Below, one piece after another: positions 1-37,269 of a stretch of DNA of 37,269 nucleotides. How positions within the stretch are numbered: the stretch's first letter is position 1; each line of letters opens with the position of its first letter. Source of the DNA: a virus; the IMG/VR virus record IMGVR_UViG_3300042090_002518, positions 1 through 37,269 of that record, one strand, 5' to 3'. The translations under genes were made by a program, and so were the position numbers. The notes below the pieces were generated by a model that worked only from the letters and a program-made list of their open reading frames with translations, was not told where the DNA came from and ran no database searches.

Positions 1-215
1 TGTTCCAATACCGCAATCTGGTTGCCATTTAATGGCTGGATTGGAATTGATTGCTGAGCGTTGATAACACCGCTAAAAAACAACGTCATACCGTCGCCTG
101 TTTGAGGCTGTTGAACTATTGAGTTTACTTGGGGATAAATGCCAAAAAACTCTTCACGATTTTGCGAATAAAATGCCGGAAAGCCAGCCACATATACTGG
201 GGTGTGAATAGTTAG
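1..215. repeat. Left copy of the terminal repeat
   Basis: Matches 37055-37269 over 215 bases with 10 substitutions (positions about 99, 108, 114, 117, 138, 156, 158, 159, 177, 213 in this copy). All lie in one reading frame of the adaptor gene and change no residue. The window is therefore a circle opened inside this gene, with the two ends from slightly different alleles. Confidence 0.9.
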
Positions 216-482
216 GTATTTGTTTTGGAAATTATAAAGCGGGTTGGTAATCCCTAATGTTTCATCGAGCAGATATAATGACTGAAAGGGATTGCACCAG
301 AATCTAAAAGGACGTCTCAGATTAAACATGCGCAAATGTTCAGGGAAATCATAAATTACAAAAGTATTAATGTATTGCTGTAAATCTGAGTCAGACAAAA
401 GAGCTGTAGAAGGAGATCGCGTCAGTCGCCGTACTTTAGTTTGTATCGTTTGTAAGGTTGAGCTTGCATTGGCAACAGGCAT
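1..482 (-). CDS. Head-tail adaptor protein, N-terminal part (gene crosses the circle junction)
   Basis: This is the first 160 codons of a gene that runs off position 1 and resumes in the same frame at 37054, ending at 36397; joined, it is 379 residues. It starts at ATG 480-482 behind AAGGAG. The N-terminus (VRRLTRSPSTALLSDSDLQQ, then YDFPEHLRMF) resembles the helical N-terminal region of podovirus adaptor proteins that join portal to tail. It lies downstream of the capsid genes and upstream of tail genes, which fits a connector. The family call is by recognition of conserved segments only. Confidence 0.6.
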   Translation of the reverse strand, partial: MPVANASSTLQTIQTKVRRLTRSPSTALLSDSDLQQYINTFVIYDFPEHLRMFNLRRPFRFWCNPFQSLYLLDETLGITNPLYNFQNKYLTIHTPVYVAGFPAFYSQNREEFFGIYPQVNSIVQQPQTGDGMTLFFSGVINAQQSIPIQPLNGNQIAVLE

Positions 483-491
483 AATATCTCC

Positions 492-875
492 TTAAATTTG
501 AATCTGACTGCCCAGAATATTTTGTAATGCAGCCAATAATGTCTCATTCAGTTCACCAATAGGAACCGCCTGCGCGCAGATATCTACGGTAGGCGGTACT
601 CCTACTGGTATAGAGAAAGGCGCAAATAAAGTCGTATCAATATCTATAAGAAACGTGTTGGGGTTATTAACTATGATTCCTGCAAACAAACCACTTGCCT
701 CTTGCATGCCACATGCTGGTGGTATATCTAACCGTACGATCGTTCCATTAACATAGCCGTGGTTAATGGTGGTCGTTACCTGGGCAGGATTGCCATTCGT
801 AATAGCAGAGATAATGCGCATGGCAGGGCCAAAGGTTGGATTTTGATTAGTAAAGCAGACATAGCTTAACGCCAT
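492..875 (-). CDS. Small virion protein with an E1-FCCH-like beta domain
   Basis: 127 residues, ATG at 875. Most of it is one beta-rich module: an ISAITNGNPAQVTT strand, HGYVNGTIVRL, then GM and a FLIDIDTTLFAPF ending. The same module occurs at about residues 195-275 of the protein at 1418-2527. Phage proteins with this pattern are commonly labelled ubiquitin-activating-E1-FCCH-domain proteins and are structural, with no enzymatic role. It lies 9 bp upstream of the adaptor gene. A head-surface or connector role is inference. Confidence 0.6.
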   Translation of the reverse strand: MALSYVCFTNQNPTFGPAMRIISAITNGNPAQVTTTINHGYVNGTIVRLDIPPACGMQEASGLFAGIIVNNPNTFLIDIDTTLFAPFSIPVGVPPTVDICAQAVPIGELNETLLAALQNILGSQIQI

Positions 876-884
876 CGTGGTTCC

Positions 885-1352
885 TTAGATACTCACCGTT
901 TCTACTGCCATTATATTATTAGTCGGAACTTCATCGATGTCGACAAATTCTAGAGACTGAAATGAAAATCGACGCACTTTGGTTTTAATACGCATTTGGG
1001 CATTGGTCATATTACGCATATCACCGCCCAAGCCAACCTGTTGTACCCCAGTTTCTCCTGGAACGTATCCATATTCAGGATACCAGCCATTTTTATTTAA
1101 ATGCCGAGCCACACCGAGCGGAATTTCATAGACTTCTTGATCAAGAAAATCATACCGCTCAGTTTCGTCGCCCTTGTAAATAGGCCCATAGCAGAATGAG
1201 AAAGAGCCGCCGGGTACTTCATGGAAAATAAATTTACCCTTCACCTTTTGCCGGTCTTTTTCACGCAAGTTATTGTAGTTTTTTTTAAGCTCTTCCGCCT
1301 TTTTTACCCGTTCTGAAGGCATCGGCGCTTGACTCATATTGGTTCTAGCCAT
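885..1352 (-). CDS. Conserved virion-region protein of unknown function
   Basis: 155 residues, ATG at 1352 behind AAAGGA. The N-terminal 45 residues are charged and helical. The rest has the pattern FHEVPGGSFSFCYG, then YEIPLGVARHLNKNGWYPEY, and VRRFSFQSLEFVDID near the C-terminus. I recognise this pattern from proteins beside N4-gp56-type capsid genes in uncultured podoviruses but know no function for it. It lies between the FCCH-like proteins in the head-gene cluster, so a structural role is likely. Confidence 0.6.
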   Translation of the reverse strand: MARTNMSQAPMPSERVKKAEELKKNYNNLREKDRQKVKGKFIFHEVPGGSFSFCYGPIYKGDETERYDFLDQEVYEIPLGVARHLNKNGWYPEYGYVPGETGVQQVGLGGDMRNMTNAQMRIKTKVRRFSFQSLEFVDIDEVPTNNIMAVETVSI

Positions 1353-1371
1353 TATTAATCCTTTCTAAGAT

Positions 1372-1392
1372 AGGAGGGGAACACCCCCTCCT
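1372..1392 (-). terminator. Strong GC-rich hairpin between two head genes (attenuator candidate)
   Basis: Perfect 8-bp stem AGGAGGGG / CCCCTCCT with a 5-nt loop, lying between the 369-residue protein and the 155-residue protein. On the minus strand no U-run follows (ATCTTAG), so it may stall or stabilise transcript ends after the highly expressed capsid genes and not be a full terminator. It lies just upstream of the AAAGGA ribosome site of the next gene. Confidence 0.5.
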
Positions 1393-1417
1393 TATTATTC
1401 ACATATATATGTTAAGC

Positions 1418-2527
1418 CTATAGACCGCCAAATGACGATTTACCAGCTACCCAATACATAACGTCCGCTGCTGCAGTACCCGCAGGTCCTGTAATAGCAG
1501 CGCCAAGGGCATTACCATTACCACCCGTACCGAGAATCATGCCAAGATAACCGGTATTAACGGTTGAATCGGCAAGAATACCTGTATTCGTGTTATAGAT
1601 CTGAAGGCCCGCGATGGTTGGAACCTGTGCCGCATTAATAGACAATGCAGATGCGGTATCTTCACCAAACGGCGTTACTTCAGGGAATGAACTTGGTTGT
1701 TGTGCAATTGTTGGATAAGTGAATGCCGTGAATGTCGTCGTGTTGATGTTGATCGTGAAGTTATAATCATCAACAACAGTCAATACAATTGCAGGCTGAT
1801 AGTTATTATCAGGCGTTGCATTGAGTTGAACCATGCCAGACACGGTCGGGATGTTGAAGCGAACTTCTTGTCCCGGGGTCAGGCCATGTGGAATAGCAGT
1901 CGACACTTGAGCATTGGCTGCTTGAGTAATGTTAACGATATTGCGTTTTCTTGGGTAGAACAATGAAGGATAGTTAACAATACGATAGAAACCAGCTCCG
2001 CCAATTGCACCAGGTGCAGTCGCCAATGGGTTAGATGCCGTCAAAAGCGTAAAGCTTGTGTTAGCTGTCACCGCGCCCACGACAAAATCCATACCATTGA
2101 TATCAGTTTGGGCTGTGTTGCTCAATCGAACAATAGAGCCTACGGCCAATCCTGCAGTATTACCCGTTGAAACGACTGGCCTGGTTACGTTTGTAGAGGC
2201 CGTCGTTGCCACAGGGGCACTCAAGAGTGGCAATGCGCCTGCACTCTGTCCTGATGGATCGTAGAGCGTAAAGCCACCAGTCAGTAATGAATCGCCATTA
2301 AGATATGCGTGACCATTTACGCCATATTTAACGAGACCCGTGCCTGCGGCCATCCCACGCTGCCAGTAAAATTCAAGACCTGCAGCAGCAGCCGGTGTAC
2401 CAATGTTGCCATATTGTGTGTAGTTGTACACATACATGAAATCAACATTAGAAGGTATAACGATTGCCTGATTAATAACTGTAGCAGGAACTACAAATGA
2501 ACCTTGTGAAAGTATAGTACCGTCCAT
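1418..2527 (-). CDS. Large virion protein downstream of the capsid gene, with FCCH-like domain
   Basis: 369 residues. ATG 2525-2527 follows AAGGAG, which overlaps the capsid stop codon (TAAGGAG), so it is read from the same message. About residues 195-275 form an FCCH-like beta module (NIVNITQAANAQVST, HGLTPGQEVRF, YNFTININTTTFTAF) shared with the 127-residue protein. The C-terminus, TGYLGMILGTGGNG then ADVMYWVAGKSSFGGL, is glycine-rich. Decoration or minor capsid protein is a reasonable inference from position. No enzymatic motif is seen. Confidence 0.6.
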   Translation of the reverse strand: MDGTILSQGSFVVPATVINQAIVIPSNVDFMYVYNYTQYGNIGTPAAAAGLEFYWQRGMAAGTGLVKYGVNGHAYLNGDSLLTGGFTLYDPSGQSAGALPLLSAPVATTASTNVTRPVVSTGNTAGLAVGSIVRLSNTAQTDINGMDFVVGAVTANTSFTLLTASNPLATAPGAIGGAGFYRIVNYPSLFYPRKRNIVNITQAANAQVSTAIPHGLTPGQEVRFNIPTVSGMVQLNATPDNNYQPAIVLTVVDDYNFTININTTTFTAFTYPTIAQQPSSFPEVTPFGEDTASALSINAAQVPTIAGLQIYNTNTGILADSTVNTGYLGMILGTGGNGNALGAAITGPAGTAAADVMYWVAGKSSFGGL

Positions 2528-2537
2528 AGTATTCTCC

Positions 2538-2591
2538 TTATACAGCTAATGTTGCACGAAGATTGATAACCCAAAGATCGTTGGTGATCCG
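2538..2591 (-). other. Capsid exon 5 (last, 54 nt)
   Basis: 17 codons, RITNDLWVINLRATLAV, then TAA. It is too short to be found as a gene on its own. The stop overlaps the AAGGAG of the next gene. Confidence 0.88.
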
Positions 2592-4691
2592 CTATTTGTT
2601 ACTCCCTTTCGGGGGAAGAACCGCTTCGGATTCTTCTCAACTGGTTTCCTCAGTTGTTCGGACTATCGCATCCCATTTATGGGTCTTCTCACTTAGTCTC
2701 TCACGGTGGCTTGCGCCTTCCGCCCTGTCACCGGCTCTTACGCTACGGCTTCCAAGTCAATCAGAGAAGATTTATAGTGCCCCGAAAGTTCAGGCACTTC
2801 TGCAAACTTATAGCCAACAGAGGCGTTAAGCGCCAATGGGTCACTATAAATTGGTGGACGATAAATAAAGCTTGCGCTGTAACCGTCTTGCACGATACAC
2901 GCATAGGCTTCCATACCAACACAGAAAATGTTGTATACGGTAGCGCCTAAGCTTGAACCGTTCGGGGTATTTGAACCTATCGAACTAACCAAGAACCTGA
3001 GATTTCCTATAGCACCCCATTCTGAGCGCAATGCGTTCATTGGAGCTGGATATTGGTTCTTGTGAATAAAGCCGTTCACGTTGTCCAAGTTACCGGTCAA
3101 AAAGGTTGAACATAATGCAAAGTACGCATCTCGAACCGGGGCTGTTCCAAACTTATCTTCACCTTCGATATTCAAATAGTAATTTAATTACTATGTCTGT
3201 TACTTTTTGTGACCCTTCCGGGCGGGGAAACTTCTTCGAATCTCCCTCTCTATATTTCTATAGAGTTCAGACTATCGCATCACCTTGCGGTGCTTTCTCA
3301 CTTAGTCGTTCACGGTGCTTACGCTTCCGCCTTGTCACCCCAAAGGGCTTCCAAGTCTATCAGAGAAAGTTTTACATGGACAATATCTCTATCCATTATC
3401 GTATATGCATTATTATTCAATAATGTACGCACGACGTTATCAACATCAGAACGTGAAATTTCAGTTGGTATATCACCGTTTACGCCGCCAACACAATTAA
3501 TAAATGAAGCGGTTGCTGCAAGCATGTCCCGAGTCAATTGATCTTCGGTTTGACGTAAAGATACGCCAAGACGAGCTGCTGCTTCGTTCAATACTGGATC
3601 TTGGTTTTGAAGGGTGCAATCTGTTACTTTATGACCACAAATGTGGCGATGGGTCTTGTTATTCCCCATTCTTCTGGTTACCCAGAAGCTCGGACTGTCG
3701 CTTAACCTTTCGGTTTCCACTCGCCTCAGTCTCTCACGCTAGTCATTTATTTATTTTAGTTTTACAATGTATATATACACTTTGATATAGGAGAAATCAT
3801 GGATACGCCTCAAGAATTTGCATATTTAGCGGGAATAATTGATGGGGAAGGATCTATATACATTGGTAATTTTAGTAAGAATAAAAAAACGGGTGCTTTG
3901 TATTACCAAACAAATATGGAAGTAACCAATACTGATGAATCTCTTATGAAGTGGCTGACTGAGAAATTTGGAGGAAGAATACATAAATATACAGAAAAAC
4001 AAACTCCAAAAAATTCCAGAAAACCTATCTATAGATGGATTGTTACCAGTGATTTATTGACCTATCTATGCCAACAAATGCTTCCTTATTTAATTATAAA
4101 AAAACGACAGTGCTGGATTATGATTCAAATGAGAAATACATATACCAAAAGCAATTATGTTAAAGGTCATAAAGGAACTCAGCCAATTAGTGAATATATT
4201 ATGAAAATGCGCAAATCATTATTTGATGAGATGCGATCATTACATTGCAGAAACTACAATAAATAAACCCTTGCGCCTTGTTGTCCCATAGGGATTTCCA
4301 AGTCAATCAGAGCGGATTTAAAGCAGGCCATCTGCTTACAAAACCAAGAAATTTCAAAGAACAATTTTATTAACCTGCTCGTTGAGCGTTACGTATGTCT
4401 TTACGCTTCAACTGTTACGGCACATATACCGTAAAAAGAGATCTTGGCATCAATATCCACCGCGGTCAGGTTTTGAGGCGGAGGCGTGATACCAGAATTT
4501 CCAAGTGGAACCATTGCTGTATTGAGAGGATTATATCTTCTCATACGCAACGTTGTACCGCCATTGCGTGGCATTTGCTTTGGCATGGCTGGGATCTTAT
4601 GTATCATATTTGGAACTGGTACGGACAAAAGCTTATAAGAAAAGCTTTGCTGCACCGGCGCCGGTAAAGTAGATGTGGTTGTTATTGCCAT
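2538..4691 (-). CDS. Major capsid protein, N4-gp56 family, split by three group I introns and one 29-nt core-less element
   Basis: ATG 4689-4691 follows GGGAG. The exons are 4691-4428, 4398-4373, 3616-3391, 3172-2792 and 2591-2538, together 951 nt or 316 residues ending at TAA 2538-2540. Joined, they restore family landmarks across every junction: KISFYG+TYVTLNEQ, LNEQ+VTLQNQDPVLNEAAARLG, LLNNNAYTIMD+NIEGEDKFGTAPVRDAY, and GYKFAEVP+RITNDLWVINLRATLAV. The N-terminus (LPAPVQQSFSYKLLS, GGTTLRMRRYNPLNTAMVPLG) and the C-terminal NDLWVINLRATL are typical of this HK97-fold capsid family. The scaffold candidate lies upstream. Unspliced, the message would give only a 96-residue product ending at TAA 4401-4403. 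Confidence 0.92.
2592..2791 (-). ncRNA. Group I intron c of the capsid gene (200 nt, no ORF)
   Basis: The 5' exon end GUGCCU pairs with GGGCAC (2777-2782): P1 with U-G. The guide bases UUCG pair with the next exon, CGGA (4-bp P10 including one G-U). The intron ends in G (2592). P7 strands are GAGAGACTAAGTG (2690-2702) and GATGCGATAGTCCGAAC (2656-2672); P8 is CCCA-TAAA-TGGG (2672-2683); P9 is CAACTG/CAGTTG (2638-2656). It shares CTGATTGACTTGGAAGCC with the other introns. Confidence 0.9.
2792..3172 (-). other. Capsid exon 4
   Basis: 381 nt, 127 codons, NIEGEDKFGTAPVRDAYF to GYKFAEVP. It ends with U (CCU) paired in P1 of intron c. Confidence 0.88.
3173..3390 (-). ncRNA. Group I intron b of the capsid gene (218 nt, no ORF)
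   Basis: The 5' exon end AUGGAU pairs with GUCCAU (3376-3381): P1 with U-G. The guide bases GAUAUU pair perfectly with the start of the next exon, AAUAUC (6-bp P10). The intron ends in G (3173). P7 strands are GAACGACTAAGTG (3299-3311) and GATGCGATAGTCTGAAC (3265-3281); P8 is CACC-GCAA-GGTG (3281-3292); P9 is CTCTATA-GAAA-TATAGAG (3248-3265). The core is closely similar to intron c. It carries no gene and relies on others for mobility. Confidence 0.9.
3391..3616 (-). other. Capsid exon 3
   Basis: 226 nt encoding VTLQNQDPVLNEAAARLG through LLNNNAYTIMD. It begins right after the terminal G of intron a and ends with U (GAU). Confidence 0.88.
3617..4372 (-). ncRNA. Group I intron a of the capsid gene, carrying an antisense LAGLIDADG gene
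   Basis: 756 nt. The 5' exon end GAGCAGGU pairs with GCCUGCUU (4321-4328) to form an 8-bp P1 with the terminal U-G pair. The intron ends in G (3617). Core parts on the minus strand: P7 strands at 3724-3735 (GAGAGACTGAGG) and 3688-3701 (GCGACAGTCCGAGC); P8 as AACC-GAAA-GGTT (3704-3715); P9 hairpin with GTAA loop (3671-3688). The P10 match is short (2 bp). The endonuclease gene sits in what corresponds to the P6 loop of the other two introns. Confidence 0.88.
3799..4266 (+). CDS. LAGLIDADG homing endonuclease inside intron a, antisense to the capsid gene
   Basis: 155 residues, ATG at 3799 behind TAGGAG. One LAGLIDADG motif is present at residues 8-22 (YLAGIIDGEGSIYIG), so it would act as a homodimer. 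Such enzymes cut intron-less alleles so that the intron is copied in. It is read in the opposite direction to the intron that carries it, so it needs its own promoter. A weak candidate, TTTACA then GATATA 17 bases later, lies just upstream. A basic C-terminal half (RWIVTSDLLTYL, IIKKRQCW) matches the usual fold. Confidence 0.9.
   Translation: MDTPQEFAYLAGIIDGEGSIYIGNFSKNKKTGALYYQTNMEVTNTDESLMKWLTEKFGGRIHKYTEKQTPKNSRKPIYRWIVTSDLLTYLCQQMLPYLIIKKRQCWIMIQMRNTYTKSNYVKGHKGTQPISEYIMKMRKSLFDEMRSLHCRNYNK
4373..4398 (-). other. Capsid exon 2 (26-nt micro-exon)
   Basis: Encodes TYVTLNEQ plus two bases of the next codon (GT|C). It lies between the 29-nt element and the endonuclease-bearing intron. The frame and the conserved YG-TY-LNEQVTL spacing of the family are restored only when both flanking segments are removed. 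Confidence 0.8.
4399..4427 (-). ncRNA. 29-nt core-less group I intron element (P1 and P10 guide, no ribozyme core)
   Basis: The upstream exon end UUACGGU pairs with GCCGUAA inside the element (7 bp, U-G wobble at the splice base). The preceding UAUGU pairs with the first bases of the downstream exon, ACAUA (5-bp P10). The element starts after U and ends in G, as group I introns do. It lacks P3-P8 altogether. GTAACAG inside it is the tail motif of two of the three complete introns (the third has GTAACAA), which suggests IGS fused directly to a 3' tail. Its length (29) breaks frame and places TAA at 4401-4403. Confidence 0.75.
4428..4691 (-). other. Capsid exon 1
   Basis: 88 codons from the start to KISFYG. 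The last base is U (GGU), paired with G in the guide sequence of the following 29-nt element. Confidence 0.85.
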
Positions 4692-4962
4692 ATCTTCTCC
4701 CAAAAAGAGAATTAAACATATAGCAAGCTGGCGATGGCTTGTGAAGACGCCGCGTGGTGAGCGATGCCACAATAGACGCTCGTAGAAGGAGCGACCTTCT
4801 CAAGACGCTATGCGTAGTATAGATAGAAAAGAATGGTTAAATCAAGTCGGTACCTGCCCGTTTATAAATTTCCGTTCTTATAAAAAATTCATATCAAGGC
4901 AGGTTTTTCAAGAAAGATTAATATCCTTGCCACGCTTTATTAACCGATTAATGTTATTATTC
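4692..4962 (-). promoter_or_regulatory. Long structured leader of the capsid gene
   Basis: About 270 bases with no convincing gene. On the minus strand it contains hairpins GTGG/CCAC near the capsid start, AGAAGG-TCGCT-CCTTCT about 100 bases upstream of it, and a distant CCTGCC/GGCAGG pairing. It probably holds the capsid promoter or a translation-control element, but I see no convincing -35/-10 pair. Confidence 0.35.
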
Positions 4963-5271
4963 TTATTTATTTGGAGCGAACACACCACAATTGTATATCT
5001 CAGATTCTTTAAGGTCTGCGATTTTCTTGAAATCAAATGTCTGCATGATTATATCGCCATAATTATCAATATGCCTTTTTAATATCTCTTCCCGAACATC
5101 ACGCGGACTTTGAAATTCAATCTTGTTTATGTATTCGTTAAAATTATATAGAAATTTATGAATGGCTGGTCGACCGCAACAATCTACAAACCCATTCTGA
5201 AAAATATAAAGGGTGACATTTTCATCTTCATATTTCATTTCTTTGCTATTTAAATAAGTTATTTTTATCAT
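4963..5271 (-). CDS. Hypothetical protein between scaffold and capsid genes
   Basis: 102 residues, ATG 5269-5271 overlapping the scaffold stop (TGATG), so probably translationally coupled. It has mixed charge, a GFVDCCGRP segment near residue 30 and no membrane segment. Not recognised. Confidence 0.5.
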   Translation of the reverse strand: MIKITYLNSKEMKYEDENVTLYIFQNGFVDCCGRPAIHKFLYNFNEYINKIEFQSPRDVREEILKRHIDNYGDIIMQTFDFKKIADLKESEIYNCGVFAPNK

Positions 5272-6014
5272 CAGTAACCCTGACGAGCCTTGTTCATTTC
5301 TTCAATGAGTTGTTTTTGTAGCTCAGGAGTCAGACCATTGGCGAATGCATTTGCCTTCGATAATGGCGTATCACCTTGTTGTGGCGAAATACTGGTCAAT
5401 GGTCGAGGCTTAGCAGCATTTTTCTGGGCCAAGTTTCTATCAGCCTCGTATAAATCCTCATGATGTACGCCGAGCTGTTTGATCATCGTATATGCAGATA
5501 CGAGCTTGCTGTACATGTCACCAGTAGAATTGTAGATAGTATTAGCCATCTCCGGATACTTGTCCTTAAATGCATTGATATTATCTGCTGACAATACCCG
5601 ATCCGCATCAGGATAAGTAGCTTTCAAACGTGTCTCAGCAACCGTTTCAGATGATTGTTGTTGATATTGCTTCAGTTGTTTTTTAAGTTCACGTACTTCG
5701 TTATATACTTTTTTGACATGCTTGCCTTCGGCAACATCTTCAGCACCAAGAGCTAAATCATCTTCTTCAACCGGCGCTGGTTGCGGCTGCTGTTGTCTCG
5801 ATTGCATTTCGCGAATTATACGAATGGCCTCGTCACGTTCTCGTTCCGCCCGTTCCCGCGCTTCTTTAAGTTGTCTGAAATTGCGTGCTTGCTCAGTTTC
5901 TTTAGGCTGTTCTGTCGCCTGGGCCTGTTGCTGTGGTGCTTCTTGTTCGGCACCTTGTTCTTGCTGCGTTTCTTCAATAATTTCAGGCATGGCTATTACT
6001 TGGTCATCTTGCAT
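5271..6014 (-). CDS. Probable capsid scaffolding protein
   Basis: 247 residues, ATG at 6014 behind AAGGAG. Residues 15-45 are glutamine- and glutamate-rich and low in complexity. A highly charged coiled coil follows (ARERAERERDEAIRIIREMQ), then a second helix (VYNEVRELKKQLKQYQQQ), a globular segment with ATYPDADRVLSADNINAF, and a basic helical end. This acidic, helical, Q-rich layout directly upstream of the capsid gene and downstream of the portal is typical of scaffolds, which direct procapsid assembly and are then lost. Confidence 0.7.
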   Translation of the reverse strand: MQDDQVIAMPEIIEETQQEQGAEQEAPQQQAQATEQPKETEQARNFRQLKEARERAERERDEAIRIIREMQSRQQQPQPAPVEEDDLALGAEDVAEGKHVKKVYNEVRELKKQLKQYQQQSSETVAETRLKATYPDADRVLSADNINAFKDKYPEMANTIYNSTGDMYSKLVSAYTMIKQLGVHHEDLYEADRNLAQKNAAKPRPLTSISPQQGDTPLSKANAFANGLTPELQKQLIEEMNKARQGY

Positions 6015-6031
6015 AATTACTCCTTATTTTT

Positions 6032-6331
6032 CTATATATTTTCACGCACAATTTCATAAACTTCACTATTGGGCAATTCATTAAGTGCGTCGTTTAACGA
6101 CACATATTCATCATATAGTCCACTTGATTTGAGCCTGCGATAAAATACCTGATACTGTTTTTTATGTATATAAGCAAAGAATGCAGGATGATACTTTTTT
6201 AAAAACAATGCTGCATGTACCAAAATATAGGATATTAATCCGAGCTCTTTTAACTCTATATCTATTGGCCAACATTGGTCCCGAATCTCTTCATATCTCA
6301 GAAAATTTTTAACATTTTTTTCTTTATCCAT
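6032..6331 (-). CDS. Hypothetical protein
   Basis: 99 residues, start at 6331, rich in Tyr, Phe and Lys, predicted helical. It lies 17 bp before the scaffold gene and 8 bp after the preceding gene in the same minus-strand run. Not recognised. No catalytic motif or clear membrane helix is seen. Confidence 0.5.
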   Translation of the reverse strand: MDKEKNVKNFLRYEEIRDQCWPIDIELKELGLISYILVHAALFLKKYHPAFFAYIHKKQYQVFYRRLKSSGLYDEYVSLNDALNELPNSEVYEIVRENI

Positions 6332-6339
6332 ACCGCTCG

Positions 6340-6822
6340 CTATTTCTCTAAAAAGGGTGAATGCTCTTCCTCTCCATTGAGCTTTTTGGCCAGCTCAAAC
6401 AAGCTGCCATCAGCGAAGTCTAGCACAAATTGTAATAGTTGCCTTTCTTCTGGATGGATAGCAAGCGCGTGCTCTTTAAGCTGTAAACAGGTGTCTTTTG
6501 ATGGGATGGTCCACAAGAAATCGATAACATCGTTTTTACGTTCAAATCTATATACCGTTTGGTCATAATCAGGAGTTGGGCACGAAAACCGCGCCGTAAA
6601 ATAATTACGAAGCACATTAGGCATCAGTCGTTCTTTTTTGGTGATGACGACAATGTAAAAATCGGTCGGTGTTCGTTTTTTGAAATCTTCGGCACATTCA
6701 AACAGACTTTTATCCCAATCGGATAGACATTCAAGCATCTGGTCATGGGCAGAATGGGTATTATCGGCGGCTGATCTAGCTAGTTCTAATGAGACTGCGC
6801 CCATTGTTTTCTTTTTTTTCAT
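6340..6822 (-). CDS. Conserved phage protein of unknown function
   Basis: 160 residues, ATG at 6822 behind AAAGGACG. Conserved-looking blocks are DFYIVVITKKERLMPNVLRN, CPTPDYDQTVYRF, DFLWTIPSKDTC, and PEERQLLQFVLDFADGSLF near the end. I have seen this block order in podovirus genomes between portal and scaffold, without an assigned function. Its position suggests head morphogenesis. Confidence 0.6.
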   Translation of the reverse strand: MKKKKTMGAVSLELARSAADNTHSAHDQMLECLSDWDKSLFECAEDFKKRTPTDFYIVVITKKERLMPNVLRNYFTARFSCPTPDYDQTVYRFERKNDVIDFLWTIPSKDTCLQLKEHALAIHPEERQLLQFVLDFADGSLFELAKKLNGEEEHSPFLEK

Positions 6823-6840
6823 TACGTCCTTTCTAACACA

Positions 6841-6872
6841 AAGGCCGAAGAGTGTTTCTTAAGCAACTTCGG
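6841..6872 (-). terminator. Long-stem hairpin upstream of the 160-residue gene
   Basis: GGCCGAAG / CTTCGGCC, 8 bp with a 16-nt loop, followed on the minus strand by TTTG. The U-run is weak, so partial termination or a processing site is more likely than a full stop. Confidence 0.4.
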
Positions 6873-6916
6873 CCAAATACGGAGCTCATTATGATATGAC
6901 ACATAATAGCTATCTT

Positions 6917-7000
6917 TTATTCTAACGATTTATTTTTTCTAAACAAGCGCCTTAACCGAGCTGCAACTATTTCGCAAAAAATAATTAAGCCTGCCAGCAT
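6917..7000 (-). CDS. Possible 27-residue membrane peptide
   Basis: ATG at 7000 just after the DUF6496-like gene. A short hydrophobic helix (MLAGLIIFCEIVAARL) is followed by a basic tail (RRLFRKNKSLE). There is only a GAG as ribosome site, so expression is uncertain. It fills the otherwise empty stretch between two genes. Confidence 0.3.
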   Translation of the reverse strand: MLAGLIIFCEIVAARLRRLFRKNKSLE

Positions 7001-7002
7001 AC

Positions 7003-7197
7003 CTATTCTCTTTTCTTTTTTCGCTTTTTTTTAGACAATCCACTTTCTGACAAAGCTATCGCTATCGCCTGCTTAGGATTGGTAACTTTAGGCCCTTTTT
7101 TAGAACCAGAACGAAGCTTGCCTTCCTTAAATTCTTTCATCACTTTTTCAGTTTTATTTTTCTGAGCAGTTGACGGCTTTTTCTTTTTTGGAGTCAC
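7003..7197 (-). CDS. Lysine-rich DUF6496-like small protein
   Basis: 64 residues, GTG start at 7197 behind AAGGAC. Strongly basic, with the motif FKEGKLRSGSKKGPKVTNPKQAIAIALSESG (key part KQAIAIALSE) characteristic of the DUF6496 group found in many phages and bacteria. Function unknown. High charge suggests nucleic-acid binding, possibly with packaged DNA. It is the first of several tiny basic genes downstream of the portal. Confidence 0.7.
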   Translation of the reverse strand: MTPKKKKPSTAQKNKTEKVMKEFKEGKLRSGSKKGPKVTNPKQAIAIALSESGLSKKKRKKKRE

Positions 7198-7295
7198 GGT
7201 TTTTGTCCTTCTTTTTGTCTTTGTTTTTCATTGGTTCTTTCTAAAAAGACCCCCAAACAGTTGTCCAGGGATCTTTATGTGGTTGTTGGCATATA

Positions 7296-7619
7296 TTACT
7301 TTTTAGACTTTTTACCTTTGGCGCGCATTTCATGCCGTTTTTTGAGCTCGGGATACATTCTGTATACCTTTGCTTTAATTCCTTCTGGATTTGGAGCAAA
7401 ATGTGCGCGAGCCAAAGCGTTACGGGCATGTGCAAGGTCCGGGATAGGAAAACTATATTTCGATGACCCTCCTGCAGCGCCCGCAAAATCTTTGGGCTTC
7501 ACATTTTTATATTTGCCAGCTGATCCTGAGCCTTTCTTGGCCCGCATCTTTGATTCTTTGCCCCGTTTGACCTTAACGCCTCTGGCGACAGTAACCTTTT
7601 TCGGTGATTTTGTAGCCAT
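7296..7619 (-). CDS. Basic conserved protein (DUF6582-like)
   Basis: 107 residues, ATG at 7619 overlapping the upstream stop (TAATG). The lysine-rich ends flank a conserved core SSKYSFPIPDLAHARNALAR then AHFAPNPEGIKAKVYRMYPEL. That core is seen in small phage proteins grouped as DUF6582-like. No function is assigned. It is probably DNA-associated or virion-associated, judging from charge and position. Confidence 0.65.
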   Translation of the reverse strand: MATKSPKKVTVARGVKVKRGKESKMRAKKGSGSAGKYKNVKPKDFAGAAGGSSKYSFPIPDLAHARNALARAHFAPNPEGIKAKVYRMYPELKKRHEMRAKGKKSKK

Positions 7620-7825
7620 TATGAACCCTTGTCTTTACGAGTATCTTGATTATACATGTCTAGGTGCTCAACAAATTTGTCGGGGTTGAACTCTCGATGT
7701 ATAAAGCGGGAAGACAAATTGGCCATCGCGTTATGATCTTCTTGTACCATGCGTGAATCGGTGAGCTCTTGTTTGCGGCGTGGATCCACGTTGCCATAAA
7801 AGTTTTTCAACATTATTTCTATCAT
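7619..7825 (-). CDS. Small protein with EDHxAxANL motif
   Basis: 68 residues. I chose ATG 7825 because AAAGGAAC lies at good spacing; an upstream in-frame start lacks one. The segment DSRMVQEDHNAMANLSSRF matches DAGMIHEDHGAIANLPQEV in the gene at 8038-8373, so the two are paralogues. Function unknown. Confidence 0.6.
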   Translation of the reverse strand: MIEIMLKNFYGNVDPRRKQELTDSRMVQEDHNAMANLSSRFIHREFNPDKFVEHLDMYNQDTRKDKGS

Positions 7826-7886
7826 ATTCGTTCCTTTAAAATGGGGCACACCGATAAGCCGACAATGTGCCCCTGTGCAAAGATCC

Positions 7887-8036
7887 CTATCTCACGCGCT
7901 TGGTCTCTTCAGACAACAAGCGTTCGTTAATAGCCCGTTGGTCATTGTTCGGTTTAAAAACAATGTTTGCAGGCTTGCCCAGAATCATGTATGCGATCTT
8001 GGTTGCCTTTCCAGGCACCCGTGGCATAACTGGCAT
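7887..8036 (-). CDS. Small conserved basic protein
   Basis: 49 residues from ATG 8036, whose AAAAAGG ribosome site lies inside the end of the preceding gene. The core VPGKATKIAYMILGKPANIV is typical of tiny phage proteins near the portal. The longer reading frame up to 8090 overlaps the upstream gene and lacks a ribosome site. Function unknown. Confidence 0.55.
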   Translation of the reverse strand: MPVMPRVPGKATKIAYMILGKPANIVFKPNNDQRAINERLLSEETKRVR

Positions 8037-8037
8037 C

Positions 8038-8373
8038 TTATACCTTTTTGGGAACGTTATTACGTGCGCGTTGGCGATCGTCAAGCTCATTCATTTGATG
8101 GTCAACGCCCCTAATGGTGTCATCAAGTCCTTCAGGCATATTAGCACCCGCATATGGATATGGTTTCATCATCACTTCTTGAGGCAGATTGGCAATAGCG
8201 CCATGATCTTCATGGATCATGCCCGCATCACGCATCTCTTCATGACGACGAGCTTCTGGCCCTGCATAATGACCGTGCATTCCCTCGTGCTTAACCGGTC
8301 CACGTTCGTATTTTTCCATGCCCATGTGTTCATGGTGTTGTGCTCTCTTTGAGCTGTGATGTCTTTTAGCCAT
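8038..8373 (-). CDS. Histidine-rich conserved small protein
   Basis: 111 residues from ATG 8373 behind GAAGGAG. The N-terminal 45 residues are His/Lys/Arg-rich (RHHSSKRAQHHEHMGMEKY). The C-terminal part has EARRHEEMRDAG then MIHEDHGAIANLPQEVMMKPY and LDDTIRGVDHQMNELDDRQR. It is paralogous in part to 7619-7825. A longer frame reaching 8466 crosses the palindrome cluster and is not favoured. Confidence 0.65.
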   Translation of the reverse strand: MAKRHHSSKRAQHHEHMGMEKYERGPVKHEGMHGHYAGPEARRHEEMRDAGMIHEDHGAIANLPQEVMMKPYPYAGANMPEGLDDTIRGVDHQMNELDDRQRARNNVPKKV

Positions 8374-8405
8374 GTCGGCTCCTTCAGTTACTGCGAACTT
8401 CAGTC

Positions 8406-8507
8406 GTCGACAAAATGTCGACAGGTGAATCGCAAGGTTTAATATCAGTACGTGACGTTTTGTCACAACCTGTGACGTTCTGTCACGACTTGAATCGCAA
8501 GGATTAA
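8406..8507. repeat. Cluster of three short palindromes and a 17-bp direct repeat
   Basis: GTCGAC-AAAAT-GTCGAC (8406-8422), GTGAC-GTTTT-GTCAC (8452-8466) and GTGAC-GTTCT-GTCAC (8472-8486), the last two exactly 20 bp apart. TGAATCGCAAGGTTTAA (8426-8442) recurs at 8491-8507 with one change. It lies between the portal gene and the next gene. It may be a regulator or packaging-protein binding site, or a set of RNA hairpins that set portal dosage. Confidence 0.7.
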
Positions 8508-8510
8508 CCT

Positions 8511-10541
8511 CTAACCTAGAACAGAACCATTCTGCACTGGTTGTTTGGTTTGGGTTTCTTCATTAGTGCTTTGAGCCAACGCTACATAGCGTTCAAGCTC
8601 AGCAATATCCATCCCTTGTATTTCTTTAACCACTTTTACCATATTAAGTAGTGCGGTCGCATGCTCGTTTTCAGCCTTCGCTTTGCGTTCAATACCAAGT
8701 TCTTGATTTTCATATACACGAGACATGCGCTCAATGCCAAGTCCTTGATCTGCCACCGTACGTGCTTTGGCCAGATCGGTACGTGCCTTGATCTCTTCCA
8801 TAGCCACTTGTTGTTGTGCTTCTTGGGCCTGCTGCGCTCGCTGCTGCTGTTGTTGAACTGCGGCCATAAGCTTTGATTTCTCTTGGATGGTGGATTGTTC
8901 TAAAAGCAGATCGTCGGGAATCTGAACACCAAGCTCACGCAGCTGCAACAGTTGAGCAAAGTTCATCTGTTTTTGGGTAGCAGTGTTTAACCCTTCTTCA
9001 ACAACTGCGTGATACTTACCAAAAGCTTTATTATAAAACTGCGGGCTAATCTCTTTATTTTCTAAAATCTTTTTAATCTTTCCAGGGGTAAAGTTGGCCT
9101 GTATAAGATCGATCATAATCTTGCCCAATAGTTTTTGGCTATGATCTAATTGGTCAAATAATAGTTGCAATGTGGTAAGCCCAGCGCCTTGACGAAGCAT
9201 GCTTAATATACCTGCCTTATCATCAATAGCCGAGCCTAAAAGTTCTTCATTAACACCCGATACTTGTTGTATTTCTTCTGCAAGGATCTTGGAAAGCTCG
9301 ATCATTGATGGCGGTATAGCCGGCGGCTGTATTTGTTGCACATCGCTCATGAGCGCTTCATCTTTAAGCGCCAATCCCCTGCCTTGGCCAGAAAGGAACA
9401 CATCCTTAGGATTAACGAGTGCATTCTCTTTATAGATCCAGCCAGAATTGATTTGGCTTTCCATAATATCGAGCTCTATTATCTTTCTTCGGTTATATAA
9501 ATACTGGCTATCCCGCAAACCGCGCACTACGCCCTGCACACGCCATGGATAATAAGGCAATTGTGGATTGTAGTATCCTAATACGGGCACAAAGGGATAT
9601 TGATCGATGCCCATGGGCTGCGGTCCTTCATAAAAGACCTTACCTTGAATCACAATGGCCAATCGAACGGTCGGTATTTCGCTTTCAATAACCGTAACCA
9701 TAGGATAGGTCTGCAAAAAGAGCTTTAAACGATCATTATCTTCGCTCTTCCACTCCATAGTCTCGCCCGTTTGGGTATCAACAAGCATCTTTTGCGTGCG
9801 ATAATCGCGGTAATAAAATTCATCATATGTCAATAAATTTTTATATCCGTAATTATATGATTCAGGTTGAAATTGAAACTTCCCGTCCCTACCGGTGCCT
9901 GAATCATTGCCAGCTAATCCTAAAATCTCGTCAGCGTGCTGGGGCATGAGTGATATACAGTCTCTTTTGGTAAGAAATGAACGCTTCCAGACCGCATTAC
10001 AATCTGAAAGGTCCGGCTTTTTAAAGTAAGGATCGATCAAGAATGCGTTGTAACTGGTATTGCTGATCTTAATATTTCCCGAAATAGGATCTTCGCGGTA
10101 ATCCATCCAGACATGAAGCAAGTTCATGCCGGTTACTAAGGCACCAAGAAACGATTCAGAGATAGTTTCAAGACCCCCTTCTTGCTGCATGGCCCACATG
10201 ACCACTTTGGTGAACTGATCCGCCGTATCCGCGTCCCCGTTTTCGATGGGAATAACGACCGTGGACTTGCGACTGCGCCGTTGATGGCCAGAAATCATGT
10301 TCACTACGCGCATGATACGATTGAAATTGAACTGCCGTCGTCGTGTTGCAGGAAGATTGCCGTATAAATCGTTCCAAAGTGTTTGATCACCACAATAGAA
10401 CCTTGAGTCGGTATCGGCTTCACCCCAGAAGCTCTGATTCATGGTGATCGATTCGGCATAAAAGGATTCCATGCGTGCAAGAATCCCTTGATGCTTTTCG
10501 CTTGCGTAGACTGGTCCGAGTTGCGGGAATAAGATACTCAC
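8511..10541 (-). CDS. Portal protein (P22-like)
   Basis: About 676 residues. I prefer GTG 10541, nine bases behind AGAAGGG; an ATG at 10550 in frame touches that site. Conserved portal blocks include FNFNRIMRVVNMISGHQRR and KSTVVIP near residue 85, MNLLHVWMDYREDP, FLIDPYFKKPDLSDC, QYPFVPVLGYY, RKIIELDIMESQINSG, and QVSGVNEELLG. The C-terminal 130 residues are a Q/A-rich helical barrel-like region. It forms the dodecameric DNA gate at one capsid vertex. Confidence 0.85.
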   Translation of the reverse strand: MSILFPQLGPVYASEKHQGILARMESFYAESITMNQSFWGEADTDSRFYCGDQTLWNDLYGNLPATRRRQFNFNRIMRVVNMISGHQRRSRKSTVVIPIENGDADTADQFTKVVMWAMQQEGGLETISESFLGALVTGMNLLHVWMDYREDPISGNIKISNTSYNAFLIDPYFKKPDLSDCNAVWKRSFLTKRDCISLMPQHADEILGLAGNDSGTGRDGKFQFQPESYNYGYKNLLTYDEFYYRDYRTQKMLVDTQTGETMEWKSEDNDRLKLFLQTYPMVTVIESEIPTVRLAIVIQGKVFYEGPQPMGIDQYPFVPVLGYYNPQLPYYPWRVQGVVRGLRDSQYLYNRRKIIELDIMESQINSGWIYKENALVNPKDVFLSGQGRGLALKDEALMSDVQQIQPPAIPPSMIELSKILAEEIQQVSGVNEELLGSAIDDKAGILSMLRQGAGLTTLQLLFDQLDHSQKLLGKIMIDLIQANFTPGKIKKILENKEISPQFYNKAFGKYHAVVEEGLNTATQKQMNFAQLLQLRELGVQIPDDLLLEQSTIQEKSKLMAAVQQQQQRAQQAQEAQQQVAMEEIKARTDLAKARTVADQGLGIERMSRVYENQELGIERKAKAENEHATALLNMVKVVKEIQGMDIAELERYVALAQSTNEETQTKQPVQNGSVLG

Positions 10542-10550
10542 TAGAATCAT

Positions 10551-10753
10551 CCCTTCTTGTTATGTTCTAAATCTTGGCAGAAACATGGAGGTGGGTGGAG
10601 AGTTGAGCGACCGACCTCGCACAATGCCTCTGCCGGGACTAGTCTAGAAAGGAGCAGTTATGAGATCAAGTATTATCTATGTAAGATTGTCCAAACCACA
10701 AATACACAGGTTATGGCGATACACATAATAACGACATCATTCATATTCAATAC
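10551..10753. other. Intergenic stretch upstream of the portal
   Basis: About 200 bases without a confident gene. A 23-codon hydrophobic frame on the minus strand (10673-10744) has no good ribosome site. The GC-rich part (10575-10645) looks tRNA-like at first glance but lacks a T-loop and a consistent cloverleaf. Confidence 0.3.
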
Positions 10754-11203
10754 TCATTTATTACCGTCTATGTATTCAATGACCGCAAAGGACTCTGCGT
10801 CATCCTCTTCAATAATGATACACACAGGCGATTGTGGTTGTGGTTTTTTTGATTCAACAACTTCAATGGGAATCGGTGTCGCGTGTGTTGGCGTCGGTTC
10901 TGAAGCACCCAGATCCAAACCAGGTATTTCCACTCTCGCTGCCTCAACTTGAAGTGGCGGAAATGGTGGAAAGATTGGAAGCGGGGATCGCGGCGATTGG
11001 AGTTTGGGTGACGGGGGCAATGATACGATCTTGTGCTTATTTTTTTGGCGTCTCTTGCGCCTGCCGTGATTTGCTTTTTCCACTGAACGCTTAGCCGAAA
11101 CAACCAAGGCGTATTTAGCGGTACGCTCTTTAACATGTTTTGGTACCTGCAACTGATCCATGCCAGACAGCGTAAAAACCATACACAAGATCAGATATTT
11201 CAT
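10754..11203 (-). CDS. Secreted or periplasmic proline-rich protein
   Basis: 149 residues, ATG at 11203 behind AGGAGG. The N-terminus MKYLILCMVFTLSGMDQ resembles a signal peptide. A basic region (GRRKRRQKNKHK) follows, then a proline-rich stretch with PPSP, SPRSP and PPFPP repeats, and an acidic end (IIIEEDDAES). It could be a spanin-like or envelope-spanning protein, but no family is recognised. Confidence 0.5.
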   Translation of the reverse strand: MKYLILCMVFTLSGMDQLQVPKHVKERTAKYALVVSAKRSVEKANHGRRKRRQKNKHKIVSLPPSPKLQSPRSPLPIFPPFPPLQVEAARVEIPGLDLGASEPTPTHATPIPIEVVESKKPQPQSPVCIIIEEDDAESFAVIEYIDGNK

Positions 11204-11217
11204 ACATCCTCCTCAGA

Positions 11218-11421
11218 TTATTGAATTCTTCTCCCCCGTATTAATTCTCGCGCTCTTTGATCAAAAGGGCCACCATTTTGTTCTTCAAGTGTATCCATAC
11301 AAATGGTTAATGATTCATCAACAAAATCAACAAATGATAAACCCGGTGTTGCATAACATGCATTGCGTATACGCTCAACAAGATGATGCGGCAGCCTGAC
11401 CGTAATTGATACTTTTTTCAT
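11218..11421 (-). CDS. Ribbon-helix-helix DNA-binding protein
   Basis: 67 residues from ATG 11421 behind AAGGAG. The N-terminal strand KKVSITVRLP followed by two helices (HHLVERIRNACYAT, SFVDFVDESLTICMDTLEE) is the ribbon-helix-helix layout used by ParD/CopG-type regulators, which bind DNA as dimers. The start overlaps the upstream stop by 4 nt. The target is unknown. Confidence 0.75.
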   Translation of the reverse strand: MKKVSITVRLPHHLVERIRNACYATPGLSFVDFVDESLTICMDTLEEQNGGPFDQRARELIRGRRIQ

Positions 11422-11621
11422 AGCGCTCCTTGCTTCCAATTACCGTTGATAACTCTTACCGTATCTAAATTAATACAGAATTTGTCGCCATCTATATCCG
11501 TTAGAATCGTGAATCTTTTTTTCCCTAAAGCATCCGCAATTAAATTATCATAATGAGAATGAGTCATACGATATTCAGTTGCTTCCGTCTTGCCAATAAA
11601 AAAAATAAGAACTCGTTTCAT
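11418..11621 (-). CDS. Hypothetical protein coupled to the RHH regulator
   Basis: 67 residues, ATG at 11621 behind AAGGAG, ending ATGA into the next start. The N-terminus is hydrophobic (MKRVLIFFIG), followed by TDIDGDKFCINLDTVRVING, a small beta-type fold. Not recognised. The 4-nt overlap with the ribbon-helix-helix gene suggests joint expression. Confidence 0.5.
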   Translation of the reverse strand: MKRVLIFFIGKTEATEYRMTHSHYDNLIADALGKKRFTILTDIDGDKFCINLDTVRVINGNWKQGAL

Positions 11622-11685
11622 AGCACTCCTTATCTACTAAAATATCGACCCAATCGTAATACATGTTTTGCAATATATCAATATT

Positions 11686-11925
11686 TTAGTACATTGGATG
11701 CCGATCCTCATATATTTCAAAAGCAATCCATAAACCGATAAGAACAAGAGTCCATAACCATGCGCGCAAAATATCTATATACATGGGCGCAAAGATATAA
11801 CAATCCCACCAGAACAAGCGTAATAAAAAGTTGAACAAGACCGCTATAAAAACCGCTCTGCCAATAACGACGATCGCTTGATTGGTTTTGCTCACAAGCA
11901 ATCGCCACAACGTAGGCCAATTCAT
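11686..11925 (-). CDS. Two-helix small membrane protein, holin candidate
   Basis: 79 residues, ATG at 11925 behind AAGGAG. Two hydrophobic stretches lie at about residues 17-40 (AIVVIGRAVFIAVLFNFLLR) and 52-70 (LRAWLWTLVLIGLWIAF), with a charged end (EIYEDRHPMY). The size and topology fit a class II holin, which would open the membrane at lysis. No endolysin is seen beside it, so the call is tentative. Confidence 0.45.
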   Translation of the reverse strand: MNWPTLWRLLVSKTNQAIVVIGRAVFIAVLFNFLLRLFWWDCYIFAPMYIDILRAWLWTLVLIGLWIAFEIYEDRHPMY

Positions 11926-11939
11926 AATACTCCTTATGC

Positions 11940-11962
11940 AAAAGGCGCCCTTGCGAGCGCCC
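11940..11962 (-). terminator. Rho-independent terminator candidate after the secreted-protein gene
   Basis: On the minus strand GGCGC-TCGCAAGG-GCGCC is followed by TTTT. It lies about 30 bases downstream of the stop of the 378-residue gene. Confidence 0.5.
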
Positions 11963-11989
11963 TATCTTATATCTACTTATTGGGTATAC

Positions 11990-13126
11990 CTAAAAAAATA
12001 ATCCTACTATTTTTCCGCAACCTACTGCAAATGCCTCGATTGCCCCTCCAATACCGCCCGCGCCTCCAGCTCCTGCAGCTGCTACCGCCGCGACTCCCAT
12101 CGCCGTGGCCTGTTCGCTGGCCGATTGCATTTGTGCATTAAATTGAGCATTTGCTACATCGCCCGCGTATCCACGCGCCACCGTTTCACCAACAGCCGCT
12201 GCCGTTTGTGACGCTGCTACTGTTTTGGCCAGTGAGCTCGTAGCTGATGATGATCCCTGCATGGCAGCAGTTGAAGAATTAATGGTATTGGCAAACAATG
12301 GCTGGCCCGTTGGCGTCGGATAAATAGGAGTCACCGTGGAACCAGGCAAAGCAGATGCGACTGGAACAGGGCCTGACACGCCTTCTACTTTTAAAATCTG
12401 TACATTTGGTGTCGCTGCGGCTATTTGAGACGCCACCACTGTTGTTGCAACACCACCGCCTTGGCCAACAGCGTTCATGGCAGCCCCTGCAGCACCAGCA
12501 CATGCAGCAGCTTCAGCTTGGCATAAAGCAACACAGCCTTTAGATACTACATTGGCAGCAGCTCCTGCGGCACCACCTTTATCAATCTGTTCCTGCAAGC
12601 CGGATTTTCCTGGTTGTTGTAAAATCCCTACGCCATCAACCACGATTCCTTTGGTAGTTTCGAGCGTAGCTTCAACAGTCTTTGCTACAAACATATAGCC
12701 TAGCGTTTTACCAAGCCAATAACCGACCGCTTCGCCAGCGGGAGACATAAAGGGTGGTTGACCTTTGTAATATAGAAAGGGACGCTGGCCTCGTTTCATA
12801 CCGCCATTGCCACGCACATGCGATCTCAATGCAAATTCACCGTCCGACTGTTCGTGAACTGAAATATAGGCAGCCTTTGAATAAGCCGCTAGTTGGGAAG
12901 AGGTAATGTCCCTAAGCTCGGGGGTACAGCTTGCGGGGGCAATTGGTCTTTTCTTGCCATTGGTGAACAACGTAAAGCCGTCAATATCACTATGCTCAAG
13001 GCGAACCTTGCCTAACGACTGTGGGGCCAATACGTTCTTGTTCGACAACTTTATATTCGTTGCCGCCAAAGGAAAGAACATGCTCATTACTAATGCTCCT
13101 GTTACATATGCATGCTTACGTGCCAT
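11990..13126 (-). CDS. Large secreted alanine/glycine-rich protein
   Basis: 378 residues, ATG at 13126 behind AAAGGA. A signal-peptide-like N-terminus (ALVMSMFFPLAATN) is followed by a globular domain (SCTPELRDITSSQLAAYSKA, YISVHEQSDGEFALRSHVRG) and a long Ala/Gly/Val-rich half with cysteine runs (CVALCQAEAAACAGAAGAA) and a hydrophobic C-terminus. It could be exported or membrane-inserting. It does not resemble a virion protein. The PELR...YISV...SDG...LR pattern looks like host-type secreted proteins, so it may be cargo. Confidence 0.55.
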   Translation of the reverse strand: MARKHAYVTGALVMSMFFPLAATNIKLSNKNVLAPQSLGKVRLEHSDIDGFTLFTNGKKRPIAPASCTPELRDITSSQLAAYSKAAYISVHEQSDGEFALRSHVRGNGGMKRGQRPFLYYKGQPPFMSPAGEAVGYWLGKTLGYMFVAKTVEATLETTKGIVVDGVGILQQPGKSGLQEQIDKGGAAGAAANVVSKGCVALCQAEAAACAGAAGAAMNAVGQGGGVATTVVASQIAAATPNVQILKVEGVSGPVPVASALPGSTVTPIYPTPTGQPLFANTINSSTAAMQGSSSATSSLAKTVAASQTAAAVGETVARGYAGDVANAQFNAQMQSASEQATAMGVAAVAAAGAGGAGGIGGAIEAFAVGCGKIVGLFF

Positions 13127-13199
13127 ATGTATCCTTTATGGTTGAGGGTTAATAATAAAATGAGTATAGCAACTATTGCATGCAATACAAGATATTAGT

Positions 13200-13394
13200 T
13201 TACACAGGCTTGTAGGTCAAAATAACCTTCTGCTTTACCAAATCTTCAATATCTGCATCGCCGCAAGGCTCGTCAATGTACACAAAATGCACATGTTGTG
13301 GCGGACTAAAATAGAGATCGATCAAATGGACGACATATATAACTGCTAAGATGTTGATCAATAACACGATACATGCCAAAACATATATTTTCAT
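13200..13394 (-). CDS. Single-pass small membrane protein
   Basis: 64 residues, ATG at 13394 behind TAAGG. One hydrophobic segment (residues 3-27, IYVLACIVLLINILAVIYVV) is followed by a soluble tail with YIDEPCGDADIEDL. It could be a spanin or holin-associated protein. No family is recognised. Confidence 0.5.
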   Translation of the reverse strand: MKIYVLACIVLLINILAVIYVVHLIDLYFSPPQHVHFVYIDEPCGDADIEDLVKQKVILTYKPV

Positions 13395-13400
13395 AAAGCC

Positions 13401-13754
13401 TTACCATTTTGAAGGCGATAACTGACATTCATAATGGCCAATGCATTTCTTATGTTGGATTTTGCCATTACGGTCATCACAACTTTCGTATCTACGCTTA
13501 ACTTCATATGGTTCGCCTACGATTTTATCCGGCTCGGCAATCCAGCAATGCTCTTGAGTACATATCCCAGGATCACTGCATGCTGCCCCATGTTTTACCA
13601 ATGCGCGGGCCAAAATATCTTGATGTTGCTCCCTCATATAGGGATAAAAACGCTCCAGTGCTTCGCGCCAACTCATGTCTTCTTGTACTACCAGTGGTAC
13701 CTGAAAAGCATTATTGGGTATGTGTTTCCCTTTTTTCTTAAACCAATTAATCAT
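13401..13754 (-). CDS. Cysteine-rich protein, paralogue 1
   Basis: 117 residues, ATG at 13754 behind AAGGAG. It shares with the next upstream gene the segment ARALVKHGAACSDPGICTQEHC and the C-terminal KIQHKKCIGHYECQLSP, with seven cysteines in the same order. The pattern suggests a zinc-binding or disulfide-stabilised domain. Function unknown. Confidence 0.55.
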   Translation of the reverse strand: MINWFKKKGKHIPNNAFQVPLVVQEDMSWREALERFYPYMREQHQDILARALVKHGAACSDPGICTQEHCWIAEPDKIVGEPYEVKRRYESCDDRNGKIQHKKCIGHYECQLSPSKW

Positions 13755-13773
13755 TTTACTCCTTCAATTAACA

Positions 13774-14070
13774 CTATTCTGCCGGTGAAATTTCGCAATC
13801 ATTTGATTGGATACAAACTTTGTGTCTTTGTTTTTCATTTACACAACTTGTTTTAGGTACAATGCCATCCCAATACGAATCAGTTTCTGGGTCGTAATCA
13901 AAGCAATTTTCACGTTCACAAGATAAAACATCGGCACAAAGAGCGTTATGTTTGATTAAGGCCCGTGCATCCATTTCTTTTTTCTCTGTTTGGATGTATG
14001 TGACCAATTTTGTTACTTCTTCAGCGTTATTTTCACGGTGCTTTGCCAATAATTGAGAAACAAGCGTCAT
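13774..14070 (-). CDS. Cysteine-rich protein, paralogue 2
   Basis: 98 residues, ATG at 14070 behind AAGGAG. ARALIKHNALCADVLSCERENC and KQRHKVCIQSNDCEISPAE align with the downstream paralogue, which indicates tandem duplication. It sits directly after the large terminase gene. Function unknown. Confidence 0.55.
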   Translation of the reverse strand: MTLVSQLLAKHRENNAEEVTKLVTYIQTEKKEMDARALIKHNALCADVLSCERENCFDYDPETDSYWDGIVPKTSCVNEKQRHKVCIQSNDCEISPAE

Positions 14071-14081
14071 TATTTGTCTCC

Positions 14082-15446
14082 TTAATACGGTTGTTGGTCT
14101 CTAAAAAAGTTCGGCAACGGCTCATTGGTGCCAAACATCGCTTCTCTATATCGTTTATCAAGCTCAACAGGATCAGTATTCTGGGTCACGCGCGGTAAAG
14201 CACATGCCATATAGCGCATTGCGTCAGCAGCGTGGCTTGACCAATCATGCAGCGGCCTGCCCTTATATACTTTACGACGATCGTCCCATTCCTCGCGGTA
14301 ATTCTCAAGCGCTTTGATGAATTGCTTGCAGCTTTTCTCATCAATCCAGACCTTTGGTAGCATTCTACGTACAAGCTCAATGCCATCTTCAATATCGACC
14401 GATATGGGGTCTGAAAAGAGAATGCCGAGCTCTTTATACAGTTCCCGCTTGCTTAAGCCACGTGCTGACTCGCGCGCCATAATATCATGTGGAGGGAAAT
14501 GCTTCCCGTACACGTAAGGCTTGCCTAATACTACGTTGGCAAAATGGTCCATTCCCCGATCGCTTTGTTCATAATAGTCAATAATACGTATAGTTTGTCC
14601 AATAACCTGCGCGAAAATGATGCATGTAGGGTCTTTAATACCGAGGTCCCAGAACGTATGCACTTTGTGATACGGCTCCCATGCGACAGTTCCTATTTGT
14701 CCCTTTAGTCGCATCTTATCAAGGTATTTGGCATAGTATGAGCCTTCTTGTCCCTTATCAAACGAGCACCAATATTCTTGTGCAGCCAAGTCTTCTGATA
14801 TCTCGCCTGAGGCAATCTCTTTTTTGATCTCTTCTGCTGAAATGTGTTGCGTCTCATCAAGGGTAAGCTTATAGCAAAACCAGTCAGGCGAATGCATGGC
14901 AATCTGATAGAGCTCATACATATGATTTTTGCCGCGGGGTGTGGATATGATGACCACCACCCCATCATTTGCCCTTAAGATAGGCAATGCGGCAATCTTG
15001 TACGCATTCTCGTCAGCAAGCGCATACTCACTGAAGACAATCATACAGGGGTTTTTACCGATAATGGAAGTGTCATAGGTATCAGAGCCAATGAGGGAAA
15101 TTATAGAGCCATTGATAAGGGTTATTTTCATCTCTTGTTGGTTGGTTTTGGCTATGAGTTCTGAAGGAATATAGTCAATGAACCGTTCACCCGTATTAGT
15201 AATAGAATCCCAGATAACGCCACGTGCTTGGGAGAATGTTGGTAGGCAATAGAAATAAATACCTACTTTGCGTATGGCCGCCCGTATCATGAGATTCCAG
15301 CATAGAATATCTTTGCCCGCACGTCGGGGCATCACCACAAAGAGCTTGCGATATTTACCGCCTTCAGTTGCAATCGCTTGCGCTATGGGCCTTTGATATT
15401 CACGTAATTTGAACTTATCAAGCCGGATTTGGGTTTCTACTTTCAT
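14082..15446 (-). CDS. terL: Terminase large subunit
   Basis: 454 residues, ATG at 15446. The ATPase half has a Walker A-like VMPRRAGKD (residues 38-46), a Walker B-like MIVFSEYA (135-142, with SE where DE is usual) and the coupling motif STPRG (168-172). The nuclease half has WDLG (266-269), a central HDIMARE (320-326) and the final HDWSSHAADAMRY (400-412), which supply the metal-binding acidic residues. It pumps DNA through the portal and cuts the concatemer. The small-subunit candidate lies two genes upstream. Confidence 0.95.
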   Translation of the reverse strand: MKVETQIRLDKFKLREYQRPIAQAIATEGGKYRKLFVVMPRRAGKDILCWNLMIRAAIRKVGIYFYCLPTFSQARGVIWDSITNTGERFIDYIPSELIAKTNQQEMKITLINGSIISLIGSDTYDTSIIGKNPCMIVFSEYALADENAYKIAALPILRANDGVVVIISTPRGKNHMYELYQIAMHSPDWFCYKLTLDETQHISAEEIKKEIASGEISEDLAAQEYWCSFDKGQEGSYYAKYLDKMRLKGQIGTVAWEPYHKVHTFWDLGIKDPTCIIFAQVIGQTIRIIDYYEQSDRGMDHFANVVLGKPYVYGKHFPPHDIMARESARGLSKRELYKELGILFSDPISVDIEDGIELVRRMLPKVWIDEKSCKQFIKALENYREEWDDRRKVYKGRPLHDWSSHAADAMRYMACALPRVTQNTDPVELDKRYREAMFGTNEPLPNFFRDQQPY

Positions 15447-15601
15447 TCTCTTTCCACTTCAACCACACAAAAAAGCAGTAACGAAATCATATAAATCGTA
15501 GCGACGCCAACGCTGAACACAATAGGCATATCGAGAATCTTTAGACAGCAACAGACTATAAGAAATTGAGCGGTGCGATCTAAAATATCTTCAATAACCA
15601 T
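15443..15601 (-). CDS. 52-residue two-helix membrane protein overlapping terL start
   Basis: ATG 15599-15601 lies six bases behind AAAGGA. The stop TGA overlaps the terminase ATG (ATGA). After an acidic N-terminus (MVIEDILDR), two hydrophobic segments follow (QFLIVCCCLKIL; IVFSVGVATIYMISLLLFCVV). It could be a small holin or a membrane peptide. It would be missed by a 60-residue cutoff. Confidence 0.6.
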   Translation of the reverse strand: MVIEDILDRTAQFLIVCCCLKILDMPIVFSVGVATIYMISLLLFCVVEVERE

Positions 15602-15610
15602 GTAGATCCT

Positions 15611-16057
15611 TTACAGTAACTCACTCAGATTTGTCGCATAAATGATTTTTCCAGTAACTGGATCTTGTTTCATAATCCTTTTTTCAGGAACTGGTTGCGT
15701 ATCGTTTATCACAAATGTCCCATCCTCTGTAAATTTATATTGTGGAGGGGGCGTACAAGTATTATTCAACGGCACCGATGCAAAATGTGGATTTTCCAGT
15801 ACGCTTTTGAGTTTTTCTTCAGTCGCAACTTCTTTTATAAACCGCTTACGCTCTTTTTCAAATTTAGCTTTTATCTTCAAGCGATGTTTGGCAATTGCTT
15901 CGCGAGCAAAATTGCGCAGTTGAACCAACTTTTCTAAATCAGCGGTCATCAATATCGATTCTAAAACAATAATGCTATACAATCCCGTCGTAGGATCGTA
16001 TTTAAAGCTCCAGTCTGGTATTTCTCTATAGAGCAGATTCTTATTCTTTTTCGCCAT
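15611..16057 (-). CDS. Hypothetical protein between terminase genes
   Basis: 148 residues from ATG 16057, which overlaps the end of the upstream gene by 17 bases. It has a central basic helix (AREAIAKHRLKIKAKFEKERKRF) and a proline-containing C-terminal half ending DPVTGKIIYATNLSELL. Not recognised. Coupled translation with the small-terminase candidate suggests a packaging-linked role. Confidence 0.5.
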   Translation of the reverse strand: MAKKNKNLLYREIPDWSFKYDPTTGLYSIIVLESILMTADLEKLVQLRNFAREAIAKHRLKIKAKFEKERKRFIKEVATEEKLKSVLENPHFASVPLNNTCTPPPQYKFTEDGTFVINDTQPVPEKRIMKQDPVTGKIIYATNLSELL

Positions 16058-16523
16058 ATTTCTCAATCACTACAATTTTGGTACCACTATCTTCTACTTT
16101 ATTGGCAAGTTTACTGCGCCATTCTTCGGCATGTTTCCAATCGTCGTCATAGTGATGCATCATTAACCGTACAATACTTGGTTCATAAATGCGCTCAAGT
16201 GCTCCCGTTTCTCTTCTATCGGATAGATTAAGCAGGCCCTCTCGGTAATATTGGGCAAATTTCTCGCTCTTATCACGCCAGTAAAGTAATGTCCTATGTG
16301 AGATACCATAAAGGGAACAGAATTGGTGCACTTTCAGTGCCTTAGGATTATCCCGTGTCCATATATAGAATGATAGGCCGAATCTCTCTATCGTTTGATC
16401 GTTAGCAGGCACCATTTGATTAGTCTTCATATCCAAATACTCGTGCCACTCTGTTTCGCAATTATTTCGAGGGGGTTTTACTTCTGTGTTATGTTGGGAA
16501 TTTTGCTTACTCACTTTTGACAT
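16041..16523 (-). CDS. Probable terminase small subunit
   Basis: 160 residues, ATG at 16523 behind AAGGA. A helix-turn-helix-like region (KVHQFCSLYGISHRTLLYWRD, about residues 66-86) is followed by helical oligomerisation segments (FAQYYREGLLNLSDRRETGA, IVRLMMHHYDDDWK). That matches small terminases that recognise the packaging site. Its position two genes ahead of terL supports this; no enzymatic motifs are present. Confidence 0.65.
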   Translation of the reverse strand: MSKVSKQNSQHNTEVKPPRNNCETEWHEYLDMKTNQMVPANDQTIERFGLSFYIWTRDNPKALKVHQFCSLYGISHRTLLYWRDKSEKFAQYYREGLLNLSDRRETGALERIYEPSIVRLMMHHYDDDWKHAEEWRSKLANKVEDSGTKIVVIEKYGEKE

Positions 16524-16535
16524 AATATTTCCTTA

Positions 16536-16961
16536 TCACTCAAGTTCCTTAATCGTGAACTCTATCCTTGGCGTTTCCCCATATATTTTTTTCTTAAAGC
16601 ATTGTGCTATTTGGCAATCATCTTTGTATAATACGCCGGTGCCCAGTTCGACAAGTAGTTTTTCCAGATTATCGAGATCAGGTCTGAAGTAATGGTAGCC
16701 GTCGACCGCTTTTTTGTTTCTCGTGGTATGTGGCATCTTCATTACAAAAACAATAACGATATCAAGTGGTCCCTTAAACAATGGTCTTCGTTTGTGCTGA
16801 TCTTGGAGTTGCTCTCTTAATACTGCCTTCAATGCTTTCTGCACATCATAGACATGTCCTCGATGATAACTTGCCCTCGCCCAGGCTATGGGTTCGCCTA
16901 ACAATACATAATGCCCTAAATTTGCCCCAGGTTGATTGATTTTTTCTGGATCAGCTGCCAC
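16536..16961 (-). CDS. rusA: RusA-family Holliday junction resolvase
   Basis: 141 residues, GTG start at 16961 five bases behind AAGGAG. RusA hallmarks: PDLDN (residues 94-98), then GVLYKDDCQIAQCFKKKIYG with the DD pair at 114-115; these aspartates bind the catalytic metal. The N-terminal GEPIAWARASYHRGHVYD fits the family's start. It resolves recombination and replication junctions before packaging, and fits with the ERF annealing protein in the early block. Confidence 0.9.
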   Translation of the reverse strand: MAADPEKINQPGANLGHYVLLGEPIAWARASYHRGHVYDVQKALKAVLREQLQDQHKRRPLFKGPLDIVIVFVMKMPHTTRNKKAVDGYHYFRPDLDNLEKLLVELGTGVLYKDDCQIAQCFKKKIYGETPRIEFTIKELE

Positions 16962-16973
16962 ATCGACTCCTTT

Positions 16974-18350
16974 TCAAATCGTTTGATAATGGTCAACCTC
17001 GTCATTATTTTGGCCATCGTCATATGCCGCGTAATCCGCTATTGGGCTACCATCTCCAAATGCTCCAACAACGACGCTGGTTGTCTGTGCAACTTTAGCT
17101 TCGCCTTCGCTTTTTGCCAAGTGTTGATCGTTTATGGTTGATCGCAAAATTGACACAATTTTTTCGGTGCCGGTTTCTTGAGAGAATCGATCGGCCATGG
17201 CAGCAATTTGGTCGGGGCTGAAAAAGGCCTTCATCGAATCTTGCGCCATAGCAATATTTTTTGGTTGATCATAGTCCAATGGCTCACCCATGGCCATATT
17301 TGTTTCGTAGCCTTGCTTGTCGCCATTCCTCAAAGCTGCCTCTGGCCTAACTTTCCAGGCTGGTAGAAATGTTTGTTTAACGGGCTTTTCCCACGCCTTC
17401 GGTTGGGTCTGCGGTATAGAGGCTCTTGTGCTTTCCCGTTGTTGGGTTTTCTGTGGCAGCCCCGCAGCTTTTTTGAGCGTTTTATCCTGTTCAATGAATC
17501 CCTGCCAGCCTTCATGCATCCTTGGATCCTCCTGCTTCAAGCCCTTAGCGGCTATAGCGTCATTCTCAGCAGCGAAATTAGCGCGAACATTATTGCTCTC
17601 GCACCATGTCCTGCAGAAATACATGAAGATCTTCCAAGGATCACGCCATCCCGTATATTTTTCTTTGCGAATAGCGTAGTCGATGTCGTCGCTCAACGAT
17701 TGCAAGCATTCCTCTGGATAAGGAGTTAAGCCCGCACGCCCTCGCTCAGTAAGCCCAATTTTGTTTGCAATGCTGTCAATTAACTTTTTTTGCTTCTCCG
17801 TTGCGTACATGTTGAACGCTCTCCTCTTACTATCTGTATATTTATTTACCTTATATACTCTTACGCTTACGCTTTCGTTTAATAACCGAACAACGGGGGA
17901 ATTTGGTGTAACCGAACCATAAACATGCCCCAATCCTAAAGCAAATAAGTATATAAGGGCAAAGGTCTTAAATGCCTTAAATTTGGCTGAGTATTTTTTA
18001 CGGAATTCGGGGTCAAAAAAGATGGGGTTCAGTACATAAAGACATGAATGCCTATGACGGTATACTTTTTGAATCAGGCCTTGTTCATGCCACTTCTTCG
18101 CACGTCTGTTTGAAGTTGCGCGACATTTGTATCCTCCACGTTTAGACATGGTCATTTGGCGGGGGAATAAGCGCGGAAATGCATTGCCAAGCAATAAAAG
18201 ATAGCCAAACAACTCGCGATCTTGCTCGCTCATCATATCAATATGAAACTCTAATTCTTCACGCGTAGCGAATTTGAATGATTCTGCTTGACATGCTTGT
18301 TTAGTTTGTGCTAGTCTAGACGCATAATTGATATTTACATTTCCATTCAA
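16974..18350 (-). CDS. Probable replication initiator
   Basis: 458 residues, apparently TTG start at 18350 eight bases behind GGAG. Residues 70-110 look like a winged helix (TMSKRGGYKCRATSNRRAKKWHEQGLIQKVYR). A second conserved block has YTGWRDPWKIFMYFCRTWCE. The C-terminal third is disordered, Q/P-rich and acidic. Phage and plasmid initiators of this size often have this layout, and it lies beside the repressor/early promoter region where origins are common. No helicase motif is seen. Confidence 0.45.
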   Translation of the reverse strand: MNGNVNINYASRLAQTKQACQAESFKFATREELEFHIDMMSEQDRELFGYLLLLGNAFPRLFPRQMTMSKRGGYKCRATSNRRAKKWHEQGLIQKVYRHRHSCLYVLNPIFFDPEFRKKYSAKFKAFKTFALIYLFALGLGHVYGSVTPNSPVVRLLNESVSVRVYKVNKYTDSKRRAFNMYATEKQKKLIDSIANKIGLTERGRAGLTPYPEECLQSLSDDIDYAIRKEKYTGWRDPWKIFMYFCRTWCESNNVRANFAAENDAIAAKGLKQEDPRMHEGWQGFIEQDKTLKKAAGLPQKTQQRESTRASIPQTQPKAWEKPVKQTFLPAWKVRPEAALRNGDKQGYETNMAMGEPLDYDQPKNIAMAQDSMKAFFSPDQIAAMADRFSQETGTEKIVSILRSTINDQHLAKSEGEAKVAQTTSVVVGAFGDGSPIADYAAYDDGQNNDEVDHYQTI

Positions 18351-18566
18351 AGTGAAATCTCCGCGTTGTTGTTGTGATTGTTCCCTAATTCAATCGAGAC
18401 TACATTCAAAGTGTTCATTTTGGACCTCATTTAGAGTGAGGAACGGAGTTATTGTGTTGTGGTACAATTATTAAGATTTGGGCGTTCGAAAGAGCGCCTT
18501 TTTCTTTAGTAACCTACTCTGTTGGTGAACTACTACACTTCATTCACGACAGTTATTGTACAAACT
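18351..18566. promoter_or_regulatory. Control region between repressor and replication genes
   Basis: About 215 bases without a gene. It contains TTGTACAATAACT-like segments twice (near 18451-18468 and 18553-18562), which could be operator or initiator half-sites, and a plus-strand terminator at 18481. A TACAAT (18463-18468) resembles a -10 on the plus strand, but its -35 is poor. Confidence 0.35.
18481..18503 (+). terminator. Rho-independent terminator, plus strand
   Basis: GGCGTTC-GAAA-GAGCGCC, 7-bp stem (one G-U) with a GNRA loop, followed by TTTTT. It faces rightward although both flanking genes are read leftward, so it ends either a short plus-strand RNA or antisense read-through. Confidence 0.7.
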
Positions 18567-18770
18567 CTATTCTTTTAGACAATCATTTTTTTCAAGATAT
18601 CGCTCGATTTTACATAATGTTTTCAAATGCGTCTTACACTTGCCATAGAGAAAGTTATGTAAGCATATTCGCGATACCCCAATAGCAGCTGCCATTTTCT
18701 GCAAGGTCATGTGTGCGTTTATCCCATACAAACTTCTCAGTTGTTTTCTGAGGTCTTTTTCCATGTCCAT
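18567..18770 (-). CDS. Small Cro/CI-like helix-turn-helix repressor
   Basis: 67 residues from ATG 18770 behind AGGA. The XRE-type helix-turn-helix core is TLQKMAAAIGVSRICLHNFL (residues 22-41), followed by KTHLKTLCKIERYLE. Its promoter overlaps a divergent early promoter, the layout of a phage genetic switch. No integrase is recognised in the genome, so lysogeny is unproven. Confidence 0.7.
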   Translation of the reverse strand: MDMEKDLRKQLRSLYGINAHMTLQKMAAAIGVSRICLHNFLYGKCKTHLKTLCKIERYLEKNDCLKE

Positions 18771-18803
18771 ATATATCCTATGCTTTATGATGTAATTAAT
18801 ATC

Positions 18804-18832
18804 ATTATATATATTTGTTGACATGATTGCAA
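18804..18832 (-). promoter_or_regulatory. Repressor promoter, minus strand
   Basis: TTGCAA (18827-18832) and TATAAT (18804-18809) on the minus strand, 17-bp spacer. It overlaps the divergent early promoter, so the two probably exclude each other. The ATTGCAAT in the overlap is palindromic and could be part of the operator. Confidence 0.6.
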
Positions 18833-18845
18833 TACTTGTTATGAT
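18818..18845 (+). promoter_or_regulatory. Early promoter, plus strand
   Basis: TTGACA (18818-18823), 16-bp spacer, TATGAT (18840-18845), a good sigma70-type match. The first gene starts at 18879. It drives the rightward early block 18879-21267. Confidence 0.75.
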
Positions 18846-18878
18846 AATAATATCTTATTAACCATATACGGAGCAAGA

Positions 18879-19043
18879 ATGTGTACAATAAATGAACAAA
18901 AAACATTTCTGTGTGATAGATGCGATATAGACATCACCAATGATAAAGACGCCGTATTTTTTGATTGCGGCGAAATTGGGCTGTGTGAATCATGTCATGG
19001 CCATTGGGAAAGTATACTAATGAATAGGTGGAAAGATGGCTGA
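18879..19043 (+). CDS. Small zinc-ribbon protein 1 of the early block
   Basis: 54 residues, ATG at 18879 with GGAGCAA before it. The cysteines CDRC and CESCH, 23 residues apart, form a zinc-ribbon pattern. It is the first gene after the early promoter. Such tiny zinc proteins often modulate host transcription or bind nucleic acid, but nothing specific can be said here. Confidence 0.6.
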   Translation: MCTINEQKTFLCDRCDIDITNDKDAVFFDCGEIGLCESCHGHWESILMNRWKDG

Positions 19044-19134
19044 ACTTGTTTTGTGTCCAGGCTGCAATCGCCATGTGCGCCAGCCCGAACAACTATTGTG
19101 TTATCTATGTTTTAGAAAAAGATATGAAAGATAG
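19036..19134 (+). CDS. Small zinc-ribbon protein 2 of the early block
   Basis: 32 residues, ATG at 19036, overlapping the previous gene by 8 bases. CPGC and CYLC are spaced 12 residues apart, with a basic tail (FRKRYER). The pattern of a minimal zinc ribbon and the overlap support it being real. Confidence 0.5.
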   Translation: MAELVLCPGCNRHVRQPEQLLCYLCFRKRYER

Positions 19135-19145
19135 AAAGGAATAAT

Positions 19146-19484
19146 ATGCCAACCGAAAGACGAGTCATGACTGCAGCTGAGCGAGCTGATTTTCGCAACA
19201 AATTTATAGCCAAAGCAGCAAATGGGCCATATGAAGATAAAAAAGTTATCTGGTGTATTTCAGTTATAACCAGACAAGATGAAGCTAAAATATTCTTTAT
19301 ACAAACGGAAAACGCAGAAGAAGCACGTGAATTTAATTTGCAATGGGCTTACGCTTTATTAGCCGAAAAGGGAAAGAAACAGTTCTCTTACAAGAATCTT
19401 AATTTGGATGTCGCTGATTTTCGTGCAGCGGACCAATATATGACAGACTTGCTTGAAATACCCGCTGGTTATAAAGAAAGGTAG
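19146..19484 (+). CDS. Hypothetical early protein
   Basis: 112 residues, ATG at 19146 behind AAAGGAA. Charged, mixed alpha/beta, with VIWCISVITRQDEAKIFFIQ and an alanine-rich helix (EEAREFNLQWAYALLAEKG). Not recognised. Part of the tightly packed early operon. Confidence 0.6.
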   Translation: MPTERRVMTAAERADFRNKFIAKAANGPYEDKKVIWCISVITRQDEAKIFFIQTENAEEAREFNLQWAYALLAEKGKKQFSYKNLNLDVADFRAADQYMTDLLEIPAGYKER

Positions 19485-19486
19485 TC

Positions 19487-19828
19487 ATGGAAAAAACAGA
19501 CATTAGACCCCTGCTCAAAAAACATAATGAAGGATTATTGCTTGTTATAAAAGAAAATTCTTCTGAAGAAATGTATAAACTGCAATTAAAAATGGGAGAC
19601 TTCTATCTATCGAGCTGTGAAAAAATAGCGCTGAAGATGCATGCATTCGACTTGTTGATTCATTTAGCGGCAAAGACAGATACAAAAGAACAGGCCGAAG
19701 AAATAGAAAGTGTGCTTGCCGATAATAGACAGACTTTAATTGAAAATTTGGAAGCTATAAAAGATATAATAGAGAAGCTTTACGAATTTTATGAAGTAAA
19801 TGTTTTGGAAAAAAATAGAGAAAAATAA
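19487..19828 (+). CDS. Hypothetical helical early protein
   Basis: 113 residues, ATG at 19487 behind AAAGG, 2 bases after the preceding stop. Almost entirely helical and charged, likely coiled coil (DTKEQAEEIESVLADNRQTL). Not recognised. Confidence 0.6.
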   Translation: MEKTDIRPLLKKHNEGLLLVIKENSSEEMYKLQLKMGDFYLSSCEKIALKMHAFDLLIHLAAKTDTKEQAEEIESVLADNRQTLIENLEAIKDIIEKLYEFYEVNVLEKNREK

Positions 19829-19830
19829 GC

Positions 19831-20034
19831 ATGGAAATGAGGGAATTAGTATCGTTGCTTGAAACAAAAATAAAAATGAAACTCACCGAATTATCCAGGA
19901 TGGAAAAGGAAGTCGCAATTGCTAAATCGATGATACGCAATGACATCAAAGAACTCTACAAAGTACTCAACCTACATTATCCTGCCATAACTGAAGGGCT
20001 TAACGAGCCTGAAAATAAAGCTATAGAGGAATAG
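19831..20034 (+). CDS. Small coiled-coil early protein
   Basis: 67 residues, ATG at 19831. Heptad-like region ELVSLLETKIKMKLTELSRM and EKEVAIAKSMIRNDIKELY. Its stop abuts the next start. Not recognised. Confidence 0.55.
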   Translation: MEMRELVSLLETKIKMKLTELSRMEKEVAIAKSMIRNDIKELYKVLNLHYPAITEGLNEPENKAIEE

Positions 20035-20394
20035 ATGTCATACAAATCCACGGATGAAATTGGTAAATACATAGACGAGTTATGTGTAGGTATACAGCAA
20101 AAAAAAGAAGCATTAAGATACTTGAACGAAGTTTTAGAAGAGGCTGGAAATAAGCGCCTATTATTAGCTGTGAAATTAATGACAGAACAGCTTAATTATA
20201 CTTTTCTTAAACTAACTACATCATATGCCGGCATTGTTATTATGAACAAATTCGCCGAAGAAAACAGTGCATTACGACAATTCGAAAAAAAAGAAATAGC
20301 CGAATTAGTTAAGCGCATCGAAGATGATAGAAATAATGATATAGATTCGATTAATTCGATATATGAAGAGATTTTAACAGAATTAAATAGGTAA
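20035..20394 (+). CDS. Helical early protein upstream of the annealing protein
   Basis: 119 residues, ATG at 20035 directly after the previous stop. Helical throughout. Its first 14 bases and residues MSYKS equal those of the following ERF gene, which hints at local duplication of the start region. A role beside ERF is possible but unsupported. Confidence 0.55.
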   Translation: MSYKSTDEIGKYIDELCVGIQQKKEALRYLNEVLEEAGNKRLLLAVKLMTEQLNYTFLKLTTSYAGIVIMNKFAEENSALRQFEKKEIAELVKRIEDDRNNDIDSINSIYEEILTELNR

Positions 20395-20397
20395 TAA

Positions 20398-21024
20398 ATG
20401 TCATACAAATCAGAACAGATAAACGAACTTGCTGCCGCATTAGCAAAAGCTCAGGCTGAATATTCAGTTGCCGGCCTCAATAAAGCTAATCCTTTCTTTA
20501 AGTCCAAATACGCTGATTTTCAATCGGTGGTTGCTGCCGCACGGCCAGCGTTGACCAAAAATGGCCTAGCAGTTGTGCAGTCATTACTAGCTAACGATGA
20601 AGGCGCGCATATCCTCAAAACCGTTTTAGTGCATAGCTCAGGGCAGTATATTGAAAGCAGCATGAGGATCAATCCAGTTAAGCCAGATATACAATCCATC
20701 TCATCATACATGACCTATGCAAAACGTATGTCGTACGCCAGCCTTGTTGGTGTTGTAACGGGAGAAGAAGACGATGACGGTGAGGCTGCTGTTGCTCACG
20801 AACGAAAAGTAGCATACCAGCAAGCAAACGCTTCAAGACCAACCATAACTGAAGAACAGTATGATCAGCTGGAGTTTGAGCTTGATGGATTTCCACAGAT
20901 AGCACAGATGGTATTGGATGGACTTAAGATAAAATCATTGGACCAGATGCCGCGCGACATATTTATTAAGAACATAGCTCGTATTAGAGAACTGGTAACA
21001 GAAGAAAGAAACAAACTTAAATAA
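20398..21024 (+). CDS. ERF-family single-strand annealing protein
   Basis: 208 residues, ATG at 20398. The family core is clear: LAAALAKAQAEYSVAGLNKA, then NPFFKSKYADFQSVVAAARP, HSSGQYIESSMRINPVK, and SYMTYAKRMSYASLVGVVTG with the acidic EEDDDGE after it (about residue 125). The C-terminal part is a small helical domain. ERF proteins anneal complementary single strands during phage recombination. It works with the RusA resolvase at 16536. Confidence 0.92.
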   Translation: MSYKSEQINELAAALAKAQAEYSVAGLNKANPFFKSKYADFQSVVAAARPALTKNGLAVVQSLLANDEGAHILKTVLVHSSGQYIESSMRINPVKPDIQSISSYMTYAKRMSYASLVGVVTGEEDDDGEAAVAHERKVAYQQANASRPTITEEQYDQLEFELDGFPQIAQMVLDGLKIKSLDQMPRDIFIKNIARIRELVTEERNKLK

Positions 21025-21033
21025 AGGATTGTT

Positions 21034-21267
21034 ATGGATAATGGTCATCTTGTTCGCTATTCAGCCCCGACAAAATACGACACCGCAGAATATGGAAAGG
21101 TATGGCAACAAATGCTTGATGATGGCTCAAAAGCCTTTATCCAAGTCAGCAAAGATGAACAAAATCCACATTGGGTAGAGATGGGCAAATTCTTAGAAAA
21201 GGTCTTTGCGCACAAGTTATATGACGAGGACTTCGTGTTGGAATGCTTAAATATATATTACTCCTAG
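21034..21267 (+). CDS. Hypothetical protein, last of the early block
   Basis: 77 residues, ATG at 21034 behind AAAGGA. It contains KVWQQMLDDGSKAFIQVSKD and NPHWVEMGKFLEKVF. Not recognised. Followed by a terminator region shared with the converging late transcript. Confidence 0.6.
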   Translation: MDNGHLVRYSAPTKYDTAEYGKVWQQMLDDGSKAFIQVSKDEQNPHWVEMGKFLEKVFAHKLYDEDFVLECLNIYYS

Positions 21268-21277
21268 ATTATCTTTC

Positions 21278-21308
21278 AAAAAAACACCGCCCTCGAGAAG
21301 GAAGGCGG
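21278..21308 (-). terminator. Late-transcript terminator
   Basis: On the minus strand CCGCC ... GGCGG is followed by TGTTTTTTT. It lies about 105 bases after the last tail gene (stop 21413), so it would end the long leftward late transcript. There is no U-run in the plus direction. Confidence 0.7.
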
Positions 21309-21327
21309 CGGAAAAAAGGAGTAAGTA

Positions 21328-21441
21328 ATGAAGCGTGAAACACTGTCTACGCAGCTGCCCAACTTGATATGGTTAGCAAGTGAGCAACTGCGTAGGCGTA
21401 GATATGAGCTACCTAGAATATTTCATAATTCGTTCCGTTGA
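21328..21441 (+). CDS. Possible 37-residue protein over a hairpin
   Basis: ATG 21328 has an ideal AAGGAG seven bases upstream. The peptide is basic (QLRRRRYELPR). It overlaps the end of the convergent tail gene by 29 bases and is built over a strong inverted repeat, so the ribosome site may instead belong to a leader peptide or be chance. Confidence 0.35.
   Translation: MKRETLSTQLPNLIWLASEQLRRRRYELPRIFHNSFR
21347..21395 (+). other. Large imperfect hairpin between early and late blocks
   Basis: CTACGCAGCTGC (21347-21358) pairs with GCAACTGCGTAG (21384-21395), 11 of 12 positions, and CTTG/CAAG (21363-21366, 21377-21380) extends the stem. No U-run follows. It could be an RNA element or a protein site where the two transcripts converge. 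Confidence 0.5.
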
Positions 21442-23050
21442 AGATTACATTCACTGCTTCATAATTTGTATTCATTACAAAGCTCGTAGATCCATCAATA
21501 GTCACTGCACCACCGACCGTCGTGATCGTAATATTATTGGTGCCCGCACTACCTGTTCTATCTTTTATGTAATATACCCGTCCTGTTGATGGAGCTGCAT
21601 TAGGTAACTCTACGGTTATCGGTGCACCTGAAGAATCAACACTCAGATATTCATCTGTTGAGCCCACTACGTACGGAGTCGTATTAACGTTTGTATAGTT
21701 GAATACAATAACCCCTGAACCAGAAATCGTAATTGTATTGGCACCTGGAGTGACCGTGATTCCTGAACCACCGGTTATAACCGTCGATCCAATTTGTCCT
21801 GTAGATGCTATAGATACGACACTTGCGACAGAACCAACATTCACAGCGTATGTACCTGCGATATATGCGGTGCTTACTTGTCCTCCACCGCTACCAGAAG
21901 TACCCAATCTCATGACATTTGATTCACTAACAACGCCAGTATTACTGATCATAATGTTGTTTGATTCAGCTCCGGCATAGTTTACACCGGCATTGAAACC
22001 AAGCAGCGTATTTCTTGAACCTGTGGTTATTGTAGCACCAGTGCCGTAGCCAATAGCGGTATTTTCTCCCCCGGTTGTTAGACCCGCACCCGCAGTCCAG
22101 CCAAGGAGGGTATTTTGTGCTCCGGTGGTGAGAGAAACGCCAGCTACATCGCCAACTGCGGTATTAAATCGACCTGACCCTGTGGTATTGCCTGCTGCCC
22201 CTACAAAAGTGCCTGTAATATCAGGGTAAGCATACAAGAATTTATTATTATTTACTTTGTAAACACCAACGGTTCCTGCGGTATTAGCAAGTGCCATATT
22301 AATGTTACCAGCTGTTACCGTAATGTTACCCGTGGTGGCAGTAATAGCATCAGCGGTACCAAGATTTGAAAGATCACCAAGGGTTATGGAATTCTTCAAG
22401 TCAATATGAATGGTATTACCTGAACCAGAAGTATCAATATCTCTACCCGCTGTTCCGCCAAGAACATTGAGTATACCGCCCGCAGGTGTTGCCGTACCTG
22501 AATCAGTAGGGAATGAATCGGCTGCCGCTCCCCCCGCAGATATGGTCAGGGTGTTGGTACCAGGATTGCCTACAACAGTTACTAAGCCAGAGCCAACAAT
22601 ATTGATATTGCCCATATTTGGCGAAACGGCTCCGCCAGAGTTCCCAGTTAGCGTGCTTAATACCGCACCACCAACTACTGAGAAAGTAATCGTGCTTGTG
22701 CCAGGATTACCAGCGCCTGTAATAGTAACGCCATCACCAACAACATTAATATTTCCTGCCGTGGGACTTACCGCGCCACCCGTATTGGATGTTAGTGTTT
22801 GAAGCACGCCACCGCCTGTTGACAGCTGTATCCAGGTAGCGATACCTTTGGCTACATTCACCAATATCCAGACATTGTATGGCGCATTATTGTTCAGCCA
22901 TAACGTACCCAATGGATATTTATTGTCATTAATACCAGGATCGCGTACTTCAACCATCAACTGAGGTGGAGAGCTGGGCCTTACGCCCATGTACGCTAGT
23001 GGATTTAATCCATCTAATTTCGCTTGATTTGGTACCGTAGGTCCGCCCAT
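21413..23050 (-). CDS. Tail fibre/adhesin-like protein with repeats
   Basis: 545 residues, ATG at 23050 behind AAGGAA. The N-terminal DNKYPLGTLWLN...VNVAKGIATWIQL (residues 43-76) matches the start of the protein at 27120. Then come two GGAVSP.xGNIN.VG repeats (91-105, 139-153), a YadA-head-like stretch (about 282-360, NTLLGWTAG, NTAIGYGTG, NTLLGFNAG), and a C-terminal beta domain ending DGSTSFVMNTNYEAVNVIFN. It is probably a trimeric host-binding fibre. Last gene of the late transcript. Confidence 0.7.
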   Translation of the reverse strand: MGGPTVPNQAKLDGLNPLAYMGVRPSSPPQLMVEVRDPGINDNKYPLGTLWLNNNAPYNVWILVNVAKGIATWIQLSTGGGVLQTLTSNTGGAVSPTAGNINVVGDGVTITGAGNPGTSTITFSVVGGAVLSTLTGNSGGAVSPNMGNINIVGSGLVTVVGNPGTNTLTISAGGAAADSFPTDSGTATPAGGILNVLGGTAGRDIDTSGSGNTIHIDLKNSITLGDLSNLGTADAITATTGNITVTAGNINMALANTAGTVGVYKVNNNKFLYAYPDITGTFVGAAGNTTGSGRFNTAVGDVAGVSLTTGAQNTLLGWTAGAGLTTGGENTAIGYGTGATITTGSRNTLLGFNAGVNYAGAESNNIMISNTGVVSESNVMRLGTSGSGGGQVSTAYIAGTYAVNVGSVASVVSIASTGQIGSTVITGGSGITVTPGANTITISGSGVIVFNYTNVNTTPYVVGSTDEYLSVDSSGAPITVELPNAAPSTGRVYYIKDRTGSAGTNNITITTVGGAVTIDGSTSFVMNTNYEAVNVIFNGTNYEIF

Positions 23051-23074
23051 AATTATTCCTTTTTTGTTACATTG

Positions 23075-23644
23075 CTAAGAAAATAAAATCGTTGTGAAAA
23101 AATAGCCGGCACTGGCTGAAGAATTGGTTGCCATATATCCCACCAAATCACCAGCATTGCAGCTGGCATTATGTACTAAATCCTGGAAAACGCCCGTTGT
23201 GGAAGCGGGAACAGTAACAGTAATAGAGGTTAATACATTGTTGATAGATAATGTTATGACCGTATTAGCTGCTGAAGTATTTACGGCCAAATATACACTT
23301 AAATTATTAAATGTTCCTGCCGTAGGCATAATGGTAAACGCACTCGTATAGGCCACAAACCCAACAAATTGCGTGCCGTCTGATCCGATTAATGGCAAAT
23401 TTTGACTGCCAGTGCTGATAATACGACCGACAGAACTTATTACCATATTTCCAGACGCTGAAGAAGCTCCAAAAATTGGCGGATTGCCCGCTCCACCTTG
23501 ACTCAATAAAATTTGGCCTGCCGTGCCTGCGCTCGTCGAATTTAATTTAGTACCATCATAATAGACCACGCCATCACTGGTATAGGATTGGGCATTCGTA
23601 CCGCCTTCGACAATCGGCATTGGGGAAATTCTTTTATATGCCAT
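23075..23644 (-). CDS. Tail-fibre paralogue 1 (shared N-domain)
   Basis: 189 residues, ATG at 23644. The N-terminal 60 residues (MAYKRISPMPIVEGGTNAQ, DGVVYYDGTKLNSTSAG, GQILLSQGGAGNPP) are shared with the next three upstream genes. The C-terminal beta domain is its own, with TVPASTTGVFQDLVHNA like its neighbours. Likely a small fibre or receptor-binding subunit. Confidence 0.65.
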   Translation of the reverse strand: MAYKRISPMPIVEGGTNAQSYTSDGVVYYDGTKLNSTSAGTAGQILLSQGGAGNPPIFGASSASGNMVISSVGRIISTGSQNLPLIGSDGTQFVGFVAYTSAFTIMPTAGTFNNLSVYLAVNTSAANTVITLSINNVLTSITVTVPASTTGVFQDLVHNASCNAGDLVGYMATNSSASAGYFFTTILFS

Positions 23645-23658
23645 GATTTTTCATTCCT

Positions 23659-24303
23659 TTAAGCTGTATAAGTAAATGAAACGACCCCAAAAATAAGAAC
23701 GCCTGCTCCTTCTGTTGGCGGACTCACTACAAGGAGTGCAGTATCGCTTGCGCCCGTAAATGCGACGCTGTGCGTCGTGTCACTAAAGGTGCCTGTCGTG
23801 TTGCCTGGAATAGTAAATGTTAATGCAGTTGCCACATTATTTTTATACAAAGTAACGGTCACTGAGGCGCTCGAATTGTTGGAATAGATATAACCAAACA
23901 GATTGGCCGCGGTGCCATTTGCTGCAAAAATACCAGATACATTCACTACTGATGATACGGCGCTACCGGTAGAGTAAATGCCCTGAGGCAAGCATGTCTG
24001 TATATTATAATTTGCATACACCGAAGGCACGGTAAAGCCGCCAGTTAATGGATAATAGACCGTTCCTGGATTACTGGTGCCCCCAACACCACAAATCATA
24101 ACCGATGATCCAGAAGCGCCAGCATTTTGGAATGTAGGTGCCACTCCTGCGCCATTACTTGTCAACACTTGTGCGTTCGTGCCGGCACCTGTTGTTACCA
24201 ATCGGGTACCATCAAAATAGACGACGCCATCTTGTGTGGCCATAGCAGTTGCGTTCGTACCACCTTCTACGATAGGCGTAGGTGAAATTCTTTTATATGC
24301 CAT
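23659..24303 (-). CDS. Tail-fibre paralogue 2 (shared N-domain)
   Basis: 214 residues, ATG at 24303. Same N-domain (MAYKRISPTPIVEGGTNA, DGVVYFDGTRL, QVLTSNGAGVAPTFQ). The C-domain carries VTLYKNNVATALTFTIPGN then TTGTFSDTTHSVAFTG, related to paralogue 3. Probably a receptor-binding module. Confidence 0.65.
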   Translation of the reverse strand: MAYKRISPTPIVEGGTNATAMATQDGVVYFDGTRLVTTGAGTNAQVLTSNGAGVAPTFQNAGASGSSVMICGVGGTSNPGTVYYPLTGGFTVPSVYANYNIQTCLPQGIYSTGSAVSSVVNVSGIFAANGTAANLFGYIYSNNSSASVTVTLYKNNVATALTFTIPGNTTGTFSDTTHSVAFTGASDTALLVVSPPTEGAGVLIFGVVSFTYTA

Positions 24304-24312
24304 CGGCTCTCC

Positions 24313-24927
24313 TTATGTGTGATACGACATGCTTATGGTACCAAAAACCTGTCCCGTTACCGCAGCACTTATTTCCCATTGAATAATCTGTCCTTGAGAA
24401 ACTGAAACGGTATGAGTGGTGTCGCTAAAAGCGCCCGTTGTTCCAGCTGGTATTGTAGCAACTAATGCGGTATTGCTGCCGTTAACATTTAAGGTCACCG
24501 TCAGCGGACTCGTTGACGCATTTGAAGTTACATATACAAATAAGTTAAGGGCTGTTACCGCAATAGGCATAATAAAGTTGTTATACGCTTGTACGGTATC
24601 TACTCCTGTAATAGGGTTTCTATATCCAAATGGTGAATGCCAACTTTTTGACCCCGTTGTGGCCAAACAAACGATGTTATCTGGTCCACCGGGTCCCAAT
24701 GGTTCACCCAAAAGGGGAAGTATGCCCATACCGCTGCCGCCACTTGCAGCCTGATATGTCGGCGCCATCCCTGCACCATTAGAGGTCAATACTTGAGTTG
24801 CAGTCCCCGTCGCCGTCACATTGATCTTGGTACCATCAAAATAGGCAGTACCATCGGTTGTAGCAAACGTTTTCGTATTCGTGCCACCTTCTACTATGGG
24901 CGTTGGAGATATTCGTTTATACGCCAT
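24313..24927 (-). CDS. Tail-fibre paralogue 3 (shared N-domain)
   Basis: 204 residues, ATG at 24927. N-domain as in its neighbours (MAYKRISPTPIVEGGTNT, DGTAYFDGTKINVT). The C-domain has VTLNVNGSNTALVATIPAGT and TTGAFSDTTHTVSVSQG. Closest to paralogue 2. Confidence 0.65.
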   Translation of the reverse strand: MAYKRISPTPIVEGGTNTKTFATTDGTAYFDGTKINVTATGTATQVLTSNGAGMAPTYQAASGGSGMGILPLLGEPLGPGGPDNIVCLATTGSKSWHSPFGYRNPITGVDTVQAYNNFIMPIAVTALNLFVYVTSNASTSPLTVTLNVNGSNTALVATIPAGTTGAFSDTTHTVSVSQGQIIQWEISAAVTGQVFGTISMSYHT

Positions 24928-24929
24928 AG

Positions 24930-25091
24930 TTATCCTTTATTGCCACTTAAAGTCGATTTAATCACTTCAATCTCTTGTTTAATGAGCTCAAGATCTTTTA
25001 CAATCTGTTCAACTGCTTGCGTGACTTGTTGTACTTCTACTTTCAAACCGTCGATTTTGCCTTTGATATCTGATAGAAAAAATATAGACAT
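24930..25091 (-). CDS. 53-residue coiled-coil protein within the fibre array
   Basis: ATG 25091 follows GGAG. After IDGLKVEV it is a heptad-patterned helix (QQVTQAVEQIVKDLELIKQE, IEVIKSTLSG). It lies between two fibre paralogues. It may be a trimerisation or fibre-assembly helper. Short enough to escape usual gene calling. Confidence 0.6.
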   Translation of the reverse strand: MSIFFLSDIKGKIDGLKVEVQQVTQAVEQIVKDLELIKQEIEVIKSTLSGNKG

Positions 25092-25100
25092 ACTTCTCCT

Positions 25101-25808
25101 TTATTTTGATATACCGTAGAGGCTAATTTCCGCGGTTAATGTATCACCGGTAGAAGGTATAATCTGAAAAGCGTTCATCACGGTTGCCGTATGATAGATT
25201 CCCCATGATTGATCACTAAATACACCAGTCGTTGTGTTGGCCCAAACCGAATTGCCCTGAAATGTAGGAAATGAACCATTCGTAAAATTGTAAAGATATA
25301 AGGTTGCACCGCCAACATAACCGGTATTGGATTCCGTGAGAGTAAATGCATTTGTAGAGGTACCATTAGAGCTGGGCGATCCGGAATTATATTGCCATCG
25401 ATTCCATGTGCTATTGTATCCTGAACTTATATAGGATGAACCGCCATTAGATGATAGTTGTAATAAATAGCTGGCAGATCCAGATGTGGTCATGCTCGCT
25501 ATGGTAATCACAAAAACGTTATAGGCATTGGTTATTCCTGTCGTGAATGTGACACCACTAGAAGCCACTAAATTATTTGTTTGAATTAATGCCCACCCGC
25601 CGCCTCCGCTGGCAGCCTGAAATGTTGGTGCAACGGCAGGCCCATTTGATGTAAGTACCTGCCCGGCTACGCCGACCGTTGTTGTATTTAAAATGGTACC
25701 ATCAAAATATACGACGCCGTCAGCATTGGTCATCGTGGTAGCGTTCGTGCCACCTTGTGCTATTGATACTGGAATATTACTATTCCATGCATTATTTGTC
25801 GCCATCAT
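25101..25808 (-). CDS. Tail-fibre paralogue 4 (divergent N-terminus)
   Basis: 235 residues, ATG at 25808. It shares the internal part of the N-domain (IAQGGTNATTMTNADGVVYF, QVLTSNGPAVAPTFQAASGG) but begins MMATNNAWNSNIPVS. The C-domain is larger, with LIQTNNLVASSGVTFTTGI and a Ser/Gly-rich beta region. Likely a fibre or receptor-binding protein. Confidence 0.65.
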   Translation of the reverse strand: MMATNNAWNSNIPVSIAQGGTNATTMTNADGVVYFDGTILNTTTVGVAGQVLTSNGPAVAPTFQAASGGGGWALIQTNNLVASSGVTFTTGITNAYNVFVITIASMTTSGSASYLLQLSSNGGSSYISSGYNSTWNRWQYNSGSPSSNGTSTNAFTLTESNTGYVGGATLYLYNFTNGSFPTFQGNSVWANTTTGVFSDQSWGIYHTATVMNAFQIIPSTGDTLTAEISLYGISK

Positions 25809-25814
25809 TACTCC

Positions 25815-26519
25815 TTATACGACGGTGATATTGCCTATTGAACTCAATACTTGCCAGGTGAGGTTAGCCGCAATACACACTATTTCAATTGCATCACGAG
25901 TCGCAGAAGAGCTCAATGAGCCACCGGCACCAGCAGTTGTACTTGAAGTACCAAAAAATATTTGTTGACCTGCAGCCTGCGTTACTTGCCATCCAGTGGC
26001 ATTGTTTATACCGGTAAGGCGTAGGATATCTCCCACAGCTGATGCAGCTGGCAATAGAAAGGTCAGCGTACCAGCACCATTAGCTATATAGCCATTATTG
26101 GAAGCCATGTTAGTATTAACGGTTACCAAATTCCAGGTGAATCCTGCAGCTCCGGTACCTGCAATGGTAATAGACCCCGCACCGTTGGTAACACTGATAT
26201 TGGTTCCTGCGGTAATAGTTGCCAGTACCGGATTTGCACCCGTTGAACCAATTGGCAATTGGCCATTGGTGGCAACACCAAGTGATGAAATAGATCCCGC
26301 CGCATTACCCAATTGCAATGAATGGTTGGTGGTTCCGGTGATCGCGACGGTTAGCGTACTTGTGCCTGCATTGCCCGTGATTTCTATACCGTTGGCATTA
26401 GAACCAACGACGTTAATATTATTACCAGTGGGGCCCACCGCAATGGCATCATTGCCAGTTAGTGTTTCTACTAATCCACCAGCACCGCCTCCAGGTAGAA
26501 TCGTCGTAATTTGTGACAT
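25815..26519 (-). CDS. Tail-fibre-like repeat protein
   Basis: 234 residues, ATG at 26519. The opening repeats (LVETLTGNDAIAVGPTGNNI then NVVG) match the GGAVSP.xGNINVVG repeats of the 545-residue protein. Mid-part NISVTNGAGSITIAGTG; C-terminal beta domain with GWQVTQAAGQQIFFGTS. Structural, probably fibre shaft. Confidence 0.6.
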   Translation of the reverse strand: MSQITTILPGGGAGGLVETLTGNDAIAVGPTGNNINVVGSNANGIEITGNAGTSTLTVAITGTTNHSLQLGNAAGSISSLGVATNGQLPIGSTGANPVLATITAGTNISVTNGAGSITIAGTGAAGFTWNLVTVNTNMASNNGYIANGAGTLTFLLPAASAVGDILRLTGINNATGWQVTQAAGQQIFFGTSSTTAGAGGSLSSSATRDAIEIVCIAANLTWQVLSSIGNITVV

Positions 26520-26531
26520 ACATGCTCCTAA

Positions 26532-26876
26532 CTAAACGGTACCAAAAGCGCCATACCACGTGGTTAAATATACACTTCCTGATCCAGGCGCACCTTTAAC
26601 ATAAATGGTCGTACCTGCAGATATATTTGCCACGCCGCCCTGATCGGATTTGTTGGTCGTAAGATCAAGCACAATGCTTGTTGAAGCGGGAATAACAAAA
26701 TGATCGTTTACGCCATCGAGACTAAAAGTAAGTAATGCGTTCGTCGTATTAACCATATATAAGATTCTGCTTGGATTAACCAAAGCTGTACCAATGGCCG
26801 TATAGCCGGCACCAATGGCCCCGAACGCTTCCGTTCGTAGGGGTTCTGGTAATAATCTAATCGCTAATGAGCTCAT
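26532..26876 (-). CDS. Small tail-region virion protein
   Basis: 114 residues, ATG at 26876. It contains ILYMVNTTNALLTFSLDGVN, DHFVIPASTSIVLDLTTNK and GTTIYVKGAPGSGSVYLTTW, a compact beta domain seen in small proteins of phage tail clusters. The start overlaps the previous stop (ATGA). Confidence 0.55.
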   Translation of the reverse strand: MSSLAIRLLPEPLRTEAFGAIGAGYTAIGTALVNPSRILYMVNTTNALLTFSLDGVNDHFVIPASTSIVLDLTTNKSDQGGVANISAGTTIYVKGAPGSGSVYLTTWYGAFGTV

Positions 26877-27094
26877 ACAGTCTCCTGTGCACTGACCTCA
26901 ATAGGTTGTGCTTGTTCTTTCTGTTTCTGTTCTTCAGCTGCAGCGAGGCATTCTTGTTCATACTTTTTAAGATCTTCGGTCATTTCTTGAAGAACTTCAT
27001 ATACTTCTGCATATGGTGCCCCATACGGCAACGTGAATAGATATTTACGTTCATTTTTTGCTGTATCTATGGTGATAGTTAATCCTTTATTCAT
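26873..27094 (-). CDS. Small hypothetical protein in the tail cluster
   Basis: 73 residues from ATG 27094 behind GAAAGAGAG. A short beta part (LTITIDTAKNERKYLFTLPY) is followed by a charged helix (VYEVLQEMTEDLKKYEQECL) and a Q/E-rich tail. It overlaps the next gene by 4 nt. Perhaps a tail assembly helper. Confidence 0.55.
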   Translation of the reverse strand: MNKGLTITIDTAKNERKYLFTLPYGAPYAEVYEVLQEMTEDLKKYEQECLAAAEEQKQKEQAQPIEVSAQETV

Positions 27095-27119
27095 TCTCTC
27101 TTTCAATGTTTATGTTCAA

Positions 27120-27851
27120 TTAGAAGCTAAAAATCCAGTAAGCTATGTTCACATTGCCATCTAGTGCAGCAGCGCCGTTGTTCACAAGCGTAACGGTAAC
27201 AGATCCGGCGGCGGGCAAGACACGTTCAACGGTCATAAGCGCGGCATTGGCGCCTGTATTGGCCGCTGTAATTAAAATACCACTGGCGGTGGTTATAGAA
27301 GCATTGGTAAGAATAAATGCTTGGCTTGCAGCTGCGCCAGTCGTAAATCCAGTGAAATTGGCAACACCAATAGTTCCAGTAATTGCAATGGTATTTGTCG
27401 GTGATGCCACCGTATCGAATTCTTCAGAAACAGTCAGTATGTGGCTCGACGGCTGTAGAGCAATCCCGCCCGTTCCTGAATTGATGGTAGTTGTACCTGC
27501 CCCCGTTTGTGAATTGATGATAACCGTATTTGCTGCAGCATCATCTGCAAAATGGACCGTATTGCCAGCTGCGACCAACGTGAACGCGCCCGTAAGATTA
27601 ATGGGACCAGGTGTAACGGTAAGCGAACTCAGATTTAATGCACCACCGGTAAAATTGGCCCAATTGGCTAAGTTATTTGCCACTGAAGTTATTACGTAGG
27701 CAGCATTAGTAACCTTATCGACCCAAAGCGTTCCAAGAGGCGCTTTATCTGCCGTTGTTGGCACACGTAAGCTTATTATAGGGTTTGGATTCACAAAGTT
27801 TAAAGGCTGACTAAAAGAATAATCGGCACTTTGTCTTGTGTAGTTGCTCAT
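27120..27851 (-). CDS. Tail-fibre-like protein with PLGTLWV N-domain
   Basis: 243 residues from ATG 27851 behind AGGAG. The N-terminal KAPLGTLWVDKVTNAAYVIT and NNLANWANF match the start domain of the 545-residue fibre. The rest is beta-rich and Ala/Thr/Gly-rich, ending in DGNVNIAYWIFSF. Probably a virion fibre component. Confidence 0.6.
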   Translation of the reverse strand: MSNYTRQSADYSFSQPLNFVNPNPIISLRVPTTADKAPLGTLWVDKVTNAAYVITSVANNLANWANFTGGALNLSSLTVTPGPINLTGAFTLVAAGNTVHFADDAAANTVIINSQTGAGTTTINSGTGGIALQPSSHILTVSEEFDTVASPTNTIAITGTIGVANFTGFTTGAAASQAFILTNASITTASGILITAANTGANAALMTVERVLPAAGSVTVTLVNNGAAALDGNVNIAYWIFSF

Positions 27852-27914
27852 GTTTTCTCCTAAAAAATTATTAACGCCCACAGTAAACAACAATAAAGTC
27901 ATGAAATCAAGCTA

Positions 27915-27943
27915 TTGACAAATGCAATGTACATATGTACATT
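27915..27943 (+). promoter_or_regulatory. Cassette promoter with an 18-bp palindromic operator
   Basis: TTGACA (27915-27920), 17-bp spacer, TACATT (27938-27943). The perfect palindrome AATGTACATATGTACATT (27926-27943) covers the spacer and -10. It precedes a ribbon-helix-helix gene, so autorepression is likely. Confidence 0.7.
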
Positions 27944-27971
27944 GAAAATAGATACAAGGCTAGGAGAATTT

Positions 27972-28127
27972 ATGGAAAAAAATCAAGTAAAAAGACTCGC
28001 GATGTATATGCCAAGAGAGCTGCATCATGAACTAAAAATGATCGCTGCAAAGCGAAATATCACCATGACCGCATATGTGGTGAATATCCTTACAGCAATT
28101 GTACACAAAGAAAAGCAGTATGAATAA
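27972..28127 (+). CDS. Arc-like ribbon-helix-helix regulator of the cassette
   Basis: 51 residues from ATG 27972 behind AGGAG; an upstream in-frame ATG at 27915 overlaps the promoter. The strand KRLAMYMPRE plus helices LHHELKMIAAKRN and TAYVVNILTAIVHK fit Arc/CopG folds. It probably binds the palindrome just upstream. The stop overlaps the HNH gene start. Confidence 0.75.
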   Translation: MEKNQVKRLAMYMPRELHHELKMIAAKRNITMTAYVVNILTAIVHKEKQYE

Positions 28128-28716
28128 GGGCATTTCTAATTGTAAATTTTGTAACAAATTATTTGAATACCGAATAAGAAAAAATCGGGGCATATATTGC
28201 TCACGCCATTGCCAAAATACAGCAAATGCTCGTAGAGCTGCACAAATAGCTGAGGCTAAAAAGAAGATATCGATCTGTAAAAAATGCAATAAAGAGTTTC
28301 GTTATAAACCATGCGATCAACCAGGCATTTACTGTTCAATTATTTGTAAGCGGAAAGGGTCAAAATTAACTGATGTTACAAAAAAAGAACGTATGAAAAT
28401 GTATTACGAACGAGATGTCATACGCCAAAATAATTGCTGGGATTGGAATGGAATGATTTACAATACTGGATACGCATCTATTCCACAGGGTAGAAATAAA
28501 ACTATTCTGGCACATCGTGCTTCATGGTTAATTCATTTTGGAGATATTCCCCAAAATATGTTTGTGCTCCATAAATGTGACAATCCTCCATGCACTAATC
28601 CGAAACATTTATTTTTAGGAACAGCCAAAGACAATTCAATCGACATGATAAAAAAGGGCAGAGCAAGCGGCCAATTTCAGAAAGGTTTAATACCATGGAA
28701 CAAAAAAAATTTATGA
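28120..28716 (+). CDS. HNH homing endonuclease with two zinc fingers
   Basis: 198 residues, ATG at 28120, overlapping the regulator by 8 bases. Two N-terminal zinc modules: C8-C11-C27-C31 and C53-C56-C72-C76. The HNH core has HRASW (H132), then VLHKCDNPPCTNPKHLFLGT (H151, C153, C158, N161, H163) and DNSIDMIKKGR. Free-standing enzymes of this type cut DNA site-specifically and spread their own gene. No intron is seen around it. Confidence 0.9.
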   Translation: MNKGISNCKFCNKLFEYRIRKNRGIYCSRHCQNTANARRAAQIAEAKKKISICKKCNKEFRYKPCDQPGIYCSIICKRKGSKLTDVTKKERMKMYYERDVIRQNNCWDWNGMIYNTGYASIPQGRNKTILAHRASWLIHFGDIPQNMFVLHKCDNPPCTNPKHLFLGTAKDNSIDMIKKGRASGQFQKGLIPWNKKNL

Positions 28717-29066
28717 ATAAATATCTATTGATTGCATTGTTTGTTATACCGCCAACCGTATGCATGGAGTCTAAGGCGCTCAAAAGAACACATACAACTC
28801 CCGCAGCACGATTTCTGACGCCGCCATCACATTCAAGAAATGTTGCCACATTCATTGCAGCAGAATATGCCCATGAAAGGCTCGTTAATATTATCAATCA
28901 GGCATTCGATCAATCGAATAAAGTGAGTATGATCATTCGAAGAAGGCTTGGCGTACGAAGAAGTATGAGTTGCCCGAATATTACGGCACCTCGCTTGGAA
29001 ACTATAGCCGATGACGAAAAAGAAGAATCGCCCAAAATGATAATGGATTGGGTATATAACGTTTAG
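28713..29066 (+). CDS. Secreted small protein of the cassette
   Basis: 117 residues from ATG 28713, overlapping the HNH stop (ATGA). Signal peptide MNKYLLIALFVIPPTVCM. The mature part is basic and Ser/Thr-rich (KRTHTTPAARF, RRRLGVRRSMSCPNI), with an acidic end. It looks like host-interaction cargo and not a virion part. A start at 28695 is possible but would spoil the signal peptide. Confidence 0.55.
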   Translation: MNKYLLIALFVIPPTVCMESKALKRTHTTPAARFLTPPSHSRNVATFIAAEYAHERLVNIINQAFDQSNKVSMIIRRRLGVRRSMSCPNITAPRLETIADDEKEESPKMIMDWVYNV

Positions 29067-29072
29067 GGATGT

Positions 29073-29237
29073 ATGGATTATGTATATTTCTGCCCAGCTT
29101 GTGGGCAAGAAACGAAGATTTTAGGATCAAAAAAGGATCAGCGAGAACTACATAATCCACAGTGCAGCAAATGTGTTGAGTGGTATGAAGAAGAAACCGA
29201 GACGTTGTGGTCATCGGTATTGGACGGGGAAATTTAG
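29073..29237 (+). CDS. Zinc-ribbon small protein
   Basis: 54 residues, ATG at 29073. CPACG near residue 7 and CSKC near residue 35 form a zinc-ribbon pair, followed by an acidic end. It is in line with the cassette genes and has no close relation to the early zinc-ribbon genes. Confidence 0.5.
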   Translation: MDYVYFCPACGQETKILGSKKDQRELHNPQCSKCVEWYEEETETLWSSVLDGEI

Positions 29238-29254
29238 ATATTTTAGGGGGAATT

Positions 29255-29377
29255 ATGGATCCATTGATCGCATTTCTTATCGGTGCACTGCTTGGATATT
29301 TAGATGGCAAGAGTGAAAAGAAAGAAGAGCCTAAGCGATTTAATCAAGAATGGGATGATTATTACAAAGATTACTAG
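29255..29377 (+). CDS. 40-residue membrane-anchored peptide
   Basis: ATG 29255 follows AGGGGG. The N-terminal hydrophobic helix (PLIAFLIGALLGYL) is followed by a charged Lys/Glu/Tyr-rich tail. Its stop shares the bases CTAG with the stop of the convergent virion gene. Confidence 0.5.
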   Translation: MDPLIAFLIGALLGYLDGKSEKKEEPKRFNQEWDDYYKDY

Positions 29378-30675
29378 GCTATCTGTCTAAATCTTGGTTT
29401 TTTCTTGCCCGTTGATTGGTCATATGTGTCATATTCTTGTTTAAGAGCTTTGACTGTATTACCAAATCCTTGAGTATTATCAGCCGCTACTTCTTTGAAT
29501 GCTTGACTGGCTAGCTTGCGTGCTTCTGGTGTGCGTAGGAAATCTGCAATACGAGCACTATATTTTGCCCCATATGTTGAAGCACCACCCAAAGCAACCC
29601 CTGGTAATCCGCCACCATAATTATATAACAATGCTCCTATGATTCCGTTCGTGGTTTTATTTTTAAACAGATTTTTAAGACCGGTATTATTTTCGATCAT
29701 TTCCCCAATTTCTGAACGCAGATTAACTGCCTTGTATAGATCTTTTGCGCGATTATATTGTTTACCAAATTCAGGATGGGTTTTTGCCACATCTTGCAAG
29801 TCTTCTTGTATAGATTTGTATGCTGCCTTATAAAAAGGATGTTGGCTTACTTTTTCACCGATCTCTTTTTCACGCTCAAGCAGATTTTTTACATTAACGA
29901 CATTGTCTTTTTCATTGATTTGGCTCTGAAGATTCTTCAAGACTTTACGCATATTTCTTGTATCAACATCGCTGCCTCGTCCTTCTAACTCTTCTACTAG
30001 TTGATTAACTACCTGTGATGTTTTAGGTGCAGGCGCATTGATTTTTGGTGCCAATTGATTTCGCTTTGCGTATGATTTTTCATATTCATTTTTAGCCGCT
30101 TTTACTATGCCTTGCGGTGTTTTCCCCAATCGTTTTGCATCAAATCCAAGTCCGCCAAGTGTACCTGCTATAAACTGTCCCACAGGACCGAGGCCGGCCG
30201 ATTCTGCTGTCTGCATCCCTGCTTGTTGTGCAGTGGATCTGCCAATAGCTACTGGTAATGAGGCGCCCCCTGTCACAGCAGCTGCGATCGGTATCGTAGG
30301 ATCGCCCGCGACCCCTTGAGCTATTCGCTCTGCAAAACCTTTCGGCTCCAAATATCCTTGCGGTAAATTTGGTTCAACAAAACGCTGGGTTATGCCTTGT
30401 TTCACATCTTGAGAACTGGGCAGAAATGGCAATCGTCCTGGCAACTGCGGTGCTCCTATTGCACCAAGAGCAGGATTGGCAATGCCGCCAACAAGACCAG
30501 AATAAATATCTTGTGGTGCGCCTATAAGTCCTTCAATGGCACGAGCAGTCATAGCTTGATATGGTCGAGCTAATTCACCAACGCCACCCCCAAGTCTCTG
30601 TAAAATATTTGGTTGTTGAGCTTGTTGTTGTGGTTGTAATGCCTTTTGTGTTCCACTTACTAATTTAAATGCCAT
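29374..30675 (-). CDS. Internal virion (DNA ejection) protein candidate
   Basis: 433 residues, ATG at 30675. N-terminal Q-rich region, then a long amphipathic Gly/Ala/Pro-rich part (residues 45-190, GLVGGIANPALGAIGAPQLP), a coiled-coil middle (RKVLKNLQSQINEKDNVVNV) and GGGLPGVALGGASTYGAKYS near the end. Glycine-rich membrane-active segments plus coiled coil, in a set of three consecutive genes after the tail genes, fit P22-type ejection proteins carried in the head. Confidence 0.6.
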   Translation of the reverse strand: MAFKLVSGTQKALQPQQQAQQPNILQRLGGGVGELARPYQAMTARAIEGLIGAPQDIYSGLVGGIANPALGAIGAPQLPGRLPFLPSSQDVKQGITQRFVEPNLPQGYLEPKGFAERIAQGVAGDPTIPIAAAVTGGASLPVAIGRSTAQQAGMQTAESAGLGPVGQFIAGTLGGLGFDAKRLGKTPQGIVKAAKNEYEKSYAKRNQLAPKINAPAPKTSQVVNQLVEELEGRGSDVDTRNMRKVLKNLQSQINEKDNVVNVKNLLEREKEIGEKVSQHPFYKAAYKSIQEDLQDVAKTHPEFGKQYNRAKDLYKAVNLRSEIGEMIENNTGLKNLFKNKTTNGIIGALLYNYGGGLPGVALGGASTYGAKYSARIADFLRTPEARKLASQAFKEVAADNTQGFGNTVKALKQEYDTYDQSTGKKKPRFRQIA

Positions 30676-30677
30676 AT

Positions 30678-31670
30678 CTACTCCTTAACGCGCCACCATT
30701 GATTGCTTTTAAGTTGGTAGGTAACGCCCGTTTCCTCATCCTCAATCTTTGCTCCGTCGTCGTAGTCTTCCGTGGGAGGCAATATGTCAACTTCTTCTTC
30801 GGTGATAGGAACAAGATCACTTAATTCACGCATCTTTTTTGCCATTACTGAACGGATATTGGCAGGCTGCTCACCGCCATTTTCTTCAATAATTTGGTGA
30901 CGCAACAGATCTTCTTTCTCTACTTTTTCAACTTCTTTTAAGATACGTTCAAGTAATTTTTTGCGCGCAGGCTTCGAATGGGCCAATCCGGCTTTGATGG
31001 ATTCAGATAATTGCAATCTATATTTCGATATTGGACCACCCCCACGTGCAGCTAAGGCCGTAGCCAATTCTTGACTTGCAGATTTAAAACGCTGACTATT
31101 GTCGCTTAGATAACTAATAGGTTTATATGACGCAATTAGTCCACTTTCAACATCGCCTTCCTCATCAAGTGCTAACATCTCTTCTGCCAAGCTCCGTTCA
31201 AGTCCCGCATTCTCAGCGCGTTTATCCAGGCGATTGAGATAATCTTTATTACCAGCATTTATTCTCGATTGCTCAGCCGGGGATCGCTTAGTGGCTTGTG
31301 CGCCTTTACTAATTTGCTGTAAGAAATTAGGTTCCTGTTTTGCTGATTCTGTCATCCCTTGTGCTGTTTGTGGTTGTTGTTGCGAACCCAAAAGCTGAAG
31401 TGCTTGAAATTGCTGCTGCGGCGGTAAGGTAGACAAATAATCGGCTTGTGCTTTAGGAACATTAAGGGCTTGTAGCTTTTGCGACATAGGATTAGATGAA
31501 AGTCGTTCTCCAACTTCGTATGCTTTGTTTTTTGCATAGCTATTTAAAATATCGCCAAGAGTCTCGCCCGCACCACTGAAAAAAGACTCTGCATAACCCA
31601 TAGGCTGTTCGATCGCTTGATTTTGAAGCGCATTGAGTCTGTTAGGGTTTTTTACAATATGAAATGCCAT
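30678..31670 (-). CDS. Internal virion protein candidate
   Basis: 330 residues, ATG at 31670. Helical, Q/A-rich, with QPMGYAESFFSGAGETLGDI at the N-terminus, LPPQQQFQALQLLGSQQQPQ in the middle and a charged helical region (KKLLERILKEVEKVEKEDLL). It ends in a small domain (VTYQLKSNQWWRVKE). It is between two other ejection-type genes with 1-2 bp junctions. Confidence 0.55.
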   Translation of the reverse strand: MAFHIVKNPNRLNALQNQAIEQPMGYAESFFSGAGETLGDILNSYAKNKAYEVGERLSSNPMSQKLQALNVPKAQADYLSTLPPQQQFQALQLLGSQQQPQTAQGMTESAKQEPNFLQQISKGAQATKRSPAEQSRINAGNKDYLNRLDKRAENAGLERSLAEEMLALDEEGDVESGLIASYKPISYLSDNSQRFKSASQELATALAARGGGPISKYRLQLSESIKAGLAHSKPARKKLLERILKEVEKVEKEDLLRHQIIEENGGEQPANIRSVMAKKMRELSDLVPITEEEVDILPPTEDYDDGAKIEDEETGVTYQLKSNQWWRVKE

Positions 31671-32767
31671 TATGCTACTCCTTGTGGGTTAGCTGCCGCC
31701 GCCCTTCTTGCGGATTGCCGTTGTTTTATGCGTTGAGCATAGGTATCAAGTTTTGTTCCCGGCTGTTTATATGTACGTTTGAAATCTTCTTCCGCGCCAA
31801 CTGCTTGGCCAGTGATCGCTTGAATTTGCTGTACATCGTCTGCCGTTAATGGCCGTCCTGCTCGCTTACTTAATTCATCAAGGAATGCTTGTTGATCAGC
31901 CGTTATGCCATTTTCATTTTTAGGGGCTCCTGGTTCACCACGTGTTGCGCGCAATCCCGTATATATTTGCTGAACATCTTGAGGTGATACGACATCTCCT
32001 GCTGCCAGAGAATTAGCAAGGCCAGCCGTAGCTCCAGCTACGCCACCTGCGAGTGCTCCCCATGGGCCACCGCCAGTGATGAATCCCCCTGCTGCGCCTG
32101 TTGCTGCGCCACCAAGTGTTTTCAAAAAATGCCGCTTAAACTGTTCCCATTTAGATAACTGAGGTTGCGCCGCACCGCCCAGTCCTTGGTTTTCTTGATA
32201 TACCTGTTCGTAAGGATTCAAATTCCCCAAATTATTCAGCAGTTGTGATTTTTCCTGCAAATTATATTGCGCTTCAAGTGCTGCAAGATTCGATTCCAGG
32301 GTGGCGCCCGCTCCGGACAATCTATTTAAAAAATTGCTGCCTGCATGGGATCCACTGCCGCCACCAGCGGTGAATCGTTCGGCAATACCAGGCAATGTTT
32401 CTGTAGCAAATGTACGACGATATTGATTAAGAATTGGCTTAATACCAGCTTGATTTGGATCGTATAATGATTGCAAGCGATCCACATGAGTATTAAATAA
32501 TTTTTCCATTCGTTCTTGAAATGGCGCCGGATATCGAGGTAAAAACTGTGAAGGATTTGTCGTATTTAAGGGCATCGAAGCGCCGGGCTGAACCTGTTGC
32601 ATCTGCTGCATTTGTTGTACTATGGGATTTGGTGCACCAATATCAGGATTGTTGGCACGGGCTACATGGGGATATACATCCGCACCCGTACGCCGTCCAT
32701 ATTCTTGCAAATCATTATATTGTTGAGGATCGATCCCCATTGGCGCATTGATCGTATTTGGTGGCAT
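31670..32767 (-). CDS. Internal virion (DNA ejection) protein candidate
   Basis: 365 residues, ATG at 32767. Q/P-rich N-terminus; a glycine-rich region with FTAGGGSGSHAGSNFLNRLS; and a strong Gly/Ala membrane-like segment at about residues 218-258 (LGGAATGAAGGFITGG, GALAGGVAGATAGLA). Such segments are typical of ejection proteins that form a channel across the envelope. Confidence 0.6.
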   Translation of the reverse strand: MPPNTINAPMGIDPQQYNDLQEYGRRTGADVYPHVARANNPDIGAPNPIVQQMQQMQQVQPGASMPLNTTNPSQFLPRYPAPFQERMEKLFNTHVDRLQSLYDPNQAGIKPILNQYRRTFATETLPGIAERFTAGGGSGSHAGSNFLNRLSGAGATLESNLAALEAQYNLQEKSQLLNNLGNLNPYEQVYQENQGLGGAAQPQLSKWEQFKRHFLKTLGGAATGAAGGFITGGGPWGALAGGVAGATAGLANSLAAGDVVSPQDVQQIYTGLRATRGEPGAPKNENGITADQQAFLDELSKRAGRPLTADDVQQIQAITGQAVGAEEDFKRTYKQPGTKLDTYAQRIKQRQSARRAAAANPQGVA

Positions 32768-32820
32768 AGACGTTCCCTTTTTATAATCTTGTTCTTTTTA
32801 AGCCTAAAATGAGTCGGTCA

Positions 32821-33375
32821 TTAATTCAACAAATACTTCAACACCACATAGACTACGTTGAAATTACTTCTGTTGCTGCCAGTCGTAATGTATACATTGG
32901 TACCATCAGCGCGTATTTCTATATTGTTTGCTAATGTCGGACTCGCGTATGGAATCGGTATATAATTAAAGCCGGTCGTATCGGATGCGGTGGCATATAT
33001 TTCCGTAAAAGTTGTGGCGCCATTGCAGGTGATATTATGGGGCACCGTTAATGTTCCGGTATTTGGTAAAGGTCCAGTGAACAGGACCGTTGTTATACCC
33101 TGTCTATTATCGAGACTCACTACATTGGTCAAAGCTGGTGTATTCAAATTAGGATTGGGAAACCAAGATTGGCCATTAACAAACGGCATTCTTGTTTGAT
33201 AGATGCCCGTTTCCTTTGTGTTTAGAACCAATGATATATAGTTCAAGTTTTGGTAAAGTCGTACGAGCAGTTCCTTAAACTGTATACTGTTTACATCAAC
33301 CTCAAATATCTCACTCGTGTCCCAGACGTTCGTCGACGCTATAAACGACCCAAAACTGTTACTATTATCTGCCAT
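32821..33375 (-). CDS. Conserved tail-region protein
   Basis: 184 residues, ATG at 33375, overlapping the preceding stop. N-terminal FGSFIASTNVWDTSEIFEVD and ELLVRLYQNLNYISLVLNTK are blocks I associate with small tail proteins of podoviruses. The C-terminal half is a beta domain (NNIEIRADGTNVYITTGSNR). Probably a tail or fibre attachment protein. Confidence 0.6.
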   Translation of the reverse strand: MADNSNSFGSFIASTNVWDTSEIFEVDVNSIQFKELLVRLYQNLNYISLVLNTKETGIYQTRMPFVNGQSWFPNPNLNTPALTNVVSLDNRQGITTVLFTGPLPNTGTLTVPHNITCNGATTFTEIYATASDTTGFNYIPIPYASPTLANNIEIRADGTNVYITTGSNRSNFNVVYVVLKYLLN

Positions 33376-35768
33376 TATTGCAACCTTGAACTTGTTGGTG
33401 ATGTATGCAGCACCATACCTTCAATCTGAAAATCAGACCAAGCGATTGCTGCCGTAGAATTTTCTGTAGGGCTAAAATAAATATCCAACTGTATAAACTC
33501 GCCCTGTGATTGGAAATAAATAGGGTGCCATATACGAACCTGTGTCTGTTCAAAAGCATAATATGGGTCAGCATATGGTGCTGTTTGCAGGACGTTTGTG
33601 CCCATTATGGTGCCCGTTGCTGTTCCTTCATCAATCATGGATAGATTGCTGCTTGAAGTAAGGTAATCTACGGTGATCTCACCCTGACTTGTTTTAATAA
33701 CGCAGAAATCAACTTTGCCTACATATACATCACGGCCTTGGCTGACATATGGATTAAGTTGTTTGGATTGGAAATTGATGTTAGATACAAGCGTCGCCAC
33801 GCCGCCCCCAATGTATGTACCGTTAAATTGCGTATAATTGTCAGGATTCAAGAGACACCATGCTGTTATATCATCAACCCCATCTACGTTCAGAACTTGC
33901 AGAATGGTCGCATTGGCAATGCCAACGGTGATAGGCGAGTTGAGCGCTGATTCAATAGCAATAAAATCACCAACCATAAGATTGTGATTGGTAATACTGA
34001 TTTCTAAATAGCCAAGAACGTTATTGAGAATATTGTTGATCTGTAAGACTCGGGCATTACGCGCATTATCTGAATCAACAATAAATACATATCCTTGCTG
34101 ATTGCCTGCAATAACTTGACGATTTTGGACCTGCTCTGTTGCAGAATCCCATGAAAAATTCGCTTGCGCCCATGTCGTGTCATTGAGCGATGCCCATGTT
34201 GCATCTATCTGTTGGTTGAAATACCCAAAGCAGGTAATAGAATCATCAAAAAGCGCCCACGAACCAGTTCGATAATTGTATACAAGTACCTTATTGGGAA
34301 ATGTTGGATCAACACAACTAACGTCAGTGCAAAACATGCGCTGATTATCAGAAGGAAATGTCCAATAAACGAGCTCTGTATAAAAGTCACGGATACCGAC
34401 CACCCTCGTTACGCCTTGGTTTTTATTGCGTATCGTAAATACTTCATCAGGAATTTTAGTGTCGATTCTTTCTACATTGGCGCCATTACACGCATGCACC
34501 CCGGTATTGGACATGGTCAGGATATGGCGATCAAAAGGAACAGTTGAGAAGGTAGCCTCTGAACCAAGTTCTGTATTAATTTTCTGCCATGCAAAAGTCT
34601 GGCTTTGGTTCTGCACATATACCAATTCCCATGTACTGCGCTCAAAAAAGACAATGAGACGATCTTTTATAAATTCTGCACTAATAATAGCTTCGTCAGT
34701 TGGTGCATCAAGATACGCAGCGCCTGACCAGAAACTTTTATTTGGATCGGCCATGTTATCAGATTGATTGAGTTCGTACCACGCATTTTGGGCAAATGGC
34801 GAACCGTAAGACGACCAACGTGCACGATTGACATATTGCGTATTATTGCCAAAACCACCAGCGCCAGAACCATCATTTTCAATAGTATTCAGCAAAACTA
34901 AACGATTCTTAAAGGCAGCGATAATCCGCGCAGTGACTACATATGGACCTGTTTGGGGCGGTTGAGGAACACCAGCAATAGTTGGTGCGAAATAAAATCT
35001 GTTGGCCACCAATCCGCCATCTATCCAATTTGTACCATCAATTGTCCACTTAATAAAATCGTCTGTAGCTGCCCCGAGACCATTAGGATTAACCACATAA
35101 TAATTGCTGACAAATAATGCGCGTATATTTGGCAATACCCCGCGCCAATTACAGGTCCAAAAGAAATTCCCATTACCGCCGTGCCATTCCAATGTTCCTG
35201 AACGAAGCCAAAATCCATTGGCGCTTGAAAATGTATAGGCGAAATGTGTATCAAAGGCATATGCAGGTTGATCGTTTACTGAGACACCCGCTTGATCGTA
35301 CGTCGTTAATCCCATCACAGGCAAACCGGGATAATAATAAACAGCAGTTAACGGCGTAGAGCCAGTAATATCAACGGCTCCCGAAGTAGTATCATACGTT
35401 GCCATGGTTGAACTGCCTGTATCAAGCATATCTGCTGGTGAGCCCACTTCGTATACCGTAAAAATTTCATTAGCAATCGTAAAAGCTTGTCCAATGGCGC
35501 CAACACTCGGAAGCGGTACAACACCTGAAAAATTCCCCGATCCGTTAGTAGTTCCAATCTGCATCGACAAACGCGAATAAAAAGGGGCTATAACTGAATT
35601 AGGAGCACCATTGCCAGTCAAAGTACCGCCAAATCGTTTTCGTACGCGTCCACGGAAAATATAGACGTTATTAAGCGATGTGAATGCATCGTCTGGTATA
35701 AGCCAGGGCCGGAGATCGGTCTGTAAACCAGTAATGATCGGAGCAATAAGAAAACGATCAAATGCCAT
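33375..35768 (-). CDS. Large tail protein (797 residues)
   Basis: ATG at 35768. N-terminal FDRFLIAPIITGLQTDLRPW then DDAFTSLNNVYIFRGRVRKR is a conserved opening of podovirus tail stem/stabilisation proteins. The body is beta-rich, with propeller-like WFP and WALFDDSITCFGYF segments, and ends with IQLDIYFSPTENSTAAIAWS. It probably forms the tail knob or stem, next to the adaptor. No enzymatic motif is seen. Confidence 0.65.
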   Translation of the reverse strand: MAFDRFLIAPIITGLQTDLRPWLIPDDAFTSLNNVYIFRGRVRKRFGGTLTGNGAPNSVIAPFYSRLSMQIGTTNGSGNFSGVVPLPSVGAIGQAFTIANEIFTVYEVGSPADMLDTGSSTMATYDTTSGAVDITGSTPLTAVYYYPGLPVMGLTTYDQAGVSVNDQPAYAFDTHFAYTFSSANGFWLRSGTLEWHGGNGNFFWTCNWRGVLPNIRALFVSNYYVVNPNGLGAATDDFIKWTIDGTNWIDGGLVANRFYFAPTIAGVPQPPQTGPYVVTARIIAAFKNRLVLLNTIENDGSGAGGFGNNTQYVNRARWSSYGSPFAQNAWYELNQSDNMADPNKSFWSGAAYLDAPTDEAIISAEFIKDRLIVFFERSTWELVYVQNQSQTFAWQKINTELGSEATFSTVPFDRHILTMSNTGVHACNGANVERIDTKIPDEVFTIRNKNQGVTRVVGIRDFYTELVYWTFPSDNQRMFCTDVSCVDPTFPNKVLVYNYRTGSWALFDDSITCFGYFNQQIDATWASLNDTTWAQANFSWDSATEQVQNRQVIAGNQQGYVFIVDSDNARNARVLQINNILNNVLGYLEISITNHNLMVGDFIAIESALNSPITVGIANATILQVLNVDGVDDITAWCLLNPDNYTQFNGTYIGGGVATLVSNINFQSKQLNPYVSQGRDVYVGKVDFCVIKTSQGEITVDYLTSSSNLSMIDEGTATGTIMGTNVLQTAPYADPYYAFEQTQVRIWHPIYFQSQGEFIQLDIYFSPTENSTAAIAWSDFQIEGMVLHTSPTSSRLQ

Positions 35769-35769
35769 A

Positions 35770-36387
35770 CTAATATCCTATAGCAAGATATTGAAATGAT
35801 GTTGCCGCAGCGCCAACTGCTGATCTTGAAGATCCATACACATTCATACCTAGATTGGTAAACGTAGAAAGGCTGACATACGTATTTGTATCGCCTGCTC
35901 CTGTATTATAGTTCGTAACCTGCACGGACATTACTTGAGCAAATACGGGAATATCAGCCGCAACAGGAAAAGCAACAAAGGTGGCGCCATTGGCATTGGC
36001 ATTGCCCCATTTCATTAAAATCCCTGAAGGCAAATAGCTCCATCCTGAAGTATTATTCAAAGGTGCAGAATCGGTGCTCAAAATCGATGCGGTAGCAGGT
36101 ATTTGTGTCGCGGTTACTTCGTTTGTCTTATTTACATACATCTCATTTTGAGAAGTGATCGGATTTAAGAAGGAATAAAGAGCGACTTCGCCTGCATCAA
36201 ATACGATCGGTGGTGATGCTACTTGTACGGGCATCTCTACATAAATATGCTTGCCTTGATTAGCTGTATTAAAAGGTGCATGATTGACCATCACCAAGGT
36301 ATTAATTGCTTCCATATTATTAAGCAGATCACCCTGTGATTGGGAAATGACATCGCCTGCCATTGGAATCATTGAATTATATGCCAT
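35770..36387 (-). CDS. Tail fibre with gp53-like C-terminal domain
   Basis: 205 residues, ATG at 36387. The C-terminal half (GWSYLPSGILMKWGNANANG, FVAFPVAADIPVFAQVMSVQ, ending AATSFQYLAIGY) is the gp53-like tail-fibre C-domain seen in many phages. The N-terminal part (MIPMAGDVISQSQGDLLNNM) mediates attachment to the tail. Host recognition is likely. Confidence 0.75.
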   Translation of the reverse strand: MAYNSMIPMAGDVISQSQGDLLNNMEAINTLVMVNHAPFNTANQGKHIYVEMPVQVASPPIVFDAGEVALYSFLNPITSQNEMYVNKTNEVTATQIPATASILSTDSAPLNNTSGWSYLPSGILMKWGNANANGATFVAFPVAADIPVFAQVMSVQVTNYNTGAGDTNTYVSLSTFTNLGMNVYGSSRSAVGAAATSFQYLAIGY

Positions 36388-36396
36388 TAATGCTCC

Positions 36397-37269
36397 TTAA
36401 AATTGTCCTGTGCCGCCAAATCCACCATAACCCCATCCCGTGCCGCCAGTACCGCCTGACAAGCCATCAGTATATATGGTTGCCGTACGTTCGTTGGTGT
36501 ATTGTACAATAGTTCTACGCTGACACAATGCTTCTTGTTTTTTAAATTCAGGCATAATCAGGGAAACTGATTCAAGGTCCATTCTATCTTCAAATATTTT
36601 CTTTGCCGCGCCATAAGCAATATATTGCCACCATTCTTCAAGTTCTGGCGTCATGTCTACATCAAGAAGAGCAGTAGGTCTAATATAGACTTCAAAATTG
36701 ATCTCATATGGCTGATCTGGCACCGGGCGTATTCTAATTTTATTGTCATGAAATAACATTGCCTGTGGTCGCGCTGCCACTAATGGAATGGTTTGAGAGA
36801 ATACCGGCTGTCCGGGTCCAGGTGGGTTGGTAAATGTCACCCTATATTGGCCCGTCAAATAGTTTACATTGTTGTTAGGCAGCAAATCGGCAGGATAATA
36901 TAAAGGCACGGTGGGTAAATTGAGCATGGGATCGTATAGATTTCCCCAGACGGTAAAGTTGCCAGTGATTGCATCCCGTAAAGGATAATCGATCATCTGA
37001 ATGCCTTCTGCTTCAGCAGTGAGATCGCCAATAGATGACAACAGCACTTCATTCTGTTCCAATACCGCAATCTGGTTGCCATTTAATGGCTGGATTGGAA
37101 TTGATTGCTGAGCGTTGATAACACCGCTAAAAAACAACGTCATACCGTCGCCCGTTTGAGGTTGTTGGACGATTGAGTTTACTTGGGGATAGATGCCAAA
37201 AAACTCTTCCCTGTTTTGCGAATAAAATGCGGGAAAGCCAGCCACATATACTGGGGTGTGAATAGTGAG
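36397..37269 (-). CDS. Head-tail adaptor protein, C-terminal part (continues from position 482 through the junction)
   Basis: This is the remainder of the adaptor gene that begins at 482. The frame is open to the window edge, and an internal GTG at 37245 can be mistaken for a start. Bases 37055-37269 duplicate 1-215 with 10 substitutions, all silent. The C-terminal third has a helical segment ending in AAKKIFEDRMDLE, then a glycine-rich tail (GGTGGTGWGYGGFGGTG). It is followed 9 bp downstream by a tail-fibre gene. The role, attaching the tail to the portal, is inferred from position and the N-terminal part. Confidence 0.6.
   Translation of the reverse strand, partial: LTIHTPVYVAGFPAFYSQNREEFFGIYPQVNSIVQQPQTGDGMTLFFSGVINAQQSIPIQPLNGNQIAVLEQNEVLLSSIGDLTAEAEGIQMIDYPLRDAITGNFTVWGNLYDPMLNLPTVPLYYPADLLPNNNVNYLTGQYRVTFTNPPGPGQPVFSQTIPLVAARPQAMLFHDNKIRIRPVPDQPYEINFEVYIRPTALLDVDMTPELEEWWQYIAYGAAKKIFEDRMDLESVSLIMPEFKKQEALCQRRTIVQYTNERTATIYTDGLSGGTGGTGWGYGGFGGTGQF
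37055..37269. repeat. Right copy of the terminal repeat
   Basis: Second copy of the 215-base overlap, joining to base 1 at 37055. Differences from the left copy are all synonymous, for example CGT versus AGG for Arg and ATA versus ATC for Ile. Confidence 0.9.

What the first reader, a model, noticed from the sequence alone, without database searches (positions are those of the whole stretch)
2538..4691. Major capsid gene split by three group I introns
Three introns (3617-4372, 3173-3390, 2592-2791) interrupt one capsid gene. Each has a U at the 5' exon end, a terminal G and a guide helix with U-G wobble. P10 is 6 bp and 4 bp in two of them and about 2 bp in the endonuclease-bearing one. P7, P8 and P9 can be assigned in each. 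The spliced 316-residue protein matches the N4-gp56 family across every junction. With the 29-nt element this makes four insertions in about 950 coding bases, leaving exons of 26 and 54 nt. Phage capsid genes with single introns are known; this density is unusual, and automatic annotation would report several unrelated fragments.
Basis: partly seen in the sequence, partly recalled or inferred. Interest (0 to 1): 0.85.

Follow-up and report, generated by a model that had tools for sequence, protein, structure and literature searches.

The report
Core-less mini-introns beside group I introns
This phage's capsid gene is cut not by three but by four introns, and the fourth is a 29-letter intron with splice signals but no catalytic core; a short guide pairs it next to the following intron, so it probably borrows that intron's ribozyme, and the same arrangement recurs in about 80 capsid, coat and portal genes of uncultured phages.

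Summary
The capsid gene (4691-2538, minus strand) holds three group I introns at the stated coordinates. A covariance model built from 38 introns of other contigs finds them; Rfam is too insensitive. The spliced 316-aa product is an N4-gp56 capsid, and 76 of the 80 best relatives read through uninterrupted. The density is not exceptional for this lineage: 36 sites for full introns and up to five insertions per gene.

It is a fourth, core-less intron (4427-4399): a group I P1 helix with U.G at the 5' splice site, a P10 helix and a terminal G, but no P3-P9. I found 59 distinct copies (28-59 nt) at this capsid site, 20 in P22-like coat genes and two in one portal gene. A guide segment (PX, about 9-12 bp) pairs with the exon immediately upstream of the next full intron's P1, wherever that intron sits. 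The pairing covaries strongly. Every capsid mini-intron whose contig runs on is followed by a full intron.

Most likely it is a non-autonomous group I intron spliced by the neighbouring intron's core, with PX as the tether. Splicing itself is untested; no RNA data were available.

The parts
4428..4691 (-). capsid exon 1 (264 nt), ends ..UACGGU
   Evidence: spliced alignment
4399..4427 (-). core-less mini-intron, 29 nt, terminal G at 4399
4428..4433 (-). P1 of mini-intron, exon strand UACGGU (pairs with 4421-4416 GCCGUA; U4428.G4421 at splice site)
   Evidence: helix in MFE fold
4416..4421 (-). P1 of mini-intron, guide strand GCCGUA
4422..4426 (-). P10 of mini-intron, intron strand UAUGU (pairs with 4398-4394 ACAUA)
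4403..4412 (-). PX guide strand GUUGAAGCGU inside mini-intron (pairs with 4389-4381)
4381..4389 (-). PX exon strand ACGCUCAAC, directly abutting P1 of intron 1
4373..4398 (-). capsid exon 2 (26 nt, TYVTLNEQV)
   Evidence: relatives
4373..4380 (-). P1 of intron 1, exon strand GAGCAGGU (pairs with 4328-4321 GCCUGCUU)
3617..4372 (-). group I intron 1 (756 nt); core halves 4318-about 4266 and about 3740-3687 separated by the endonuclease gene
3799..4266 (+). LAGLIDADG homing endonuclease gene (155 aa), antisense to the intron
   Evidence: PF00961 33.2 bits
3391..3616 (-). capsid exon 3 (226 nt)
3173..3390 (-). group I intron 2 (218 nt); core 3371-3264, 119 bits; P1 3396-3391/3381-3376, P10 3387-3382/3172-3167
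2792..3172 (-). capsid exon 4 (381 nt)
2592..2791 (-). group I intron 3 (200 nt); core 2772-2655, 126 bits; P1 2798-2792/2782-2776, P10 2786-2783/2591-2588
2538..2591 (-). capsid exon 5 (54 nt with stop)
   Evidence: spliced protein TIGR04387 143.7 bits

Best explanation
The capsid gene carries three ordinary group I introns and one core-less, non-autonomous group I intron of 29 nt. The mini-intron keeps only what marks the splice sites: P1 with U.G at the 5' site, P10 holding the 3' exon beside it, and a terminal G. Where a normal intron has its P3-P9 core it has a guide (PX) that pairs with the exon directly upstream of the next intron's P1, so that PX and that P1 abut. Inferred mechanism: the next intron's core takes the mini-intron's P1 and terminal G as substrate and excises it first; this removes PX and frees the next intron's own P1 to dock, and that intron then splices itself. 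PX would tether the mini-intron to a borrowed core and enforce the order (if the full intron left first the core would be lost and the frame broken). Shown: anatomy, covariation, co-occurrence, coding continuity. Inferred: splicing, the borrowed core, the order.
For: 59 distinct capsid copies, 28-59 nt, 5' exon ends in U and insert ends in G in 59/59. P10: position 3 has four pair types with one mismatch in 59; 4.47 of 5 paired against 3.86 +- 0.05 for swapped partners. PX: 8.63 of 9 paired against 7.12 +- 0.12 for exons swapped within class and 6.23 for shuffled guides; its exon strand ends about 8 nt before the next 5' splice site whether that is nt 290, 312, 314 or 350. Same 5' half with different guides fitted to different neighbours (L106/L176, L084/L231). 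57 of 57 capsid copies with enough contig are followed by a full intron; in a sample not chosen for mini-introns 11/22 with such an intron have one and 0/30 without, p 1.2e-5. Full-size introns with the same P1 lie at the same base. Same design in 20 coat-gene copies and twice in a portal gene whose hand-spliced product matches 80 uninterrupted contigs, best 92% over 147 aa.
Against: No RNA data: excision is not shown. A core in trans from any other intron, or minimal self-splicing as claimed for Phialophora, is not excluded. P1 letters of most capsid copies were fixed by the search pattern, and the coat pattern fixed part of P1 and P10, so only the free positions count as covariation there. 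How P1 of the mini-intron reaches the neighbour's active site with PX stacked on that neighbour's own P1 is not modelled.
Confidence: 0.76

Rival explanations
1. The mini-introns self-splice on their own as minimal group I introns, as claimed for the 63-75-nt Phialophora introns; PX merely folds the 3' splice site into place, like the Phialophora PM helix.
For: P1, P10 and a mid-intron/3' exon helix are shared with the Phialophora introns, which are reported to splice in vitro when about 300 nt of context is present (PMC3160393).
Against: Phage copies have no P7 and as little as 28 nt. PX is always registered to the next intron's P1, even across 48-86-nt exons where a nearer target would do, and all 57 testable capsid copies have a following full intron.
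Confidence: 0.08
2. The mini-intron is excised by a group I core in trans, supplied by any related intron in the cell, and PX has another role such as ordering or regulating the next intron's splicing.
For: Related cores are abundant in these phages; engineered group I ribozymes can remove introns in trans (PMC4094466).
Against: Does not explain why mini-introns occur only next to a full intron and why the guide is matched to that neighbour.
Confidence: 0.1
3. The element is a translational bypass (hop) element, as in T4 gene 60 or the byp elements, not an intron.
For: Short non-coding insert in a coding sequence, with hairpins and usually an in-frame stop.
Against: No landing codon: the last triplet of the insert is never GGN (0/59) although take-off would be GGT; full-size group I introns occupy the same site with the same P1; P10 and U.G/terminal-G signatures are not expected.
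Confidence: 0.03
4. The short insert is an assembly error, a decayed pseudo-intron or a duplication with no function.
For: Metagenomic contig; no RNA data.
Against: About 80 copies from many samples with compensatory changes and intact reading frames on both sides.
Confidence: 0.02

Closest known systems
Small group I introns of Phialophora rDNA (PaSSU type, 63-75 nt; PMC3160393)
   Same: P1 with G.U at the 5' site, P10, a helix between mid-intron and 3' exon (PM), core otherwise missing
   Different: They keep a P7 and end in U; they sit in rRNA genes; no registration to a neighbouring full intron is described. Phage copies are 28-59 nt, end in G, have no P7, and PX abuts the next intron's P1
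Phage group I introns (Twort orf142, Bastillevirinae, mycobacteriophage LittleE capsid)
   Same: Full group I introns with homing endonucleases in phage genes, up to three per gene; in LittleE a capsid gene with an antisense endonuclease (PMC3706429, PMC11878797)
   Different: No core-less partner introns described there; here 36 intron sites in one capsid family
Spliceozyme (engineered Tetrahymena ribozyme; PMC4094466)
   Same: A group I core removes an intron that is not itself
   Different: Engineered, acts from a separate RNA, recognises sites through the ribozyme's own termini; here the substrate brings its own P1 and P10 and a docking guide, in cis
Group III introns and twintrons of Euglena plastids (from own knowledge)
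   Same: Degenerate short introns thought to depend on catalytic parts from elsewhere
   Different: Group II derived, plastid, about 100 nt
Translational bypass elements (T4 gene 60, byp; from own knowledge)
   Same: Short untranslated insert in a coding sequence
   Different: No matched take-off and landing codons here; group I splice signatures instead

Membership tests
Group I introns (introns 1-3) | P1 with U.G at the 5' splice site | tested here: met
   three of three
Group I introns (introns 1-3) | core P3, P4-P6, P7, P8 with covariation | tested here: met
   (intron 1 core split by the endonuclease gene)
Group I introns (introns 1-3) | terminal G and P10 | tested here: met
   terminal G in all; P10 6 and 4 bp, only 2 bp in intron 1
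Group I introns (introns 1-3) | Rfam Intron_gpI above gathering score | tested here: not met
   27.6 bits at best against 50; sensitivity limit of the model, not a structural failure
Group I introns (introns 1-3) | self-splicing | not testable with these tools
   no RNA data
Autonomous group I intron (29-nt element) | P1 with U.G, P10, terminal G | tested here: met
Autonomous group I intron (29-nt element) | catalytic core P3-P9 | tested here: not met
   28-59 nt in all; no room for the 118-position core modelled
Phialophora-type small group I introns | P1, P10 and mid-intron/3' exon helix | tested here: met
   definition
Phialophora-type small group I introns | P7 | tested here: not met
   the 17 nt after P1 are PX and its linkers in the window copy
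Phialophora-type small group I introns | terminal U | tested here: not met
   G in 59/59
Translational bypass elements | matched take-off and landing codons | tested here: not met
   0/59
N4-gp56 major capsid family | full-length match of the spliced protein | tested here: met
   TIGR04387 residues 4-310, 143.7 bits, cut-off 60

The most novel reading that the evidence does not exclude
A natural class of non-autonomous group I introns: substrates that keep only P1, P10 and a terminal G plus a guide that docks them beside an autonomous group I intron, whose ribozyme therefore excises two introns in a fixed order; in effect a parasite of a parasite and a natural spliceozyme.
Probability: 0.72. 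Interest if true: 0.93.

Novelty: new variant of a known kind. Interest (0 to 1): 0.86.

Why it matters
If right, group I introns have a dependent form: introns under 60 nt that carry splice-site helices and a docking guide but borrow catalysis. That would be a natural precedent for one ribozyme serving several introns, a step often invoked for the origin of the spliceosome, and it can be tested in a tube with a few hundred nucleotides of RNA. Practically, such inserts are missed by intron finders and break virion genes into fragments in metagenomic annotation.

Tried and rejected
Rfam at gathering threshold: no hits, too strict for these introns. Translational bypassing: no landing codon. Splicing exon 1 directly to exon 3: would delete TYVTLNEQV, which the relatives keep. 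Degenerate tandem duplication of exon 2: a faint resemblance in the window copy only. Hits of the PX scan in L095, L100, L101, L114 and L135 look like chance: control windows gave 10 hits in 169 introns. Reference phage records: no match to the window region; the coat-gene query matched MW202674, whose coat gene is annotated in pieces, and an intergenic stretch between two ribonucleotide reductase fragments of isolate CRP-118, neither examined for a mini-intron. Genome contigs: only four MAG contigs, one of them (L314) with a 37-nt copy; no host inferred. Six literature searches found no description of this arrangement; the library holds open-licence papers only.

Full report
WHAT IS THERE. 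The capsid gene runs on the minus strand from 4691 to 2538. A spliced protein-to-DNA aligner that I wrote recovers four insertions: 29 nt after capsid nt 264, 756 nt after nt 290, 218 nt after nt 516 and 200 nt after nt 897, each with a 5' exon ending in U and an insert ending in G (the aligner gives a small bonus for both). The spliced 316-residue product matches TIGR04387 over nearly its whole length. Seventy-six of the 80 best relatives in IMG/VR are uninterrupted, at up to 93% identity.

THE THREE FULL INTRONS ARE GROUP I. Rfam finds them poorly. I built a covariance model from 38 short introns of other contigs, leaving the window out. It hits introns 3 and 2 at 126 and 119 bits and the two halves of intron 1, which are separated by an antisense LAGLIDADG gene. 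The core helices P3, P4, P5, P6, P8 and the P7 pseudoknot are 99.1% paired, with 20 of 29 pairs changed on both sides in at least one sequence.

DENSITY IS NORMAL FOR THIS LINEAGE. Spliced alignment of the capsid against the fetched loci shows 36 sites for full introns and, with one exception, one to five insertions per complete gene among intron- or mini-selected loci.

THE 29-NT ELEMENT IS A FOURTH INTRON. It recurs at the same base in 59 distinct versions of 28-59 nt. Nearly all have: a P1 helix of exon UACGGU with GCCGUA (UUCGGU with GCCGAA where the exon codes FFG), with U.G at the splice site; a P10 helix between the bases just 5' of the guide and the start of the 3' exon; and a terminal G in 59 of 59. 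P10 position 3 shows four pair types with one mismatch in 59. Full-size introns occupy the same base in L095, L217, L222 and L280 with the same P1, so the element looks like such an intron that has lost its core. Most capsid copies were collected with a pattern that fixes the P1 letters, so their P1 constancy is not independent evidence.

PX, THE TETHER. Between P1 and the terminal G lies a guide of about 9-12 nt that pairs with exon sequence ending about 8 nt (the length of P1) upstream of the next intron's 5' splice site. Observed pairing is 8.63 of 9, against 7.12 +- 0.12 after swapping exons among copies of the same class. The target moves with the next intron (nt 290, 312, 314, 350), also where the exon between is long enough to allow pairing elsewhere. 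In the site-290 class exon positions -12 and -14 to -16 each show three or more pair types with few mismatches. Copies with identical 5' halves carry different guides suited to their own neighbours (L106 and L176; L084 and L231). Folded alone, 47 of 52 sequences show P1 of the mini-intron, PX and P1 of the next intron as three successive hairpins; P10 is then a contact between the loops of the first two.

CO-OCCURRENCE. Of 59 capsid copies, two end with the contig; the other 57 are followed by a full group I intron at nt 290-360 (five of them read by eye). In the sample collected by an intron motif, without regard to mini-introns, 11 of 22 genes with such an intron have the mini-intron and 0 of 30 without it (p 1.2e-5). 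On a capsid tree with modest support the trait changes at least 30 times, and in independent pairs it goes with the downstream intron in 8.3 of 10, never against. Full introns without a mini-intron exist at the same sites (L122, L194, several at 312), so the dependence is one-way.

OTHER GENES. Scanning 169 introns of the fetched contigs for a PX upstream (control windows gave 10 chance hits) led to the same design in P22-like coat genes and in a portal gene. A pattern scan then gave 20 distinct coat-gene copies of 32-41 nt; P1 covaries at its free positions (GCUG/CAGU, GCAG/CUGC, GCGG/CCGU), the fourth P10 pair shows four types, and PX abuts P1 of the next intron. Eighty uninterrupted coat relatives confirm the reading across the junction. 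L189 carries two mini-plus-full pairs in one portal gene; the product I spliced by hand across all four inserts matches 80 contigs, at best 92% over 147 residues without interruption.

HOW IT PROBABLY WORKS. The mini-intron has what a group I core reads at the splice sites and nothing that catalyses. The simplest reading is that the neighbour's core excises it before excising itself, with PX bringing the two together and perhaps keeping the neighbour's own P1 from docking too early. Shown by sequence: anatomy, covariation, co-occurrence, coding continuity. Inferred: splicing, donor and order. Nothing here is RNA evidence.

COMPARISON. The nearest natural relatives are the 63-75-nt Phialophora introns with P1, P7, P10 and a mid-intron/3' exon helix; the phage copies lack P7, end in G and are registered to a neighbouring intron. 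The nearest functional analogue is the engineered spliceozyme. I found no report of this arrangement in the open literature searched.

Noticed in passing
window 3799-4266 and site-290 introns of relatives: The LAGLIDADG endonuclease gene is antisense to the intron; the same orientation holds in about 25 of 33 long introns at this site. LittleE has an antisense HNH gene in a capsid intron.
   Followed up: partly
L559 about 2985-3065 (portal gene): A different 48-nt insert: a near-perfect long hairpin (GGGTCTAACGCCTCTC..GAGAGGGGCGTTAGACCC) with a stop in frame, at QSR|W.
   Followed up: no
window 1-215 and 37055-37269: The two ends overlap over 215 bases with 10 mismatches, so the record is nearly but not exactly circular or mixes two strains.
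   Followed up: no
window 23075-25808: Several consecutive genes share an N-terminal module (MAYKRISPTPIVEGGTNA and variants), probably repeated tail or fibre proteins.
   Followed up: no
L211, L205, L253, L264, L275 (mini-introns of 53-59 nt): The long mini-introns seem to hold a further covarying helix between the segment before the guide and the tail (GGAGG/CCUCC, UGCAAG/CUUGCA, GCCAC/GUGGC; read).
   Followed up: partly
window 4330-4360 and most site-290 introns: A conserved block (TTCTTTGAAATTTCTTGGTTTTGTAAGCA) in the P1 loop of site-290 introns, absent from the short ones L090 and L118.
   Followed up: no

What the first reader, a model, noticed from the sequence alone, without database searches (positions are those of the whole stretch)
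4399..4427. A 29-nt core-less group I intron element breaks the capsid gene but keeps a perfect splice guide
Seen directly: removing 4399-4427 restores the capsid frame and the family motif YG-TYVTLNEQVTL. The element follows U and ends in G. Inside it GCCGUAA pairs with exon UUACGGU (7 bp, U-G at the cut) and UAUGU pairs with the next exon's ACAUA (5-bp P10). There is no room for P3-P8. The GTAACAG it contains is also the 3'-tail motif of introns a and b (intron c has GTAACAA). So the core could have been lost by a GTAA microhomology deletion between guide and tail. Unless it is removed, capsid synthesis stops at TAA 4401-4403. Either one of the three complete ribozymes in the same transcript acts on it in trans, or translation bypasses it, or it is a dead allele in a mixed population. 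A minimal guide-only intron spliced by a neighbour would be new.
Basis: partly seen in the sequence, partly recalled or inferred. Interest (0 to 1): 0.93.

Follow-up and report, generated by a model that had tools for sequence, protein, structure and literature searches.

The report
Core-less mini-intron served by neighbour ribozyme
Dozens of related phages carry a 28-53 letter insert at one exact spot of their main capsid gene that looks like an intron with no cutting machinery of its own, built to be cut out by the self-splicing intron next door; if confirmed by experiment, one natural ribozyme would be removing two separate introns.

Summary
The 29-nt insert at 4399-4427 breaks the capsid frame. 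It has a 7-bp P1, with U-G at the cut, a 5-bp P10, a final G, and no room for a catalytic core. It is not a one-off: more than 60 distinct phage loci carry a 28-41 nt insert (one of 53 nt) at exactly this site. P1 and P10 covary with the exons; the third P10 pair is Watson-Crick in 62 of 62 loci, with all four types seen.

The insert's tail pairs with the downstream exon at a fixed register: it starts 3 nt after the guide and ends exactly 8 nt before the 5' splice site of the next complete group I intron. That intron sits at one of three sites, and the tail changes to match. The partner is present in 18 of 18 unbiased mini loci and 2 of 59 others, and in 19 to 0 phylogenetically independent contrasts. 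Partners have a full P3-P9 core and no P2.

Best reading: a non-autonomous group I-like mini-intron excised in cis by the neighbour's ribozyme. A dead allele and translational bypass are disfavoured. No RNA data exist.

The parts
4399..4427 (-). 29-nt core-less mini-intron (group I-like)
4428..4434 (-). 5' exon strand of P1' (UUACGGU; U at the 5' splice site)
4415..4421 (-). guide strand of P1' (GCCGUAA)
   Evidence: covaries: UAC/GUA and UAU/AUA, no mismatched combination in the capsid
4422..4426 (-). P10 guide strand (UAUGU)
   Evidence: third pair Watson-Crick in 62/62 loci
4394..4398 (-). 3' exon strand of P10 (ACAUA)
4403..4412 (-). tail strand (GUUGAAGCGU) of the P2-like tail helix
   Evidence: fixed register across loci; recovered by free folding
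4381..4389 (-). exon strand (ACGCUCAAC) of the tail helix; ends at exon position -9 of intron a
4373..4398 (-). 26-nt micro-exon 2 between mini-intron and intron a
   Evidence: conserved TYVTLNEQV frame
4373..4380 (-). exon strand of P1 of intron a (GAGCAGGU)
4321..4328 (-). guide of intron a (GCCUGCUU)
3617..4372 (-). intron a: complete group I intron, proposed catalytic partner
   Evidence: spliced alignment; same intron family as the aligned partners with P3-P9
3727..3731 (-). P7 5' strand of intron a (GACUG)
   Evidence: read by eye; compare P7
3693..3697 (-). P7 3' strand of intron a (CAGUC)
   Evidence: read by eye; compare P7
3799..4266 (+). LAGLIDADG homing endonuclease ORF inside intron a, on the opposite strand
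   Evidence: PF00961 E 9.9e-08
3173..3390 (-). intron b, complete group I intron
   Evidence: RF00028 27.6 bits, E 2e-4, below Rfam gathering score
2589..2791 (-). intron c, complete group I intron (ends set by the U|..G| rule, one base)

Best explanation
The element is a non-autonomous, group I-like mini-intron. It carries the splice-site recognition parts of a group I intron (P1 with a U-G pair at the 5' cut, P10 to the 3' exon, terminal G) but no core. Its tail forms a helix with the 3' end of the micro-exon. That helix starts 3 nt after the guide and abuts, with no gap, P1 of the next complete group I intron, whose core lacks a P2. The partner core can therefore see the mini-intron's P1', a 3-nt J1/2, and a P2-like stack (tail hairpin plus the partner's own P1), so it excises the mini-intron by the usual two transesterifications. 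It then switches to its own P1 and removes itself. Shown by sequence: recurrence, P1/P10/tail covariation, fixed spacing, partner association, partner core completeness. Inferred: that RNA removal happens, that the partner core is the catalyst, docking geometry, and order (mini first, because tether and core are lost once the partner leaves).
For: Over 60 distinct loci carry it at the same site, lengths not frame-preserving (mod 3: 13/25/24). P10 wobble pair is Watson-Crick in 62/62 (C-G 42, T-A 10, A-T 6, G-C 4) against a permutation mean of 31, maximum 42. P1 covaries: TAC/GCCGTA 60, TAT/GCCATA 3, mismatched combinations 0 in the capsid. Tail helix is paired 94/97/100% at register (3 nt, 8 nt) in classes A/B/C, against about 20-60% in most registers shifted off this diagonal; own pairing beats all 5000 permutations in A and B. 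Class A: 97.0% cells paired against 33-45% slid, 97 double changes against 28 shuffled. Loci found later by capsid homology alone (L180, L190, L239) fit the same P1/P10/tail scheme by eye. Unbiased set: partner in 18/18 mini loci, 2/59 others, Fisher 1e-15; independent contrasts 19 to 0, p about 4e-6. Partners have P3-P9.1 with covariation and about 5 nt between P1 and P3. Free folding gives P1', tail hairpin and partner P1 side by side in short-loop partners. Rfam's group I model on L089 placed P1 on the mini-element and the core on the partner (E 0.002, sub-threshold).
Against: No RNA or protein data. Terminal G and U-G were fixed by the main search pattern (but hold in the homology-found loci). 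No P9.0-type pairing between the mini 3' end and the partner core was identified. A 28-41 nt intron whose 3' splice site lies upstream of the core is topologically unusual. The window's own tail helix has a bulge, and free folding of the window forms a competing hairpin at intron a's P1. Two lineages have a class A-site intron without the element and four a class C-site intron without it, so the partner does not need the element.
Confidence: 0.84

Rival explanations
1. The mini-intron is spliced by a ribozyme in trans (a freed intron, another copy) or by a host or phage protein; the tail helix only brings the splice sites together.
For: P1 and P10 logic alone would fit; engineered group I ribozymes excise short segments in trans (PMC4094466).
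Against: The tail helix ends exactly 8 nt before the partner's 5' splice site at three different partner sites, and the partner is always present: neither is expected if the core comes from elsewhere.
Confidence: 0.08
2. Translational bypass: the ribosome hops over the insert, as in T4 gene 60 or yeast mitochondrial byp elements.
For: Short, structured, frame-breaking insert.
Against: No insert ends in a codon matching take-off GGU (AAG, TTG, ATG, TAG, GAG, CCG, ACG, CTG). Group I-specific features (U-G, P10, dependence on a neighbouring intron) would be unexplained.
Confidence: 0.02
3. Dead allele, deletion remnant or assembly artefact; capsid made from other molecules in the population.
For: Complete group I introns exist at the homologous site (L260) and class A tails resemble intron tails (GTAACAG), so a deletion origin is possible.
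Against: Over 60 distinct loci from many metagenomes, compensatory changes on both strands of three helices, and otherwise intact capsid frames with no other clean small frame-breaking inserts except a 4-nt insert at site 117.
Confidence: 0.02
4. Alternative 5' splice site: P1' is used with the 3' end of intron a to skip the micro-exon.
For: One core, two possible P1 helices.
Against: Skipping 26, 50 or 86 nt shifts the frame, and P10 covaries with the start of the micro-exon (62/62), which would be pointless.
Confidence: 0.03

Closest known systems
Small putative group I introns of Phialophora SSU rRNA (PaSSU, 63-75 nt; PMC3160393)
   Same: P1 with G-U, P10, a pairing between intron middle and 3' exon (PM), most of the core absent; 67-nt PaSSU reported to splice in vitro.
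   Different: Those keep a proposed P7, end in U, lie in rRNA and have no reported partner intron. These are 28-41 nt (one of 53), have no P7, end in G, and their exon helix abuts the P1 of a complete intron.
Engineered trans-excision-splicing and spliceozyme ribozymes (PMC4094466)
   Same: One group I core removes an internal segment defined by P1, P9.0/P10 or P9.2 contacts; up to 28 nt in vitro (trans-excision) or 100 nt (spliceozyme).
   Different: Engineered and in trans with the guide on the ribozyme; here natural, proposed in cis, guide on the substrate intron, recruitment by an exon helix.
Degenerate lichen rDNA group I introns (PMC8527467)
   Same: Group I introns that lost self-splicing and need help.
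   Different: About 100 nt shorter than normal but the one studied is still near 300 nt; helper thought to be cellular machinery.
Group III introns of Euglena plastids (own knowledge)
   Same: Core-poor derivatives of ribozyme introns depending on parts supplied elsewhere.
   Different: Group II chemistry, about 100 nt.
Naturally split trans-splicing group I introns of organelles (fern mitochondria, PMC10027690, title and abstract only)
   Same: Group I splicing from separated pieces.
   Different: There one intron is in pieces; here a second intron appears to borrow a complete neighbour.

Membership tests
Group I intron | P1 with U-G at the 5' splice site | tested here: met
   GGU/GC in all loci, including 18/18 found without the pattern; P1 covaries
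Group I intron | P10 between guide and 3' exon | tested here: met
   62/62 third pairs Watson-Crick
Group I intron | terminal guanosine | tested here: met
   all homology-found minis end in G
Group I intron | conserved catalytic core P3-P8 with P7 | tested here: not met
   28-41 nt (one 53), no core; partner introns have it
Group I intron | guanosine-initiated self-splicing | not testable with these tools
   needs in vitro splicing
Complete group I intron (partners; intron a by kinship) | P3, P4, P5, P6, P7, P8, P9 with covariation | tested here: met
   93.9% cells paired, 132 double changes over 16 introns; Rfam RF00028 only below gathering score; intron a itself was not in the alignment
Translational bypass element | matching take-off and landing codons | tested here: not met
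Small Phialophora-type group I intron | own P7 and terminal U | tested here: not met
   element ends in G and is too short to hold P7

The most novel reading that the evidence does not exclude
A natural class of satellite introns: core-less inserts, from about 40 nt perhaps down to 4 nt, each removed by the ribozyme of an adjacent group I intron through an exon-bridging helix that supplies the missing P2. One core serves two introns, and pair and partner spread together.
Probability: 0.75. Interest if true: 0.97.

Novelty: categorically new. Interest (0 to 1): 0.95.

Why it matters
Introns that have lost their catalyst and depend on another's are the proposed route from self-splicing introns to the spliceosome, but for group I introns no natural one-core-two-introns system was found in the searches made here. 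This one has more than 60 natural variants, three partner architectures and built-in compensatory mutations, so substrate and catalyst requirements can be tested directly in vitro. It would also give natural designs for excising short RNA segments, and it warns gene finders that a 28-nt frame break in a phage gene may be an intron.

Tried and rejected
Rfam gathering-threshold scan found nothing in the window; L018's partner alone had no Rfam hit. Search for near-identical intron-less exon sequences that could be cDNA found none beyond truncated copies. Nearest cultured phages have only about 23% identical portal proteins, so the host stays unknown. Genome-collection scan gave one MAG contig with the element (L164) and four chance matches. 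Pattern controls TAT/GCCGTA (0) and TAC/GCCATA (two non-capsid matches) excluded mismatched P1. A crude P7 motif search found only 49 of 68 partners and was replaced by the alignment-based test. BHB-type archaeal introns were rejected because the cut lies at a U-G pair inside P1 (inference). Literature searches found no natural equivalent; only open-licence papers were searchable.

Full report
OBSERVATION. The window is a 37-kb phage contig (P22-like portal; major head protein family phrog_1357). On the minus strand the capsid gene is cut by three complete group I introns and, at 4427-4399, by a 29-nt insert. A spliced protein alignment that knew nothing of the claim placed all four. The insert follows exon 1 ending in GGU, holds the guide GCCGUAA (7 bp to UUACGGU, U-G at the cut), pairs UAUGU with ACAUA of the next exon, and ends in G. 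Without removal, translation stops at 4401-4403.

RECURRENCE. Among 80 relatives found by the last large capsid exon, 18 carry a short insert at the identical codon boundary, always after a GGU codon; relatives without it use GGA, GGC, GGG or GGT there. A pattern scan of viral contigs brought the set to 62 distinct loci including the window, 28-41 nt long in every reading phase. Later homology hits added others, one of 53 nt. About 230 capsid loci show no other clean small frame-breaking insert except a 4-nt one described below.

P1 AND P10. The third P10 pair joins a synonymous wobble base of a threonine codon to a guide base. It is Watson-Crick in 62 of 62, with all four types; permutation gives 31 on average and never more than 42. 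P1 changes on both sides together: TAC with GCCGTA 60, TAT with GCCATA 3, and neither mismatched combination in the capsid. One later locus (L180) has GCUGUA, still pairing through G-U.

THE TAIL HELIX. The 3' part of the insert pairs with the downstream exon, beginning 3 nt after the guide and ending exactly 8 nt before the 5' splice site of the next complete intron. That partner lies at one of three places: after GAGCAGGU (class A, 43 distinct), GAUCCCGU (B, 15) or GUGUCGCU (C, 5). The tail sequence differs by class and matches its own site. In this fixed register 94, 97 and 100% of eight positions pair. Swapping tails among loci weakens pairing (0 of 5000 permutations as good in A and B, 188 of 5000 in the five-locus class C). 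A formal count on class A gives 97.0% pairing against 33-45% for slid controls and 97 double changes against 28 expected. Free folding puts P1', the tail hairpin and the partner's P1 next to each other in short-loop loci. In the window the helix is GUUGAAGCGU 4412-4403 with ACGCUCAAC 4389-4381, abutting GAGCAGGU of intron a; it has one bulge.

THE PARTNER. In the unbiased set the partner is there in 18 of 18 loci with the element and 2 of 59 without. On a tree of 147 capsid genes the element changes state 38 times, and in independent contrasts partner and element go the same way 19 times, never the opposite way (FastTree, and part of the rows came from the pattern scan, so counts are approximate). 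Closely related capsids (92-93%) can carry different classes, with tail and partner changed together. Partner introns and introns b and c share P3 to P9.1 including P7, with strong covariation, and have no P2.

MECHANISM. Shown: the anatomy and its conservation. Inferred: the partner's core docks P1' in place of its own P1, the tail hairpin stacked on the partner's P1 filling the empty P2 position. Exogenous G cuts after GGU, P10 aligns the micro-exon, the terminal G of the mini-intron enters the G site, and the exons join. The partner then uses its own P1. Mini before partner is predicted, because the tether and core leave with the partner.

ORIGIN. A complete group I intron lies at the homologous site in a distant capsid (L260, guide UUGCCGUA, about 232 nt), and another begins there in L272. 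Co-conversion with the partner's homing endonuclease (LAGLIDADG, on the opposite strand) may explain joint spread (inference).

A SMALLER CASE. Five loci carry a 4-nt insert UAYG after CUCCGU, where other relatives have complete introns. All have an intron at site 143 and an exon GCGGAGU, abutting that intron's P1, that pairs fully with ACUCCGU. Because leucine-arginine and glycine-glycine-valine codons are naturally half complementary (4 of 146 others also pair fully), this is a lead only.

KNOWN RELATIVES AND VERDICT. By its parts it works like a group I intron but fails the defining core test, so I do not file it as one. Nearest are the 63-75 nt Phialophora introns (PMC3160393) and engineered excision ribozymes (PMC4094466). 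No natural case of one core serving two introns was found in the open literature held. [quoted passage not shown] I rate it categorically new because the unit of function would be a pair of introns sharing one core. The main weakness is the lack of any RNA evidence.

Noticed in passing
L091, L203, L240, L246, L247 (capsid site 117): 4-nt frame-breaking insert (TATG/TACG) after CTCCGT, at a site where other relatives have full introns; 5' exon pairs 7 bp with exon GCGGAGT abutting P1 of the site-143 intron. Possible 4-nt intron.
   Followed up: partly
window 3799-4266 (+): LAGLIDADG ORF inside intron a runs antisense to the capsid transcript; PHROGs names its family HNH endonuclease.
   Followed up: no
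window 4300-4372 and class A partners: Conserved motif like TCTTTGAAATTTCTTGG in the long P1 loop of most class A partner introns, absent from short-loop ones; role unknown.
   Followed up: no
L002-L242: This capsid gene family is riddled with group I-type introns at many sites (at least 11, 26, 31, 52, 79, 96, 103, 104, 116, 117, 143, 172, 260), several per gene.
   Followed up: partly
L239:6263-6316: 53-nt mini-intron whose extra length is a small inverted repeat in the P1 loop.
   Followed up: no
window 28099-28716 (+): Free-standing HNH_3 endonuclease ORF.
   Followed up: no
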